DNA of 64,000 nucleotides from Pontibacillus chungwhensis. GTDB lineage: Bacteria > Bacillota > Bacilli > Bacillales > BH030062. This document shows positions 1 to 64,000 of this stretch, piece by piece; positions within the stretch are counted from its first letter, which is position 1; every line of letters starts with the position of its first letter. The position numbers and the translations under genes are program-made. The notes under the pieces were generated by a model. It was not told the origin of the DNA and did not search any database. It saw only the letters and a program-made list of their open reading frames with translations. The stretch covers positions 2,666,001 to 2,730,000 of the forward strand of contig NZ_CP126446.1 of assembly GCF_030166655.1 (NCBI RefSeq), read 5' to 3'.

Positions 1-432
1 TCTGGAGGATGCTTCCATAGCTCCCCGACCTTTTTAAAGAAGCTGGATGAGCTGCTTATAAACACCGACCTTGTTTTACTTGATTTAAAACAAATTCATT
101 CTGATAAGCATAAAACGTTAACCGGCATGACAAATAAACACATATTGAAATTCGCCACTCTTCTATCTGATAAGAATGTTCCAGTGTGGATCAGGCATGT
201 ACTCGTTCCGACACTGAATGATAATCAAGAAGACTTGATTGCCTTGTCTCATTTTATCGGAACGCTTCAGAACGTCGAAAAAATTGAAGTCCTTCCCTAC
301 CATAAACTTGGAGTTTATAAATGGGAGAACTTAGGTATTCCTTATCCACTCGAAGGGATAGAATCACCATCAAACGAACAAGTATGGGAGGCCACTCAAA
401 TTCTTAAAAATCCATCACCTATTAGAAATTAA
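1..432 (+). CDS. pflA: Pyruvate formate-lyase activating enzyme, C-terminal part
   Basis: The frame is open from the first base and stops with TAA at 430-432, so the last 143 residues are present. The radical-SAM cysteine cluster lies outside the window. The visible part has the glycine-rich SGG segment, the strand VLLDLKQI, and the IRHVLVP and EVLPYHKLGVYKW stretches that are typical of the C-terminal half of PflA. The family uses S-adenosylmethionine to install the glycyl radical on pyruvate formate-lyase in anaerobic metabolism. A pflB gene would be expected just upstream. Identification rests on family motifs and is confident; completeness of the gene cannot be judged. Confidence 0.88.
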   Translation, partial: SGGCFHSSPTFLKKLDELLINTDLVLLDLKQIHSDKHKTLTGMTNKHILKFATLLSDKNVPVWIRHVLVPTLNDNQEDLIALSHFIGTLQNVEKIEVLPYHKLGVYKWENLGIPYPLEGIESPSNEQVWEATQILKNPSPIRN

Positions 433-433
433 C

Positions 434-469
434 AAAGAACACCGAGAGATCCATTATTCGGTGTTCTTT
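434..469. terminator. Bidirectional terminator between pflA and a GNAT gene
   Basis: A perfect 12-bp inverted repeat (AAAGAACACCGA, loop of 12, TCGGTGTTCTTT) begins one base after the pflA stop and overlaps the last codons of the convergent acetyltransferase gene. A-rich and T-rich arms allow it to work in both directions. Confidence 0.75.
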
Positions 470-1020
470 CCTTTATTCATCGTGTAAATGAGGTGGTCTG
501 TCCATTCCCCATCCTCGTATATAAATCTTTCCCTTATACATTCAAACTTCATACCCACTCGTTCTGCTAACCTTTTAGATGCGGGATTGTCAAGATTGAT
601 ATGAGCTTCAATCCGGTGATAACCTAGCTGATTAAAGGCAAGGCTTAATGCCCCCTTTGTCGCTTCTGTTCCATACCCTTTTTGCCAAAACTGGTTATGA
701 ATGGTGTACCCGAGTCTTCCCCATTGAAATTCCCCGCGAATGATCGTAGATACATCAACCATGCCAATGTGTTTCTGACTTTCTTTATGAAAAACAGCGA
801 AAATATAGGAAATGTCTGATAGCGCTAGTTCCTGATGAGTGGATACTAAGCCTTTAAACCATTCCCTGGTGCATTCTGACAGATCCAATTGCCCGTCATC
901 ATGTCTATTTGTAGAAGGAAAACGTGATTGAAATCCATGAAGCCACTCTTGATAATCGTTTTCCATTAAAGGACGAATGGTTAATCTTTGTGTTTCCAAA
1001 ACGTTGTTGAATTTATCCAA
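454..1020 (-). CDS. GNAT N-acetyltransferase, RimJ/RimL type
   Basis: A protein of 188 residues. It begins with the LETQRLTIRPL segment common to RimJ/RimL-like acetyltransferases and has the acetyl-CoA loop region around YGTEATKGALSLAF (about residues 116-130), followed by EAHINLDNPASKRLAERVGM, where asparagine and the ALxE-like segment are conserved in this subgroup. Such enzymes transfer acetyl from acetyl-CoA to an N-terminal amino group or a small amine; the substrate cannot be read from the sequence. The gene is monocistronic, converges on pflA and ends in the shared terminator. Start is an ATG with AGGAAAG upstream. Confidence 0.85.
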   Translation of the reverse strand: MDKFNNVLETQRLTIRPLMENDYQEWLHGFQSRFPSTNRHDDGQLDLSECTREWFKGLVSTHQELALSDISYIFAVFHKESQKHIGMVDVSTIIRGEFQWGRLGYTIHNQFWQKGYGTEATKGALSLAFNQLGYHRIEAHINLDNPASKRLAERVGMKFECIRERFIYEDGEWTDHLIYTMNKGKNTE

Positions 1021-1050
1021 ACTCTTTCCTCCAATTATTATGCACTTCTG

Positions 1051-1188
1051 TTAATGATCTTGATCTTTGATTTCTTGTAGTAAATGAATAATCTTCTCAT
1101 TTTGCTCAATCATCGTTTTATTTTGCTGTCGTAACTTTGTGAAATCAAATAAGTAGATTAATAATATGGCTAATACTAAAAAGCCCAA
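1051..1188 (-). CDS. Membrane microprotein (45 aa), TTG start
   Basis: A 45-residue frame starting with TTG at 1188 behind a strong GGAGGGG site six bases upstream and ending with TAA at 1051-1053. The protein has one N-terminal hydrophobic segment (GFLVLAILLIYLF) followed by a charged amphipathic tail (KLRQQNKTMIEQNEKIIHLLQEIKD) with heptad-like spacing, so a short membrane-anchored coiled coil is likely. It lies 16 bases after the second ABC permease gene on the same strand and is probably the last gene of that unit. I do not recognise a named family. Support is the ribosome binding site, position and protein-like pattern. Confidence 0.6.
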   Translation of the reverse strand: MGFLVLAILLIYLFDFTKLRQQNKTMIEQNEKIIHLLQEIKDQDH

Positions 1189-1204
1189 TGTCTACCCCTC
1201 CCTT

Positions 1205-2284
1205 TTACACTACTTCTCCCATTACAAGTACAAGCCCTGCCGTGAATACGAACAGAAAGACAGCCATAATAATAAAGCCTGGTGTAACCGTTATCCGCTT
1301 CCCGATTTTCATCTTCACTTTAGGGAGTGGCTGATGAGAAGAACTACCTGTCGGGATCCATGGAGCTTTCTGACAGTCAGTTTGGAAATGATTTTGTAAC
1401 CCTCTTGCTAATAACACAAACGAACTTGTAGCAAGAACAAGGGCTACCAAAGGCACCATCAATATGTATTGATTTCCAAAAATATGGCCTCGGGATTGCC
1501 CGATCAATCCTGCCCACTCATTCGTCATAGATAAATAGAGAGTAGGATTCGTTTGCTTAATGGTTCCTCCCATAAATAAGTGGAAAATCCCAAGCTGTCC
1601 CATTACCGTCATAACAAATACAATTTCCATCACGAACATGATGAGTAGCCCCTCTTTTAACTGAGGGAAGATATGCTTCCAGACCAATCTGTTGCGACGA
1701 GCCCCTAGCGTTCTTGCTACATCCACATATTCTTTCTTTACGATTTCCCTCGTTTGTTTCCGAACTGACGCTATTGTGCTGGGCAGACTCAAAATCGTCA
1801 TTAATATGATAAAGATAAAAATCAGTTTCATAGACTCTAAATCTGGATTGATCGTTATCGGTTGAAGAACAAAATATAAAATTAAAAACGCGGGAATGTA
1901 ACTGACTGAATTCTCAACCGCTTTCCACCAGGAGGATTCTGATTTGAGAGTGCCTGCATAAAGTCCAATTATACTCCCAGTCACCATCTTAAGAAGAGCC
2001 GTCACGACCGCGATCCCTATCGTATACTTCGCGCCATGCAAAAGCTTTGTTACTAAATCATATCCGAATTTATCTGTTCCTAATGGGTAAGCCGGAACCG
2101 TAAAAGGCTCCACCGGTGGTGCTACTACGATCCCTTTTCCATCGATTACTTGATACTCAACCTCTACTTTATGATCCAACGAATGAGGCGCGATCTTTGG
2201 ACCGGCTATAGCTAAGAAAATAAACACTAACACAAGAAAAAAACCTACATACAGAGGTACATTCATTTGTCGAATTCTATTCAT
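1205..2284 (-). CDS. ABC transporter permease, DppC/OppC type
   Basis: 359 residues with an N-terminal membrane anchor (about residues 10-28), an extended loop containing PLGTDKFGYDL, typical of the OppC/DppC class, then about five further membrane segments. The cytoplasmic EAA-like loop reads ARTLGARRNRLVWKHIFP and would contact the ATPase subunit. The start ATG at 2284 has AAAGGG upstream and overlaps the end of the preceding permease gene by 8 bases, so translation is coupled. The two permeases form the membrane core of a peptide or nickel class importer, but no binding protein or ATPase gene is nearby. A hydrophobic C-terminal extension (TPGFIIMAVFLFVFTAGLVLVM) is unusual for the class. 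Confidence 0.85.
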   Translation of the reverse strand: MNRIRQMNVPLYVGFFLVLVFIFLAIAGPKIAPHSLDHKVEVEYQVIDGKGIVVAPPVEPFTVPAYPLGTDKFGYDLVTKLLHGAKYTIGIAVVTALLKMVTGSIIGLYAGTLKSESSWWKAVENSVSYIPAFLILYFVLQPITINPDLESMKLIFIFIILMTILSLPSTIASVRKQTREIVKKEYVDVARTLGARRNRLVWKHIFPQLKEGLLIMFVMEIVFVMTVMGQLGIFHLFMGGTIKQTNPTLYLSMTNEWAGLIGQSRGHIFGNQYILMVPLVALVLATSSFVLLARGLQNHFQTDCQKAPWIPTGSSSHQPLPKVKMKIGKRITVTPGFIIMAVFLFVFTAGLVLVMGEVV

Positions 2285-3098
2285 AGATTAAACCCTTTCT
2301 AAATAAGAATAGAACAAACTTCACCACTAAAAATACAAGCAGTGCGATGAGTAATAAAGCGCATAAGCCTAATAATGTTGCCGGAAAATCCTTCACTGCA
2401 AATATGTAATGTGTTAACCCGATTACATTGAGTAAATACTCCACAATAAACAAGTTGCCAATCGTAAGAGAGAGTCCTTTCGTCAGTTCAGCGTGGATAA
2501 ACGGCTGCATATTTCTATATACATGTTGCAAATTAATAGTCGAAACATCTAGTCCCTTTGACACCGCTGTTCGGATATAATCCTCACCGCTAATTTGTAA
2601 AAAGCGTACGTGGATCAGTTTCAGAAAATAAAGAGCTGGCGCTATAGACAAGACAAGGACTGGGAACCAAAAGTGAGCCGTATTCTTATCTGGCATAAAG
2701 CTTATAATCCGAATTCCTGTCATTTGATAGACCTGTACTCCAACCACGACTGAAAAGATAATAATAATAAAGTCAGGAACAATTCCAATGATTTCAATGA
2801 GACCACGAAACAGTCGAAATACTTTGAAGCGTGCAACAAACAAACCTAGTACAAGCGCAAAAGTTAAGCCAAAAAGCATCGCCACTAACAAGAGGACAAA
2901 GGTTCTGGCCATCCGCTCAACAAAGGTAGCGTCTATTCGATCTAACCAGTCAATTGAAGGAATACTTTGTATCAATTCGAATATGCGCATCCATTCAACC
3001 TCTACTCCTCTGAATGATGATACAAACACAAAAGGTGCAGAAGAGACAAATAGCAGAATTACAATGAATACGACACCTTGAATCAAGGAGTTTTTCAA
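2277..3098 (-). CDS. ABC transporter permease, DppB/OppB type
   Basis: 273 residues starting with TTG at 3098 behind GGAGGTG. There is an N-terminal membrane segment (about residues 7-27), then a block of five or so helices. The EAA-like loop is YIRTAVSKGLDVSTINLQHVYRN without the first two residues counted as strict consensus. It forms the partner of the DppC-like permease that follows with an 8-base overlap. Family members import oligopeptides, dipeptides or metal chelates; the substrate is not evident. The gene is shorter than classical OppB (about 305-315 residues), mainly in the periplasmic-type loop region. Confidence 0.82.
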   Translation of the reverse strand: MKNSLIQGVVFIVILLFVSSAPFVFVSSFRGVEVEWMRIFELIQSIPSIDWLDRIDATFVERMARTFVLLLVAMLFGLTFALVLGLFVARFKVFRLFRGLIEIIGIVPDFIIIIFSVVVGVQVYQMTGIRIISFMPDKNTAHFWFPVLVLSIAPALYFLKLIHVRFLQISGEDYIRTAVSKGLDVSTINLQHVYRNMQPFIHAELTKGLSLTIGNLFIVEYLLNVIGLTHYIFAVKDFPATLLGLCALLLIALLVFLVVKFVLFLFRKGLIYE

Positions 3099-3196
3099 TT
3101 ATTTCACCTCCAATACATATATTGCCATAACAACCCCTTAATTGTAACAGTTTTCTGAAAAAATGTGACCAGCTCCCCTCCTTAACCATCTATAAC

Positions 3197-3613
3197 TTAG
3201 CGAGAACAATAATAAATAAGCTCTGGGTCCCCTTCGTCCAGATTCTCAATGATTCCACTTCGTTTAAAACCATTTTTATAAAATACTTGTTGCATCTGTT
3301 CGTTTGATTGATTGGTTGAAGAAAAGATCTTTTCTGTAGGAGATAGGTGAACCATTTCTTTTAACAACATACTCGCGATTCTTTTTCTTCTTTCTTTTGG
3401 AGGTACCATAACTAATGAAATAAAAGCATGGTCAAAAAAAGTGGTATCAAATAATAAAAAACCTTTCACTTCTCCTTCTTCAATTGCAACTAAGCAGTTT
3501 CTTTTCTTAATAGATTCTTCAACAATTTCCTTTCGTCTGTCCGTGCCTACAACCCCTTCATCTATCTTAATTATTGCTGATAAGTGATCCTCCTTCGCAA
3601 CTTCTACATGCAT
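3197..3613 (-). CDS. GNAT family acetyltransferase
   Basis: 138 residues. The central beta-strand LISLVMV-like region and the acetyl-CoA binding loop with PPKERRKRIASMLLKEM (the RRKRIA part replaces the usual Q/RxxGxG/A) and the later NEQMQQVFYKNGFKRSG segment fit the GNAT fold. The glycine of the binding loop is replaced, so the family assignment is safer than activity. It is a single gene with a reasonable AGGGGGAAGT ribosome binding site before the ATG at 3613. The substrate is unknown. Confidence 0.75.
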   Translation of the reverse strand: MHVEVAKEDHLSAIIKIDEGVVGTDRRKEIVEESIKKRNCLVAIEEGEVKGFLLFDTTFFDHAFISLVMVPPKERRKRIASMLLKEMVHLSPTEKIFSSTNQSNEQMQQVFYKNGFKRSGIIENLDEGDPELIYYCSR

Positions 3614-3730
3614 CTAACTTCCCCCTTTCAGGAATAACATCCTATTTTAAATGATGCTCCTCTACAGTTTACAGGATCTCATCGTCTTACACACAATTTT
3701 CTGAATCCCATATCTAAAAATACACCAATC

Positions 3731-3755
3731 ACCCAGCAGCTAATAGCTCCCGGGT
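3731..3755 (-). terminator. Possible terminator after the sulfatase gene
   Basis: An imperfect hairpin with ACCC/GGGT and AGCT/AGCT pairing followed, on the - strand, by GTGTATTTTT. It sits about 45 bases past the sulfatase stop. Pairing is weak, so the call is tentative. Confidence 0.35.
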
Positions 3756-3797
3756 AATAGTATCGTTAGGTGAATGGCTAATAATTTATCAAGTCGG

Positions 3798-5591
3798 TTA
3801 CGTATCGTTACAAGAAGGCATCCCAGGCACGGAACCACTCGAGGGGGATAAGCGCTTCTGTCGGCATTGCTCTTCAAGAGCTGAGATCAATAGATTCATG
3901 ATGACTAGGGACTCTGGAGTCTGATAGGAGATGTTAGCTAAATTCTTCTCTTCAAGCGGGTCTTGAGATAGGTTATAAAGCTCATATTGGTCAGGTACAG
4001 GTTGATCTTTCGTTTCCGTTATACATAAGTCAACTTCTACATGGCAATCTGTGTAGCTATTCCGGTCTTGTCGAAGCGTTTGATCTTCCACGCCGGGATT
4101 ACTCCAAAACTGAGGATTATCATAATACCTCGATAGCTTCCACACCTCTTCCGTCCTGTCTTTACCGGTTGAAAGTGTTGTAATAATAGATTCTATATGG
4201 TTAGGTTGGACCACTGATTCGTAAGGGTCACCTGCAGCACTCACTTGATTGAGCCCTCTCGTCACATCATCATCAGACATAAAATACACTGGTTCATTTG
4301 ATCGGAAAAACTGGGTCTTCCCTTTTAACAAGGGTGACAAATCTCTTCCTACTAATGGGTGAACTTCTGTGTGGCTTTTCACTAATTCCCGCTGGATTCT
4401 TTCAGGATCCACTCCAGCAAGCCCCAATAGAGTAGGTAATACATCCACATGACTAGTAATCATGTCGGTTTGTTCACGATCTGAAAAAAGTTTAGGACTA
4501 TGAATAATGAGCGGCACATGAATAGACTCCTCATACGTGTTGTACCATTTCTGATAAAGGCCCCCATGAGCTCCTAATAATTCTCCATGATCAGAGAGAA
4601 ACAAGACGATCGTGTCTTCATAAAACGATGATTGCTGAAGAGCTTGAAATACTTTTAACATTTCGTTATCTGCTTTCTTCTGCAAAGAATAATAAAGTTG
4701 GCGATAAAACAAATCATCCCTGAGAGGCTGCAATGCTTTAGGATAGGTACGTTTATAGCTCTTTTGTGCGTCGGGTTTTGTATTAAGAGATTCATTACTC
4801 GTCGGCGCTTTAGGGATGTCGGGCAGTGTTGGGTCAATTTGAAAGTTAAACAGTGGACTGAGCTCTGTTAACTCTCCATAAACAGCGATATCATGCGGGT
4901 TCACAAAAGAACACATGACTAGCCAAGGACACTGATCTCGATCTTTATCAAGAGATTGAATGAGTTCCACTGCTTCATCTGCGTATATTTGATCTCTTCC
5001 CTCTACTCCAATCGCAGCCGAAGAACCCGTATTACGAGGTGAACTGCCATGAGGTTCTGGGCCTATCCACCCTGAGAATCCATACTGATTTAAACGATCA
5101 CTAAGAAGATATCTTTTCACCTTTTCTGGTACAGGTACACCGGTTTGAGAATAGCTCGCGTATGCATTTTTGGTTCCTGGTATTAGAATATCTTCTTCAG
5201 AAGCGTGCCACTTGCCTTTCCAGTACGTCTTGTAACCCGCCGCTCTAAAGTAATGACCAAATGTCGGAACTGAGTTTGGATCAAGCCAAAACATATCTGG
5301 ATCATAAGATGTTTTAGCTGCTCCGCTTGTTTGTGTTACACCATGTAACGAAGGATATTGACCTGTATACAATGTCGTTCGACTGGGTGAACAAGCTGTG
5401 CTCCCTGCGTAATGACGTTGAAATTCCATTCCATTTTCTTTAAGAAGCTCTTGCGCTACCAGCGATTCTTTACGCCACTTCTTCATTTCATCTGTCTCAT
5501 ATACAGATGGATAGCGCTCTTGGTCCACCATTAGAATAAGAAAATTTGGCTTTCTTACTTGTTTTTCCTTTCCCCTTTTGTCTTTACTCAT
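3798..5591 (-). CDS. Type I sulfatase, cysteine-type
   Basis: 597 residues from the ATG at 5591, which has AGAAAGGGGAAGAG at good distance; a TTG at 5618 is in frame but has no such site. The sulfatase signature CSPSRTTLYTGQYPSLHG begins with Cys67, the residue converted to formylglycine by formylglycine-generating enzyme. Metal-binding features include MVDQERYP near residue 21 and LSDHGELLGAHGG in the middle. There is no signal peptide, so the enzyme is probably cytoplasmic and acts on imported sulfate esters. The substrate (aryl, choline or sugar sulfate) cannot be decided. No formylglycine-generating enzyme gene lies in this window. The upstream perfect inverted repeat suggests dedicated regulation. 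Confidence 0.9.
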   Translation of the reverse strand: MSKDKRGKEKQVRKPNFLILMVDQERYPSVYETDEMKKWRKESLVAQELLKENGMEFQRHYAGSTACSPSRTTLYTGQYPSLHGVTQTSGAAKTSYDPDMFWLDPNSVPTFGHYFRAAGYKTYWKGKWHASEEDILIPGTKNAYASYSQTGVPVPEKVKRYLLSDRLNQYGFSGWIGPEPHGSSPRNTGSSAAIGVEGRDQIYADEAVELIQSLDKDRDQCPWLVMCSFVNPHDIAVYGELTELSPLFNFQIDPTLPDIPKAPTSNESLNTKPDAQKSYKRTYPKALQPLRDDLFYRQLYYSLQKKADNEMLKVFQALQQSSFYEDTIVLFLSDHGELLGAHGGLYQKWYNTYEESIHVPLIIHSPKLFSDREQTDMITSHVDVLPTLLGLAGVDPERIQRELVKSHTEVHPLVGRDLSPLLKGKTQFFRSNEPVYFMSDDDVTRGLNQVSAAGDPYESVVQPNHIESIITTLSTGKDRTEEVWKLSRYYDNPQFWSNPGVEDQTLRQDRNSYTDCHVEVDLCITETKDQPVPDQYELYNLSQDPLEEKNLANISYQTPESLVIMNLLISALEEQCRQKRLSPSSGSVPGMPSCNDT

Positions 5592-5631
5592 CGACTCTTC
5601 CCCTTTCTGATAACCCAAACTTATCTAACTA

Positions 5632-5659
5632 ATTATGTATACGTAAGTGTATACATAAT
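5632..5659. promoter_or_regulatory. Operator-like inverted repeat upstream of the sulfatase gene
   Basis: Two perfect 11-base arms, ATTATGTATAC and GTATACATAAT, separated by six bases. The site is 41-68 bases before the sulfatase start, where a repressor or activator would act. There is no U-tract, so a terminator is unlikely. The binding protein is not identified. Confidence 0.6.
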
Positions 5660-5727
5660 CATTCGATAAGATCGGGAATAGACCTAACAAAAGGAATCAT
5701 GATATGCGTAAAGTATATAAACCAAAA

Positions 5728-5752
5728 AATCCCCTCTATTCCAGAGGGGATT
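5728..5752 (-). terminator. Rho-independent terminator of the MDR oxidoreductase gene
   Basis: Perfect 10-bp stem AATCCCCTCT/AGAGGGGATT with a 5-base loop, followed on the - strand by TTTTTTGG. It lies 45 bases past the stop of the oxidoreductase gene. Confidence 0.85.
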
Positions 5753-5797
5753 CTATTCACTAATAATGTTACATTTATCTAGGTTCTTTATGCCTTA

Positions 5798-6841
5798 TTA
5801 AGAATGCTCAGGTAGTAGAACAATTTTTCCAACTTTACCCGATTGTTTAAAGTAGGTTTGAGCTTCTTTAGCTTCACTGAGTGGGAATGTCCGGTCAAGA
5901 ACCGGTTGAACCTTCCCTTCAGAAATTGCTTGAAGCATACGCTTAAACTCTTCCCTTGTCCCTAATACAGAACCGTAAAACGTAAGGTGCTTTAAGTATA
6001 ACGTTCTAAGATCAAGTTCAGTCTTTTGGCCACCTGCAGAACCTGACGTACAAAACTTTCCGCCTTTTTTTAATACGTGGAGAGAAGTGTTAAATAACGG
6101 ATCCCCTACCACATCAAGAACAGAATCGATTGGGCCTCCATTTGCTTCAAGGATATCCTCGGCCAGGCTATCAGATTTATAAGATACAACATGAGTTGCC
6201 CCAAGTTCTTTCATTTTATCTTCAAGAGCTAAGTCACCCACAACCGCAATGACCTTCGCTCCAAACACACGGGATGCAATTTGTACATTTAATGAGCCAA
6301 CGCCACCATTTGCACCTGTCACCATAATTGTCTCTGAATCGTTCGGTTGGATTTGCTCAACCATATGCCAAGCTGTCATTCCACTTACAGAAAATACAGC
6401 ACTATCCACATAATCGGCTAGCGGCATGTCAAAACATAATTCAGCTGGCCATACCACATATTCAGCATAACCTCCATCATATTCGGAGCCAATGAAGGAC
6501 ATATCTTCAGAATAGTGTTCAGTCCCTTCCTCTCCACTAGACGTAAACGGGAAAAGAACAACGGATTTCCCTTTCATGGAAGGATTCACATCTCCCCCAA
6601 CTTCTACAACCTCCCCGGTGATATCTGACCCCGGGGTTCTTGGGAATTGCACACCTTCTGGACGCCATCCTGACTTAGATCCAGTACCATAAGCCCCTTC
6701 TCTCATCCATATTTCTGTATTATTAATCCCACAGGCCATAACTTTCACAAGAACCTCATCAGCCTTCGGAGTTGGTCGTTCCACTTCCCTAACCTCTAAT
6801 TGATCTACATCTCCATACCCAACTACTTGTACTGCTTTCAT
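5798..6841 (-). CDS. MDR-superfamily alcohol dehydrogenase/quinone oxidoreductase
   Basis: 347 residues with the GroES-like N-terminal domain (CGINNTEIWMREG at about 37-49; PGSDITGEVVEVG at about 70-82) and a Rossmann domain with the nucleotide loop GANGGVG near residue 175. The four-cysteine structural zinc site of classical alcohol dehydrogenases is absent, so the protein is closer to quinone oxidoreductase-like reductases using NADPH. The ATG at 6841 has AGGAGGCGACT upstream. It is a single transcription unit with its own terminator. Physiological substrate unknown. Confidence 0.87.
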   Translation of the reverse strand: MKAVQVVGYGDVDQLEVREVERPTPKADEVLVKVMACGINNTEIWMREGAYGTGSKSGWRPEGVQFPRTPGSDITGEVVEVGGDVNPSMKGKSVVLFPFTSSGEEGTEHYSEDMSFIGSEYDGGYAEYVVWPAELCFDMPLADYVDSAVFSVSGMTAWHMVEQIQPNDSETIMVTGANGGVGSLNVQIASRVFGAKVIAVVGDLALEDKMKELGATHVVSYKSDSLAEDILEANGGPIDSVLDVVGDPLFNTSLHVLKKGGKFCTSGSAGGQKTELDLRTLYLKHLTFYGSVLGTREEFKRMLQAISEGKVQPVLDRTFPLSEAKEAQTYFKQSGKVGKIVLLPEHS

Positions 6842-6907
6842 TATTAGTCGCCTCCTGGTAATCTTGTCTCTTTATATTGATGCTTTTTGCCACTACTCAT
6901 TCATTAT

Positions 6908-6937
6908 ATAAAAAAAAAAGCCCTCCAGTTGGAGAGC
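6908..6937 (-). terminator. Terminator of the cold-shock gene
   Basis: A 7-bp stem GCTCTCC/GGAGGGC (one G-U pair), loop AACT, then a run of ten or more T on the - strand. It follows the cold-shock stop codon by about 20 bases. Confidence 0.85.
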
Positions 6938-6955
6938 TTCTTTAGGCAAGTTCAA

Positions 6956-7153
6956 TTACTTTTGAACGTTTGCAGCTTGTGGGCCACGGTCGCCTTCAAC
7001 AACTTCGAAAGAAACGGCTTGGCCTTCTTCTAAAGTTTTGAAACCTTCTTCTTGAATAGCAGAGAAGTGAACGAATACATCGTCTTGACCTTCTACTTCA
7101 ATAAATCCGAAACCTTTTTCTGCGTTGAACCATTTTACTGTACCTTGTAACAT
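6956..7153 (-). CDS. csp: Cold-shock protein, CspA family
   Basis: 65 residues forming a single OB-fold. RNP1 KGFGFI and RNP2 VFVHF are intact, as are the GTVKWFN start and the GPQAANV end. The start is the ATG at 7153, which has AGGAGG eight bases upstream; an in-frame extension further upstream has no support. The protein binds single-stranded RNA/DNA and acts as an RNA chaperone. A long leader of about 125 bases separates the predicted transcription start from the ATG, as in cold-regulated csp mRNAs. It resembles the CspB/CspC/CspD group of Bacillus; which paralogue it is cannot be decided. Confidence 0.95.
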
Positions 7154-7285
7154 GTTTGTTGCCTCCTGCGTGGATCTTGTCCACATTGTATTACTATTAT
7201 TGCTCTCAAAAATTCATTCCAGACGAAAGTACTTGGTAGTAACTTTTTCTTTCATTATAAATCCGAACAAGAATAATTAACTACT

Positions 7286-7314
7286 ACTATAGCATCGAAG
7301 TCCCTATTCGTCAA
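7286..7314 (-). promoter_or_regulatory. Sigma-A promoter of the cold-shock gene
   Basis: On the - strand TTGACG, a 17-base spacer and TATAGT. Transcription would start near 7279, giving a leader of about 125 bases. The remainder of the 7187-7558 gap shows no gene: a 62-codon frame at 7374-7562 has no ribosome binding site. Confidence 0.8.
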
Positions 7315-7558
7315 CAGATCGCAAAAATAAATTTATGGGTTTGTTCATAAGAGCCGTGCCCCTTTCCGAATAAATGCCAAACTTCACTCCGGGTAAGAGC
7401 ACTTATAAGCAGCACAAAAATTCTCATGTTTCTATAACGTATCATTGCATTTATTTTTCTAACATATTATTTCTATATAAAACCAGTTTTAAAAGAAAGT
7501 GTGAGTGGAAGATATATATTGTTAACTTTAATATAAACGAAAGGAGGAGAGTTTTGAA

Positions 7559-8683
7559 GTGAGTGACATTACAGTGGGTTTAGTGCCCGCCCCTGAGTTA
7601 CCAGAGAAAATGGCCAAAAGTTTAGCGGAGATTCTCCCAGATCTATTAGTGGAACAAATTGATTCATCCTTAGAATGGGAAATTGACGTCATCATTGATC
7701 CATTAACAGGTGCAGCCGAAACCGCTAATGAAATTATTGAAGAAACGGAAATTCGGAAGAAAAAAAATGAATGGGATTATGCCATTTGCCTAACAGATTT
7801 GCCTATCTTTGAGGAAGGAAACATCGTCTTGGCAGATATCAACAAAAGTCGAGGCGTCTCTCAAATTTCTTTACCTGCTTTCGGTTCCGTTCCAATGAAA
7901 AGACGACTCCGTGAAGTCGTTCTTGAAACCATTAGTGAACTTCATTACTATCAATATAATACAAACAAAGAACACAGACGCAAGAAGAAACTTCCAAAGC
8001 TCTTCTCCCCCATTCGCAAAATAACTCCTGATGATGAGGATGATTCGCTTCGTTTCATTGTTATTCCTAAAATAAACGGACGGTTACGTGTATTAATGGG
8101 TATGGTTTATGCGAATCGCCCGTGGACCATTTTCCCTTCATTTAAAAGCGTGGTAGCGGTGGCTTTTGCTACGGGTACATACGGGTTAATCTTTCCGACT
8201 CTGTGGCAATTAAGTGCTGCCTTTCAGTCTGTCCGATTTATAGGACTTATGTTAACCGCTGTATCAAGTATGATTATTTGGATCATCCTTGCTCATAACT
8301 TATGGGAAAAGCCCTCTCAGAGGAGTAAGCACAATTTAAGAAGAGTCTATAATCTCGTTACGGTCATTACCTTAAGTATGGCTGTATTGCTTTACTATGC
8401 CATGTTGGGCATTCTATTCTTCTTAGCCGTCAGGGTTTTTGTTCCTGCCGAGTTATTTGCGGCTGAAGCTGGATTAAAAGACGAGGCAGGCATGATGGAT
8501 TACGTTAAATTATCTTGGCTTGCCACTTCAGTAGCGACACTCGCAGGTGCTATTGGTGCCGGACTCGAGAACGATGAGCTCGTTCGAAATATCACTTATG
8601 GATACAGACAAAAGCGCAGATATAAAGAGATCCAAAACGATTCCACCGACAATCAAGATGCACGTGAAACACAAGATGCTTAA
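7559..8683 (+). CDS. Conserved membrane protein of unknown function
   Basis: 374 residues from a GTG at 7559 with AAGGAGGAGA at ideal distance. The N-terminal 190 residues are soluble and contain a WDYAICLTDLPIF segment and a basic stretch around residue 145. The C-terminal half has about four membrane helices (roughly 195-215, 218-240, 268-292 and 320-338) and ends in a hydrophilic tail rich in N, D and Q. I know similar proteins from bacilli, sometimes labelled as methylenetetrahydrofolate dehydrogenase in databases, but nothing here supports that enzyme. The gene is a single unit with its own terminator. Function unknown. Confidence 0.75.
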   Translation: MSDITVGLVPAPELPEKMAKSLAEILPDLLVEQIDSSLEWEIDVIIDPLTGAAETANEIIEETEIRKKKNEWDYAICLTDLPIFEEGNIVLADINKSRGVSQISLPAFGSVPMKRRLREVVLETISELHYYQYNTNKEHRRKKKLPKLFSPIRKITPDDEDDSLRFIVIPKINGRLRVLMGMVYANRPWTIFPSFKSVVAVAFATGTYGLIFPTLWQLSAAFQSVRFIGLMLTAVSSMIIWIILAHNLWEKPSQRSKHNLRRVYNLVTVITLSMAVLLYYAMLGILFFLAVRVFVPAELFAAEAGLKDEAGMMDYVKLSWLATSVATLAGAIGAGLENDELVRNITYGYRQKRRYKEIQNDSTDNQDARETQDA

Positions 8684-8710
8684 GGCAGAAGGTATACCTT
8701 CTGCCTTTTT
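8684..8710 (+). terminator. Rho-independent terminator
   Basis: Perfect palindrome GGCAGAAGGTATACCTTCTGCC followed by five T, starting directly after the stop codon of the preceding gene. Confidence 0.9.
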
Positions 8711-8791
8711 CGATGTCTCAATTCATTTGAGAATGTTCTATTAACTTACAAACTCCTCCTCTCTTTTACATTCCTTTACTTCACTCGATCG

Positions 8792-9706
8792 CTACATAAA
8801 TTCAAACAAATACCTCGTAACATGAAAGAATACGGGGGCTGTATAGGTTAAACTATCAATTCGACTCAAGTACTTTCCTTGAAGGGTCTCAAACTTCCCT
8901 TGATCTCCAATAAGTAAGTCCCGTTTTAAAACAGATACCGTCAAGCTTCCAAAGTACCCCGTTACACTAATTAATACTCCTGCTAAAATGCCATACGTCA
9001 AACCAAAAGGAGTAAAGTAAGGATAGAGCAGATAAGACGCCAATATGGTTATAAGGAATGCCCCAACAAATCCTTCCCAAGATATGTTAGGGTTTGCAGT
9101 TGGCACCACTTTATGCCGACCAAAGTACATGGAAACCATCGCGTGTATTACATCATTTATTTGAGTAAGCACGATCAGGTAAAGGACAAGATTTGGACCA
9201 TACTCAGGAGAGGCCGACGAATAAAACGCCAAATGACTTAAACCAAAAACCATCAGCATCATGCCCCATTGTGTAAAACTAACAGAACGTAAGAATCCTA
9301 ATGTTCCTTTCCCTATTATTCGGGGTACAGGTAAGAATAAGAATACATAAATAGGAATAAAAACGATAAACATTCCATACCACCCTATATAAATCCAAAG
9401 AAATTGAAGGGGGATCATTAGGTAAGACCATAAGAAAAGGCGACGATCTGATTTTCTTGTTTTCATCATGGAAAAATACTCTTTCAATGAGTAAAAGCAA
9501 AGAACCATGATGGAGAACAAGGACACAATAGGGGTAAACAACGTGGCGAAACAAAAAATAACAAACATTCCCCACCATGTTTTTACACGAAACCAAATTC
9601 CTGAGAAATCTTTATTTGGCTGTTTCTTCTTAAGTCCATATAGCACTATGGTAGCTGCACACAAACCAACAAATACAACCGAAAGCGTAATGATTGTTTC
9701 TAGCAT
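8792..9706 (-). CDS. CDP-diglyceride synthetase-like (phosphatidate cytidylyltransferase family)
   Basis: 304 residues with eight or so membrane segments. The C-terminal part carries a degenerate CdsA signature: the SVLKRDLLIGDQGK segment near residue 258 and LSRIDSLTYTAP near 284, where CdsA has SxxKRxxxxKDxG and LDRxDSL. The conserved ND of the TQINDVIHA segment and the isolated CDP-binding aspartates fit the family. It resembles the YnbB-type second copy more than the housekeeping CdsA that sits with uppS and dxr. Predicted reaction: CTP plus phosphatidate to CDP-diacylglycerol. The ATG at 9706 has AGGAGG. It is divergent from the papain-like gene at 9802. Confidence 0.8.
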   Translation of the reverse strand: MLETIITLSVVFVGLCAATIVLYGLKKKQPNKDFSGIWFRVKTWWGMFVIFCFATLFTPIVSLFSIMVLCFYSLKEYFSMMKTRKSDRRLFLWSYLMIPLQFLWIYIGWYGMFIVFIPIYVFLFLPVPRIIGKGTLGFLRSVSFTQWGMMLMVFGLSHLAFYSSASPEYGPNLVLYLIVLTQINDVIHAMVSMYFGRHKVVPTANPNISWEGFVGAFLITILASYLLYPYFTPFGLTYGILAGVLISVTGYFGSLTVSVLKRDLLIGDQGKFETLQGKYLSRIDSLTYTAPVFFHVTRYLFEFM

Positions 9707-9801
9707 AGAATCCTCCTATCTATACACACAAACTACATCTATTTTAAATAATTTCCTATATAATGAAAAGAAAGGAAATGTAAAGAAAGGGGAATCGTAC
9801 A

Positions 9802-10338
9802 ATGAGTCAAGCAAACTATGTTTATATTATGCTTTCAGATACAGGAACACTCTTTACTACCCTCATCAAAAAATACACCAGAGCCCCTTACAATCATGCC
9901 TCGCTTTCTTTTGACCCCCAATTAGAAGATATGTATAGTTTTGGTCGCAAGAACCCTAAAAACCCACTTCATGGCGGTTTCGTAAAAGAGGATATTGCGA
10001 GGGGGACTTTCAGTAAATATCAAAATACAATGTGCGTAATCTATCGATTGGAGGTTACGGACCGAGAGAAAGAAAAAATGAAACGAGTCCTCGAAGTCTT
10101 CCAACGAAATAACCATAAATTCTTGTATAACATTTTAGGTTTAATCGGCGTGTCTATGAAAGAACCTGTTGAATTTAGCAATTCCTATTTCTGCTCACAA
10201 TTTGTTGCAGAAGTTCTCAATCGTTCAGGTATTAAACTATGGGATAAACTCCCTGCTCTTGTCACCCCGGATGACTTTCGGAATAGTGAAGAACTTGAAC
10301 TCGTTTATGAGGGTCGGTTGATCGATTATGTAAGCTAA
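9802..10338 (+). CDS. Permuted papain-like (YiiX/NlpC-P60-like) protein
   Basis: 178 residues, no signal peptide. The pattern matches circularly permuted papain-fold amidohydrolases: an early histidine (His32 in YNHASLSFD) and a later cysteine (Cys131 in YFCSQFVAEVL), the reverse of the usual order. The domain is found in lipid or peptide amide hydrolases and in proteins of unknown role. The ATG at 9802 has GAAAGGGG upstream. It stands alone between a divergent cdsA-like gene and the convergent paaX gene; the adjacency to a lipid gene is suggestive but not evidence of a shared pathway. Confidence 0.72.
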   Translation: MSQANYVYIMLSDTGTLFTTLIKKYTRAPYNHASLSFDPQLEDMYSFGRKNPKNPLHGGFVKEDIARGTFSKYQNTMCVIYRLEVTDREKEKMKRVLEVFQRNNHKFLYNILGLIGVSMKEPVEFSNSYFCSQFVAEVLNRSGIKLWDKLPALVTPDDFRNSEELELVYEGRLIDYVS

Positions 10339-10364
10339 AATGGTAAAGTAGCCAATCATAAGCT

Positions 10365-10404
10365 AAAAGAAACACAGCTTTCTAGAGAAAGCTGTGTTTC
10401 TTTT
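10365..10404. terminator. Bidirectional terminator between the papain-like gene and paaX
   Basis: A perfect 19-bp stem (arms 10365-10383 and 10386-10404) with A and T ends, one of the longest hairpins in the window. It overlaps the last codons of paaX. Confidence 0.9.
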
Positions 10405-11284
10405 ACTCTTTATCAAGCATAAGCGGATGGGACAGAACGTCGTATTCTTTATCCTTTAACGTCATTTCATTCCCGTCAGCAAAGACTTGTTCGAAGAATC
10501 GATTCGCTGGTTCAGCTAGCTCCTTATAGTAATCACTGAAAAGCGATCCCGCATAACTTCCAAACCACTTCTGAGGTAAGAGTTCTTCTGGTAAACCAGG
10601 ATCGATAAATAAAAACTTCCTATATTCGTGGACAAGCTTCGTTCGTTCCACAAAGCATTCAGCATCACTCATAGCCCCACTTTTAATTTTGTTCTTATCA
10701 ATAATGAACTTCTGGCTGTAATGGGCAATAAACTCATTGTATTTCTCATTAATCTGTTGGATGTCCCAGCTATTCTCAACAAGACGCCAATTCTCATGAG
10801 GGCCATCGTAAGAAGCAACGAAAAAGTCGACATACTCTTCGATTTCATATTTCTTGATAAGAGCATACACCTTATCTTCTAACTGATTAGGCGAGATCCA
10901 CAGGCTGTTGGTCATTGTGCCAAAACCACTCCACACGAGTTCTTTCCGTAGCTCGTCTCTTAAATTCCGTTTTTCTTCCGGAATGGTGTAGAAAAGCATC
11001 CTCCATTTGCCGTCCCAAGTTTCAGGATTTAATTTGAAGATACGATTTCCCGCTTCTTCCATTCGTTTTAAACCAATCTCTGTAAGGGAGTAATAACTTT
11101 TATTCCCTTGCTTTTCCCCCTCAAGCCATCCTTGTTTACTCATTCGAGAAATGGCCGCTCGAACCGCCTGCTCATTATGACCAAATTCTTTCAGCAAACG
11201 AATTAAGCTGCCAATCCAGATTTTATTCCCGTAGTGTCGTATATAATCCCCATATAAGGTAAAGATCATTGACCTAGTATTCAT
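10403..11284 (-). CDS. paaX: PaaX-family transcriptional repressor
   Basis: 293 residues. The N-terminal winged helix-turn-helix (about residues 5-80: SLIRLLKEFGHNEQAVRAAIS and MSKQGWLEGEKQGNKSYY, given in part) is followed by the WDGKWRMLFYTIPEE segment characteristic of PaaX and a C-terminal domain with WF and YY motifs. PaaX represses phenylacetate genes and is released by phenylacetyl-CoA. It is the last gene of the paa cluster, after a 120-base gap with its own extended -10 promoter, so it is probably transcribed separately as well. Its operator is a candidate for the palindrome in the paaA promoter. Confidence 0.9.
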   Translation of the reverse strand: MNTRSMIFTLYGDYIRHYGNKIWIGSLIRLLKEFGHNEQAVRAAISRMSKQGWLEGEKQGNKSYYSLTEIGLKRMEEAGNRIFKLNPETWDGKWRMLFYTIPEEKRNLRDELRKELVWSGFGTMTNSLWISPNQLEDKVYALIKKYEIEEYVDFFVASYDGPHENWRLVENSWDIQQINEKYNEFIAHYSQKFIIDKNKIKSGAMSDAECFVERTKLVHEYRKFLFIDPGLPEELLPQKWFGSYAGSLFSDYYKELAEPANRFFEQVFADGNEMTLKDKEYDVLSHPLMLDKE

Positions 11285-11337
11285 CCCCGTAACACCCTTT
11301 ATCTCTCTTATTTCATTGAATTCAGAAAACTATCACG

Positions 11338-11346
11338 ATTATATCA
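11338..11346 (-). promoter_or_regulatory. Extended -10 promoter of paaX
   Basis: On the - strand TGATATAAT, an extended -10 element (TGN-TATAAT), about 54 bases before the paaX ATG. The -35 region is poor, as is usual for extended -10 promoters. Confidence 0.55.
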
Positions 11347-11404
11347 TGAATATGGAAAAAGGCACATAAATTGAGGACAATTGACTCTTAAGATCTTTCA
11401 CAGA

Positions 11405-12181
11405 TTACTTACCTGTAAAGTGAGGAGCACGTTTGTCACGAAAAGCCTCTAAAGCTTCTAAGCGATCTGAAGTAGGAATGGTTATTTCATAGGCCTTCGA
11501 CTCAATGGCGAGCCCAGTCCCAAGATCAACTTCTGCCCCTTTATTAATAGCATACTTCGCTTGTTGGACTGCTACTGGCCCATTAGAAAGGAGTAAAGAG
11601 GCTAAACGTTCACAACGACCGATTAAATGTTCCCGCTCTACAACCTCCATTAAAAGTCCATATTCATAGGCCTCTTGTGAGGTTAACTTTTTGGCCGTTA
11701 GGATTAACTCTTTTGCCTTCATATCTCCAATAAGGCGCGGAAGACGCTGCGTTCCTCCAGCTCCTGGAATGATGCCCCAACTTGTTTCTGTTAATCCCAT
11801 TTTGGTATCTGCTACAGCATACCGGAAGTCACAGGCAAGCATAAGCTCAAATCCTCCACCGAATGCATATCCGTTAATCGCCGCAATGGTAGGCTGAGGA
11901 AGGTCAGCGATTGATTGAAAAACATCGCCAATCTTTTTCACATTTCGGCGTACTTCAGCTTCCGTGAGAGTCCTCCGCTCTTTTAAGTCCGCCCCTGCAC
12001 TAAAGGCTTTCTCCCCTTCTCCTGTAAAGATGATTACCCGTGCTTTTGGATCTACATGTAAGGATTCTACCACTTCTCCAAGTTGGTGTAACATCGCAAA
12101 GTTAAAGCAATTTAGCGCATCCGGCCTCGCTAGTGTGACGTATGCGATATGGTCTTTGATCTCACATTTGATTCCGCTCAT
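11405..12181 (-). CDS. Enoyl-CoA hydratase/isomerase
   Basis: 258-residue crotonase. It has the oxyanion-hole segment FSAGADLKERR and the PGAGGTQRLPRLIG block; the two catalytic glutamates are present (in LTETSWG and in KAKELILTAK), so it is likely an active hydratase. The AGADLKER pattern resembles YngF/methylglutaconyl-CoA hydratase-like crotonases. In this cluster it may hydrate 2,3-dehydroadipyl-CoA or a related intermediate, duplicating the role of the paaF-like gene at 16667. It follows paaJ by 12 bases in the same operon. Confidence 0.85.
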   Translation of the reverse strand: MSGIKCEIKDHIAYVTLARPDALNCFNFAMLHQLGEVVESLHVDPKARVIIFTGEGEKAFSAGADLKERRTLTEAEVRRNVKKIGDVFQSIADLPQPTIAAINGYAFGGGFELMLACDFRYAVADTKMGLTETSWGIIPGAGGTQRLPRLIGDMKAKELILTAKKLTSQEAYEYGLLMEVVEREHLIGRCERLASLLLSNGPVAVQQAKYAINKGAEVDLGTGLAIESKAYEITIPTSDRLEALEAFRDKRAPHFTGK

Positions 12182-12193
12182 ACCGATCCCTCC

Positions 12194-13393
12194 TTATACA
12201 TTCTCTACAATCGTCGCAATTCCCTGGCCTACTCCTACACACATCGTGGCGAGACCGAGTTCTGCATTTGTCTTTTTCATTTCATGAATAAGTGTTGTTA
12301 GAATTCGTGCTCCGCTTGCCCCAAGAGGATGACCAAACGCGATGGCACCGCCATTTACATTGACTCGTTCAGGCAATAACTCCAGTTGCTTCATACACTC
12401 AAGTGACTGAGAGGCAAAGGCTTCATTTAATTCTACTAAACCAATATCAGAAGAAGTTAGGCCAGCCCGGCTCAATGCTTTTTTAGTTGCATAGATCGGC
12501 CCTAGGCCCATAATACGTGGCTCAAGACCTGCTGTGGCGGAGACCCTATATTTAACCAGAGGTTTAAGCCCAAGTTCTTTGGCTTTCTCAGCACTCATGA
12601 GCAGAAGAGCAGAAGCACCATCATTGATACCAGAGGCATTCCCTGCTGTAATCGTACCATTTGGAAAGAGCGGCTTAAGGGAGTTTAGTTTCTCCAGCGT
12701 AGTCGTCGGACGTGGGTGCTCATCTGTATCCACTACGATCTCGTTGCCTTTTCGATCATGATAAGCTACCGGTACGATTTCTTGCTGAAACCGCCCTGAC
12801 TCCATAGCCTCTTTTGCCTTTTGCTGGCTCGAAAATGCGAACGCATCCTGCTCTTCTCGGGTAACGCCGAATTCTTTAGCGACGTTTTCAGCGGTTTCAG
12901 GCATACTATCTGTCCCATATTGCTCAGCAAGACGTGAGTTAACAAATCGCCAACCGATTGTGGTATCAAACATTTCACGATTGCCACGTGCGTATGAAGT
13001 TTCTGGTTTCCCCATTACATATGGGGCTCTGGTCATGCTTTCTGTTCCACCAGCAATGAAAATGTCACCCTCACCCGCCAAAATGGCACGTGCTGCATAG
13101 TTTACAGCATCGAGACCCGAACCACACAACCGGTTTAGCGTAGTCCCCCCTACCTCTACAGGAAGGCCAGCAAGTAAAGCCGACATGCGAGCTACATTCC
13201 GATTCTCTTCCCCTGCTCCATTTGCGTTTCCAAATACTACTTCTTCAATGCCTTTTGTATCTAACCTTTTGTTCCGTTCAAGAAGCGCCTTAATGACAAT
13301 CGCACCAAGATCATCGGGACGTATGTCCTTCAATGCTCCTTTATATCTTCCTATCGGTGTCCGGACGGCATCTACTATGACCACCTCTGTCAT
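12194..13393 (-). CDS. paaJ: 3-oxoadipyl-CoA/acetyl-CoA thiolase
   Basis: 399 residues, thiolase superfamily. Catalytic Cys90 lies in [12 protein letters not shown], His355 in [12 protein letters not shown] and Cys385 in MCVGVGQG. The early segment [20 protein letters not shown] is characteristic of PaaJ/PcaF-type 3-oxoadipyl-CoA thiolases, which release acetyl-CoA and succinyl-CoA in the last step of phenylacetate degradation. The start overlaps the paaH stop by 4 bases. The context inside a paa operon supports the PaaJ assignment over a general acetoacetyl-CoA thiolase. Confidence 0.9.
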
Positions 13394-14256
13394 ACAAGCT
13401 CACCATCCTTTGAGTAATCATACACACCGCGTCCGGTTTTACGTCCCAGTCGTCCGGCGCTAACGTATTGCTCAAGAAGCGGAGCCGGACGATATTTCTC
13501 CCCTAACTTTTCGTGTAAATACTTCAAATTATTTAAACGGGCATCAAGGCCGACGAGATCTCCAAGTTCAAAAGGTCCCATCGGGTAATTTAAACCTAAT
13601 TTAATGGCTTTATCGATTTCTTCAGGACTCCCTACCCCTTCTTGCAACATATAAAAGGCTTCATTTCCGACAAGGGCACTTATCCGACTTGTAACAAATC
13701 CGGGGAATTCATTCACGACTACTGTTTCTTTCCCCATCCGCTGAGCGACACCTTGAATGACTTCAGCTGTTTCATCTGAAGTTTCAAGTCCTCTTATAAT
13801 TTCAACAAGGGGCATTTTGTGAACAGGGTTAAAGAAATGCATGGCGATTACTCTTGTTGGCCTATTTGTAAAAGAAGCGATTTCAGTTGGACTCATTGTG
13901 CTTGTATTCGTTGCAAAATAACAACTCTTTGTGGCATAGGCATCAGCTGTTTCGAAAACCTTTCGTTTAATCTCGGCCTTCTCAGGTACAGCCTCAATCA
14001 AAAGGTCCGCTCCAGAAGCCGCTTCTTCTAAAGAGGCAGAGAAATGAAGGTGGGCTCTTGCTTCATCACTCTCATCTTGACTTAATTTCCCACGCTTAAC
14101 ACCTTTTTGAAAGATCGTATCCAACTCACCTTTAGCAGCCTCTAGCTGTTCCTCTTGTATATCAACAAGTGTTGTCTGAAATCCTCCACACGCACTGACG
14201 TACGCAATGCCGCGCCCCATCACACCTGAACCTACAACAACTACTGATTTAACCAT
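13390..14256 (-). CDS. paaH: 3-hydroxyacyl-CoA dehydrogenase
   Basis: 288 residues. The NAD-binding Rossmann loop is [11 protein letters not shown] at residues 7-17, the acidic end of beta-2 follows at VDIQ, and the catalytic histidine sits in [13 protein letters not shown]. The C-terminal helical domain contains [16 protein letters not shown]. It oxidises 3-hydroxyadipyl-CoA to 3-oxoadipyl-CoA, the substrate of the next gene product. It follows a transcription terminator-like hairpin after the aldehyde dehydrogenase gene, so expression of paaH-paaJ-ech may be partly reduced compared with the upstream genes. Confidence 0.9.
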
Positions 14257-14300
14257 TATGTAGACCTCCTAGCATTTTTTATTGGTCATTGATAAAAGAA

Positions 14301-14339
14301 AAGAATGCGATACGCATTAATCTATGCGCTCGCATTCTT
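14301..14339 (-). terminator. Hairpin between aldH and paaH (possible partial terminator)
   Basis: Outer arms AAGAATGCGA/TCGCATTCTT are perfect and an inner CGCAT/ATGCG stem extends them. On the - strand it is followed by TTTTCTTTT. As paa genes continue on the same strand, it may act as a read-through or processing hairpin. Confidence 0.75.
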
Positions 14340-14344
14340 GAACC

Positions 14345-15865
14345 TTATTCTACACCGAGTGGATTTAACGGACGGTTGCCGTAGTAGGAAAGAATGCTCT
14401 TCGTTTCCGTATAAAGATCAAGTGTTTCGGTGCTCAACTCTCGGCCAAAGCCAGACTGCTTATACCCTCCAAATGGTGTTCCTGGAAAAGCAGAGAAAGG
14501 ACAATTCACCATCACTATGCCGGCTTTAATGCCATTGGCAACACGTGTAGCTTTGCCATGGTCTTTCGTCCAAATCGCAGACCCAAGACCATATTCACTA
14601 TCGTTTGCTAACTTCAGAACTTCTTTCTCGTCGCTAAATTTCATCGCGACCACGACCGGTCCGAAAATTTCTTCCTTTACTGCTTTCATATCATGCGTAA
14701 CATCAGCGATAACAGTTGGTTCATACCAGTGACCATTTTCAAACCCTTCAACTTTTGCTTCTTGTCCACCAGCTAGAATGGTCGCTCCGTCTTCTTTCGC
14801 TGATTGAACATACCCATCAATACTTTCGACCTGGTCACGGCTAATAATAGAGCCAATGTGTGTTCCTTTGTCCATTGGGTTCCCTAAAGCAAGGCGCTTC
14901 GTTTTAGCTACGAATTTCTCCATGAACTCATCATAAATATCTTCGTGAATGTACATACGTGAACGAGCTTCACAAGATTGACCAGTATTATAGAAGATTC
15001 CAAATAACGAACCGTCAACGGCTGCATCTAGATCCGCATCATTAAACACGATATTAGGCGATTTCCCACCAAGTTCAAGCGTGACGCGCTTAAGAGTTTG
15101 AGAAGCTTTCCCCATAATGTCTTTCCCAATTGGAGTAGATCCGGTGAACGCAACTTTATCGATGCCTTTATGCTCAACAAGGAAGTTGCCAATTTCAGAA
15201 CCAGATCCAGGAAGTACGTTTACTACCCCTTCAGGGACTCCAGCTTCCGTACAGATCTCAGCCATAACAAGTGCTGTTAATGGCGTTAAAGAAGCGGGTT
15301 TCACAATAACGCTACATCCAGCTGCAATCGCCGGAGCAATCTTCCAAGCAGCCATCATCATCGGATAGTTCCAAGGAATAATCTGAGCACACACACCTAC
15401 TGGTTCTTTCTCGGTATAGTTGTGGAACTGACCCGGAACCGGATTTACTTCGCCTTTATGACCGACAATAGCACCAGCATAAAATTCAAAATCTTCGATT
15501 GCTTGCATAACCTGGCCCTGAGCAGCTGCAATGGTTTTTCCGCTATTTAACACTTCAAGTTCTACAAGTTCATTGAAACGTGAACGCATAATACCAGCAA
15601 TTTTGTTAAGGGTTCTAGAACGTTTCCCAACAGGGAACTTCTTCCACTTCCCATAATCAAAAGCATTTCGAGCTGCCTCAACAGCACGTTCAGCATCTTC
15701 AGTCGTTGCTTTAGCCACAGTTGCTAACGGCTCGCCTGTAGCAGGGTTATATGTAGTAAAGGTTTCACCTGATGTTGAATCAACCCGTTCACCGTTAATA
15801 ATCATTGAGTAGTGATCACGTTTCATTGCCATTTGTTCCATTTTAGTTTCTTGTGCAGTTGCCAT
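14345..15865 (-). CDS. Aldehyde dehydrogenase of the phenylacetate cluster
   Basis: 506 residues from the ATG at 15865, which has AAAAGGAG eight bases upstream; the GTG three codons earlier overlaps that site. Conserved elements: IIPWNYPMMMAAWK, the NAD site FTGSTPIGK, catalytic glutamate in LELGGKSP and catalytic cysteine in GQSCEARSR. PaaZ is absent here, and this gene may replace its dehydrogenase domain (semialdehyde oxidation after ring cleavage, as PacL does in Azoarcus), or it may be a phenylacetaldehyde dehydrogenase feeding phenylacetate. The two options cannot be separated from sequence alone. Confidence 0.85.
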   Translation of the reverse strand: MATAQETKMEQMAMKRDHYSMIINGERVDSTSGETFTTYNPATGEPLATVAKATTEDAERAVEAARNAFDYGKWKKFPVGKRSRTLNKIAGIMRSRFNELVELEVLNSGKTIAAAQGQVMQAIEDFEFYAGAIVGHKGEVNPVPGQFHNYTEKEPVGVCAQIIPWNYPMMMAAWKIAPAIAAGCSVIVKPASLTPLTALVMAEICTEAGVPEGVVNVLPGSGSEIGNFLVEHKGIDKVAFTGSTPIGKDIMGKASQTLKRVTLELGGKSPNIVFNDADLDAAVDGSLFGIFYNTGQSCEARSRMYIHEDIYDEFMEKFVAKTKRLALGNPMDKGTHIGSIISRDQVESIDGYVQSAKEDGATILAGGQEAKVEGFENGHWYEPTVIADVTHDMKAVKEEIFGPVVVAMKFSDEKEVLKLANDSEYGLGSAIWTKDHGKATRVANGIKAGIVMVNCPFSAFPGTPFGGYKQSGFGRELSTETLDLYTETKSILSYYGNRPLNPLGVE

Positions 15866-15884
15866 TTGATCCACTCCTTTTATG

Positions 15885-16658
15885 TTATTGACCTTGGAAT
15901 TCAGGTTTTCGTTTGTCTAGAAAGGCTTGAACACCTTCGTGATGATCTTTCGTCAGGCCTGCAATTCGCTGCCCGTATGCTTCTCTTTCAAGATAATCAT
16001 GAAGCTCCATTTGCCAGCTTGCCTTTAAAGATCGTTTAATTAATCCGATTGCCTTCGTTGGCATAGACGCTAAACGCTCAGCAAATGAGGTTACGCTTAT
16101 TTCCCATTCCTCTAGGGGTATAACTTTTGTAACTAGATGAAGCTCTTGCGCTTGTTGAGCAGAGATTTTCTCACCTAGAATCGCTAATTCTAATGCTTTG
16201 GCATGACCGACGATCTTTGGTAGGTTAAAAAGGTTCCCTGCATCTGGTATGAGTCCGACGTGTATAAATGCTTCTATGAAGCTTGCTTTTTCAGAAGCTA
16301 ATCGAAAATCACACGCTAACGCAAGACTAAATCCCGCCCCAGCTGCTACCCCATTTACAGCGGCAATTATCGGCTTTTCACAACGATCAATTTCTTTCAC
16401 CATCGGGCCATAACTATTTCGCAAGACCTCCCCGTGATCCATCGAGTCATCGACTCCACTTAAATCTTGACCCGAACAAAATGCACGACCGGCACCAGTG
16501 ATGACAATCGTACGAACATCCTCATCTGACGAAGCTTGCTTAACCGCTTTTCTCACATCATGGTTTAATTCATGCGTAAAGGCATTTAGTTTATCAGGCC
16601 GATTGAGGGTAATCGTTGCAACGCCGTTTTGAACTTCATAAAGAATGGTATCGCCCAT
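15885..16658 (-). CDS. paaG: Ring 1,2-epoxyphenylacetyl-CoA isomerase
   Basis: 257-residue crotonase. The catalytic region reads FIHVGLIPDAGN with Asp139; PaaG has an aspartate at this place where hydratases have PGAGG. The oxyanion-hole segments FCSGQDLSGV and NGVAAGAGFSLALACD are intact. PaaG converts the phenylacetyl-CoA epoxide to the oxepin. The gene lies directly after paaF (9-base gap) and before the aldehyde dehydrogenase in the same operon. The substitution GNLFN for the usual GGTW in the following loop is a small deviation. Confidence 0.82.
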   Translation of the reverse strand: MGDTILYEVQNGVATITLNRPDKLNAFTHELNHDVRKAVKQASSDEDVRTIVITGAGRAFCSGQDLSGVDDSMDHGEVLRNSYGPMVKEIDRCEKPIIAAVNGVAAGAGFSLALACDFRLASEKASFIEAFIHVGLIPDAGNLFNLPKIVGHAKALELAILGEKISAQQAQELHLVTKVIPLEEWEISVTSFAERLASMPTKAIGLIKRSLKASWQMELHDYLEREAYGQRIAGLTKDHHEGVQAFLDKRKPEFQGQ

Positions 16659-16666
16659 TCTTTCAC

Positions 16667-17443
16667 CTACTTCCCTCTAAATTGAGGACTTCGTTTCTCC
16701 ATGAACGCATTCATGCCCTCTTTTTGATCCTCAGATGAAAATAATAAATAAAAGTTTTTTCGTTCAAACTTCATCCCCTCATCAAGAGGATAATCTACCG
16801 CTTTATCGACTGCTTCTTTAATCAATCGAACAGCTATTGGAGGCTGCTTCGCTACGGTTTTAGCGAATTTCATTGTTTCTTCTAATAAAAGTTCTGGTGC
16901 AATTAAGCGATTCACAATTCCAAAGTGAAGGGCTTCCTGCGCCGACATTTTTTCCCCTGTGAGGAGCCACTCTAATGCTTTTCTTTTCCCCATAATTTTC
17001 GTTAATTGTTGCGTCCCACCTGCTCCTGGCATCACCCCAAGGTTCACCTCAGGGAATCCAAATTGAGCTGAATCTGTTGTAAACAAAAGATCACACGCTA
17101 GCGCTAGCTCAAATCCACCACCGAGGGCAAAGCCATTTACAGCACCAATAACAGGTTTCTTTAAAGCTAACAGCCGATCCCATTCTGAGAACTGATCTAA
17201 CAGTTCTAAATCAATCGGGGAGTCCCCTGCCATTTCATTGATATCAGCGCCCGCCGCAAAGGCTCTTCCTTTCCCTGTTAAAACCATTGCACCAATTTCA
17301 GGATCCCGGTCATAAGAGGTCATGACTTCAACGAGTTCACTTACCATTGGGCGGTTAATCGCGTTTAACACCTCTGGCCGATTCAATTCAATAAGCGCTA
17401 CGCCATCTATTACTGTAGCCTCAAGGAACTGAAGATTACGCAT
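16667..17443 (-). CDS. paaF: 2,3-dehydroadipyl-CoA hydratase
   Basis: 258 residues from the ATG at 17443, with GGTGAGG seven bases upstream; a GTG at 17455 would overlap more of the preceding gene. It is a complete crotonase: FAAGADINEMAG, the catalytic glutamates in GFPEVNLGVMPGAGG and KALEWLLTG. The pair of glutamates indicates a true hydratase. In the paa pathway it hydrates 2,3-dehydroadipyl-CoA. Overlap of 8 bases with the EthD-like gene indicates translational coupling. Confidence 0.85.
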   Translation of the reverse strand: MRNLQFLEATVIDGVALIELNRPEVLNAINRPMVSELVEVMTSYDRDPEIGAMVLTGKGRAFAAGADINEMAGDSPIDLELLDQFSEWDRLLALKKPVIGAVNGFALGGGFELALACDLLFTTDSAQFGFPEVNLGVMPGAGGTQQLTKIMGKRKALEWLLTGEKMSAQEALHFGIVNRLIAPELLLEETMKFAKTVAKQPPIAVRLIKEAVDKAVDYPLDEGMKFERKNFYLLFSSEDQKEGMNAFMEKRSPQFRGK

Positions 17444-17744
17444 CGACTTCCTCACCTATCATCATGGTTACTAATTCTCCCGCAAAGCCCATTACGTCTT
17501 TTCCAGAGGCTTTCGCTTCATCCGTTTTCATAGCTTCCTTCAATGCTTCATGGCTGTCATAGTACATTTCACACATTAGATAGTATTTGCCTTCTCCACC
17601 CATCGGACTGCCAACGATCTTTGTTACTTTCATGTCACGCAGACCAGGGATTTTTGCTGTAATGGGACTGTGTGTATTCCAATAATGCTCATCAAATGCT
17701 TCCTTATCTTCCGGGTGTTTGTATAACGCGATCATCTTAACCAT
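17436..17744 (-). CDS. EthD-family protein
   Basis: 102 residues from the ATG at 17744 (AAAAGGAG upstream; the GTG at 17753 abuts that site). The ferredoxin-like alpha-beta EthD domain is recognisable from MIALYKHPEDKEAFDEHYW and HSPITAKIPGL, and the later PMGGEGKYYLMCEMYYDS. EthD-like proteins are small dimeric alpha-beta barrels of uncertain role, some linked to oxygenases. The gene is embedded between paaD and paaF with overlap, so a role in aerobic phenylacetate metabolism is likely. It is not one of the classical Paa proteins of E. coli. Confidence 0.8.
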   Translation of the reverse strand: MVKMIALYKHPEDKEAFDEHYWNTHSPITAKIPGLRDMKVTKIVGSPMGGEGKYYLMCEMYYDSHEALKEAMKTDEAKASGKDVMGFAGELVTMMIGEEVDA

Positions 17745-17770
17745 GTTTCCCACTCCTTTTACTTTTTTCC

Positions 17771-18256
17771 TTACATTGTTGAGACTGGCTTCATCGCTTC
17801 AAATGGGTTTTTGCAAGATTTGCAGTAAAGAATGCTTCTGCAAGCGGTTGGGCCGAAGATGTTGTCCATTGTCGTATACGTTGATCCGCAATAAGGACAA
17901 TCCACGTGCCATTCACCTGTTGTTTCCACTTGAGTAGGTGGAGGTGCAATGCCGAACTCTTTTAGTCGTTCTCTGCCTTGTTCCGTAATCCGATCAGAAG
18001 TCCATGGCGGACTATAGATGAACTTCACTTGAACCGTTTGGATTCCTTCAACTTTTAAGAGCTCTTCTCTTACATTTTTCTCAATAATCTCAAGAGCTGG
18101 ACACCCCATAAACGTTGGCAGTAAAGCAACATAAGCGTTATGATCAGCTACCTCCACGTGCTCCACCATACCTAAATCGATAATGCTTACAGAATCAATC
18201 TCAGGATCTTTCACGTTTTCTAACGACTTTTCCACTGATTGTAATACTAGTGTCAT
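17771..18256 (-). CDS. paaD: Phenylacetyl-CoA epoxidase subunit PaaD
   Basis: 161 residues. N-terminal MIP18/DUF59 domain (VKDPEIDSVSIIDLGMVEHVEV, shown in part) and a C-terminal zinc-ribbon with CPYCGS and YCKSCK. PaaD is needed for assembly or maturation of iron in the phenylacetyl-CoA epoxidase. The segment FIYSPPWTSDRIT, with the SPxWTTDWI-like pattern, is a clear family mark. It is the fourth gene after paaA, B and C. Confidence 0.92.
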   Translation of the reverse strand: MTLVLQSVEKSLENVKDPEIDSVSIIDLGMVEHVEVADHNAYVALLPTFMGCPALEIIEKNVREELLKVEGIQTVQVKFIYSPPWTSDRITEQGRERLKEFGIAPPPTQVETTGEWHVDCPYCGSTYTTMDNIFGPTACRSILYCKSCKNPFEAMKPVSTM

Positions 18257-18283
18257 AGACTTCCCCCCTCTTGATGATATGGT

Positions 18284-19096
18284 TTACCAGATTGCTGCAG
18301 GGTCTTGTCGATAAACTGCGCTGAGCGTTTCAATTGCAGTGTTCAGATCTTCTGTATGAGTAAGAGCTCGCCCATCTCCTCGTTTCATTTGAGGTTCAAG
18401 ATTCACTTGGATATTACACGAATCCATCATAGACTCAATCTCATTCATCCAGCGCTTTCTAAGTAGCGCCTCCCCTTCAATCAGCCCTGCTTGCGCCATT
18501 TGTTCAGCTTGTGGTCCAAGCGTTAAAACGCCGTCCATATCTTCAAGCACTTTTGACACCGCTTCAAGCATTCTTTCTTGCGCTTCACCTGGAATCGTAA
18601 TAAGTTGCTTAAACCAAGTCTTCCAGTGCATAAGGTGGTAGTAAAGTTCTGTATTAACCTTAATCGCTACATGAGAAAGGGGCTCGTAAGACGATTGCTG
18701 CAAGGAATCTGTGCGAATCTTTTTAGCTTGTGTATAGAAGTAATGACGAACTACTGCGAATGCCCAGTCATAACGAGGCTCCTCTAAATAATGACCAGGT
18801 CCATTTACTTCTTCTAATAGAATCGCATTGCGTCTTTCTTCTGGCATTCTTCCATGGGCAAGGTCGTTGGCAATTCCTGCATCAAGGTCTTCAAGCAATT
18901 GATAATACATCGTCGCATGCCCCATCGTATCCTGACTGATGGATGAAAAGGCAACATCTTCTTCAATATGAGGGGCAAGTCCAAGCCATTCTGACCCTCT
19001 GTAAGCCACAATAAAATCATCATCGGCCAATTGGAACAGAAGTTCTCTTAGAGCTTCTTCATGCCCATTCGCTTTCACATCCTCCAATGTTTTCAT
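18284..19096 (-). CDS. paaC: Phenylacetyl-CoA epoxidase structural subunit PaaC
   Basis: 270 residues, a ferritin-like helical protein that pairs with PaaA. The family marks LADDDFIVAYRGSEWLGLAPHIEEDVAFSSISQD are present in part (only short parts quoted here: DDDFIVAYRGSEW; HIEEDVAF). The start is the ATG at 19096, overlapping the paaB stop as TGATG; a GTG one codon earlier is less likely. PaaC has no diiron site of its own in the family and stabilises the catalytic subunit. Confidence 0.92.
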   Translation of the reverse strand: MKTLEDVKANGHEEALRELLFQLADDDFIVAYRGSEWLGLAPHIEEDVAFSSISQDTMGHATMYYQLLEDLDAGIANDLAHGRMPEERRNAILLEEVNGPGHYLEEPRYDWAFAVVRHYFYTQAKKIRTDSLQQSSYEPLSHVAIKVNTELYYHLMHWKTWFKQLITIPGEAQERMLEAVSKVLEDMDGVLTLGPQAEQMAQAGLIEGEALLRKRWMNEIESMMDSCNIQVNLEPQMKRGDGRALTHTEDLNTAIETLSAVYRQDPAAIW

Positions 19097-19446
19097 CACT
19101 TGTCATCCCCTCCCCACGAAAGAATTTCCTTCTCATCTAACATGCCTTGCTCCTTATCTCGCCACTTTTTCTTTAAGTAGCCGTACCCCTTCGTATTGCG
19201 ATATTCTTTGTTATCCAAACGTTGTAACGCCTCGCGCTCTTCCTGGTTAAACATCCGTATGTCTGAGCGCTTCACAACCCAAATATCAACTACTGGCTCA
19301 CGACGCATAAAGTTTTCCTGCGCCATCACTACTGCCAGTTCATGATTTGGAGCCAGAAGACTAAACTGATGTTGAAATGGTGATTTAAATGTTCGTTTAC
19401 TGAAGACTTCAAATTCTTGATAAAATTCTCTTCCTAGGTCCCCCAC
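19096..19446 (-). CDS. paaB: Phenylacetyl-CoA epoxidase subunit PaaB
   Basis: 116 residues from a GTG at 19446 with AAGGAGG upstream. The core pattern EFEVFSKRTFKSPFQHQFSL, then ANF-like MRREPVVDIWVVKRSDI, is typical for PaaB. It bridges PaaA-PaaC modules in the epoxidase. It lies between paaA and paaC with a 15-base gap before and an overlap after. Confidence 0.92.
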   Translation of the reverse strand: MGDLGREFYQEFEVFSKRTFKSPFQHQFSLLAPNHELAVVMAQENFMRREPVVDIWVVKRSDIRMFNQEEREALQRLDNKEYRNTKGYGYLKKKWRDKEQGMLDEKEILSWGGDDK

Positions 19447-19461
19447 TTCATTTCCTCCTTC

Positions 19462-20430
19462 TTATATCGCTTCATTAGATGGGCTTAACGCCTCACGTAC
19501 CCATGCATTGTTCTCATAAGAAAGTTGGCGTAAGCGAAGGCGTTCTTTCGACTTTGGTCCGTTATTTCGGACGATTTCTTTAAATTCATTCCAGTCGGGC
19601 TGCTTATAAATCCATAGTTCCTTCTCTTTATCGTAATGCATGGTCGGATCTGGTAACTCAAGACCGAGCGACAATACACGCGGAATATATTTCGTGAAAA
19701 AGTCTTGTCTTAACTGTTCGTTGGTTTTGGTTCGAATCTTGTATTTCATCGTTGTGTCTTGCTTTGATGATCCTGTCGTCTCAGCTGCAGCAGGTCCAAA
19801 GAACATAAGAAGGGAGTCCCACCAGCGATTTAAGGAATCTTGTATAAGCGCTTTTTGTTCTTCTGTCCCTTCAGCAAGCGCCATAATAATAGCTTCCCCG
19901 TGCTGCGCATGGAAGACTTCTTCTGCACAAATTCGTTGCAATGCTCGGGCATATGGTCCGTAGGATGCTTTCAACATATTGGTTTGAGTGATTATGGCGG
20001 CTCCATCTACTAGCCAACCAATCAGACCTGCATCCCCCCATGTAGGAGCTGGCATATGGAATACGTTATGGAATTTAAGACGACCTGAGAATAAGTCCTG
20101 CATAATGTCCTCACGGTTTTTCCCATACGGCTTCATTAGGTCTTCTGCTACTCGTAATAGGAGCTGCCCGTGTCCCATTTCATCTTGTACTTTCGCCATA
20201 ATCCCAAGCTTTCTTCTTAGTGTCGGGGCCTTCGGTACCCATTCTTTCTCTGGTAGAGCCCCCATTATTTCACTAATACCGTGCATGGAAATTAATTTGA
20301 TCAACGTCATTCTGTATTCTTCCGGCATCCAGTCTTCTGCTTCGATTTTCTCTCCCGCTTCAATTCTTTCCATGAAGTGAGCATGCTTTTCTTCATCGGA
20401 CAATCGTTCAAAAGCTGTTATCGTTGTCAT
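19462..20430 (-). CDS. paaA: Phenylacetyl-CoA epoxidase catalytic subunit PaaA
   Basis: 322 residues, ferritin-like diiron oxygenase. Probable metal ligands are Glu54, Glu84 and His87 (VQDEMGHG), and Glu171/His174 (AEEVFHAQHGE). With PaaB, PaaC and PaaE it converts phenylacetyl-CoA to its 1,2-epoxide with O2. It is the first gene of the operon, with an AAAGGAGG site, a 200-base leader and a strong sigma-A promoter. The electron-transfer partner PaaE is not encoded in the window, so another reductase must serve it. Confidence 0.94.
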   Translation of the reverse strand: MTTITAFERLSDEEKHAHFMERIEAGEKIEAEDWMPEEYRMTLIKLISMHGISEIMGALPEKEWVPKAPTLRRKLGIMAKVQDEMGHGQLLLRVAEDLMKPYGKNREDIMQDLFSGRLKFHNVFHMPAPTWGDAGLIGWLVDGAAIITQTNMLKASYGPYARALQRICAEEVFHAQHGEAIIMALAEGTEEQKALIQDSLNRWWDSLLMFFGPAAAETTGSSKQDTTMKYKIRTKTNEQLRQDFFTKYIPRVLSLGLELPDPTMHYDKEKELWIYKQPDWNEFKEIVRNNGPKSKERLRLRQLSYENNAWVREALSPSNEAI

Positions 20431-20529
20431 TTCAAATCCTCCTTTATCGTTACGTTTGCGTCACATAGGTGATGAAAAGAGCGCTTTATACCTTCTGAAC
20501 CAATTACATTTAAAAGGCATTCTCACTTT

Positions 20530-20545
20530 ATAAAAGCGCTTACAA
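20530..20545 (-). promoter_or_regulatory. cre-like site (CcpA) in the paaA leader
   Basis: On the - strand TTGTAAGCGCTTTTAT matches the cre consensus WTGNNARCGNWWWCAW except one position. It lies about 85 bases downstream of the predicted transcription start, a roadblock position, so carbon catabolite repression of the paa operon is likely. The rest of the 20431-20792 gap holds the promoter and the hairpin at 20751; no gene is seen. Confidence 0.6.
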
Positions 20546-20635
20546 TAAACTTTTAAAAAAACATCAAATATGTCTATTTGATTATATGACGAAATTTTAT
20601 CGATATCCAAAACTTCTGTAATACTATTTACAACA

Positions 20636-20664
20636 AACATACAGTTAAAATAGATAACTGTCAA
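20636..20664 (-). promoter_or_regulatory. Sigma-A promoter of paaA with palindrome in the spacer
   Basis: On the - strand TTGACA, 17-base spacer, TATGTT. The palindrome ACAGTTA-N7-TAACTGT (20641-20661) fills the spacer and touches both promoter elements, a place where a bound repressor would block RNA polymerase. PaaX is the natural candidate, but its site in this group is not known to me. Confidence 0.75.
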
Positions 20665-20750
20665 TATATTTATCAGAAAATTTTAAATATAATCAAATCC
20701 TCACACGTCTTATTCTGCTTTCCTCCATATAACCCAAAAGCATTAAATAA

Positions 20751-20775
20751 GCGACAAGCATTTTATACTTGTCGC
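20751..20775 (-). terminator. Terminator of the following membrane protein gene
   Basis: Stem GCGACAAG/CTTGTCGC with a 9-base loop, 18 bases past the stop of the gene at 20793. The downstream T-tract is interrupted (TTATTTAAT). Confidence 0.5.
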
Positions 20776-20792
20776 ATTTCTAGGAAAGATTA

Positions 20793-21407
20793 TCATTCAA
20801 CCTCCCCTTTATTCGTTACATATAACGTACATTTATGAGTCACCATCATGAAAAGAGATGATCCGATAAGGTCTACTTTAGGATGAAATAAAACCGTATC
20901 GAGAGCTGATAGTGGAACTCCTTCAGGGAGACAATAAGCCGTTGCAAAAGAAGTTTCTGGAATAAATAAGGCCACTAGAATCAGTATACCGCAAGCAGGG
21001 GTTACAGCCAATAAGCTCCATTTCATGTAGTGAGGGTTAGGTTTTGAGAGTCCAATAAAGAAAGGACGCCATGCATCTATAGATAATCCTAAAAGGATCC
21101 AATGGACTATTGGCCCCGAAAAGATTTCCATACCAGTGAAAAAAGCAGCATGTTGAAGGGTAAGTATAATGGAGAATAAAACTAATGACACAAGAGAAGT
21201 CCAGGCCATTTTTTGTGGGATGAACGGAGTTAAACTATATAAAAACAGCGATGGTACTACAAAATATAGAAAGCTTACAAGAATCATATGAAAAGGAACA
21301 GAAAGGATCATTTGCTCGCTATAGAAGAAGACTAGTGAAATAATCATAGAACTAAAGAAAGCCAACCCTTTTAAAGAATAAAAGAAGGAAAGTCTCAGTT
21401 GAATCAC
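20793..21407 (-). CDS. Membrane protein of unknown function
   Basis: 204 residues, about six hydrophobic segments (for example residues 8-28, 33-58, 70-90, 98-112, 131-150 and a last one before the C-terminus). The protein has a polar loop with SKPNPHYMKW and a hydrophilic end TLYVTNKGEVE. No family is recognised. It stands alone between the paa promoter region and the divergent M14 peptidase gene. The start codon at 21407 (TTG/ATG context) is not marked by a strong ribosome binding site, so the N-terminus is uncertain. Confidence 0.6.
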   Translation of the reverse strand: MIQLRLSFFYSLKGLAFFSSMIISLVFFYSEQMILSVPFHMILVSFLYFVVPSLFLYSLTPFIPQKMAWTSLVSLVLFSIILTLQHAAFFTGMEIFSGPIVHWILLGLSIDAWRPFFIGLSKPNPHYMKWSLLAVTPACGILILVALFIPETSFATAYCLPEGVPLSALDTVLFHPKVDLIGSSLFMMVTHKCTLYVTNKGEVE

Positions 21408-21484
21408 CTACTTTCCTTCCCATATTACGTTTTCGAGCTTGCCACTATACGTCTTCTTTTTCCTTCTATTTATAAAAACTTCTT

Positions 21485-21513
21485 TTGAAAAGATTATTCT
21501 CATACACTGTAAT
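21485..21513 (+). promoter_or_regulatory. Sigma-A promoter of the LysM-M14 peptidase gene
   Basis: TTGAAA, 17-base spacer, TGTAAT, 26 bases before the start codon at 21539. A short leader with AAGGAGG follows. Confidence 0.65.
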
Positions 21514-21538
21514 GATGTTTGCCTAAGGAGGTTTTCGT

Positions 21539-22729
21539 ATGGATGTAACGGTGCGACAAGGGGATTCTCTCTGGTACTATAGCCAATTGTTTTCTCTTCC
21601 TTTTCAGCTGATTGTGGACTCTAATCGTGAAATCAATCCTAGTCAGCTTTTTATAGGTCAGTCTATTAAGATTCCTGGCTTTGTAACAACAAATGTCTCG
21701 ATTTCAAGGGGGGATTCCCTGTGGTTGATCGCCCAGCAAAGTGGCTTACCGGTAGATGCGATTTTAGTAACGAACCCTGGTGTGACTCCAACCACACTTC
21801 AGATTGGTCAGGTCATTCGGGTACCTGTGCGAGTTACCTGGCGAGTCGTAAATGGCAAAGAAAATTATACGTATGAGAAAATGATCGAAGACATTAACCA
21901 GCTTGTAGCGATCTACCCATTTGTGATCAACGAATCAATCGGAAGCTCTGTTATGGGGAAAACACTCCCAGAACTTAGAATTGGGAGAGGCTCTAAACGC
22001 CTTCATATGAATGGCTCCTTTCATGCAAATGAATGGATTACAACTCCAATTATAATGCGGTTCTTAAATGAATATCTCGTATCTCTAACAAATTTCGGAC
22101 AGATACGCGGACTGAACATGCTCCCCTTCTACGACCTTACTTCGTTATCCACCGTACCGATGGTCGATCCTGATGGGGTGAACTTAGTCATTAAAGGCTT
22201 ACCTGAAGAGGAGCCTTACCGGTCTAACGTATTGGACATTAACGGAGGAAATACTGATTTCTCTACGTGGAAGGCTAATATTCGAGGTGTTGATCTGAAC
22301 AATAACTACCCTGCCAATTGGGAAATTGAAGCAGAGCGGAAAGAACAACAACCCTCCCCCTTCAATTACCCTGGCCCATCTCCATTATCAGAACCCGAAT
22401 CCATTGCTATGGCGGATTTGACCTATGCTCGAGACTTTGCCCGCATCCTAACCTTTCACACTCAAGGTGAAGTTATTTTCTGGGGGTATGAAAACTTAGA
22501 ACCACCTGAAGCTGAAGTCATTGTGGAGGAATTTGCACGCGTAAGCGGGTACCGACCTATTAGAGAAGTAGACAGCTACGCAGGTTATAGGGATTGGTAT
22601 ATTCAAGAATACCAAAGACCTGGCTATACCATTGAACTTGGAAAAGGCATAAGCCCTCTACCCCTTACCCAATTTGACGAAATCTATCAAGAAACACTCG
22701 GAATCTTCCTCGCCAACCTTTACATGTAA
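21539..22729 (+). CDS. Gamma-D-glutamyl-L-diamino acid endopeptidase, LysM-LysM-M14
   Basis: 396 residues. Two LysM domains (about 2-46 and 52-96) are followed by an M14 zinc carboxypeptidase-type domain from residue 107. Zinc ligands are His162 and Glu165 (SFHANEW) and His307 (TFHTQGE), and the catalytic glutamate is Glu366 (YTIELGKG). The architecture equals endopeptidase I of Lysinibacillus sphaericus and YqgT of B. subtilis, which cut between D-Glu and meso-diaminopimelate in spore or vegetative peptidoglycan. The LysM domains bind glycan. No signal peptide is seen, as in YqgT. Single gene with a strong ribosome binding site. Confidence 0.9.
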   Translation: MDVTVRQGDSLWYYSQLFSLPFQLIVDSNREINPSQLFIGQSIKIPGFVTTNVSISRGDSLWLIAQQSGLPVDAILVTNPGVTPTTLQIGQVIRVPVRVTWRVVNGKENYTYEKMIEDINQLVAIYPFVINESIGSSVMGKTLPELRIGRGSKRLHMNGSFHANEWITTPIIMRFLNEYLVSLTNFGQIRGLNMLPFYDLTSLSTVPMVDPDGVNLVIKGLPEEEPYRSNVLDINGGNTDFSTWKANIRGVDLNNNYPANWEIEAERKEQQPSPFNYPGPSPLSEPESIAMADLTYARDFARILTFHTQGEVIFWGYENLEPPEAEVIVEEFARVSGYRPIREVDSYAGYRDWYIQEYQRPGYTIELGKGISPLPLTQFDEIYQETLGIFLANLYM

Positions 22730-22757
22730 ACCCTTTATCGCGTTAAAGACTTACTTG

Positions 22758-22805
22758 GTGTCAGACACCCTTCTCCGCACTAAAGCAATGAAGGGTGTCT
22801 GACAC
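22758..22805 (+). terminator. Inverted repeat of the GTGTCAGACACC type, likely terminator
   Basis: A perfect 16-bp stem (GTGTCAGACACCCTTC / GAAGGGTGTCTGACAC) with a 16-base loop, followed by GCTTTTTCTCTC. Each arm contains the smaller palindrome GTGTC/AGACAC. From memory, this arm recurs in many Bacillaceae genomes as a dispersed repeat, so it may be both repeat and terminator of the peptidase gene. Confidence 0.7.
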
Positions 22806-22893
22806 GCTTTTTCTCTCTAAAGCAGGGACGCAAGCTTGACGAAAGCCTTTACAATGCACTTTGGGGGATATTTTTAGGTTCTTGTGTTACGAT

Positions 22894-22932
22894 ATGAAAG
22901 CTAGAACTTCGGAGTTAGATTGGAGCTTTCAT
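22894..22932 (+). promoter_or_regulatory. Inverted repeat covering the ribosome binding site of the next gene
   Basis: Perfect arms ATGAAAGCT (22894-22902) and AGCTTTCAT (22924-22932), with an AACT-TCGG-AGTT mini-hairpin in the loop. The GGAG ribosome binding site at 22922-22925 and the base before the ATG at 22934 lie in the 3' arm, so the RNA hairpin would hide the translation start. Confidence 0.5.
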
Positions 22933-22933
22933 A

Positions 22934-24349
22934 ATGATACATTTCGCTAAAAGAGGCTATACACTCTTTATTAGTTTATATGCCATTATGCACTTTTTTG
23001 TCTATTTCATTGGTGGCGAACTACCCTCGACCTTACTCTCACTGGCCGGATTGGCAGCGTTTATGTTGGGGTATTTCTTCTTGCCTGTTAAGCAGGCATC
23101 CATTTCCTTGTTACTTTTGAGTATCGCTCTTATTATTCATTTTACAGCAGGGACATCCTTAATCGATGGGATCATATCAGGATTTGGCGTTATGAGCGGA
23201 CTTATCGCGCTTTTACTCATTGTACCTATGATTAGTTGGGTATTAGAGGAGAAGCCTTATATTGAGTCTGTTATAAACTTTGCCCAAAACCTTCTGAATA
23301 CGAGTCGTAAATTTTACTTTGGGATGATGGTTATCACCCAAATTATCTCTTATTTCCTTTTGTTCGGATCGATTCCGATGGTGTATGGGATGGTAAACGA
23401 CTTCCTTAGTAACCAAAAAGGCGAGGCCTGGGAGAATTATAAAGGAACTGCCATGTTAAGAGCTTTTTCTCTTACAACGATGTGGGTGGTAAGCATACCA
23501 AGCTTCATCTTTGCAGTCGATGCACTTGGAGCTTCTTTATCCTTATCAATCTTACAAGGTTTTGTCCTTTCTCTTGCTGGCATTTTCTTATCCGTCCTTT
23601 TCTCTTATTATCAAGAGCGCCATTACGGAGTTGATTTAACTGCAGGAATACAAGAAGAGTTGAGGAAGATCGCAGAGAATAAAAAAGATGAAACAAAAGG
23701 AAACCGTGATGTTTACGAATTCGCCTTTTTATTCATCTCATTATTCGGATCCATTTTCCTTCTTAATGCGTTGTGGTCTGCCGAACTGCTCTTAATTATT
23801 CCAATCGTCATCGTATTTTGGGTACTGCTCTACTTTTTTATTCGCAGGAAACCAGGAGCCATCCTCAAAAATGCCAAAACCTATGTACGTAAAGATATCC
23901 CTAATAAAGGACAGCAGTTCTCTATTCTTTTGGCAGCTGGCTTTTTGATTAACTCCGTAAATCAATCAGGATATGGGAAGTATATAGTTGATGGAATCTT
24001 CTACCTTACAGATGCCGTACCATTCCTGAACTTCTTATGGGTCTTACCATTTGTAGTGATTATTCTGGGCTTTATTGGTCTTGGTCCTTTGACGGTTATT
24101 GTATTAGTGTCAGGAATCTTGCAGGGCGTGGATTTACCTTATCCACCTGAGATTATCGTCCTTGGGATCACGTCTGGAAGCGTCATTTCCATTATGCTTT
24201 CCCCACTCATACTCCCATCGATTATATTGAGTTCCGTGAATCGCCTAAGTATCATTAAAAATGGTCTATTGTTCAATTACAAATACGCCATTGCTTTTTA
24301 CTTTATGGTACAAATTTATTTACAACTATTTATCGTTCTATTCTTGTGA
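22934..24349 (+). CDS. Polytopic membrane protein, possible transporter
   Basis: 471 residues with about 12-13 membrane segments. The middle loop (about residues 230-262, EERHYGVDLT to GNRDVYEF) is hydrophilic, dividing the protein into two halves of similar size; the C-terminal half contains GLGPLTVIVLVSG and MLSPLILPSI stretches like ion or organic-anion transporters. I do not recognise the exact family. Single gene with a strong terminator; the start is covered by an inverted repeat, so expression may be regulated at translation or by a protein binding there. Confidence 0.65.
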   Translation: MIHFAKRGYTLFISLYAIMHFFVYFIGGELPSTLLSLAGLAAFMLGYFFLPVKQASISLLLLSIALIIHFTAGTSLIDGIISGFGVMSGLIALLLIVPMISWVLEEKPYIESVINFAQNLLNTSRKFYFGMMVITQIISYFLLFGSIPMVYGMVNDFLSNQKGEAWENYKGTAMLRAFSLTTMWVVSIPSFIFAVDALGASLSLSILQGFVLSLAGIFLSVLFSYYQERHYGVDLTAGIQEELRKIAENKKDETKGNRDVYEFAFLFISLFGSIFLLNALWSAELLLIIPIVIVFWVLLYFFIRRKPGAILKNAKTYVRKDIPNKGQQFSILLAAGFLINSVNQSGYGKYIVDGIFYLTDAVPFLNFLWVLPFVVIILGFIGLGPLTVIVLVSGILQGVDLPYPPEIIVLGITSGSVISIMLSPLILPSIILSSVNRLSIIKNGLLFNYKYAIAFYFMVQIYLQLFIVLFL

Positions 24350-24380
24350 GAGTGAACCTGATCAGGTTCACTCTCTTTTT
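24348..24380 (+). terminator. Rho-independent terminator
   Basis: A perfect 28-base palindrome (arms GAGAGTGAACCTGA and TCAGGTTCACTCTC) followed by five T, beginning inside the stop codon of the previous gene. Confidence 0.92.
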
Positions 24381-24426
24381 CTACTCGATCGCTTCGCCAG
24401 TAATTAGAGTGAGAACCCTTCATTAA

Positions 24427-25158
24427 CTAATGTTCTATAGGAGGAAGATCGTCTACCTTTGAGTCTTTTAATGAAAACATACAAACCCCGCGGGAAGTCA
24501 TCGCCCCATAGAACACCCGACTTTCATGGGGGATGTTCTGCTGATTTAATTGTTTCCGGATCCATTCCTTCTCTTTCCCCATTCTCCTGAGGATGTCCAT
24601 TTGAATCACACCATCTAAAATAACAGGTACCTCGTAGTCATTTCCTGTCCTCATTATATGTAACTCTTCACGGGTTGGAGGTTCCATTAACGGTTTTCGT
24701 TTTACCGATAGACGTCCATTTGGTTCTACTATTGCTAGTTCCACTTCTGAAGTTTGGAAGACTCCCTGCTCTCTCAGCATTTGCAATACGTTATCAATAG
24801 AGTACTGTATCCGCTTTAGGTTTGTTCGCTTCCACTCCCCCTTATATATCACAATGGTAGGTTCAAATGTTAACCATTTTCCAATCTTTCTCTTCTTTAA
24901 TTTTATGAACACAATCACCTTTTGAAGAATCGCAATTACAACGATTGCCACGACAGTGTGAATGTGTTGAATGTTTGGGTCCGCAATATCAGCACCCACA
25001 ACTGATCCAAGCACAAGAACCGTTAAAAAATCAATTACAGGAAGTTCTCCAATTGATCGCTTCCCCATATATAACCCAATCGCTAACATGAGAGGCAATA
25101 TCGTAACAATTCTTCCCATAACCTTTAGGGAATCCATCATGATTTCCATTTCGTTCAC
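24427..25158 (-). CDS. DUF421 (YetF/YcaP-type) membrane protein
   Basis: 243 residues. Three N-terminal membrane helices (about 13-30, 38-58 and 68-85) with the conserved GKRSIGELPVIDFLTVLVLGSVVGADIADP part, followed by the cytosolic alpha/beta DUF421 domain (RxxLKRIQ, SVEL-like and NGxLSV, as LAIVEPNGRLSVKRK). In spore formers, DUF421 proteins (for instance the YetF and 2Duf families) sit in the spore inner membrane and affect heat resistance or germination. It is divergent from the germination operon at 25242-29201, which supports a spore-related role by context. The molecular function is unknown. Confidence 0.88.
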   Translation of the reverse strand: MNEMEIMMDSLKVMGRIVTILPLMLAIGLYMGKRSIGELPVIDFLTVLVLGSVVGADIADPNIQHIHTVVAIVVIAILQKVIVFIKLKKRKIGKWLTFEPTIVIYKGEWKRTNLKRIQYSIDNVLQMLREQGVFQTSEVELAIVEPNGRLSVKRKPLMEPPTREELHIMRTGNDYEVPVILDGVIQMDILRRMGKEKEWIRKQLNQQNIPHESRVFYGAMTSRGVCMFSLKDSKVDDLPPIEH

Positions 25159-25241
25159 TCCTCATCATTTATAGAACAAGTTCTAAATCGGATGCATAAT
25201 CCATCACCAAAATATCTCATAATAAACAAAAGGTGATAAAG

Positions 25242-25355
25242 ATGAAAATCATTGTTGATCATTTACCAAGTATATCCGTTTTAATAGGTGCTTTATTCGC
25301 CTGGGGGGTCCCATTTACCATCAGGCGCTTTGTCATTTGGCTACAAAAAGAGTAA
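25242..25355 (+). CDS. Membrane microprotein (37 aa) heading the germination operon
   Basis: A 37-residue frame, ATG at 25242 with AAAGGTGAT eight bases upstream, stop TAA at 25353-25355. The sequence is one hydrophobic helix (ISVLIGALFAWGVPF, residues 11-25) with a basic end (TIRRFVIWLQKE). It lies 12 bases before the ribosome binding site and start of the A subunit gene and is surely co-transcribed. Some germination operons carry a small D subunit with two helices of about 70-80 residues; this one is shorter and has a single helix. Function unknown. Confidence 0.62.
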   Translation: MKIIVDHLPSISVLIGALFAWGVPFTIRRFVIWLQKE

Positions 25356-25367
25356 AAGGAGTCATCT

Positions 25368-26927
25368 ATGAGAAAGTATCTGAATCGATTACTCTTCCAA
25401 CATACGAATCGGAATACAGACAACGCTTCGGTTTCGTCTGAAGAATCTCCCCTTCAAGAAGAGCGACTCACCGGAGAATTATCAAACGATATCAAAACCC
25501 TACAATCCTTACTAGGAAATAGTTTTGACTTAAAAATCGTCCAGTTTACATGTGAGCCTTACAAATATGAGGGTGCTTTTTTATTTATTGAGGAGTTAAC
25601 GGAGACCCTTGTTATACATGAACAGCTAAAGGCGGTAAGAAGTTTAAGCGAAACAACCTTCCTATCTGATTTGAGCCCGGAAATCATGCGCAAAGAAGTC
25701 TTAACCATTAGTGAGTCCGCTATTGTAGACACACTTCATCAGTGTATATCCAATTTACTCCTTGGAAACACACTTATTCTTTCTCATTCCTTCGGCGACG
25801 GCATCATCTTAAATTCAAGGAAAATGCCTCAACGAACGATCCAACCTCCCTCATCTGAATCGGTAGTACGAGGGCCGAGAGATGGTTTCGTAGAGACGCT
25901 CCTTCTGAATATAGGTCTTGTTCGAAAGAGGTTAAAAGATCCTGACTTACAGTTAGATTATTTTAAAGTTGGAGAACGGTCTAAGACAGATGTTGTTGTC
26001 ATGTCTATTAATGGATTAACAAACCCTTCTATTGTAGAAGATGTGAAGAACAGGCTCAATAAAATTGACATAGACAGCGTGCAAGAATCAGGGGTGATCG
26101 AACAGTTAATTGAGGAGAACTCCTTGTCTCCCTTCCCTCAAGTGCAAGTTACAGAAAGGCCAGATACCGTTGCTGGCTCTTTAGCAGAAGGAAGAGTCGC
26201 GATTATCGTAGATCATACACCATTTGTGTTAATTGCACCGCTTACCATCAATTCTTTTTACCAGAGTGCTGAAGACTATTATGAACGATGGATCTATTCT
26301 TCTCTTATACGTATCTTACGAATTGGGGCAGCAATCATTGCCTTATGTCTTCCGGCCCTTTACGTTGCGTTGATCTCCTATCACCAGGGTCTTATTCCTA
26401 CTGATCTCGTTATTTCATTAGCCGGAAGTCGGGAAGGGGTTCCGTTTCCTTCCATTGTAGAAGCTCTCTTAATGGAAGTGACGATTGAAATCTTAAGGGA
26501 AGCAGGGATACGGCTGCCTAATCCAGTTGGACAAGCCGTTGGAATTGTTGGAGGTCTTGTTATAGGCGAATCTGCCGTCTCAGCAGGTCTTGTAAGCCCA
26601 ATGATGGTAATTGTGGTTGCTCTTACAGCGATTTCTTCTTTCGCACTGCCTCAATACTATGTAGGGGTATCGTTACGAATACTTCGATTCCCCCTTATGG
26701 TCTCAGCAGCTCTACTTGGGTTATATGGGATCGTCATTGCCCTTATCCTATTATCGATTCACCTTATCCGGTTAAAAAGTTTCGGCGTTTATTATTTGGA
26801 ACCACTCGTTCCATACACCCCTAGCGGTTGGAAGGATATGTTTATACGAACCCGGACAAAACGTCTTATTTATCGGCCAGAGATGCTAAACCCTGAAGAT
26901 AAGAAAAGGATGGGGACAAAAAACTAA
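25368..26927 (+). CDS. Spore germinant receptor A subunit, GerA family
   Basis: 519 residues with the GerA architecture: a long soluble N-terminal domain (about 1-310), with LILSHSFGDGIILNSRKMPQRTIQPPSSESVVRGPRDGFVETLL in the middle (key part: ESVVRGPRDGFVE), then five or so membrane helices with LAGSREGVPFPSIVEALLME and IVGGLVIGESAVSAGLVSP marks. In spores it sits in the inner membrane with B and C subunits and takes part in nutrient sensing and ion release. The ATG at 25368 has AAAAGGAG. It could be of the GerK/GerA/GerB subclass; the germinant cannot be inferred. Confidence 0.93.
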   Translation: MRKYLNRLLFQHTNRNTDNASVSSEESPLQEERLTGELSNDIKTLQSLLGNSFDLKIVQFTCEPYKYEGAFLFIEELTETLVIHEQLKAVRSLSETTFLSDLSPEIMRKEVLTISESAIVDTLHQCISNLLLGNTLILSHSFGDGIILNSRKMPQRTIQPPSSESVVRGPRDGFVETLLLNIGLVRKRLKDPDLQLDYFKVGERSKTDVVVMSINGLTNPSIVEDVKNRLNKIDIDSVQESGVIEQLIEENSLSPFPQVQVTERPDTVAGSLAEGRVAIIVDHTPFVLIAPLTINSFYQSAEDYYERWIYSSLIRILRIGAAIIALCLPALYVALISYHQGLIPTDLVISLAGSREGVPFPSIVEALLMEVTIEILREAGIRLPNPVGQAVGIVGGLVIGESAVSAGLVSPMMVIVVALTAISSFALPQYYVGVSLRILRFPLMVSAALLGLYGIVIALILLSIHLIRLKSFGVYYLEPLVPYTPSGWKDMFIRTRTKRLIYRPEMLNPEDKKRMGTKN

Positions 26928-26943
26928 GGGAGGAGGATGATTC

Positions 26944-28035
26944 ATGAAGTCAGTGTTGAATACAGCAGGCCTCTCTCAAAATCAAGTGACGGTAGGGATT
27001 TGCCTGACTGTACTCGGGGTAGGCATGATTACGTTACCTCGAGAAGTATTCACAGCTGCCGGTATTGCTTCAGGATGGGTCAGTGTCCTTATAACAGGAG
27101 CTTTAGCAATAGGGGTTACCTTTTTGTTAGTCACACTAAACAATCGATATCCTGGGGCCACTTATTTCGAATATAATCGTCTAATCGTCGGAACCTGGGC
27201 CGGAGGTATCATCACGTTTCTCACTACAATATATTACTTAGCCTTTGCTGCATTTGAAGCACGAGCTATGGCGGAGCTTATACAAATGTTTATTTTAGAC
27301 CGCACTCCCGTATCCTTTACGATTCTAATCTTTATCGGTACAGCCGTATACTTAGTATTGGGTGGATTATCAGCGGTATTTCGTTTATTTGAGCTCTATT
27401 TCCCTGCAATTATATTCTTCACCCTCCTTATTATGATTCTAAGCGCCAACCAATTTGAAGTGAACCACCTACGTCCTTTCTTCGAGGGATTCACCCCCAT
27501 TGTGAAAGGACTGAGCGCTTCCATCTTATCTTTCGTTGGGATTGAAATCATTTTATACGTTCAAGCTCACATGAAGAACCCCAACCAAGTTAAAAAAGCG
27601 GTTGTTTACGGAATTGCAATCCCAACCTTCATGTATACACTTATCGTCATTATGGTAGGTGGCATCATGGGTGTTGGAGAAACCAAAACCCTTGTTTATC
27701 CTTTAATGGAGCTTGCTAAATCAATAGAAATTCGAAACTTCTTTTTTGAACGGTTTGAAACGTTTTTTATACCTCTTTGGATTTTGTCTATCTTTACAAC
27801 AATGTCGGTTGTGGTTTATTTAGCTGCCCTCGGAATGAAGAAAGTTTTTCATATAAAAAGGGAAACGGCCGTTTTTACTGTTATCCCGATCATCTATATC
27901 TTAGCGATGACCCCAAAAGACATAAACGAAATGTTTACGATGGGAATTTGGATCGGATATAGTATGATTTTATTTGGCATTGTCATTCCGCTTCTCCTCT
28001 TGTTGATCTCGCTGATAAGGAGGCAGAGACAATGA
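26944..28035 (+). CDS. Spore germinant receptor B subunit (GerB-type permease)
   Basis: 363 residues with ten membrane helices, an APC-superfamily relative. Marks are GVGMITLPREVFTAAG at residues 25-40 and a BMS-like loop MKNPNQVKKAVVYG near residue 213. The subunit binds amino acids or sugars as the likely germinant-sensing part. The start ATG at 26944 has GGAGGAGGATGATTC upstream; the stop overlaps the C subunit start by 4 bases. Confidence 0.93.
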   Translation: MKSVLNTAGLSQNQVTVGICLTVLGVGMITLPREVFTAAGIASGWVSVLITGALAIGVTFLLVTLNNRYPGATYFEYNRLIVGTWAGGIITFLTTIYYLAFAAFEARAMAELIQMFILDRTPVSFTILIFIGTAVYLVLGGLSAVFRLFELYFPAIIFFTLLIMILSANQFEVNHLRPFFEGFTPIVKGLSASILSFVGIEIILYVQAHMKNPNQVKKAVVYGIAIPTFMYTLIVIMVGGIMGVGETKTLVYPLMELAKSIEIRNFFFERFETFFIPLWILSIFTTMSVVVYLAALGMKKVFHIKRETAVFTVIPIIYILAMTPKDINEMFTMGIWIGYSMILFGIVIPLLLLLISLIRRQRQ

Positions 28036-29201
28036 GAGTATGCATGATTCTAATAGGTGCACTTCTTATTCTCACTGGTTGTTGGGACCATAGAGAGATT
28101 GAAGAACTAGGTATTGTGACAGGGGTTGCCATCGATCAGCCAGAGGACTCAGAGCAATCTCACATGCTGACCGTAACCAACCAGTATGTCTTACCTCAGT
28201 CCATCTCTTCACAAGTAAAAAGTGGAACATCAGGCAACAAGCCTTATGTAAACGAGACTGTAACCGCGCCATCTATTTTACAAACAATCCGGGAGCAATC
28301 TAAATTTGTTAGCCGCCCTCCCTATTACTATCATTTGAAATCTGTCGTGATTAGTAAGGAACTAGCAGAAAAGACTGATCTCTTAAAGTTAACCTATTTC
28401 TTTTACAGAGATCACGAAATAAGAAGAAGTGTCCAAGTTTTTCTATCGGACGAGAAGGCTAGAGACCTGTTTACTATAGCTCCAGAAGAAGATAAAGTAC
28501 CATCCATATACTTAGATAAATTAACTCAGAACTACACTACAAAAACGGCGGAAATGGCTCCATCCCTTTCTCTTGGAGATATGTCTAAGTATTTCTCTCA
28601 TGAGAAGAGTTTTATCATCCCATTGGCTTCTTTAAAGGAGAATGCCATCTATTTAAACGGCGGAGCCATCGTTGATGCTACTTCTAAAAAAATGGTGGGC
28701 ATTCTCACAAAAAACGAAACCAGAACCTATAACTGGATTACTGAGAAATCCCAAGGTGGAGTGATCGAGGTATACGGAGTAGACCATGATCAAAAACATC
28801 CCTTCACCTATGAAATAAAAAAGATGAAAAGCAAGGTTACCCCCACTTACAGGAACGGGCAACTCACTTATGACATTCGTCTTTCTTACCAGGGTAAACT
28901 AGGAGAAGACTGGAGCTATCAATCCAACCAGTTCAACCAAGGTTATGTGGAACAACAAGAGAAGGCTATTGAAGAAAAACTATATTCTATTGTTGTAGAA
29001 TCTCTTCAAAAAGCCCAGCAAGAACACGGAGTTGATTATTATGAATTTATGGAGCCCTTTCGAATAAAGTACCCAAAGGAATGGTATAAATTAAAAGACA
29101 ATTGGAATTCAGTTTTCAGTAAAGCAACCTTTAACGTGGATGTTTCCGTTTTAGTCGAACACTATCAGGATGTCGGCCGAAAGCTTCCATTCACCCCATA
29201 A
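28032..29201 (+). CDS. Spore germinant receptor C subunit, Ger(x)C lipoprotein
   Basis: 389 residues with a lipoprotein signal: hydrophobic region IGALLILT followed by lipobox LTGC and the WDHREIEELGIVTG start of the mature Ger(x)C protein. The mature domain is mixed alpha/beta and lies on the outer side of the inner spore membrane. It ends with YPKEWYKLKDNWNSVFSKA, where WNxxF is common in the family. Overlap of 4 bases with the B gene shows coupling, and the operon ends in a strong terminator. Confidence 0.93.
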   Translation: MRVCMILIGALLILTGCWDHREIEELGIVTGVAIDQPEDSEQSHMLTVTNQYVLPQSISSQVKSGTSGNKPYVNETVTAPSILQTIREQSKFVSRPPYYYHLKSVVISKELAEKTDLLKLTYFFYRDHEIRRSVQVFLSDEKARDLFTIAPEEDKVPSIYLDKLTQNYTTKTAEMAPSLSLGDMSKYFSHEKSFIIPLASLKENAIYLNGGAIVDATSKKMVGILTKNETRTYNWITEKSQGGVIEVYGVDHDQKHPFTYEIKKMKSKVTPTYRNGQLTYDIRLSYQGKLGEDWSYQSNQFNQGYVEQQEKAIEEKLYSIVVESLQKAQQEHGVDYYEFMEPFRIKYPKEWYKLKDNWNSVFSKATFNVDVSVLVEHYQDVGRKLPFTP

Positions 29202-29236
29202 AAAGAGGTCTACTCAACTTGAGCAGACCTCTTTTT
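29200..29236. terminator. Bidirectional terminator between ger operon and antiporter
   Basis: Stem AAAAAGAGGTCT-A-CTCAA / TTGAG-C-AGACCTCTTTTT with one A-C mismatch and a single-base loop position, followed by T-runs on both strands. Serves the converging gerC-like and CaCA genes. Confidence 0.88.
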
Positions 29237-30226
29237 TTATTTCATTTGATAAACCATAAACGTAGCTACCACATAAAGACCAATAATTAAGAGCGGCGGA
29301 ACCACATATAAGGAGGTTGACCGCTCTTTCTTTCTCGTAATGCTGTAAAGAATTACGAAGACAACTACAATGGAAGAAGCACTTGTCACGATATTAGAAG
29401 GGCTAGCGTGAGCAAACAAATTATTATCGAAATAGATCACATCCGTAAAGGAAAGAAGCATAATATTAAATGCATTACTTCCTAGCAATGAACTAACACC
29501 CATACTGTAATTCCTTAATTTCAGAGCTGTAATAACACTGACAGCATCGGGAAGTGAAGTACTAGCGCCAACGAGGAAAGAACCCACGAAAGAAGAACCT
29601 AATCCTGTTATGTCGGCGATCTTGTCTGCTGTTATCGTTAATACGGACCCTACTATCATGATCGCTACAGCACACAACGTAAATCGCACTACGATTTGCT
29701 TATACGTATAATGGCCATATTTCTCATTCTTTCGACTTCTCCTTTGTACCTTTTCTTCAGTTTTTTGATTAATCCAACGCACCCCAATAATATAGACCAA
29801 TACCAGGATAATGGAAAAAAGGCCGATGTGATAAATTTGTGCAGGTACTTTTATAACTAATCCCGCTATCACAACAAGCGTCATAAGTATTACAAGATAG
29901 CTGTATAATTTACTTCCTACATCCGTTTTCCCCATAATCTGTGTCTTTCGATAAATAATATCCAATACGGCTAACGCCAGTAAATTGAATAGGTTACTTC
30001 CTAAAAGATTTCCTATTGCTAAGTCAGGACTATCAATCGAAATCGCTGTCACACTTGCCGTCAATTCTGGCAAAGAAATAGCAGCACCAATTAAGATACC
30101 CATAAAGGAAGAGGATGTTTTGTTTTTTTCGCTTAACCCGTCCCCAAACATCGCAAGACGGCTGGCTACAAAATAAGCTAATATAGCTGATAAAATAAAT
30201 AATCCAAAGGTTAAAAACTGACTCAT
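29237..30226 (-). CDS. Calcium/cation:Na+ exchanger of the CaCA family (YrbG-like)
   Basis: 329 residues with about ten membrane helices and the two inverted alpha-repeats: alpha-1 GAAISLPELTASVTAI and GNLLGSNLFN, and alpha-2 GASTSLPDAVSVITAL and SSLLGSNAFN. The alpha-2 motif has Asp in place of the usual Glu of LPE. Such proteins exchange Ca2+ or K+ for Na+ or H+. The ATG at 30226 has AGGAGAAG. It is divergent from a Na+/H+ antiporter gene, which fits a role in ion homeostasis of a salt-tolerant organism. Confidence 0.87.
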   Translation of the reverse strand: MSQFLTFGLFILSAILAYFVASRLAMFGDGLSEKNKTSSSFMGILIGAAISLPELTASVTAISIDSPDLAIGNLLGSNLFNLLALAVLDIIYRKTQIMGKTDVGSKLYSYLVILMTLVVIAGLVIKVPAQIYHIGLFSIILVLVYIIGVRWINQKTEEKVQRRSRKNEKYGHYTYKQIVVRFTLCAVAIMIVGSVLTITADKIADITGLGSSFVGSFLVGASTSLPDAVSVITALKLRNYSMGVSSLLGSNAFNIMLLSFTDVIYFDNNLFAHASPSNIVTSASSIVVVFVILYSITRKKERSTSLYVVPPLLIIGLYVVATFMVYQMK

Positions 30227-30370
30227 TTTTCACTTCTCCTAAGTAAAGGATTCGACTTTTACCCATTCCCCTATAAGGGAAGCGTAAACTAGAATATTTT
30301 GCCCATCTTGAAAGATTGAAAGGGTAGTATAGTGGGAAATGATTTATATCTATTGTTTGGGGGTCTACAT

Positions 30371-31564
30371 ATGAATGCAACTCACATCATTCTTCTATTA
30401 TTAATTGGCTACATCGTTTTCAGCCTTGATAAAAAACAAGAAAACATTCCTGTGCCACCTGTATTAGTGCTCATCGGGATCAGCCTCTCGTTTGTGCCTT
30501 ATTTTGACTCAATTGCGATTACAGAAACGACTCTCTATGATATTTTCTTACCCGCTCTACTTTTCACATCCGCTTATCGGTATCCTCCAAAGGCCCTAAG
30601 AGAGCACGGCGGACTAATCGGAGCTTTAAGTACAGTCGGTCTACTTATAACAGCCGTTCTATTTGGATTGGTCATCTATTCTATAGGAGGGTTCTTCCTC
30701 CCCCTATCATTCATTGGCGCGATGGTCATAGCGTCCATTTTAACACCTACAGATCCAGTATCCGTCGTCTCTATTCTCAAACAGTCTGCTGACAACCCTA
30801 AGGTTGCTGATGTAGTGGAAGGAGAATCCATGATTAATGATGGAACGAGCATTGTACTGTTTACGTTCCTATCAGGTATGTATCTTCATCAAGAGGAACT
30901 TTCCGTTTCCTCGTTTATAAATGAATTTCTTCTGGTCTCGCTAGGTGGTGCATTGCTTGGAATCTTTTGTGGTTGGGCAGTGAGTAAAGCTGTGCACTTT
31001 ACTCACCACAAGGAGTACCAGGTCATGCTAAGTATCATTCTGGCTTACGGTATTTTCCTTGTAGCTGAGCACATTGGAGTATCAGGCGTTCTGGCAACAG
31101 TGGGAGCAGGGATTATGTTGAGTTGGGAATTTGAGCATACGAACAAAGAAGATCATTACCGGGAATCATTAGATGGCTTTTGGGATATTGTAGAACCAAC
31201 TATTCTATCCATCGTCTTTTTATTGATCGGAATTGAAGCTGCTAGTTATTTAGCGTTTAACTATTGGATATTATCGATCGTAATCTTTATAGCCTCCCTA
31301 CTGATTCGGTATCTTGTCCTATTCGGAACCATCAAAATATTCCCAGCATGGAGGAAAGATATAAATGCAAAGGAAATTACAATCATGAGCTGGTCAGGTA
31401 TTAGAGGAACAATGTCCGTCGTTCTCATTTTGGCCTTACAAGCAGAAAGCGGCAGCGGAGAGGCGGATTACCTTCTGTCCCTTTCTTTTTCAGTCGTGCT
31501 GATCTCACTCATCGTCCAGAGTCTTGGGATCTTCCCTTTAAGTCGCTCTCTTTTAAAAAAATGA
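30371..31564 (+). CDS. CPA1-type Na+/H+ antiporter (NhaP/NhaG-like)
   Basis: 397 residues from the ATG at 30371, preceded by GGGGG at good distance and followed directly by the first helix; a GTG at 30332 in frame would add 13 residues. About 12 membrane helices. The ion-binding motifs are ILTPTDPVSVVSIL and EGESMINDGTSIVLF (Asn-Asp pair of electroneutral CPA1 exchangers), and the late motif SWSGIRGTMSVVLIL is typical. Predicted to expel Na+ in exchange for H+. Confidence 0.9.
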   Translation: MNATHIILLLLIGYIVFSLDKKQENIPVPPVLVLIGISLSFVPYFDSIAITETTLYDIFLPALLFTSAYRYPPKALREHGGLIGALSTVGLLITAVLFGLVIYSIGGFFLPLSFIGAMVIASILTPTDPVSVVSILKQSADNPKVADVVEGESMINDGTSIVLFTFLSGMYLHQEELSVSSFINEFLLVSLGGALLGIFCGWAVSKAVHFTHHKEYQVMLSIILAYGIFLVAEHIGVSGVLATVGAGIMLSWEFEHTNKEDHYRESLDGFWDIVEPTILSIVFLLIGIEAASYLAFNYWILSIVIFIASLLIRYLVLFGTIKIFPAWRKDINAKEITIMSWSGIRGTMSVVLILALQAESGSGEADYLLSLSFSVVLISLIVQSLGIFPLSRSLLKK

Positions 31565-31629
31565 ATCTGAAATTGTAAATAAGATTTCTGTTACCGGTAC
31601 ATCCCTGTTCGTTTTTGTGAATATAAATC

Positions 31630-31662
31630 AAACCCCTCTGAGCTATGCGCTCAGAGGGGTTT
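31630..31662. terminator. Bidirectional terminator between antiporter and bkd operon
   Basis: Perfect 14-bp stem (AAACCCCTCTGAGC / GCTCAGAGGGGTTT) with a 5-base loop and T-runs on both sides. It closes the bkdB end of the bkd operon. Confidence 0.9.
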
Positions 31663-31668
31663 TTTTGT

Positions 31669-32964
31669 TTAATAAACAGATGTATTATCTTTTGTCATAT
31701 TTTCTAGTATCTCTTTTACGCGGGCAAGGAAGTTACCTGCTACGAGACCGTCTAACACACGATGATCAAGAGATAAACATAAGTTGACCATATCACGCGC
31801 TGCGAACATACCGTTCATAAAGACCGGCTTCTTCACAATTGATTCTACTTGAAGAATGGCCGCCTGTGGGTGATTGATTACTCCCATAGACTGAACAGAA
31901 CCAAATGAGCCTGTATTATTAACCGTAAATGTACCACCTTGCATATCATCATTGGTTAACTTACCATTCCGTGCTTTTGTTGCAAGGTCCGTGATATCTT
32001 TCGCAATTCCTTTAATGCTTTTATCATCAGCATTTTTAATAACAGGAACAAACAATTCGTTCTCTTTCGCAACAGCAATGTTCAGGTTAATCGCTTTTCG
32101 TTGAATAATCTTATCGCCTGCCCATGTGCTATTCAGCTGCGGATATTCTTTTAACGCTTGAGCTACTGCTTTAACAAAGAATGAGAAGAATGTGAGACCA
32201 AAGCCTTCTTTGTTCTTGAAGTCTTCTTTCACAGCGTTTCTATACTCTACAAGGTTTGTGACGTCCACTTCAACCATCATCCAAGCATGAGGAATTTCAG
32301 TTTTGGATTTGACCATGTTTTGGGCAATTGCTTTTCGAACACCCGTTACAGGGATCTCAACATCTCCCTCGTTTGCTGTTGGCTGAGGTCCAGCAGATGG
32401 TTTAGGCGGTTGCTGCACAACAGGAGCTTCCTTCTCTTTAGGAGCAGATTTCGGTTCTTCTGCTTGTTTCTCTTCCTTAGGCGCTTCTTTTGGAAGATCC
32501 CCTGAAGCAATGACTTTCTCAATATCTTTCCGTGTAATACGTCCTCCACGGCCAGAACCTTGAACTTGATTTAAGTCAATGTCATTTTCCTGTGCCATAC
32601 GCATAACAGCAGGTGAATACCGTTTCTTCATTGGTTGATCGGCATCGTCATCTGATGTACCAACCCCATCTTTCTCAACCGGCGCTTCAGGTTTTTTCTT
32701 TTCTTCTTCTTCTGCACCATCACCCTCTGTTTCGATGTAGCAAATTAAATTTCCTACTTCAATTGTCTCGCCTTCATCTGCAACAAGTTCAACAATTTTT
32801 CCGCTATAGGACGATGGCACTTCTGCATTCACTTTATCTGTCATGACTTCAGCGATCGGGTCATACTTCTCTACTGTGTCTCCTACTGAAACAAGCCAAG
32901 AACTAATGGTTCCTTCTGTTACACTCTCCCCGAGCTGAGGCATATTAATCTTTTCTTTAGCCAA
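31669..32964 (-). CDS. bkdB: Branched-chain alpha-keto acid dehydrogenase E2
   Basis: 431 residues. A lipoyl domain (1-78; lipoyl Lys44 in MTDKVNAEV), a linker rich in Glu and Lys, a peripheral subunit-binding domain (about 113-150: YSPAVMRMAQENDIDLNQVQG) and, after a Pro/Ala/Glu-rich linker, the acyltransferase domain with catalytic site LCLSLDHRVLDGLVAG near the C-terminus. It transfers acyl groups from E1 to CoA. Last gene of the operon; the terminator follows. Confidence 0.95.
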   Translation of the reverse strand: MAKEKINMPQLGESVTEGTISSWLVSVGDTVEKYDPIAEVMTDKVNAEVPSSYSGKIVELVADEGETIEVGNLICYIETEGDGAEEEEKKKPEAPVEKDGVGTSDDDADQPMKKRYSPAVMRMAQENDIDLNQVQGSGRGGRITRKDIEKVIASGDLPKEAPKEEKQAEEPKSAPKEKEAPVVQQPPKPSAGPQPTANEGDVEIPVTGVRKAIAQNMVKSKTEIPHAWMMVEVDVTNLVEYRNAVKEDFKNKEGFGLTFFSFFVKAVAQALKEYPQLNSTWAGDKIIQRKAINLNIAVAKENELFVPVIKNADDKSIKGIAKDITDLATKARNGKLTNDDMQGGTFTVNNTGSFGSVQSMGVINHPQAAILQVESIVKKPVFMNGMFAARDMVNLCLSLDHRVLDGLVAGNFLARVKEILENMTKDNTSVY

Positions 32965-32984
32965 CTGAAAGCCCCTCCTTCATA

Positions 32985-33968
32985 CTAGAATTCAGCAAGA
33001 TCACGCATTGCTTTTTCCACTTTATCTGGGTTCATCATAAAGTATTTCTCCATTGGTGGTGAGTATGGCATAGACGGTACATCTGGACCTGCCAGACGTT
33101 TTACTGGGGCATCAAGATCGAATAAACAATTCTCTGAAACGATCGCAGACACCTCTCCAATAATGCTTCCCTCTTTATTATCTTCAGTTATTAAGAGCAC
33201 TTTTCCAGTTTTCTTCGCAGCTTCAATAATGGCTTCTTGATCTAACGGATACACCGTGCGAAGATCTAAGATATGTGCATCAATTCCCTCTTCAGCGAGC
33301 TTCTCTGCTGCTTGAAGAGCAAAGTGGACACATAATCCGTACGTAATAACGGTGATATCTGATCCTTCGCGTTTTATATCCGCCTTCCCAATCGGAAGCG
33401 TGTAATCGTCTTCTGGGACTTCACCTTTAATTAAACGATACGCCCGTTTATGTTCAAAGAATAGAACAGGGTCATCATCACGAATAGCTGCTTTTAATAA
33501 CCCCTTCACATCATAAGGAGTAGATGGCATAACAATTTTCAATCCTGGCTGATTCGCAAATACAGCTTCAACAGATTGTGAGTGATACAATGCTCCGTGA
33601 ACACCGCCACCATAAGGAGCACGAATGGTCATTGGAACATTCCAATCGTTATTAGAGCGATATCGTGTTTTCGCTGCCTCAGAGATAATTTGGTTTACAG
33701 CAGGCATAATAAAATCAGCAAATTGCATTTCAGCAACAGGGCGCATCCCGTACATAGCTGCCCCGATCCCAACACCTGCAATGGCGGACTCAGCAAGAGG
33801 CGTATCGATTACGCGTGCCTCTCCGAACTTATCGTATAGACCATCTGTTGCGCGGAATACACCTCCACGTTTCCCAACATCTTCTCCTAACACAAATACT
33901 TTTTCATCGCGTTCCATTTCCTCATGCAACGCTTGTGTAACGGCTTGAATATAAGACATTACTGGCAT
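32985..33968 (-). CDS. bkdAB: Branched-chain alpha-keto acid dehydrogenase E1 beta
   Basis: 327 residues, transketolase-like central and C-terminal domains. It starts MPVMSYIQAVTQALHEEM and has EDVGKRGGVFRATDGL and DTPLAESAIAGVGIGAA, which are standard for E1 beta. It forms the alpha2-beta2 decarboxylase with BkdAA. Gap to bkdAA is 15 bases. Confidence 0.95.
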   Translation of the reverse strand: MPVMSYIQAVTQALHEEMERDEKVFVLGEDVGKRGGVFRATDGLYDKFGEARVIDTPLAESAIAGVGIGAAMYGMRPVAEMQFADFIMPAVNQIISEAAKTRYRSNNDWNVPMTIRAPYGGGVHGALYHSQSVEAVFANQPGLKIVMPSTPYDVKGLLKAAIRDDDPVLFFEHKRAYRLIKGEVPEDDYTLPIGKADIKREGSDITVITYGLCVHFALQAAEKLAEEGIDAHILDLRTVYPLDQEAIIEAAKKTGKVLLITEDNKEGSIIGEVSAIVSENCLFDLDAPVKRLAGPDVPSMPYSPPMEKYFMMNPDKVEKAMRDLAEF

Positions 33969-33983
33969 ATTCGTTTCCCCTCC

Positions 33984-34982
33984 TTACTCGTCCTCAGCGT
34001 AAACGTATTTCAATGCGCTTTCAGCTTCAGCATATGGTGCCTGTTCTGCATAATCTGTAGCCTCATTGATAAGAGATTTCATTTCATCTTCTAATTCTTT
34101 GTCTTTCTCTTCTGTTAAAACTCCTACTTCTTGTAAGTAGGCTTTAAACGTGATCAACGCGTCTTTTTTCTTTGCTTCTTCAACTTCTTCACGCTCACGA
34201 TACGTACGGTCATCGTCATCACTTGAGTGTGGCGTCAAACGATAAGATACCGTTTCGATTAGAGTCGGTCCTTCACCATTACGCGCACGATCCGCTGCGC
34301 CTTTCACAGCTTCATAGACGGCTAATGGGTCATTCCCATCCACTGTATAACCAGGCATGCCATAGCCCACAGCACGATCTGATACTTTCTCGCAAGCCAA
34401 TTGCTTTTCTAACGGCACTGAAATCGCATATTTATTGTTCTCGACCATGACAATAACAGGAAGCTTATGAACGCCTGCAAAATTAAGACCTTCATGGAAA
34501 TCACCTTGGTTTGATGAACCTTCACCTAAGGTAACTAAGGAAACAAAATTTTTCTTTTCCATCTTTGCGGCTAGGGCAAATCCTACTGCATGCGGGACTT
34601 GTGTTGTAACCGGTGATGAGCCTGTAATAATACGATTCTTCTTCTGTCCAAAGTGACCTGGCATTTGACGGCCACCTGAGTTCGGGTCTTCAGCTTTAGC
34701 GAAACCAGATAGCATTAAGTCTTTGGCAGTCATACCGAAGGATAAAACAACACCCATGTCCCGGTAATACGGGGCTACATAGTCCTCGTCACGATTTAGT
34801 GCATAAGAAGCTCCTACTTGTGCGGCTTCTTGCCCCTGACAAGAGATAACGAACGGAATTTTACCTGAACGGTTTAACAACCACATTCTTTCATCAATTC
34901 GACGTGCTAAGAGCATCGTTCGATACATATCTAATACTTCATCATCTGAAAGGCCTAGTTTTTGGTGACGGTTCTCAGTCAC
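33984..34982 (-). CDS. bkdAA: Branched-chain alpha-keto acid dehydrogenase E1 alpha
   Basis: 332 residues; the thiamine diphosphate-binding segment is GEGSSNQGDFHEGLNFAG to VENNKYA, and the substrate-related GRQMPGHFG and YRLTPHSSDDDDRTYR are present. Decarboxylates 2-oxoisovalerate, 2-oxoisocaproate and 2-oxo-3-methylvalerate, giving precursors of branched-chain fatty acids. It lies 15 bases after lpdV. Confidence 0.95.
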   Translation of the reverse strand: MTENRHQKLGLSDDEVLDMYRTMLLARRIDERMWLLNRSGKIPFVISCQGQEAAQVGASYALNRDEDYVAPYYRDMGVVLSFGMTAKDLMLSGFAKAEDPNSGGRQMPGHFGQKKNRIITGSSPVTTQVPHAVGFALAAKMEKKNFVSLVTLGEGSSNQGDFHEGLNFAGVHKLPVIVMVENNKYAISVPLEKQLACEKVSDRAVGYGMPGYTVDGNDPLAVYEAVKGAADRARNGEGPTLIETVSYRLTPHSSDDDDRTYREREEVEEAKKKDALITFKAYLQEVGVLTEEKDKELEDEMKSLINEATDYAEQAPYAEAESALKYVYAEDE

Positions 34983-34997
34983 AAAAATCCCTCCTTA

Positions 34998-36419
34998 TTA
35001 TCCGTGAATTTGTTTTCCATCAACGGCTAATGCCGCTTCACCCATCACTTCCGAAAGGGTTGGATGAGGATGAATGCTATGAGCAACTTCCCAAGGAGTT
35101 GCATCTAATACTTTGGCAAGACCAGCCTCTGAAATCATATCTGTTACATGAGGGCCGATCATATGAACGCCTAAAAGGTCATCCGTTTCCTCGTCCGCTA
35201 TCATTTTCACAAAACCATCTGAGTTGCCGTAAACGAGAGCTTTTCCGACTGCTTTAAACGGAAACTTACCAACCTTGACAGTATACCCTTTTTCTTTTGC
35301 TTGATCTTCTGTCAGACCTACACTTGCTGCTTCTGGATTTGAATAGATACAAGATGGCACTTGCTCCATATCCATAGGCATTGGATCTTGATCTGCCATA
35401 TGTTCAACAGCTATTATGCCTTCATGAGAAGCTACATGTGCTAATTGCATTCCACCGATGACGTCTCCGATAGCGTATATATGAGATTCTTTCGTTTGAT
35501 AGAATTTGTTCGTTTGAATGGCTCCGTTTTCAACAACAATGTCCGTGTTCTCAAGTCCAATGTTATTCACATTTGGAGAGCGACCTACAGACACTAGCAT
35601 ACGAGTAGCTGCAAAGGTCTTAGTTTCTCCTTTATGTTCAGCCTGGACCTCAATCCCTTCACCCTTCTTTAAGGTGTCGCCAAGAACTTTAGCTCCTGTC
35701 ACGATCTTGACACCTTTTTTCTTCATCAGACGGGCCATTTCCTTTGAAATGTCCTTATCTTCTGTAGGGAGTATGCGATCTGTGTATTCAAGCACGGTTA
35801 CTTCAACGCCAAAGTCTGCTAGCATAGAAGCCCATTCTATCCCTATAACGCCTCCACCTACAATGACGATGGATTCCGGGAGCTCTTCCATACTTAATGC
35901 TTCATCCGATGTCATGACATAGTTCTCATCCACCTCAAGGCCAGGGAGTGTGCGTGGGCTTGATCCTGTAGCTACTAAAACGTTTTTGGGGATGAGCATT
36001 TGGTTCTCATCTCCGTTGTTCATTTCTACCGAAATCGTTCCAGCAGAAGGAGAGAAGATGCTTGGCCCGAGTATACGTCCATACCCTTCATAAACATCTA
36101 TTTTCCCTTTTTTCATTAACCCCTGTACTCCAGTATGTAGCGTATCAATAATGGATTGTTTACGTTCTTGTACTTTAAAGAAATTCAAGGTTGGCGTTTC
36201 TGTTTCAACACCGAAGGTATCCGCTTGCTTCGTTTGCTTAAAAACTTCTGCACTTCGGAGTAAAGCTTTCGACGGGATACACCCTTTATGAAGACATGTC
36301 CCACCTAATTTACCACTTTCAACAATAGCTGTTTTTAAGCCTAATTGAGAAGCTCGAACTGCGGCGACATAACCGCCAGTTCCTCCTCCAAGTACGACTA
36401 AATCATATTCATTCGCCAA
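34998..36419 (-). CDS. lpdV: Dihydrolipoamide dehydrogenase E3
   Basis: 473 residues from a TTG at 36419 (AAAGGGGCGAG upstream), giving the N-terminus MANEYDLVVLGGGTGG as in B. subtilis LpdV; a GTG six codons earlier is a less likely start. FAD loop GGGTGG, redox-active disulfide GGTCLHKGCIPSK, NAD loop VGGGVIGIEWAS and C-terminal HPHPTLSE with the active-site histidine. E3 component of the branched-chain keto acid dehydrogenase. Confidence 0.94.
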   Translation of the reverse strand: MANEYDLVVLGGGTGGYVAAVRASQLGLKTAIVESGKLGGTCLHKGCIPSKALLRSAEVFKQTKQADTFGVETETPTLNFFKVQERKQSIIDTLHTGVQGLMKKGKIDVYEGYGRILGPSIFSPSAGTISVEMNNGDENQMLIPKNVLVATGSSPRTLPGLEVDENYVMTSDEALSMEELPESIVIVGGGVIGIEWASMLADFGVEVTVLEYTDRILPTEDKDISKEMARLMKKKGVKIVTGAKVLGDTLKKGEGIEVQAEHKGETKTFAATRMLVSVGRSPNVNNIGLENTDIVVENGAIQTNKFYQTKESHIYAIGDVIGGMQLAHVASHEGIIAVEHMADQDPMPMDMEQVPSCIYSNPEAASVGLTEDQAKEKGYTVKVGKFPFKAVGKALVYGNSDGFVKMIADEETDDLLGVHMIGPHVTDMISEAGLAKVLDATPWEVAHSIHPHPTLSEVMGEAALAVDGKQIHG

Positions 36420-36433
36420 TGAACTCGCCCCTT

Positions 36434-37522
36434 TCACCGAATAGGGTTCGGATAGTGTTTTGGTTGCTCTTCATGACGTAAGACCCGGAGTGTCCCTTCA
36501 GTCAGAGCTTGTAATTCATTTTCACCAGGATAGATCAAACAATCAGCGATCCAATTTACTCTCTCTGTAATCATCGACACAAACGTTTTACCATAAGCAA
36601 GCCCACCTGTAAGTGCAATAGCATCAACTTTTCCACCTAAGACAGCACTCATCGAACCAATTTCTTTCGCAACCTGATAAGCCATTGCATCAAAAACAAG
36701 CCGCGCTTCATCGTCACCTGCTTCAATTCGCTTCTCTACATCACGTGCATCATTGGTTTCAAGGTAAGCCATAATCCCACCTTGGCCAACTAGCTTCTTC
36801 ATAATCTCTTCTCTGTAATACTCTCCTGAGAAACAAAGGGATACAAGATCACCTGCCGGAACGGTACCAGCGCGCTCAGGCGAGAATGGACCATCTCCGT
36901 GTAATCCATTGTTCACATCAATTACTCTTCCTTTATGGTGGGCTCCAACCGTAATTCCGCCCCCCATATGAGTGACAATCATATTTAATTCCTCATAAGG
37001 ACGTCCAAGTTCTGCTGCCACACGGCGAGCTACTGCTTTTTGATTTAAAGCATGGAAAATACTCTTTCTTGGAATCTCAGGTACGCCTGAAATTCTCGCT
37101 ACTTCTTCCATTTCATCTACGACAACAGGGTCGACAATATAGGCAGGGATATTTAGGCTTTCAGCAATCTCATGGGCGATAATTCCACCAAGGTTTGATG
37201 CATGTTCCCCGTTATAACCCATTTTCAAATCATTCAGCATCTCATCGTTGACTTCATAAGTGCCTCCTTCGATTGGTCGAAGCAGGCCTCCTCTTCCACA
37301 TATAGCATCTAATTTTGAACTACTGATGCCCTCGTGATGAAGGGCATCTAGTATAGTCTTTTTCCTGAAATCAAATTGATCAATGATGCGCGGAAATTGA
37401 GAGGTCTCTTCAGCTGTATGACGAATCGTCTCTTCGAAGATACACTGGTCATCGTTAAATACACCGATTTTAGTTGAGGTCGATCCTGGGTTGATGACAA
37501 GAATGCGATACGACTGTTGCAA
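36434..37522 (-). CDS. buk: Butyrate kinase (branched-chain acyl kinase)
   Basis: 362 residues from the TTG at 37522, which has TGGAGGGGAAACACC before it; an ATG at 37543 is in frame but lacks a site. N-terminal phosphate loop [14 protein letters not shown] and the ASKHA pattern [10 protein letters not shown] near the C-terminus. Makes ATP from isobutyryl- or isovaleryl-phosphate together with Ptb. Length equals B. subtilis Buk (363). Confidence 0.93.
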
Positions 37523-37559
37523 GGTGTTTCCCCTCCACTCCATTAATACTTCTATCTTC

Positions 37560-38654
37560 TTAGCGTCTGCTTAAGATATGATGAGGATTTTGTATAAATT
37601 TGCTTTGTGTTTTGCGGCGCTTCTCAATACGCTCTTCTGCCATGCGATCAGCTGCTTTGTAGGTTGGAATGTTATCACGTCGGGCAATGTTGAATACTTC
37701 CATAACATTGTCATATAACCCTTTTACTTTCTTAAGCGCACGTTCTTGATTGTAGCCATACAGCTCGTCAGCAACGTTAATAACTCCACCAGCATTGATG
37801 ACGTAATCCGGAGCATACACAATGCCCATTTCGTGAATCTGATCACCGTGACGCGCTTCTTTCAGCTGATTATTCGCCGCTCCCGCAATTACTTTAGCTT
37901 TTAATTGAGGAATCGTGTCATCATTAATTGTAGCTCCTAGTGCACATGGAGCATAAATATCACAATCTACTCCGTAAATCTCATCTGGTTCTACAGCTTT
38001 TGCACCGAAGTCCTCCACTGCGCGAGCTACAGATTCTTTATTAATATCTGTAACAATGAGTTGAGCCCCTTCTTCGTGAAGGTGTTTGCAAAGTTTATAA
38101 GAAACGTTACCGACACCTTGAACAGCTATTACTTTCCCTTCTAATGAAGGAGAACCAAAGGCTTCCATTGCAGCAGCTTGCATACCGCGGTATACACCAT
38201 AAGCTGTTACTGGAGATGGATCACCAGAAGAACCAAAGGCAGGCGAGATTCCTGTAACATAGTCCGTTTCTTCATGGATTGTATCCATATCATATACAGT
38301 CGTACCTACATCCTCTGCAGTAATGTAACGGCCATTCAGTCCTTGAATATAGCGACCAAATGCACGGAACATTTCTTCATTCTTTTCGGTTTTCGGATCA
38401 CCAATTATAACCGTTTTACCGCCGCCAAGGCCAAGTCCTGCTGCTGCGTTTTTGTACGTCATCCCTTTTGCTAAACGAAGAGCATCTTCAATTGCTTCTT
38501 CTTCTGACGCATATGTCCACATGCGTGTACCTCCAAGGGCAGGTCCAAGCGTTGTATCGTGAATCGCAATAATCGCTTTTAACCCTGAAGCTTCGTCTTG
38601 ACAAAATAGTAATTGCTCATAATCGTATTCTTTCATATATTTAAAAATTTCCAT
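37560..38654 (-). CDS. bcd: Leucine dehydrogenase
   Basis: 364 residues. Substrate-binding GGTRMWTY and [15 protein letters not shown], with catalytic lysine in [12 protein letters not shown], and the NAD loop [12 protein letters not shown]. Deaminates leucine, valine and isoleucine to the 2-oxo acids used by BkdA. The ATG at 38654 has GAGGGGGAAA. Between ptb and buk as in B. subtilis. Confidence 0.95.
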
Positions 38655-38669
38655 GGTTCATTTCCCCCT

Positions 38670-39575
38670 CTAATTTTCCTTTGATGTTAATAGCGCAAGC
38701 GCTAATGAATATAATTTACTCTCCGCCGTATCTGAGCGCGAAGTAAGAACAATCGGCGCTTTAGCACCACTGATCACTCCAGCGACCTTTGCCCCAGCAA
38801 AGTAAACAAATGATTTATACAATGCATTGGCGACTTCAATCGCAGGAACCAGTAAGATATCTGCCTGGCCAGCCACTTCTGATTGAATTCCTTTTTGGTT
38901 CGCCGCTTCAATGGATACCGCATTATCAAACGCAAGCGGTCCATCTACTATACAACCTTTAATTTGCCCTCTTTTTTGCATTTGAGTTAAAGCTGCCGCA
39001 TCAACAGTGGCAGGCATAGTAGGATTCACAACTTCCACAGCTGCGAGCGGTGCTACTTTAGGTAACTCGATCCCAAGACCATTCGCTACCTCCACAGCAT
39101 TGGAAATAATCTGTGCTTTCTCTTCTAGTGTTGGCGTTATGTTCATTCCTGAATCGGTTAAGAGTACAAATCTTTCTCGATTTGGTACTTCAAAAACGGC
39201 AACGTGAGATAAAACCTTTCCTGCTCGTAAACCATAATCCTTGTTCAGGACGGCTTTTAATACAAGCTTCGTATCAATCTGACCTTTCATAACTACATCA
39301 GCGTACCCTTCTGAAACTGATTTAACCGCTTCTGTCGCTGTCAAACTTTGGTCGGATACGTGCTTCAGTTCAATCCGTTTATCCGAAAGATCTAATTCAA
39401 CCGCTTCAGCTATGCGTTGAATCTCACTTTCTTCTCCCACTAGTAAAAAATTTGCAAGGTCATGTTCAATTGCATGTTTTACTGCTGTTAATACTTCCTT
39501 GTCAGCCGCCTGGGCAACGGCTACCCTCTTTTTTGATTGTTGATCGACTTTTTCGAGTATGTCCTGCAATTTCAT
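38670..39575 (-). CDS. ptb: Phosphate butyryltransferase
   Basis: 301 residues. Contains LLTDSGMNITPTLEEKAQI and CIVDGPLAFDNAVS, marks of the Pta/Ptb family of acyl phosphotransferases. Converts acyl-CoA to acyl phosphate for Buk. First gene of the operon, with AAGGTGAG before the ATG at 39575 and a sigma-54 promoter 38-55 bases upstream. Confidence 0.94.
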   Translation of the reverse strand: MKLQDILEKVDQQSKKRVAVAQAADKEVLTAVKHAIEHDLANFLLVGEESEIQRIAEAVELDLSDKRIELKHVSDQSLTATEAVKSVSEGYADVVMKGQIDTKLVLKAVLNKDYGLRAGKVLSHVAVFEVPNRERFVLLTDSGMNITPTLEEKAQIISNAVEVANGLGIELPKVAPLAAVEVVNPTMPATVDAAALTQMQKRGQIKGCIVDGPLAFDNAVSIEAANQKGIQSEVAGQADILLVPAIEVANALYKSFVYFAGAKVAGVISGAKAPIVLTSRSDTAESKLYSLALALLTSKEN

Positions 39576-39612
39576 AAAAACTCACCTTCCCATTACTCTC
39601 ACATTACTACTT

Positions 39613-39630
39613 ATGCAAAAAGCATGCCAA
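39613..39630 (-). promoter_or_regulatory. Sigma-54 (SigL) promoter of the ptb-bcd-buk-lpdV-bkd operon
   Basis: On the - strand TTGGCATGCTTTTTGCAT. GG at -24 and GC at -12 have the correct 10-base spacing, matching TTGGCAC-N5-TTGCW closely. The adjacent bkdR encodes a sigma-54 activator, as in B. subtilis where this operon depends on SigL and BkdR. Confidence 0.93.
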
Positions 39631-39672
39631 CTTTATTGTTTTGAAAACGCTTTTTTATCCGTGATTTAACCT

Positions 39673-39684
39673 GCAATATATTGC
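39673..39684. promoter_or_regulatory. Palindrome, possible BkdR upstream activating site
   Basis: Perfect palindrome GCAATATATTGC, about 43 bases before the -24 element and just after the bkdR stop. It is well placed for an activator, but its identity as a BkdR site is inference. Confidence 0.45.
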
Positions 39685-39687
39685 GTA

Positions 39688-41766
39688 CTATGAAAAATCT
39701 TGCATGCTAGATTTGTCAATGCCGAACTTATCAAGCTTATAATACAAATTCCGGATAGAAATACCAAGAACTTTAGCTGTTTTGGTTTTATTACCTTCAC
39801 ATGATCTAAAAGCGTCTTCAATGACCTTCCTCTCATATTCCTCAAGAGATGATTGCAAAGTTTGCCCTTCCCACTCCTCAGAGGGGACACTCTTTAAAGA
39901 GGGATACTTCGGATGTTCAAAGAGCTCGGGCAAATGAGACAGCTGCACCTCTTCCTCATTCATGCTCATGTAAATCATAGCTCTCCCTACGATATTCTCA
40001 AGCTCCCTTACATTCCCCGGCCAATTATAGTTCTCCAGGTAACGAAGAGCTTCCCTAGAAATCTCATTCACGTTCCGCCCATAATCCTGGTTGATCTTGT
40101 GGATTAAATGGTGGACCAAGGAAGAGATATCAACCTTTCTTTCTCTGAGCGGCGGGATAAAAATCGGCAAACGGTTCAAACGGTAAAAGAGATCTTCTCT
40201 AAAGCTTTTATCCATAATGGCCTTCTCCATCTTTACGTTTGTTGCTGCAATGACACGAACATCTATGGATACAGGCTTCGTTCCCCCAACACGTACAATT
40301 TCATTCTCTTGCAGAACCCGCAATAACTTAGCCTGCATCGGGAGGGATAATTCTCCAATTTCATCCAGAAAGATACTCCCGTGATTCGCCTCTTCAAAAT
40401 ACCCACGTTTACCACCACGTTTCGCTCCTGAAAAAGCCCCCTCTTCATACCCAAACAATTCACTTTCTAATATCGATTCAGCAATCGCAGCACAATTGAC
40501 TCGAATAAATTTATTATGCCGACGATTACTTTCATTATGAATCGCATGAGCAAACAACTCTTTCCCTGTACCAGATTCGCCACGAAGCAGAACCGTAGCA
40601 GGTGTTTTTGCCCCAACTTTCGCCTGCTCTAAAGCAAGCGTCATCTCAGGAGAATCACCAATGATGTCATCAAAGGTATATTTCGCCTCAAGACTTCGTA
40701 TAATTTGTCTGGCCTTCCTCAGCTCAGTCGTCAGGGATTGAATTTCAGAAACGTCATGCAAAACCCCAACGCTTCCTTTCAGCTTTCCATCAACAATAAC
40801 CGGAGCCACATTAACAAGCACTTCCTTATTAGCAGGACCCACGCTCATCCGCACACCTCGCACCGCTCGTCTCGTCTGTAGAACGCGCATGTGCATGCTC
40901 TCACCCTCTGAGATATCAGCCGTCGCAGGCTTTCCGACGATCTCCTTTTCTGTGAGTCCTGTAATACGTGTATAAGCAGGATTAATCATGATCCCCATTC
41001 CATTTTCATCCACCACAGAGATTGCTTCTTCCGATGACTGGATAATCGCTTCTAGCATGGTTTTCACTTCTTTTAGATCCGTGACCTCCTCTGCTAGGTC
41101 CACAACTTCCGTTATATCATTGAAAACCGCAAAAGCTCCTAACACTTCTTGATTAGAACCTATAATAGGAATCCTCGTCGTAATAATCTTTCGGCCATTT
41201 TCAAGTTCAAGCTTTTGATTCACTTCTTTACGCCTTACTCTCAGAATGTGAGACAACCTCGACGTAGGAATAATTTCTTGAATCGGTTTATTCACCGCTT
41301 CTTTCCTCGTCGTACCTAGAATGCGTTCTGCACTTCTATTCATAAACGTGACGGTTTCCGTACGATCAATCACGATCATGCCATCATGTATGGCACTTAA
41401 AATAAGCTCTTGCTTTTGAGTCTGCTGCTTGAGCTCAGACAACAACTCATTCTTTTCTTCTAGCAACTCGGATGTTATGTAAGCCACAGACCCAGGAATA
41501 ACAACCGTTTTCTTCGACCTCGCCTGAAGCAACTCCTCAAACACAACTTCACTTCCGGTCGCCTCAATAACAATATCAATATCCTCGTTAATATAATCCT
41601 TCCAGTCTGTACCCGTCGGGATCTTCTTCTCTTCGGCTAATCGCATCCCCGGAGCTGACGCTTCTGTATCCACAACCGCGACAATCTCCATCATTTCCGT
41701 TCCACTTAAGAGGGTTAAAAGGGCCGTCCCACCTTTACCTGCCCCTACTACCAACACTCTTTTCAT
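39688..41766 (-). CDS. bkdR: Sigma-54-dependent activator BkdR
   Basis: 692 residues from the ATG at 41766 (AAGGTG nine bases upstream). Domains in order: an N-terminal Rossmann-like region (residues 1-110) beginning [14 protein letters not shown], two PAS domains (about 130-230 and 245-345), an AAA+ sigma-54 interaction domain from about 370 with Walker [15 protein letters not shown] loop contacting sigma-54, Walker [11 protein letters not shown], and a C-terminal Fis-type helix-turn-helix ([21 protein letters not shown]). It activates the bkd operon in response to branched-chain amino acids. The gene is transcribed on the same strand as the operon. Confidence 0.94.
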
Positions 41767-41906
41767 ACGCATCAACACCTTGCAATTATTTGCATACTTT
41801 CATATTAGGTGAATGTGCACATTTTAGCAAGCGTGACGAGGCTAGGAAGAGTCGCCACTCTCTGATATACTACAATGGGAAAGAACGAAAAGGGGAGAAC
41901 ACACTA

Positions 41907-42140
41907 ATGGCACGGTTTACGGCAATGTTGATCTTATTCATCCCTGGTGCATTAGCTGTATTAGGGTTCAAGCTAATGCGTGACAGCTTATTTGGGATTG
42001 TGCACCCTCTTTTACTACAAGTTTGGGTACAATTCGCATTCGGACTAATCGCGTTCCTAGGGGGCCTTGCATTTATAGGTGGCTTTATCCTTTACCGGGA
42101 CAAGAAGTTAGGAAAGACACAAGGACGATTCAAAAAATAA
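41907..42140 (+). CDS. yqzF: DUF2627 membrane protein YqzF
   Basis: 77 residues from the ATG at 41907 with AGGGGAGA; the longer upstream frame has no start signal. Two membrane helices (about 4-22 and 36-62) and a basic C-terminus, the DUF2627 pattern seen next to bkdR in bacilli. It is divergent from bkdR. Function unknown. Confidence 0.88.
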   Translation: MARFTAMLILFIPGALAVLGFKLMRDSLFGIVHPLLLQVWVQFAFGLIAFLGGLAFIGGFILYRDKKLGKTQGRFKK

Positions 42141-42155
42141 AGGATGTCCACCATA

Positions 42156-42186
42156 AAAACCGCCTGGCAAAAGGGCGGTTTTTTTC
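42156..42186 (+). terminator. Terminator of yqzF
   Basis: Stem AAAACCGCC/GGCGGTTTT with a 9-base loop and a T-run, about 15 bases past the stop codon. Confidence 0.88.
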
Positions 42187-42367
42187 TTGCATCGTTCCCC
42201 TCTAAAAAAAGACGAACAGACCAGAAGGATGTACCTATTCTACATGCTCCATTTAGCCATTGCAATAAAATGATGTTAACTTTCTTAACACAACGCGTTA
42301 CATTCTACAAGATGTATACAATTTGGTATACTCAAATAAGTGAATTTAAATACAAGGAGGGCGAATA

Positions 42368-44281
42368 TTGGAGAAATATGTAGAAGTTTTTAAACAGCAG
42401 TATCCATTTACCATGCTCACCGAAGCACAATACGAGCGGGTTTTTACTGGAGCTACTGTAAATTCATATAAAAAGAACCAATTCATCTTTCATGAAGATG
42501 AAAAAGAAGAAGAAAGCGATATTTACTTCGTACTGAATGGATTAGCTAAGAACATTCTTCATAGATCAAATGGAAAGCAACTTTCCATACGATATTATTA
42601 TCCCGGGGACCTTGTTGGGATCATGATGATGCTTACAAGCGGGGAAATGAAATTTAGTGTCCAGGCCATTGAAGAAACAAAAGCTATTCGATTCAAGAGG
42701 GAACGATTCGTAGAAATTATGTCTGAGAATCAAGCCTTTTCAAATATCGTACTAGAAGGTATAAGCAATCTAATGAAAAGCTTGTATCACGAGGTAAAAT
42801 ACAAGACGAGTGAACTGGACGATTCAAGCTATGATCGCGATTTGTTTAAACAACGGGCTGTATCGTACTCAGAGACCCCAACCGTCATCCATCGAAACGC
42901 TTCCGTGGCAGAAGCCGTTAAAATGATGAAAGATGAAAAAGCAGGCGGATTAATCGTTTGCGGAGATGAGCAGGAACTAATTGGTGTTTTTAACTATCAG
43001 GATTTAATTCTTGCTTATTTACAAGAAGACTTTGATGGTCGAATAGAAGACTATTTAAATGAAGATCCTTATGCCGTTAATGACCAGGACTTCATTTATG
43101 ATGCATTGTCTTATTTAAAACATAATCCAGCAGCGATTATTCCAGTTCTTCATCGCCAGCAGGTTGTTGGTCTTTTACGACAAACCTCTTTCTTAAAAAT
43201 GCAGAATTCTATTTATTTTGATTTGCGTTATCAAATTGGAAAAGCCAAGTCATTAGAGGAACTAACGAGTTTATCCCCTCGCTACAATCGAGCTTTTCAG
43301 CAATTCGTTTCCCAATTATTGGACGACAACATGTTTGCTTACGACATTTGCGAGTTAATCTCAAGCTACAATGACGAGTTGCATAAACAAATATTACACC
43401 TCGCAGAAGAAGATATGGTTGAAGAAGGCTATGGCACACCTCCGATCAACTACTGTTTCATTGTTATGGGAAGCGAGGGAAGAAAAGAGCAGGCATTCAG
43501 CACAGACCAAGATAACGGGATGATCCTTGACGATTATGAACACCTTGAAAATAAAGACGAAATTGAAACATTCTTTAAGATTTTCTCTGAAAAAGTGAAT
43601 TACATGTTAGAAACCTGCGGATTCCCACTTTGTTCCGGAGGCATCATGGCTAAAGAAAAGAAATGGCGCAAATCGTTAAATGAATGGCATACTTCCATTC
43701 AAGAATGGCTTGAGAAGATGGACGCTGAGGAAATCAGAGACTTTACGATCTTTATGGATTTCAGACCCATTGTTGGTGATTTCTCTTTGGCGTATGATTT
43801 AAGAGAATTTGTCACGAAGAAAATCCAGCGATCCTTGACCCTTCAGCAGCTTCTTATGAAGGATACGCTTCGTTTCCGCGTACCTATTCAACCATTTGGC
43901 CGCATACACGGGACAGGTCGTTCCAAAGTATTGAATTTAAAAAAGGGCGCTATTATGCAAATTGTGAATGCTGTTCGGATTTATACAGTGAAATACGGTA
44001 TTGATGATGTAAATACGATAAAGCGTTTAGAAACACTACGAAAATACGAGCGCTTCCACCCAAGAGATACTGAAAATGCCAAGCTCGCTCTTCACCGTTT
44101 GTTGAGCTTCCGGTTAAAGCGAAACTTACAACAAATTCAGTTACAAGAAACGTTAAATAATGATATAAGCGTTATGTCTTTAACGAAAGAGGAAAAGAAA
44201 ACGTTACGGGAATCTCTTCTGATTGCCAAACGCTTACAACAAGTTCTTGAGCTAAGTTACAACCGAAATCGGGTGGTATAA
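42368..44281 (+). CDS. cNMP-binding/CBS/nucleotidyltransferase-like signalling protein (DUF294)
   Basis: 637 residues from a TTG at 42368 with GGAGGGCG at good distance. Domains: cyclic-nucleotide-binding-like jelly roll (about 15-135, with FIFHEDEKEEESDIYFVLNG quoted in part), two CBS motifs (about 165-285), and a GlnD-like nucleotidyltransferase domain with GSEGRKEQ and TDQDNG (the conserved active-site region of DUF294), plus a C-terminal helical substrate domain (DUF294_C). These proteins resemble regulators of uridylyltransferase type; the substrate is unknown. The gene forms an operon with the exonuclease gene that starts one base after its stop. Confidence 0.88.
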   Translation: MEKYVEVFKQQYPFTMLTEAQYERVFTGATVNSYKKNQFIFHEDEKEEESDIYFVLNGLAKNILHRSNGKQLSIRYYYPGDLVGIMMMLTSGEMKFSVQAIEETKAIRFKRERFVEIMSENQAFSNIVLEGISNLMKSLYHEVKYKTSELDDSSYDRDLFKQRAVSYSETPTVIHRNASVAEAVKMMKDEKAGGLIVCGDEQELIGVFNYQDLILAYLQEDFDGRIEDYLNEDPYAVNDQDFIYDALSYLKHNPAAIIPVLHRQQVVGLLRQTSFLKMQNSIYFDLRYQIGKAKSLEELTSLSPRYNRAFQQFVSQLLDDNMFAYDICELISSYNDELHKQILHLAEEDMVEEGYGTPPINYCFIVMGSEGRKEQAFSTDQDNGMILDDYEHLENKDEIETFFKIFSEKVNYMLETCGFPLCSGGIMAKEKKWRKSLNEWHTSIQEWLEKMDAEEIRDFTIFMDFRPIVGDFSLAYDLREFVTKKIQRSLTLQQLLMKDTLRFRVPIQPFGRIHGTGRSKVLNLKKGAIMQIVNAVRIYTVKYGIDDVNTIKRLETLRKYERFHPRDTENAKLALHRLLSFRLKRNLQQIQLQETLNNDISVMSLTKEEKKTLRESLLIAKRLQQVLELSYNRNRVV

Positions 44282-44282
44282 C

Positions 44283-45008
44283 GTGCTACCAATGGACCTT
44301 GAGATCTTGAAATATATTCTTTTTGAGAAACATATGTATGCTTATAAGTTACGCCCGTATTTAAACACACAGAAATATCAAGAACTGTACGAAAAGCTCT
44401 TGAACCGAGAGCACAATGAAGAGTTGCTTAAGAAACCGATTCAAGAAGCTCCTTTTACGATTTTCGACCTAGAAACGACAGGATTATTACCTGAACTAGG
44501 CCATGAAATCATATCGATTGGGGCCATTCGAATCCAAGGCACGAATCATGTTTCTTACGAACGTTTCCATGAATATGTCCGCCCCATACGTCCGGTTCAC
44601 CAACGAACACTAAACTTGACAGGCATGACTCGGCACGACCTTCGCGGGGGCAAAACATTCATAGAAGCCTATGATGCATTCATGGAGTTTAGTAAAGACA
44701 GCATTCTTGTGGCTTACCCTGCTGCCTTTGATATGAAGTTCTTGCAAACCATGCTCAAACGATGGAAACTTCCAATCGACACACCTCCTTCCATTGATGC
44801 TCAAAAACTTGTGAAGAACATGTACCCGCGTCATAAGCATCAACTTGATTCAATGATCAACTCGTTTGGCATTACTCAGTTAGAAAGACACCATGCATTA
44901 AACGATGCGATTATGACTGCTGAACTGTTTCAAAGAATACTGCATGATATAGAAGAATTCGGTATAAAAACAGTAGAAGAAGGCATGAATTGGGCCGAAG
45001 GGAAATAG
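44283..45008 (+). CDS. DnaQ-like 3'-5' exonuclease (DEDDh)
   Basis: 241 residues from a GTG at 44283 with GGTGG upstream; an ATG at 44292 is possible. Exonuclease domain from about residue 58: FDLETTGLLPE (Exo I), the middle Exo II with AYPAAFDMKFL, and Exo III HHALNDAIMTAEL (H-x4-D). It resembles the PolC/DinG exonuclease domain and stand-alone DnaQ epsilon-like proteins. Frequent pairing of this gene with DUF294 proteins suggests a functional link in nucleotide or nucleic acid handling. Confidence 0.88.
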   Translation: MLPMDLEILKYILFEKHMYAYKLRPYLNTQKYQELYEKLLNREHNEELLKKPIQEAPFTIFDLETTGLLPELGHEIISIGAIRIQGTNHVSYERFHEYVRPIRPVHQRTLNLTGMTRHDLRGGKTFIEAYDAFMEFSKDSILVAYPAAFDMKFLQTMLKRWKLPIDTPPSIDAQKLVKNMYPRHKHQLDSMINSFGITQLERHHALNDAIMTAELFQRILHDIEEFGIKTVEEGMNWAEGK

Positions 45009-45041
45009 AACACTCTCTACTACAAAAAAGAATGACAAACA

Positions 45042-45070
45042 AAAAGAGCTTGGGACCCCCAAGCTCTTTT
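45042..45070. terminator. Bidirectional terminator before the aspartokinase gene
   Basis: Perfect 13-bp stem AAAAGAGCTTGGG/CCCAAGCTCTTTT with a 3-base loop; serves the exonuclease gene and the convergent aspartokinase gene. Confidence 0.88.
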
Positions 45071-45088
45071 CAATTTGTAGCTATTATC

Positions 45089-46444
45089 TTATTCTTCTTC
45101 AAAGAAAGCCTGATAAAGAGAGCGCACAGCATCTTCGAGGCGATCTGCTTTAATTCCAAACATCATAGAAACCTCAGAAGAACCCTGGTTAATCATCTCA
45201 ATATTAACAGACGCAGAAGCAAAAGCTTGCGCCGCTTTACTTGAAACACCAATCGTACTATCCATTCCCTCTCCAACAATCATTATCATAGCCAGATCCC
45301 GTTCAATCGTGACCATATCAACTCTAAGCTCTTCTTCAATTCGTTTAACGATGACCGCTTCTTTCTCAGGAGTTAACTGATCACTTCGCATAATCACAGA
45401 CATATCATCTATTCCAGATGGTGCATGCTCAAAAGAAATATCCTCTTCTTCTAAAATTTCTAATAAGTGCCGTCCAAATCCTTTTTCACGGTTCATTAAG
45501 TATTTACTTACATACAAACTTAAAAAGCCTTCGTCACTAGCAATACCTACTACAGGCTTACCGTTTGTACTCGTACGCTCAGCAGAAATGATCGTTCCTT
45601 TACGATCAGGGTGATTGGTATTCTTTATACTTACTGGAATACGGGCCTTGAAAGCAGGAATCAGCGCTTCATCATGAAACACAGAAAATCCAGCATAAGA
45701 AAGTTCACGCATTTCTTTATACGTTAGCTCTACAATTTCTTTTGGATTCGGTACGATATTCGGATTAACACAATATACAGAATCTACATCTGTAAAGTTC
45801 TCATACAGCGAAGCTTGAATGCCTGCAGCTACAATGGAACCTGTTATATCAGAGCCTCCCCGAGGAAATGCCATTAACTGATCATCAATGGTATATCCAA
45901 AAAATCCAGGGATAACTAAAATTTCATCACGTTTACGGAGTTCATAAAGTCGCTCATAACTCTCTTCAAGAACCTGAGCACGACCTGGTTCATTGCTCAC
46001 AATAATACCTGCTTCTTTCGGATGAACATAAGATGCTTTATGCCCGAGAGATGTTAAGTACTGACTTAGCACTTTAGCTAACGTATCCTCACCCGCTGCT
46101 TTTAAAGCATCCATTCGGTGTGTATAAATGGTTTCACCCGTTACGATGGAACGAAGTTGGTCCTCCACTTGCCCTAGCACTTCTTTCGATAATGAAAGTT
46201 CAGCCAAGATTTCATCGAAGCGATCTAACACTAACGATAAAACCGTTTCATAATCTTCTCCGTTATAACTTCTCTCTGCTAACTGTATAAGAAGATCTGT
46301 CACTTTCGTGTCACCTGAATGGCGTTTCCCTGGAGCCGAAACCACAACACATTTTCTTTGTGGGTCTGATGTAATAATAGATGCTACTTTTTTTAACTGT
46401 TCTGCACTGGCTACAGAACTACCTCCGAATTTTGCCACTTTCAT
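45089..46444 (-). CDS. Aspartate kinase III
   Basis: 451 residues. Starts MKVAKFGGSSVASAEQL with KFGGSS, the phosphate-binding motif, contains FTDVDSVY and the conserved GGSDITG segment; C-terminal ACT repeats (about 320-450) carry allosteric sites. Length and the ATG-only start resemble the YclM/ThrD-type lysine/threonine-sensitive enzyme of B. subtilis, not the dimer LysC with internal start. It phosphorylates aspartate for lysine, threonine and methionine synthesis. No lysine riboswitch is seen in the 211-base gap upstream. Confidence 0.92.
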   Translation of the reverse strand: MKVAKFGGSSVASAEQLKKVASIITSDPQRKCVVVSAPGKRHSGDTKVTDLLIQLAERSYNGEDYETVLSLVLDRFDEILAELSLSKEVLGQVEDQLRSIVTGETIYTHRMDALKAAGEDTLAKVLSQYLTSLGHKASYVHPKEAGIIVSNEPGRAQVLEESYERLYELRKRDEILVIPGFFGYTIDDQLMAFPRGGSDITGSIVAAGIQASLYENFTDVDSVYCVNPNIVPNPKEIVELTYKEMRELSYAGFSVFHDEALIPAFKARIPVSIKNTNHPDRKGTIISAERTSTNGKPVVGIASDEGFLSLYVSKYLMNREKGFGRHLLEILEEEDISFEHAPSGIDDMSVIMRSDQLTPEKEAVIVKRIEEELRVDMVTIERDLAMIMIVGEGMDSTIGVSSKAAQAFASASVNIEMINQGSSEVSMMFGIKADRLEDAVRSLYQAFFEEE

Positions 46445-46655
46445 TTTGCTTCACCACTTCTTCTAGGTTTTAGCTCTAAGAACACTCTCGCTTAAAGGAA
46501 TGAATTCACCTGTATGATAACCAGATAGGTGTACAGAGCATATTTTTTATATAATTTTTAATCTTATCACGAATTAAAAGAAGAAGTAAGATGATTTTTA
46601 GAATTTTTTTAATTCATTAATACGGTATTGCGATAAAGCGGTAAAGACTGGTAAA

Positions 46656-48236
46656 TTACTCATTCTCCCCTTCGTAATGTAGGTCTTTCCCCTCTGCATA
46701 AAAGGTTCCTTTCACCATTCGATCTACTTTCTTAGCCATCTGTTTAATCTCCACAAAAGTCTCCGGAAATGCTTCTGTAGCAATGGAGAGCTGGCCTTCT
46801 CCCCTAGTCGTTAGAAGAGCCATTGTAGCTTGACGTTTACTCTCTAATTCATTTCCTCTTTCTAATAAGCGCTCATAATACTTATACGTTTCCTGGTATT
46901 GGCTAAGTTGTTGCTCAGTTAAACGACCTTTAATTCCTTCTAAGGTCGAGACTTCTTTCTTTACTTGATCAATTGTCGTAAGGAGAGACTTATACTTTGC
47001 TAACAAATCTTTAAGCTCAGCTTCCCTTTCCTCACGGTTAAAGCCTGCTATAGAAATGTGAGTAGACCGCTCCATTTTGTTCCCAATAATCCCTGCCTGC
47101 ACACGAGCCAACGCTTCTACCCTTCCCCCAACAATTTTCCCTTTCGGATCATCGAGCAGAACGTTCTCAGATTGCAGGAGACTTCCAATGGAATAATATC
47201 CAACACGTATATCTCTTTTTGCTTTTAAACTTGATTCATTGGCATGTCTGACATAGATATTGCCGCCTGCTTCTACAGTGGTATTCGCAAAAATACCACC
47301 TTTGATGTAGATATCTCCAGTCTCCGCACAAACAAGCGGAACATTATATAAACCGATATCCCCTAAGACAGCAACATCTTTCGTAGCTATAACTTTATAT
47401 CCTTCTTGAATGGTACCTTGAACCGTAACACTTCCATCAAATTCAATATGACCTGTGCCAGGCCCTACATCCCCTGGGATCATTAAGTGATTGGACACGT
47501 GAATTTTACCGTTGACCCGTTCAACTACCCCTGCACATTTAGCGCGTAACACATGCTTATTCTCTTCTTGAACAAGCTCCACCGTCTCTTCATCATATAA
47601 GAGAGGGAATTCTTTACCACTCGTTTGAAGGATTACATCACCATAAAGGTTCTTCCCAGGAGTGCCGATCGTTGCCGATAGCTTCTCTCCTAACCAGTCT
47701 CCACTTTTCACTTCATTCACAAAATTCATATCGTAAAAGTCTGCTTCTCCATTCGATTTAATCGTAGGCTTTCTAGAAGCCAATTCGACGTAGGATACAA
47801 CAGAGTCTTCTCCATCTCTAGGCTCAATCCCCCTTGCTACAACGGCTGTCTTATCATAGAACGATGAATAGATGGCAGGTAAATCAGGTGATTCAACTAC
47901 GCCAGCTTTTCGTAGCGCTACTATCGCTTCTTGTCCCCATTTACTTGCATTCTCTTTCCATTCTTGCTCAGTCACATTCCACACAAGGGTTGCTTTCATT
48001 TTTGAACGATCGGTCTTTACAATCACCGCAGGTTTGATGACCCCGATTTCCGCTCGTCCACCTTCTTGTTCAAGCGCCTCTTTTGCTTGTTGAAATTTCG
48101 TGATTTGAACCCGTGGATGATCAGTTAACATCCATTCTAAATCCTTAAACGTTCCGCCTTTTTGCAACACACGCAAGTAAACGGTTTCATTTTCTTCTTC
48201 TATTTGTATATAATCACTCGGTGTATGTACCGCCAT
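46656..48236 (-). CDS. FapA-family (DUF342) protein
   Basis: 526 residues from the ATG at 48236 (AAAAGGATG upstream); an ATG at 48260 gives 534. It has an N-terminal alpha/beta part, then a repeated beta-helix region with short I/V-rich turns (HVSNHLMIPGDVGPGTGHIEF to GDIYIKGGIFANTTVEAGGN, quoted in part) and a C-terminal coiled coil (about 410-490). DUF342 proteins are associated with flagellar/polar localisation or surface structures in some bacteria, but no flagellar gene is near. The function here is unknown. Single gene upstream of aspartokinase, with no terminator seen between them. Confidence 0.8.
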   Translation of the reverse strand: MAVHTPSDYIQIEEENETVYLRVLQKGGTFKDLEWMLTDHPRVQITKFQQAKEALEQEGGRAEIGVIKPAVIVKTDRSKMKATLVWNVTEQEWKENASKWGQEAIVALRKAGVVESPDLPAIYSSFYDKTAVVARGIEPRDGEDSVVSYVELASRKPTIKSNGEADFYDMNFVNEVKSGDWLGEKLSATIGTPGKNLYGDVILQTSGKEFPLLYDEETVELVQEENKHVLRAKCAGVVERVNGKIHVSNHLMIPGDVGPGTGHIEFDGSVTVQGTIQEGYKVIATKDVAVLGDIGLYNVPLVCAETGDIYIKGGIFANTTVEAGGNIYVRHANESSLKAKRDIRVGYYSIGSLLQSENVLLDDPKGKIVGGRVEALARVQAGIIGNKMERSTHISIAGFNREEREAELKDLLAKYKSLLTTIDQVKKEVSTLEGIKGRLTEQQLSQYQETYKYYERLLERGNELESKRQATMALLTTRGEGQLSIATEAFPETFVEIKQMAKKVDRMVKGTFYAEGKDLHYEGENE

Positions 48237-48342
48237 ATAAGGACCCATCCTTTTAAACATATAGGTTTACTATACCACAAAAATACCTTGAATTGGATAT
48301 ACTTTTTGTAAAATTAAAACATTTTATTACATTATTTATAAA

Positions 48343-48379
48343 CAAAAAACGCCCTTCTCATTAAGGAGAAGAGACGTTT
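48343..48379 (-). terminator. Terminator of spo0A
   Basis: Hairpin with CTTCTC/GAGAAG core and AACG ends, followed on the - strand by TTTTTTG. It lies 40 bases beyond the spo0A stop. Confidence 0.75.
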
Positions 48380-48420
48380 CATTCAAGTTTTATATTAAAA
48401 TTGTAATAAGGTCTTTCGTA

Positions 48421-49206
48421 CTACACTGCCATGTGCTCTAAGCGTAATTTATCAGCCACCATCGCAATGAACTCACTGTTCGTAGGTTTCGCTTTCGTCA
48501 TGGAAACCGTGTAACCGAATAAGGAGGAAATGGAATCGATGTTACCGCGGCTCCACGCCACCTCAATGGCATGACGGATCGCACGCTCGACACGAGATGC
48601 TGTCGTATTGTATTTCTTTGCAATATCCGGATAAAGAACTTTCGTGATGGAACCGAGCAACTCAATGTCATTATACACCATTGAAATGGCTTCACGAAGA
48701 TACATATATCCTTTGATATGAGCAGGAACACCAATTTCATGAATGATATTCGTAATACTTGCATCAAGATTCAGCTTTTTCTCTGGTTTTCGCTCACGCA
48801 TTGAACGACTAGAGCTTTCAAAGTTTGGTGCAAGCCCATATACCTGACGAATATGATCACGTAAATTATCTAGATCAAACGGTTTTAAAATAAAGTAAGA
48901 AGCACCTAAGTCAACAGCTTTTTTCGTTGTCTCTTCCTGACCAAATGCAGTAAGCATAATAACGTTCGGAAGTTTCTGCTTATCTAATTCCTTCATACGA
49001 CGTAAGACCGCTAAACCGTCAACATGAGGCATAATAATATCTAAAATAAGAACATCCGGATCCATATCCTCTAACATTTCTAAACATTCTTGGCCATTAT
49101 ATGCTGTACCAATGACCTCAATATCTGTCTGTTCGTCAAAGTAATCTTCCAGCATATTTAAGAGTTCTCTGTTGTCATCCGCTAAGCAAACTTTAATTTT
49201 TTCCAC
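48421..49206 (-). CDS. spo0A: Sporulation response regulator Spo0A
   Basis: 261 residues. Receiver domain (1-120) with acidic pair Asp10/Asp11, phosphoacceptor Asp56 (LILDIIMP), Thr in MLTAFG, and Lys in LKPF; a linker; and the effector domain (about 145-261) with recognition helix [19 protein letters not shown] and terminal CMA-like [20 protein letters not shown]. The phosphorylated protein controls entry into sporulation via 0A boxes. The upstream region holds a sigma-H-type promoter with a 0A box-like site. Confidence 0.97.
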
Positions 49207-49254
49207 GAAATTTCCTCCTTAAATTCTATTGCTCCCGCTTTTCCCACAGTTAAA

Positions 49255-49281
49255 TTTCGACACCAGCTGGAAATATCCTCT
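49255..49281 (-). promoter_or_regulatory. Sigma-H-type promoter of spo0A with 0A box
   Basis: On the - strand AGAGGATATTT matches the sigma-H -35 RNAGGAWWW, and GTCGAAA, 13 bases further, resembles the -10 RNNGAAT. The -10 overlaps TGTCGAA, a match to the Spo0A core TGNCGAA. A second 0A-like TTTGTCGAAT lies at 49383-49392. The 49207-49522 gap otherwise holds the spoIVB terminator. Confidence 0.55.
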
Positions 49282-49382
49282 TTTTTGAGTAAAAATATTA
49301 TGTTTTTTTCGATTTCCTTCGATTTTCTTTAATATTCTCGCTTTTTCGATAAAATTCCACATCATTAGCAAAGTCGTTTCCA

Positions 49383-49392
49383 TTTGTCGAAT
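49383..49392 (+). promoter_or_regulatory. 0A-box-like site upstream of spo0A
   Basis: TTTGTCGAAT contains TGTCGAA, the 0A core. It may mediate autoregulation by Spo0A-phosphate. Confidence 0.4.
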
Positions 49393-49487
49393 TATCTTTA
49401 CATCTTATTATAACATCGTTCCTAAAAATGGCAATGAAGATAGATATATGAAAAACGTATACTTTTGCGAATTTATGGATAAATACA

Positions 49488-49524
49488 ATAAAAAAAAGAC
49501 AGGATCAAATGATTCCCTGTCTTT
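49488..49524 (-). terminator. Terminator of spoIVB
   Basis: Stem AAAGACAGG/CCTGTCTTT with a 12-base loop containing further pairing, followed by eight T on the - strand. It overlaps the spoIVB stop. Confidence 0.85.
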
Positions 49525-50809
49525 AACTTGCTTTTTGCTGTGATTTCGATTTATAAATATCAATACCTGCTTCGTGAAGCATCCATTCAATGTGAACCCC
49601 ATAACCTGATGTAGGATCGTTGACAAATACATGAGTAACCGCGCCTACGACTTTTCCATCTTGGATAATTGGGCTTCCACTCATTCCTTGAACAATACCG
49701 CCTGTCACCTTCAACAATTTAGGATCCGTTATTTTGACAATCATCCCTTTAGTTGCAGGAAACTTTTGTGGAACGGTGCTTACAATTTCCACGTCAAATT
49801 CTTCAACTTTCTCCCCTTCTAAGACGGTTAAAATCTTAGCAGGGCCTTCTTTAACCTGATGAGACAGAGCGATTGGCATCGGCTCATCGCGTAAACCATT
49901 GTCTACTTGCTTATCTAATTCGCCAAAAATCCCAAACGGACTGTTTCGTGTTATAGACCCAATTCTGTTCTCTTTAGCTGAGAACCGGGCATGTTTCTCT
50001 CCTGGTACGCCATTGCTTCCTTTATCAATTGACGTAACATTCGATCGTACGATGGTTCCTTCATGAATTTCAATTGGCTTTCTCGTATCCATGTCTGATA
50101 TCACATGGCCAAGAGCGCCATATTTCTTAGAATCTGGATGGTAAAACGTCATCGTCCCTATTCCTGCAGCTGAATCCCTTATATACAAACCTATACGGTA
50201 TTTAGAATCTTTTTGATCATATTTAGGTGTCAAATCAGTCTCGAACGTCTCATCATTGCGTTTCATCGTTAACTTCATTGCCTCTTGATTTTCGCCAGCT
50301 TTCTTCACGAATGGCGCTACATCACTCATTTGCTTAATGTCTTTTCCATTAATTTTGAGTAAGATGTCTCCTACCTTGATCTTCGCGTCCTCTCCAGGAG
50401 AAACTTTACCTGACGATGTTTCAACAAGGTGATGACCCACAATTAAAACTCCAAGTGTGTGTAATTTCACACCAATTGATTGACCACCTGGTATCACCTT
50501 AAAATCATCCAACACATTTACATCTACCTTTTTAATCGGTAGTCCGGCCACCTCATAAAGGACAGAACTGTCACCAACTTCGTTCCCTATAAGCGCGTTA
50601 CCATCTTGTCTGAGAACAGTGTCGCCTGCTTTTACTTTTGTTTCAGCAGAAGCTAATGTAGGAATGGTTCCTGAGTGTTGATTCTTAAAGATGGTTACCT
50701 GATCTGGGATCGAAAAATACGTTTGAGCAGGTTTGAAAAACGGTACGCTAACAATAGCGACAAGGAGCAGGATTCCAAGTGTCTTACGGAAAATTTCGGT
50801 TGCTTTCAA
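49523..50809 (-). CDS. spoIVB: SpoIVB serine peptidase (S55)
   Basis: 428 residues from the TTG at 50809 with AAGGAG nine bases before; a TTG at 50833 in frame lacks a site. N-terminal membrane anchor ([13 protein letters not shown]), a PDZ domain (about 95-190), and the catalytic S55 domain with His in [10 protein letters not shown], catalytic Ser in [13 protein letters not shown], and Asp in [10 protein letters not shown]. SpoIVB is secreted into the space around the forespore and triggers pro-sigma-K processing. Neighbours recN and spo0A keep the conserved order. Confidence 0.95.
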
Positions 50810-51020
50810 ATCGTTCACTCTCCTTGCTCCCAACCCATTGCTTCTTCATTTTATTTTTATTTCTGTACTTATAATGTGGCCTTCAAGGCTTCGTTTTAAA
50901 CCCTACAAACATGAGAAAAACAAGTGATTCTTTCCTCTATTTCATATCAAAATTACGTATAGAATTCGTTCATTCCTCTCTTATTTACCGTGACCAGATT
51001 TACTCATATTATTCATGATA

Positions 51021-51050
51021 AAAAAGAAAAACTGCCGGATCGGCAGTTTT
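51021..51050 (-). terminator. Terminator of recN
   Basis: Perfect 10-bp stem AAAACTGCCG/CGGCAGTTTT with a 3-base loop and a T-rich tail on the - strand. It overlaps the recN stop. Confidence 0.85.
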
Positions 51051-52782
51051 ACACATGTTGCTTCTTGAATTTTTCAGCGAGATCAAGCAATTCTGTAGCG
51101 TGATCTTTTGTGGTTTCAGTCATCTCAGCACCACTGATCATGCGGCTCAATTCTTCTACTTTATTTGAAACATCTAATTCCTCTACGATGGTTTTAGTAC
51201 GATCATTTTCCACTTCTTTACGAATGTACAAATGTGTATCCGCCATCGCTGCCACTTGAGGTAAATGAGAAATACAGAGCACTTGAGATGAAGAAGAAAT
51301 ACCGTGTATTTTCTCAGCTATTGCCTGAGCGACACGTCCACTCACTCCAGTGTCTACCTCATCAAAGATCACACTCGTGACACCCTGGTGTTTTGAGAAA
51401 ATCCGTTTTAATGCAAGCATAATACGAGATAATTCACCGCCACTTGCCACTTTATGGATATCTTTTAATGGTTCCCCAGGATTTGTGGTAATCATAAACT
51501 TCACCAAATCATAACCATTCTGCCCAATTTTCACAGGTTTACCGTCGATTACCGGGTCCTGTGCTGAACCTTCAGAACTCGAGAAATCCACACCGAAAGC
51601 CGCCTTCTCTAAATGAAGGTCTTTTAATTCTTCTTGAATGGCATCCGTTAATGCGGAAGCTGCCTGTTCGCGAACTTCATGAAGCTGTTTTGCTTCTAGT
51701 GCGATATCTTCTGCTTTTTCTTGAATGGATTGTTCTAATTTAGATACATGGGTGTCCTTATTTTTGATCTGATCAATCTCTTCTTCCACTGTTGCTGCAT
51801 ACTCTAACATGTCGTTTACACTTTGACCGTATTTTTTCTTTAAGCGATTGATTTCATTCAATCTTGATTCAATGGAATCGAGCTCTTCTTCACTAAACTC
51901 TAACCCATCAAGTTGATTCCGAACCCCATGAGCCAACTCTTCTACCATGTAGTAATGATTTGCTAACTCTTCTGCTTTCTTCGCAATTTCATCATCATAA
52001 GCCCTAGCGTTCTCAAGAGAGGACAATGCAAGGGATAACCAATCCAAAGCTTTCTGTTCACCATACAGGGCGTTATATCCATCATTAAGCCCTTTATAAA
52101 TTTTTTCGTGATTCATTAAACGGTTGCGTTGTTCTCCGAGTTCATCATCTTCTCCAGGCTTTAAATTAGCCTGATCTAATTCATTGTATTGGAATTCTAA
52201 CAAATCAAGACGTTGTGCCATTTCTTGTTCGTTCTCACTTAATTCTTTATATCGTTTTTTTAAAGCGTCGAACTCCTTGTATAACTCCAAATAGTCTAAT
52301 TTTGCTTGTCCAATTTGTTCCCGGTCGAATAAGTCCAATAATTCTATATGTCGATCCACATCCATTAAGGATTGCGTCTCGTGCTGGGTATGTATATCAA
52401 TTAGAGTCTGGCCAAATTCCCGCAAGATTGCAAGCGTTACAAGCTTTCCGTTGACGCGACAAATACTCTTCCCATTGGCACTAATGGTACGATTTAGTAC
52501 AAGCATTCCATCTTCTGCGATATCTACACCGAATAATTCAGCTTTACTATAGGCCTGATGGCGATCATGATCAAGAAAGAATAAGCCTTCAATTTCAGCT
52601 TTCTTCGTCCCATAGCGAACAAATTCAGCAGAACCTCGACCTCCTGTAAGCAGTTGAATAGCATCAATGATAATGGACTTCCCTGCACCTGTCTCTCCAG
52701 TCAGCACGGTTAAGCCTTCTCTAAATTGAATGGAAACTTCATCGATTATAGCAAAATCTTTTATGGATAATTCAGCTAACAC
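51049..52782 (-). CDS. recN: DNA repair protein RecN
   Basis: 577 residues, SMC-like. Walker A GETGAGKS in the first 40 residues, a long coiled-coil centre (about 160-370) and, at the C-terminal end, ABC signature HKVASGGELSRIMLALK and Walker B VIFDEVDTGVSG. It holds broken DNA ends for recombination. The ATG at 52782 follows AGGTGCTAGC. It lies 29 bases after ahrC. Confidence 0.96.
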   Translation of the reverse strand: MLAELSIKDFAIIDEVSIQFREGLTVLTGETGAGKSIIIDAIQLLTGGRGSAEFVRYGTKKAEIEGLFFLDHDRHQAYSKAELFGVDIAEDGMLVLNRTISANGKSICRVNGKLVTLAILREFGQTLIDIHTQHETQSLMDVDRHIELLDLFDREQIGQAKLDYLELYKEFDALKKRYKELSENEQEMAQRLDLLEFQYNELDQANLKPGEDDELGEQRNRLMNHEKIYKGLNDGYNALYGEQKALDWLSLALSSLENARAYDDEIAKKAEELANHYYMVEELAHGVRNQLDGLEFSEEELDSIESRLNEINRLKKKYGQSVNDMLEYAATVEEEIDQIKNKDTHVSKLEQSIQEKAEDIALEAKQLHEVREQAASALTDAIQEELKDLHLEKAAFGVDFSSSEGSAQDPVIDGKPVKIGQNGYDLVKFMITTNPGEPLKDIHKVASGGELSRIMLALKRIFSKHQGVTSVIFDEVDTGVSGRVAQAIAEKIHGISSSSQVLCISHLPQVAAMADTHLYIRKEVENDRTKTIVEELDVSNKVEELSRMISGAEMTETTKDHATELLDLAEKFKKQHV

Positions 52783-52811
52783 AAGCTAGCACCTCAACTT
52801 TTCCAAAATGA

Positions 52812-53261
52812 TTAAAGCATATCAAGAAAACGATCTCGAATTTGTTTAGAGTCCTCCTCTGTGCGGCAGATAATTAAACACGTGTCATCTCCGCAAATCG
52901 TCCCTAGGATTTCATCCCACTCCAGGTTGTCAACGAGCGCGCCAACGGCATTCGCATTCCCTGGCAAGGTTTTCATTACTATAAAATGCCCAGCGGTATC
53001 AATTCGAACAAATGCATCTATCATTAGCCTTTTTAACTTCTCAAGCGGATTAAACCGCTGATCCGCCGGAAGGCTGTATTTATATCGACCATCCACCATT
53101 GGGACTTTTACTAAATGCAGTTCTTTAATATCCCGCGATACAGTAGCCTGAGTCACATTGTAACCAAGGCTTTTCAAACGATCGACCAGGTCATCTTGGG
53201 TTTCAATGTCTTTCTCAGCAATTAATTCCCTGATCTTAATATGTCGTTGCCCCTTATTCAT
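52812..53261 (-). CDS. ahrC: Arginine repressor/activator AhrC
   Basis: 149 residues from the second of two adjacent ATG codons. Winged helix (residues 1-70: [33 protein letters not shown], in part) and C-terminal hexamer/arginine-binding domain with [15 protein letters not shown]. Controls arginine synthesis and breakdown. The order tlyA-ahrC-recN is standard in bacilli. Confidence 0.96.
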
Positions 53262-53347
53262 CATATCTCCCTCTCTTCTTTCCCGATTCAGGGAAGGATC
53301 AATCCATTCGATCAGTCACGATGCGGTGAACATCTCATAAACGTTCA

Positions 53348-53376
53348 AAATGGGACCACACAACGTAGCCCCATTT
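53348..53376 (-). other. Stem-loop between tlyA and ahrC
   Basis: 12-bp stem with two G-U pairs (AAATGGGGCTAC / GTGGTCCCATTT), loop of 5. No T-run follows on the - strand, so it may be a weak terminator or a leader element of ahrC. Confidence 0.4.
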
Positions 53377-53396
53377 GATGATAATCTATTCACAAA

Positions 53397-54209
53397 TTAA
53401 TGGGCGTTGTGGGCTTCACGCACGATCTGTTCCACATCGACACTAGGGCGAATCATACCCTTTGCTTCACCCATCCAACGTAAATGAGCTAAGAACTCGA
53501 TATTTCCATCCCCACCGGTAATAGGGGAATAAGTCACCTCTTCTACGACATATCCTGTCTTAGAAGAAAATTCTAACATATCGAAGAGCACCATTTTATG
53601 AACCTTGGGATCACGGACAATCCCCTTCTTTCCAACTTGTTCACGCCCTGCCTCGAATTGCGGCTTAATGAGTGCAACCACATCGCCACCTTCTTCTAGC
53701 AGCGTCCCAAGCACAGGTAAAATCAATTTAAGTGAAATGAAGGAGACATCAATGGATGCTACATTTGGCGCGCCTTCTGTAAGGTCCTCAGAGGTTACAT
53801 AACGGAAGTTAGTACGCTCCATGACCGTGACCCGCTCATCGTTGCGCAAAGACCAAGCTAACTGATTATACCCTACATCAATCGCATAACTTTGCTTGGC
53901 CCCATTTTGTAAAGCACAATCCGTAAAACCACCTGTGGAAGAACCAATGTCAATTAAAATTTTATCCTGAACGGTAAGGTCGAAATCCTGCAGAGCCTTT
54001 TCTAACTTAAGGCCTCCCCTACTCACGTACGGAATAGCTTTCCCTTTTACATGGAGAGGGATAGATTCATCCACTTTAACTCCAGGCTTATCTAATTTTA
54101 TGGTTTCTGAGAAGACTAAACCAGCCATTATTGTTCGTTTTGCTTTCTCTCGTGTCTCGATTAGTCCTCGTTCCACAAGAAGTGTATCAAGTCTTACTTT
54201 TTTCGTCAT
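53397..54209 (-). CDS. tlyA: TlyA-family rRNA 2'-O-methyltransferase (YqxC)
   Basis: 270 residues. N-terminal S4 RNA-binding domain (RLDTLLVERGLIETREKAKRTI in part), then an FtsJ-like methyltransferase with IDIGSSTGGFTDC as S-adenosylmethionine loop, the Asp in DVSF and the Lys in LIKPQFEAGREQVGKKG. Methylates ribosomal RNA riboses or acts as hemolysin-related protein in older literature. It follows dxs by 4 bases. Confidence 0.93.
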   Translation of the reverse strand: MTKKVRLDTLLVERGLIETREKAKRTIMAGLVFSETIKLDKPGVKVDESIPLHVKGKAIPYVSRGGLKLEKALQDFDLTVQDKILIDIGSSTGGFTDCALQNGAKQSYAIDVGYNQLAWSLRNDERVTVMERTNFRYVTSEDLTEGAPNVASIDVSFISLKLILPVLGTLLEEGGDVVALIKPQFEAGREQVGKKGIVRDPKVHKMVLFDMLEFSSKTGYVVEEVTYSPITGGDGNIEFLAHLRWMGEAKGMIRPSVDVEQIVREAHNAH

Positions 54210-54213
54210 TGCT

Positions 54214-56106
54214 TCAAGCCCTTTGCTTTTGTTCTGGTAATATTTTTTTTATATTTGTAACGATATTTTCAGATGTAAGGCCAATTTCTTGATAAAGTTC
54301 TTTTACGCTACCATGCTCAATAAAGCGATCAGGAACACCCATGCGGTGGATTACCTGATTGTAGTATTGTTGTTCTTCTGCGAATTCTAACACTCCACTA
54401 CCGAAGCCGCCTTTTAAAACAGCTTCTTCAATTGTAAGTATAGGCATGGAACGCTTCATTAAGTCATGGAGCATCGCTTCATCCATCGGCTTAATAAACC
54501 TTGCATTAATGACCTTAACTGAAATACCTTGCTTTCTTAGTTCTTCGCTCGCCTTAAGAGCCATAGGAATGGTGGTTCCAAATGTAAGAATCGCTGCGTC
54601 TGTACCTTCTTGAAGTACCTCCCAGGATCCAATCGGAAGCGCCTTAAGCTCCTCATCCATTTCTACGCCTAGTCCATTTCCTCTTGGATAACGAACAGCA
54701 ATCGGACCATCGTCATATTCAAACGCGGTATGAACCATATGCTGACCTTCATTCTCATCTTTCGGCATCATAATGGTCATATTCGGAAGGTGCCGTAGAA
54801 AGGCGATATCAAACACACCCTGGTGCGTTTCACCGTCAGCTCCGACTAAACCTGCACGGTCAATACCAAACGTTACGTTTAGATTTTGACGACACACGTC
54901 GTGTACCAATTGATCATAGCCACGTTGCATAAAGGTAGAATAAATGGCAAGGAACGGCTTCATACCTTGTGTTGCGATTCCGGCAGCCACTGTCGTCGCA
55001 TGTTGTTCTGCTATCCCCACATCAAATAGTCGATCAGGAAATTCTTCTCCGAATTTCTCAAGCTTTGATCCAAGAATCATAGCTGGGGTAATGGCAGCAA
55101 TACGGTTGTCCGTTCGCGCTTTCTTCCTGAGTGTCTCACTAATGACTTCACTCCACGCAGGCGGTGCATCCGTTGGCTTAATTTTCTCTCCGGATTCAAT
55201 CTTATAAGGTCCTACTCCATGCCACTTATCCTTTTGATCACTCTCAGCAGGATGATAACCTTTCCCTTTCTGAGTCATAACGTGGACAAGGACTGGTCCT
55301 TCAGTCTTTTTAGCATACTGTAGGTTCTCCATTAAATCTTCAAAGTTATGGCCGTCTACAGGTCCATAATACGTAAAACCGAGCTCCTCAAAGAACATCC
55401 CAGGTAGCATGAAGTATTTCATGCTATCTTTCAATCGTTCAGCTGCATTCGCAAGCTTCCCGCCTACTGCTGGAATACGCTTTAACACCCATTCCATTTC
55501 ATCTTTGACCCAGTGATATTTACGAGCACTTCTCATACGCCCTAATACATTATGAAGGGCGCCTACATTCTGAGCAATCGACATTTCATTGTCATTTAAG
55601 ATTACAGTAACGTTCTTCTTCTCATCACCAATATGGTTTAAAGCTTCTAGAGCCATACCACCCGTAAGAGCGCCATCTCCAATAATCGGGAGGATTGAAT
55701 GGTCTTCACCCTTTAAATCTCGAGCAATGGCCATACCCATTGCCGCAGAAAGAGATGTAGAGCTATGCCCTGTTTCCCAAACATCATGCTCACTTTCACA
55801 TCGTTTCGGGAAACCACATAACCCTTGATATTGACGTAATGTATCAAATTGGCCTGTTCGACCCGTTAAGATTTTATGAATATAGGATTGATGTCCCACA
55901 TCGAATAATATTTTATCTTTAGGACTGTCATAAAGCTTATGTAGAGCCAAAGTAAGCTCCACAACCCCTAAATTAGCACCTAAATGTCCACCCGTTACAG
56001 ATAATTTTTCAATGAGAAAGTTACGGACAGAAGCCGCAAACTTTTCGAGATCTTCATTAGAATATTCTTTTAAGAAGGATGGGTCCTTGATAGTATTAAG
56101 ATCCAT
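54214..56106 (-). CDS. dxs: 1-deoxy-D-xylulose-5-phosphate synthase
   Basis: 630 residues, transketolase-like. Thiamine-diphosphate motif [18 protein letters not shown] near 154, [11 protein letters not shown], catalytic HGVGPYK and the pyrimidine-binding [16 protein letters not shown] (in part). First step of the MEP isoprenoid pathway, which feeds IspA encoded on the other side of the OLE RNA. The ATG at 56106 has AGGCGAG. Confidence 0.96.
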
Positions 56107-56125
56107 TCGGGATCACTCGCCTTCA

Positions 56126-56722
56126 TCATGATTTTCTAGAGGATTTTTTACCCCTCGGTAAAATAGTAATGTTTAACTTTCTTTCCACAAGTGAAATAAT
56201 TCGAGCTGCGAAGAAAATGATATCAGTTGACGCGCGAATCGCAAAATACTTCCCTAGCGCCTTGCCCCCAACAGTTACCGCTGCTACTATACTTGTAAAA
56301 ATCACTGAGATGACCAAGTTGGTAGTCGAATCCTCTGAATGTCCAAGAATAAACGTTAAGCGCAAAACAACCATCGTTGCAGCTGTTCCACTTATAACGC
56401 CAGCGATATCTCCGATTACGTCATTACAGAAGCTCGCGAAACGGTCCGCATTTCTGACAATAAGAATCGCCTCTTTGGAACCGTTTACTTTTTCAGCTGC
56501 CATAGCATGAAAAGGAACTTCATCTGCAGCCGTTGCCGCTATACCTAGCATATCGAAGAGTACTCCAATTGATACAATAACGAAAACGATAATGATCCCT
56601 AACAGATAGTACACATCATCTAATATATAATTGGAGATAACTGTAAAAATAGCCGCTAACACAAACGTGATAACGGCGATCCCCAAGCTAAATTTTAAAG
56701 AATTTTTTAGTTGTGTCTTCAT
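56126..56722 (-). CDS. oapA: OLE-associated membrane protein OapA
   Basis: 198 residues with four predicted membrane helices (about 11-33, 37-60, 104-126 and 136-162) and a soluble loop (61-103) with DEVPFHAMAAEKV and NADRFASFCNDVIGDIAG; the C-terminus is basic (RGKKSSRKS). The gene lies directly downstream of the OLE RNA and upstream of dxs, the documented arrangement of oapA in OLE-carrying Firmicutes. OapA binds OLE RNA at the membrane and is required for its localisation; loss impairs growth in ethanol, cold and Mg2+ stress in Bacillus halodurans (established for the family). The soluble part is reminiscent of CNNM/CorC transporters, which is only an impression. ATG at 56722 follows GAGGTTAATCC. 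Confidence 0.92.
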   Translation of the reverse strand: MKTQLKNSLKFSLGIAVITFVLAAIFTVISNYILDDVYYLLGIIIVFVIVSIGVLFDMLGIAATAADEVPFHAMAAEKVNGSKEAILIVRNADRFASFCNDVIGDIAGVISGTAATMVVLRLTFILGHSEDSTTNLVISVIFTSIVAAVTVGGKALGKYFAIRASTDIIFFAARIISLVERKLNITILPRGKKSSRKS

Positions 56723-56789
56723 GGATTAACCTCTATATTTTAAGTTCATTCACGTATATGTATGAAGGTCAGGATGGTCACCTAAAAGA

Positions 56790-57372
56790 TAAAAACTGCG
56801 GCTTAGGTCCAGTAGGTTTTCCCAAGCGAGTACCATGTGTTGCCACATCGGCGGTTCCCCTTTAAACTCACCTTAGCACCGTCACCGATTGCTAGACTGG
56901 ATTGCCACTTAGTCCGCACTATAATCCCTTTCAGGTGTCATGGAACAGTCTAGGAGATTTCCTCGACAGCCTTTGGCCGCTCCTTAGCCTCTTTTGCAGC
57001 GCTGATTTCATATGGTCGGGTAAGCGATCGAATAGTGGCCATCTATCTTTCGCTCAAAAGCCATAATCCCCTCAGAGCCACTCAAGGCAGGCTACGCTGT
57101 GGACCGTTCTTCCCAAAACAATCTCACAGGTTCATACCCCATTTCATAGCAGACGTTTGAGAACAGCCTCCTACAAATATGGGCCTCCGCGGAAGCAGGG
57201 TCAACGCCCACATGCCATTGTGGATCGCCCCGCAACCTTAACTCCCAGCATCGACCCAAGGCTGGGCGCCTCAAGCCAACACAAGGAACTTCATCGATGT
57301 GCCCTTTGGCGGATTTTTAGGCCCGCCTTCAGGAACGGAGGGCCGACTAGAATACTGCACCATCCTGTTTGT
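56790..57372 (-). ncRNA. ole: OLE RNA (ornate, large, extremophilic)
   Basis: A 700-base stretch without a credible gene lies between ispA and oapA. On the - strand it is rich in short complementary segments, and its position (xseB-ispA-OLE-oapA-dxs) equals the one described for OLE RNA in alkaliphilic and halophilic Firmicutes. Pairing examples: CGGCCCTCC with GGAGGCGGGCC-like segments near the 5' end (57330-57345) and GGCCACTATTCG region against CGACCATATG; the 3' end runs to GACCTAAGCCGCAGTTTTT at about 56790. It is large (about 580-600 bases from the promoter), near the known size of about 610. Open frames across it (57092-57274 and 57157-57444) run both ways and lack ribosome binding sites. 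The exact ends are inferred. Confidence 0.88.
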
Positions 57373-57378
57373 ATTTCT

Positions 57379-57407
57379 AATATACCACATTCATTCCAAT
57401 CCCTCAA
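57379..57407 (-). promoter_or_regulatory. Candidate promoter of the OLE RNA
   Basis: On the - strand TTGAGG, 17-base spacer, TATATT, just after the ispA stop codon. Transcription would start near 57372, at the beginning of the structured region, allowing OLE to be made independently of the upstream operon. Confidence 0.55.
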
Positions 57408-57424
57408 TCCACATGTACTGACAA

Positions 57425-58300
57425 TTAATTCTTTCGATCGCTAATGTAATCAATCAGATCCTCTAAAAGGGAACTATCGACGCCAGCTTCCTTAAGAGCA
57501 GCCCTTGCTCGCTCTGCGTACTTCTGTTTGTGCTCGATCGCTCCTTCAAGACCTAACAATTGAGGATATGTACTTTTATGATTTGTTACATCACTACCTA
57601 CTGGCTTCCCGATCTCGCCTTCTTCGCCAATAACATCTAAAATGTCATCCTGGACTTGAAATAACAAACCTATATAGTTTGCGTATGTCTCAATTTGGCG
57701 TAATTGTGTCGGATTGGCCCCTCCAATAAAGGCGCCTGCTACAGCTGAGAATCGTAGCAATTCACCGGTTTTGTGACGGTGTATGGCTTCTAGCTCTTCA
57801 AGGGAGAGTGTTTTCTCTTCTGCCTCCATATCAAGCATCTGACCAGCTACCATTCCTTCAGCACCACTGGCCTTCGATAATTCACGTGTTAGGAATACTT
57901 TTTCACGGTCTGTCAGATGGTCATTAGCTGTAATAACGTGAAAGGCTGCCGTTAGTAATCCGTCCCCAGCTAATATAGCTGTTGCTTCATCAAACTGCAT
58001 ATGATTCGTAGGCTTTCCTCTTCTCACGTCATCATCGTCCATCGCAGGAAGATCATCATGGATAAGAGAATACGTATGAATCATCTCTACCGCACAAGCA
58101 GGAGCGAGCGCTCGATCTTCCATACCACCAAACGCTTCATTGGCAGCCAATAATAAAACAGGGCGAATTCGCTTGCCCCCTGCTTCAATGGAGTATAGGA
58201 TGGACTCTCTCAGTTTTTCAGGAATTTGCATAGAATAGATCTGTTGCTCCATCTGCTGGTTTAACTTAGAGCGCTTATTCTCCAAAAAGGTCCCTAGCAT
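57425..58300 (-). CDS. ispA: Geranylgeranyl/farnesyl diphosphate synthase
   Basis: 291 residues from the ATG at 58300 (AAGGTG just before it); a GTG at 58306 with GGAGGAAG eight bases before is equally possible. First Asp-rich motif SLIHDDLPAMDDDDVRRG, second QVQDDILDV, and the TGELLRFSA helix. Condenses isopentenyl diphosphate to farnesyl diphosphate. Gene follows xseB by a few bases. Confidence 0.94.
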   Translation of the reverse strand: MLGTFLENKRSKLNQQMEQQIYSMQIPEKLRESILYSIEAGGKRIRPVLLLAANEAFGGMEDRALAPACAVEMIHTYSLIHDDLPAMDDDDVRRGKPTNHMQFDEATAILAGDGLLTAAFHVITANDHLTDREKVFLTRELSKASGAEGMVAGQMLDMEAEEKTLSLEELEAIHRHKTGELLRFSAVAGAFIGGANPTQLRQIETYANYIGLLFQVQDDILDVIGEEGEIGKPVGSDVTNHKSTYPQLLGLEGAIEHKQKYAERARAALKEAGVDSSLLEDLIDYISDRKN

Positions 58301-58307
58301 ATGCACC

Positions 58308-58556
58308 TTATTCTTCCTCCTCCACTGAGAAAGACTCAAATTCTCCCTGATCATTCATAATTTGTTGCATCTGTTTTTCAACATTATTCAGTTTGTCGTT
58401 GCAAACCTTAGAAAGCTTCATGCCATCCTGATAATAAGTAATAGCTTTCTCTAAAGGGACATCTCCCTCTTCTAACTTTTCTACGATCTGCTCAAGCTGC
58501 TTCATAGCTTCTTCAAAACTCAATTCTTCTTGTTGTGCTTGCTCTTTTTCACTCAT
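58308..58556 (-). CDS. xseB: Exodeoxyribonuclease VII small subunit
   Basis: 82 residues, coiled-coil. Pattern [26 protein letters not shown] is the family hallmark (shown in part), with [15 protein letters not shown] after it. Forms exonuclease VII with XseA. The 5' end overlaps xseA by 8 bases. Confidence 0.95.
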
Positions 58557-59901
58557 GGTCTTCCTCCTTTTCCATTCCCCATACTTGGCAATCTAAAACC
58601 CCATCTTGCACTTTAACCTGCAGAGGATCTCCAGGTTGAACATCACCGATTGATTTCACGACACTACCTTCCTGATCAAAAGGAATGGCATATCCTCTTT
58701 TCATGATTTCAAGAGGATTTAGTAATGATAATTTATTTAACATTTGTACATACTGGTTATCTTTCGCTCGCTTTTCCTGCTGCATGGCTCGGTTCATACG
58801 CTTAGTCAATTGAATAAACGTTTGTTTCGCTACGTCTAGCGAGCGCTCAGGGTGCTGTTGCCGAAGACGGTTCATATAGACGTTAAAGTCTTGTCTTCTA
58901 CGTTCTTGAAGCATTGTAGAGGATTTTTTCAAGCGCTCTGATAAGCGGTCTAAGTCCTGCTCTTTCTGCCTCATGAGTTGTTCTGGATATCGAAACGCAT
59001 ACGACTTCTGGAGACGGGTTAGTTGATCTCTTCCCTGACGGTGCTGGACCTGTAGGGCTCGACTAAGACGACTTCTCATGGAATTCACACGCTCTAACAC
59101 CTCTGCCTGAGAAGGTACCGCTACTTCAGCCGCACCTGTTGGTGTTGGGGCTCTGTAATCCGCTACAAAGTCACTAATTGTAAAGTCTGTTTCATGCCCG
59201 ACCGCTGATATAATAGGAATCGTTGATTCGGCAATGGCTCTTGCTACTACTTCTTCATTAAAGGCCCATAGTTCTTCAATAGAACCTCCACCTCGCCCCG
59301 CTATAATGACATCATAATCACCGATTTCATTTACTTGTTTGATTGCCTGGGAAATAGATGGAGCGGCGCTTTTCCCTTGAACGAGAACAGGGAATACCGT
59401 TACGTTTACAAGAGGATAACGCCTTTCTATCGTAGTTAAAATATCGCGCACTGCAGCACCGGTCGGGGAAGTAATGACAGCAATAGATTCTGGATAAGGC
59501 GGAAGAGGCAACTTTCTAGAATCCTCAAAGAGGCCTTCTTTTGAAAGCTTTTTCTTTAGCTCCTCATAAGCAAGGTAAAGAGCGCCTAATCCGTCTGGCT
59601 CCATATGTTGAATATAAAGCTGGTACTGACCATGAGGCTCATATACCCCAATTTCACCCTTAATCAGAACATTCATCCCATCCTCAGGCTTGAACTTCAA
59701 ACGCCGATTGTTCCCCGCAAACATCACTGCATTGACTCTGGATTTGTTATCTTTAATCGTCAAATACATGTGTCCTCGACTGTGATGTTTGAAGTTAGAA
59801 ATTTCCCCCTTTAACCAAATATCAGTTAAATGGGGGTCTGTTTCGAACTTACGTTTAATGTATTTTGTTAAGGCGGACACCGTCAAATATTGATCTTGCA
59901 C
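58549..59901 (-). CDS. xseA: Exodeoxyribonuclease VII large subunit
   Basis: 450 residues. N-terminal OB-fold (about 1-100: [39 protein letters not shown]), then the catalytic region with [38 protein letters not shown], and [28 protein letters not shown] (in part), and a helical C-terminus. Degrades single-stranded DNA in both directions. Confidence 0.96.
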
Positions 59902-59903
59902 GG

Positions 59904-60773
59904 TTAAGAACTCCTTTGAGGGATATGATTGAACTGCTTGGCTGCTTTGATTGTATTTTGAAGAAGCATCGTAATCGTCATAGGTCCTACACCACGTGGG
60001 ACGGGGGTAATATAAGAAGCTTTCTCAAGGGCTGATTCAAAATCAACGTCACCTGTCAAACTGCCATCTTCAACACGGTTCACACCTACATCAATGACAA
60101 CAGCACCATCTTTAATGTCTTCTCCGGAAATGAAAGATGGCTTTCCGACAGCTACTATTAGAATGTCTGCACTTTGAGTAAATTCTTTGAGGTTCTTCGT
60201 GCGGGAATGGCAATATGTAACGGTCGCATTTTCATTTAGAAGCATTTGCCCAATCGGCTTTCCGACAATGCGACTGCGGCCGAGTACCACTACGTGTTTT
60301 CCTTCAAGGCTAATCTCTTTTTCCTTAAACATTGTTAAAATTCCTAACGGTGTACAAGGTAAAAAAGTTTCCTTCCCAGCCATCATGCGACCGATGCTTA
60401 TAGGATGGAACCCATCAACGTCTTTACTTGGAGAAATGGCTTCAATGATTTCGTCTTCATTGATATGATCTGGTAATGGAAGTTGTACAAGAACCCCATG
60501 TACTTTAGGATCATGGTTCAGGCGATCCACCAAATCTAACAATTCTTGTTGTGAAACTTGTTCAGGAAGCTCGATTAAGTTCGATTCCAGACCAACTTTT
60601 TTGGAGGCTTTGTCTTTACCTCTTACATAGGATAAAGAAGCGGGATCGTTTCCAACGATTACGACTGTTAACCCAGGAACGACTCCCATCTCTTTAAGAT
60701 CAGCAACCTCTTTAGTCATCCGCTCTCGAATATCTTCTGCTAATTCTCGTCCATAAATAATTTCTGCAGTCAT
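59904..60773 (-). CDS. folD: Methylenetetrahydrofolate dehydrogenase/cyclohydrolase
   Basis: 289 residues from the ATG at 60773 with GAGGGTGG upstream; in-frame extension to 60800 has none. Active-site lysine in YVRGKDKASKKVGL, the VQLPLPDHIN segment, DVDGFHPISIGRM, and the NADP loop VLGRSRIVGKPIG. Interconverts one-carbon folates. Two bases separate it from xseA. Confidence 0.95.
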   Translation of the reverse strand: MTAEIIYGRELAEDIRERMTKEVADLKEMGVVPGLTVVIVGNDPASLSYVRGKDKASKKVGLESNLIELPEQVSQQELLDLVDRLNHDPKVHGVLVQLPLPDHINEDEIIEAISPSKDVDGFHPISIGRMMAGKETFLPCTPLGILTMFKEKEISLEGKHVVVLGRSRIVGKPIGQMLLNENATVTYCHSRTKNLKEFTQSADILIVAVGKPSFISGEDIKDGAVVIDVGVNRVEDGSLTGDVDFESALEKASYITPVPRGVGPMTITMLLQNTIKAAKQFNHIPQRSS

Positions 60774-60792
60774 GGAATCCACCCTCTCACAA

Positions 60793-61185
60793 TTAATCAA
60801 TCATTTTCTTCAATACACCGTTCACAAAACTTCCTGATTTGTCATCGCCAAATGTTTTAGCTAACTCAATTGCTTCATTAATGGAGACCTTTTCAGGGAT
60901 ATCTTCTTGATAGTTCATTTCATACACGGCTATACGCATAATCGTTTTCTCAACAGATGCAATACGATTAAAGGACCATTTCTCAAGATGGTTCGAAATC
61001 TGCTGATCAATTGTTTCCTGGTTTTCTTTCACACCAAAAACAAGTTGATCCAAAAACGCATCATGAACTTGGCCATCTTCTTCCTCTAAAATATTCTCGA
61101 TCGCTTCATTAGCGTCCATTTCATTTATGTCCATTTGAAAAAGCGCCTGAAACGCCTTTTCTCTTGCTGTATGACGATTCATCAT
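60793..61185 (-). CDS. nusB: Transcription antitermination protein NusB
   Basis: 130 residues, all-helical. Pattern [17 protein letters not shown] at the start, then [12 protein letters not shown] and [40 protein letters not shown] (in part). Acts with NusA/NusE in rRNA antitermination. First of the nusB-folD-xse-ispA operon in this organism because the NERD gene and a repeat array separate it from yqhY. Confidence 0.95.
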
Positions 61186-61350
61186 TCATTCTCCTTTATG
61201 TTTCTTTCCGTTAAGAATGATAACACGTAATAATCAGAAATGCTATAAATAATAGAACCTCAGCGATTAAAAGCCAAATCACATTCTTGTCGGCGCGCGG
61301 GGATTTATAGGAACAGCATACCCAAATCTCAGGAGGGGTATCCGTATGGG

Positions 61351-62304
61351 CTATAGGTGAGGAGAATGGTAGCGGAGGGATCGTTTGTGACCTGAGGTTT
61401 GAAAGTCCATCTTACTAAGGAAATAACTAGCCGCCCTGCTGTCATCACGTCGCACAAAGTCTCTAAAGATTGCATTATTCATGTATGGAAAACCTAATAA
61501 GAAATAATCAACTATTGCCTGCTTGTGTGAGTCACGCGAATAGTAATGACAAGTTGAGCACCTCCACCTCTTCCTTAGCCAATTCATATGGAAGCTTTTA
61601 CACTTTGGACACTCGACTCCTTTTTGTAACTCGTCGTAAGATATCGAATACTTATCCAATATATTTGTAGGCGATAAAGGGGTATGGGCATCAAGGATCA
61701 TCTGATTCATATTTCCTGGAAGGGTGGTGGGTGTATTAAATTGAGATTCCAAATTTACAATATGATCAAACAAATTTTCTACTTGGGTGATGGCGTGCTG
61801 ATGAGGGTTGAGCTCAGAGGATTTTATAACAGCGGAAGGGTGTGTGAAGACAACGCAGTATTTAATCGGTAATGCGATGTGATGTGAGGAAAACCATTTA
61901 GATAGGTGCCTGCGCTGACGTCCGACTTGCACAAGAGGATTAGGCAGCCTTTCTTCGCGTGTTTCGCCTTTTCGAATTAACTGACTGAAAGTAGGATCAA
62001 ATTGAATAATTCCTGAAATATTCTTCACTTCTAATATGATGGCGACGCGATTTGTAACAAGGAGGGTATCTATCTGGAATACTTTATCTCCATCCACGAT
62101 CCGTAAATCATGAAAGATGTGGTACTGGCGATCATCAAGATAACTTAGAGGATAATCGAGTTCTTGCTCTCCCCAATAGCCAGCTCTTCTTTTACTAATG
62201 CTCTTCATTACGGCAGATTTTTTCGGATGACGATAAGGTAATCTTTTTTCTAACACTTCTTCTTGTCTAAGTATGAAGGGGATGGTTCTCTTTTTTACGA
62301 TCAT
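61351..62304 (-). CDS. NERD-domain protein with C-terminal zinc ribbon
   Basis: 317 residues from an ATG at 62304 with AAAGGAG. The nuclease-related domain (NERD) covers about 40-170: AGYWGEQELD with Glu46, Asp79 in VFQIDTLLV, and the Glu92-Val-Lys94 pair in IILEVKN give a PD-(D/E)xK-like pattern, so an active nuclease fold is possible. The C-terminal part has Cys232, Cys235, Cys249 and Cys252 in a zinc ribbon. NERD proteins occur on mobile and plasmid DNA and are related to archaeal Holliday-junction-like enzymes. The gene stands alone between nusB and a repeat array, in a junction that is continuous in B. subtilis, so it is probably a later insertion. Confidence 0.82.
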   Translation of the reverse strand: MIVKKRTIPFILRQEEVLEKRLPYRHPKKSAVMKSISKRRAGYWGEQELDYPLSYLDDRQYHIFHDLRIVDGDKVFQIDTLLVTNRVAIILEVKNISGIIQFDPTFSQLIRKGETREERLPNPLVQVGRQRRHLSKWFSSHHIALPIKYCVVFTHPSAVIKSSELNPHQHAITQVENLFDHIVNLESQFNTPTTLPGNMNQMILDAHTPLSPTNILDKYSISYDELQKGVECPKCKSFHMNWLRKRWRCSTCHYYSRDSHKQAIVDYFLLGFPYMNNAIFRDFVRRDDSRAASYFLSKMDFQTSGHKRSLRYHSPHL

Positions 62305-62475
62305 GTAAAACTCCTTTCATTGCTCTTAAATAAATTACATTACAGCATTATTCGACTAAATGTTCGGGTTTCCTTTATTTTTTATAAAATTTGTAATCGG
62401 TGTTTTAGGAGGGGGCTCGAGCATTGATTAGCGGAACTAGTTTTGTTACTGCATTTGGGTTTCGTTTTAGACATT

Positions 62476-63150
62476 GCATCTTTGGTTTATGCACTACGAT
62501 GCGGGATTTCTTCACTGCTCCTTACTTTTTCTGCAGTCCGGCGGGGATTTGGACACTGATGGCCGGCTTTCGACAGTACGGTCGCGCTTTCTTCACTGCG
62601 CAGGCTGTTTCTACACTCCGATCCGGCTTTCTTCATGCCAACAGCTCTTTCTACACTCCGAGCCGGGCTTTCTTCACTGCTCCTCACTCTTTTTGCAGTA
62701 CGGCGGTGGTTTGGACACTGATGGCCGGCTTTCGACAGTACGGTCGCGCTTTCTTCACTACGCAGGCTGTTTCTACACTCCGATCCGGCTTTCTTCATGC
62801 CAACAGCTCTTTCTACACTCCGAGCCGGGCTTTCTTCACTGCTCCTTACTCTTTCTGCAGTCCGGCGGGGGTTTGGACACTGATGGCCGGCTTTCGACAG
62901 TACGGTCGCGCTTTCTTCACTGCGCAGGCTGTTTCTACACTCCGATCCCACTTTCTACATGCCAAAAGCTCTTTCTACACTCCAAGCCGGGCTTTCTTCA
63001 CTGCTCCTCACTCTTTTCGCAGTACGGCGGTGGTTTGGACACTCCGATCCGGCTTTCTACACTCGGGTGGCGCTTTCTTCAGTCCCCAGGCTCTTTCCAC
63101 ACTCCGCCCCGTCTCTCTTCACTCCATCCCCGATTTCGACACTCCGCCCC
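62476..63150. repeat. Higher-order tandem repeat array (20-nt units in 162-bp blocks)
   Basis: About 33 contiguous units of 20-21 bases. Read on the - strand the core is AGTGNNGAAAGC followed by eight variable bases. Eight units form a 162-bp block: the marker GGACACTGATGGCC occurs at 62551, 62713 and 62875, and a shortened version at 63037, each exactly 162 bases apart. The first and last units are more diverged. The region is G+C-rich and A-poor on the + strand compared with its neighbours. 162 is a multiple of three, so frames stay open on both strands (for example 62424-63275, 62474-63298 and 62487-62951); these show no ribosome binding site and are not called as genes. The rest of 62305-62475 holds the NERD gene leader. 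Confidence 0.9.
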
Positions 63151-63156
63151 ACAAAA

Positions 63157-63196
63157 CAAAAAAACCACAAAGAAGACAAGTCGTCTTCTCTGTGGT
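63157..63196 (-). terminator. Terminator of the accC-yqhY operon
   Basis: On the - strand ACCACAGAGAAGAC / GTCTTCTTTGTGGT with a 5-base loop and seven T. It separates yqhY from the repeat array. Confidence 0.9.
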
Positions 63197-63208
63197 TCAA
63201 AGTTCCCT

Positions 63209-63628
63209 TTACACGCCAGGGATCTCTTCTTCTTCGTCCTCTTTTGTTGGTTCCATTTGGATCCCTACGATGTGAACGTTGATTTCTTTAATTTCTAGGG
63301 CGGTCATATTTTTAAGGGCTTGGCGCGTGCTGTCTTGGATCTGCTGGGCTGTTTGTGGGATGGAGATTCCAAAGTCCATGACGACGTAGATATCAATGAC
63401 GATGCCTTCGTCTGACAGTTCAACTTTGATTCCTTTCCCGTGATTCTTCTTTCCGCCAAGACGTTCGGCTACGCCACTTGCAAAGTTACCGCGCATGGAT
63501 GCAACACCTTCGACTTCTGATGCAGCGATACCGGCAATAACTTCAATAACCTCTGGAGCAATTTCCACTTTACCTAAGCTGGAGTCCTCTCCAACATTTA
63601 ATAAATGATTTTCACTCATCTTGGTCAC
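63209..63628 (-). CDS. yqhY: Asp23/Gls24-family envelope stress protein YqhY
   Basis: 139 residues. The Asp23 domain begins at about residue 17 (GKVEIAPEVIEVIAGIAASEVEGV in part) with VDIYVVMDFG and TALEIKEINVHIVGI after it, followed by an acidic tail (EEEE). In bacilli it is encoded after accC and affects acetyl-CoA carboxylase regulation; deletion leads to suppressor mutations in acc genes (established for B. subtilis). Nine bases after accC. Confidence 0.93.
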   Translation of the reverse strand: MTKMSENHLLNVGEDSSLGKVEIAPEVIEVIAGIAASEVEGVASMRGNFASGVAERLGGKKNHGKGIKVELSDEGIVIDIYVVMDFGISIPQTAQQIQDSTRQALKNMTALEIKEINVHIVGIQMEPTKEDEEEEIPGV

Positions 63629-63637
63629 TCCTTTGTG

Positions 63638-64000
63638 TTATTCCTCTTCCATTATAGTATAGGTTTCAAGGAATTTCGTATTAAAATCTCCTCCGCGGAA
63701 GACTTCGTGTTCCATCATGCGACGGTGGAACGGAATTGTTGTATGAACTCCTTCGATAACGAACTCATCAAGGGCACGTTTCATACGATCCATTGCTTCT
63801 TCTCGTGTATTTCCATAAGTGATCAACTTCGCAATCATTGAATCATAATACGGAGGAATCATCCAGCCTGGATACGCCGATGAATCTACACGGACACCGA
63901 AGCCACCTGGAGGAAGATACATTTCAATTCGTCCTGGTGATGGCATAAAGTTCTTGAACGGGTTCTCCGCGTTAATACGACATTCAATGGAATGACCCTC
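63638..64000 (-). CDS. accC: Biotin carboxylase of acetyl-CoA carboxylase, C-terminal part
   Basis: The frame runs to the end of the window, showing the last 120 residues. It starts with [14 protein letters not shown] and contains [12 protein letters not shown] and [20 protein letters not shown], conserved in the C-terminal domain of AccC; the ATP-grasp domain lies outside. Ends [10 protein letters not shown]-like. First committed step of fatty acid synthesis; accB would be expected upstream. Confidence 0.94.

Follow-up and report, generated by a model that had tools for sequence, protein, structure and literature searches.

The window, the 64-kb stretch of DNA analysed here, very probably carries a bona fide ole–oapA gene pair, and comparison of its OapA protein with homologues from OLE-bearing and OLE-free genomes suggests that the protein may be separable from the RNA. 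We propose, with slightly less than even confidence, that OapA forms a CNNM-type core for ion transport that does not depend on RNA and was coupled to OLE via one cytoplasmic loop (residues 66–84); that several lineages have uncoupled the two, with the RNA lost between ispA and oapA, the core left invariant and the loop decayed; and that the second OapA of other lineages, found twice beside a mer cluster, has retained the loop and may use the same single OLE as the first. If this proposal is true, OLE regulates an ion transporter from which it can be detached, and is not an obligate partner. OLE is among the largest bacterial RNAs, its biochemical role is unknown, and the comparison bears on this open question of OLE function. 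Published text holds that OLE and OapA may never occur apart, and according to the accessible part of PMC11332333 they almost always occur together, so that their functions could not be separated by comparison.

The features of the locus in the window are as follows.

54214..56106, - strand, dxs, DXP synthase, flanking gene (PF13292, 5.5e-118)
56126..56722, - strand, oapA, OLE-associated membrane protein OapA, 198 aa, adjoining ole
56408..56422, - strand, oapA segment, residues 101–105, DxxxD motif, both D invariant in 142/142 OapA
56471..56527, - strand, oapA segment, residues 66–84, joining predicted helices 39–65 and 92–125; proposed OLE-docking loop
56758..57379, - strand, OLE RNA gene (RF01071), full length, 522.2 bits, model 1–616 of 616
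57379..57407, - strand, promoter-like site immediately upstream of OLE, TTGAGG-17-TATATT, with TG preceding the second hexamer, 9 of 12 plus TG
57425..58354, - strand, ispA, polyprenyl synthetase, flanking gene (PF00348, 4.1e-61, residues from 57428–58321); the span is the ORF as listed, and the real start is probably further in

OapA in genomes without OLE

Is OapA obligately tied to OLE? In a Christensenellales-type order, six metagenome-assembled genomes (five Christensenellaceae and one Ornithoclostridium) encode an OapA homologue flanked by homologues of ispA and dxs, and scoring of every candidate in these six revealed no OLE. Across 297 genomes of the order, OapA occurs in 169 and OLE in 134; 131 genomes have both, 38 OapA only, three OLE only and 125 neither, in an OLE scan with stricter filters and three candidates scored per genome, so that single misses are possible. 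A position was listed for 33 of the 38 OapA-only genomes (all except G565, G573, G600, G664 and G694), and the locus was read in each of these. In permissive Rfam scans of the 33 loci, comprising 29 of them plus the near relatives G408, G410, G412 and G416, OLE was matched in G704 alone, as a piece at the edge of a contig, and G704 was reassigned to the OLE-bearing group. G519, with its gene at a contig edge, was left out, and the remaining 31 placed loci hold no OLE; in 20 of them, homologues of ispA and dxs flank oapA.

Two metagenome-assembled genomes, G411 and G414 (loci L075 and L078), complete the set of 33 OLE-free loci compared below. Both IspA and Dxs homologues flank OapA in 22 of the 33, and the previous long ORF lies 30–338 bases (median 98) before the aligned OapA start, too short a distance for OLE. 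Eight OLE-free oapA genes (L115, L118–L122, L124 and L125) lie before an infC/rplT-like pair, five of the eight also after a proS-like gene, labels for which Pfam was checked on four example proteins. Sub-threshold L20_leader matches of 36–49 bits (cut-off 58.7) follow oapA at L118, L120, L121, L122, L124 and L125. No published account of OapA without OLE, or of OapA paralogues, was found in the freely readable literature, supplements aside.

We consider it unlikely, although a serious alternative, that OapA is obligately tied to OLE after all, with the OLE-free cases reflecting incomplete assemblies or unrecognised OLE and the loop difference described below reflecting lineage drift. The named OLE-free genomes are metagenome assemblies of unstated completeness, the 297-genome scan had the limits given above, OLE and oapA lie on different contigs in some genomes (G413 and G415), and the 33 placed loci included both the contig-edge OLE piece of G704 and the undecidable G519; the three genomes with OLE and without an OapA match may likewise be incomplete. 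Against this reading stand the absence of OLE at the 31 placed loci even in permissive scans, the short distance upstream of OapA and the six genomes in which every candidate was scored. Moreover, the absence of OLE is clustered on an OapA tree built without the loop columns, where the OLE-free label requires six changes, at least three of them forced by starred branches, against a mean of 27.6 for shuffled labels.

Far less probable is that the OLE-free OapA proteins are members of a separate CNNM-like family that has come to occupy the locus. Two of the five that were scanned exceed the Pfam CNNM cut-off of 28.4 bits (31.4 and 29.7 bits), whereas the OapA of the window falls below it. However, OLE-free and OLE-bearing OapA proteins are interleaved on the tree, D57, the DxxxD motif, K154 and K158 are equally invariant in both, and the flanking genes are the same in the 22 loci noted above.

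The invariant core, the 66–84 loop and the paralogues

The loop was compared in 142 OapA proteins: 100 OLE-associated (42 Bacillales, 54 Christensenellales-type and four other), nine paralogues and the 33 OLE-free ones. They derive from 153 extracted sequences after removal of broken copies (L056 and L068), duplicates (L061, L062 and L081–L084), an edge case (L123), an extra copy in the OLE-bearing G467 (L149) and one protein with OLE elsewhere in its genome (L079); the 54 OLE-bearing Christensenellales-type entries are a selection, mostly better-scoring, from the 131 genomes with both genes plus G704. D57, D101, D105, G112, K154 and K158 are kept in all 142 proteins, all 33 OLE-free ones included, and the OLE-free proteins keep the predicted CNNM-like fold.

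In contrast to these core residues, the loop goes with the RNA. The loop motif, which requires a small residue at 73, M74 and a basic residue at 78 and constrains positions 81 and 83 mildly, is found in 41/42 Bacillales and 52/54 Christensenellales-type proteins with OLE (93/96 together), in one of the four from other lineages, in eight of the nine paralogues from OLE-bearing genomes and in 1/33 OLE-free proteins. P70 is distributed similarly among OLE-bearing proteins (42/42 Bacillales, 52/54 Christensenellales-type and 1/4 others) and occurs in 2/9 paralogues and 3/33 OLE-free proteins. Single loop residues fade less evenly, as a basic residue is still present at position 83 in 18 and at position 90 in 15 of the 33 OLE-free proteins. 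A basic residue at 94 and C99 were rejected as docking residues, each being kept in 32/33 OLE-free proteins and lost in the paralogues (0/9 each). In three supported independent pairs on the tree, the loop follows OLE in 2.5 of three on average and never opposes it; the number of independent events is too small for the loop–OLE association to reach significance. Exceptions to the pattern are L114, an OLE-free protein with the loop and odd neighbours, and L053, L070, L071, L073, L148 and L151, which are OLE-bearing without it.

From the loss of the loop with OLE and the retention of the core residues, we infer, giving the idea an even chance, that OapA has a CNNM-type membrane core (D57, D101xxxD105, K154 and K158) that may be able to work without the RNA, that OLE would dock on the basic 66–84 loop between helices 2 and 3, probably as a control, and that lineages which lost OLE retained the core while their loop degenerated. 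OapA proteins without detectable OLE and paralogues without nearby OLE thus point to particular residues, namely the 66–84 loop for docking and D57, D101, D105, K154 and K158 for the core. The OLE-free OapA proteins are also natural proteins for complementation and offer a way to separate the role of each part.

Among the Bacillales relatives, the OapA profile (E 0.01) matches all 42 OLE-bearing genomes and one of the 19 OLE-free genomes. The latter, G046, contains between ispA and dxs an oapA relic interrupted by several stops (L057:6917–7240), supported by a stretch of 30–34 residues with a best match per OapA query of 1.4e-7 to 0.021 (five queries); OLE remains in G046 were not distinguishable from a shuffled control. 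G046 represents a recent loss of the OLE–OapA pair.

Second OapA copies are found in the same relatives. G003 and G004, from the genus of the window, each encode an additional intact OapA far from OLE, with 49 and 43% identity to that of the window, and G041 has a broken paralogue (L056:6423–7095). Among 397 genomes of the order, five OapA paralogues stand out with 299–392 bits, the next match scoring 236, and a scan of named genomes added paralogues in Virgibacillus, Gracilibacillus, Rossellomorea and one genome labelled Roseburia. The paralogue-bearing genomes have their own OLE elsewhere in 6/6 cases of one test set and 7/7 of another; two genomes are shared between the sets, and each set includes a broken copy (G041 in the first, L068 from Virgibacillus chiguensis in the second). 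No second or divergent OLE was detected beside the paralogues by Rfam in E-value mode (L054–L057) or gathering mode (L061–L066 and L068), and in the genomes of L058–L060 the only OLE found lies elsewhere than the paralogue.

In two different families, the paralogue adjoins a mercury-resistance cluster: L054:6969–7562 in G003 and L058:6873–7457 in G158, which is Alkalihalobacillus sp. CinArs1 (L061). The G003 cluster encodes, by Pfam, MerR, MerF and an HMA-domain flavin oxidoreductase like MerA, and that of G158 an oxidoreductase with like neighbours; neither paralogue has OLE nearby, and both genomes carry OLE elsewhere. In the genome labelled Roseburia sp. 1XD42-34 (L063), the OapA paralogue is of Bacillales type and OLE is full length (529.9 bits); the label probably misnames the organism.

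OapA and its partners in the genome of the window

The gene that adjoins ole encodes, as the initial annotation held, an OapA-type four-helix protein: the product has 198 residues, and its structure model contains four long helices in a predicted CNNM-like fold. This resemblance is in fold only, with 20.9 bits against Pfam CNNM (PF01595; cut-off 28.4), and the OapA profile gave two insignificant matches to solved chains by sequence (E 1.3 and 3.1). Unlike the CNNM/CorB/MpfA Mg2+ transporters, the protein has no CBS or CorC_HlyC match at E 0.1. It is like known OapA in its position beside ole, its length, its DxxxD motif and its weak CNNM similarity, and nothing about it is unusual, whereas most OLE-free homologues elsewhere lack the 66–84 loop motif.

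OapB and OapC, which the initial annotation proposed to look for elsewhere in the genome, are both encoded there. The OapB ORF (L037:4381–4716) matches OLE-associated protein B (7k9b, 1.8e-32, 96 residues) and sits between map and infA, and OapC is an 83-residue YbxF/L7Ae protein beside rpsL; map, infA and rpsL are names that we assume from reading the sequence. OapC belongs to the YbxF branch and not to YlxQ, with 3.1e-24 for 3v7e versus 3.2e-4 for the YlxQ entry 3v7q and a PRK13602 score above its cut-off. A KOW model was discarded as an OapB finder, as it hit three places, two of them presumably L24 and NusG and none at OapB; the map–infA position worked better. A bS21 gene is also present, directly followed by a YqeY gene (PF09424, 185 bits; L036:1036–1482). 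The accessible part of PMC12054373 describes bS21 and YqeY genes as often forming one operon and YqeY binding to OLE as preliminary.

How might these parts act together? OLE would be transcribed from its own promoter and/or within the ispA–dxs operon, fold into the OLE structure and dock on OapA at the membrane of the cell; OapB, OapC and bS21 would be additional partners. The complex would then help the cell through stress from Mg2+, alcohol, cold and poor carbon sources, as it does in Halalkalibacterium halodurans, where these roles have been demonstrated. The window resembles the H. halodurans OLE RNP complex in full-length class, gene order, the OapA, OapB, OapC and bS21 genes and an own promoter-like site. 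The complex presumably forms and works in the strain of the window, given that the parts looked for are present and, judged from their sequences, intact.

It is very unlikely that OLE is present in this strain in a non-functional form. Two features could suggest this, namely two full MpfA-type proteins (CNNM, CBS and CorC_HlyC) in the genome, a type of transporter held to stand in for OLE elsewhere among species, and the missing anti-Shine-Dalgarno mimic at the bS21 site. According to the accessible part of PMC11332333, OLE and MpfA are anticorrelated and mpfA is absent from H. halodurans, unlike in the genome of the window. Here the anticorrelation is a tendency only: CorC_HlyC copies average 2.0 in genomes with OLE (n=42) versus 2.8 in those without (n=19), with a one-sided p of 0.001, or 0.004 at one genome per family and no further kinship correction. 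At least one CorC_HlyC gene occurs in each of the 61 genomes and at least two in 27 of the 42 OLE-bearing ones, so that an MpfA-type gene is no mark of a dead copy; the MpfA domain order was confirmed for the two proteins of the window, and the counts elsewhere are of CorC_HlyC genes. Two genomes with the same genus label, G011 with OLE and OapA and G057 without both, have four CorC_HlyC genes each, which suggests loss at genus level without a change in copy number.

The mimic is equally uninformative as a sign of decay. The P6 element of H. halodurans OLE carries the perfect mimic CCUCCU according to the accessible part of PMC12054373, whereas P6 of the window reads CCCUGCUUCC; the mimic is present in 3/42 OLE RNAs (L007, L030 and L050), and its absence from the other 39 means that its absence from the window does not mark a dead copy. 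The core GGGCGAU..GGCAUG..GACC is kept in the OLE of the window and in 41/42 OLE RNAs. A rare mimic in a kept core fits mutants M1–M3 in the same part of PMC12054373, in which mimic letters outside the most conserved positions were altered and bS21 binding was retained. The full-length score, the intact contact loops among those tested and the intact OapA, OapB and OapC further argue against a non-functional OLE.

The OLE RNA in the ispA–oapA gap

The initial annotation had placed an OLE RNA of nearly 600 bases on the - strand of a gap of about 700 bases, devoid of a credible gene, in the order ispA–OLE–oapA–dxs. The ORF order agrees and extends to xseA-xseB-ispA-OLE-oapA-dxs-tlyA, where xseA, xseB and tlyA are what we take the outer genes to be from reading the sequence. 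The gap measures 702 bases from the ispA stop (57425) to the oapA start (56722), and the RNA match spans 57379–56758. In an Rfam scan of the whole window, this match scored 522.2 bits (E 2.7e-150; gathering score 50), which excludes chance as its source, and nothing besides OLE reached a gathering score. The check set beforehand, a covariance-model search of the - strand together with a search for a conserved protein in the gap, thus returned a significant score and, in the two longest ORFs, no such protein. It is extremely improbable that the gap encodes a conserved small protein and matches the RNA incidentally, as the longest two (60 and 95 aa) of the four ORFs of at least 50 aa wholly or mostly inside it (50, 54 and 95 aa on the + strand and 60 aa on the - strand) have no Pfam match at E 0.1, while the OLE score, the conserved loops and compensatory pairs and the strongly differing stem-tip lengths among relatives all indicate an RNA; the protein-coding reading was dropped.

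The locus is a standard, ordinary added member of the known OLE family and contributes one more sound OLE locus, in a probably cultivable halophile genus. OLE is present once in the genome of the window (4.17 Mb, two contigs) and in 42 of 61 genomes of its genus, family and order, its own included, and the copy of the window is 62.3–98.4% identical to the 41 others. G671 and G609 each have OLE matches on two contigs, which may be genuine second copies or come from assemblies of mixed strains. Pairing is conserved: among 23 aligned OLE RNAs, that of the window included, 81 of 177 predicted pairs show at least one pair-keeping double change, the pairs having been predicted afresh on this alignment and not being identical to the published drawing.

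Dimer-contact loops of OLE are described in the accessible part of the review PMC12265935. The putative counterparts in the window are CUAAAAA (P4 A-rich), CGCCCAG (P5.1), CAAUGGCAUG (P6.1) and UGGCCA (P9 palindrome), and among the 42 OLE RNAs CUAAAAA is conserved in 42, the P6.1 loop in 42, the P5.1 loop in 40 and GGCC of the P9 region in 38; the letters of each loop were assigned by reading the Rfam alignment and the review, and the counts score presence of the sequence rather than pairing between molecules. The expected P13 OapB site and k-turn for OapC would fall within the full-length model match. A crude OapB-site pattern, CGG.GACG, matched 21/42 OLE RNAs and was dropped as uninformative.

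The promoter-like site upstream of OLE ends at 57379, the start of the OLE model. Similar sites number six in the scanned kilobase versus 1.7 expected from shuffles. At 38 of the 42 OLE loci, that of the window included, a site scoring at least 10/13 lies within 75 bases before the conserved GGUGC, and the mean score over the 42 loci is 10.5 compared with 7.6 in letter shuffles. The site agrees with the known case of B. halodurans, in which OLE has its own promoter according to the accessible part of PMC9723947, and is not news.
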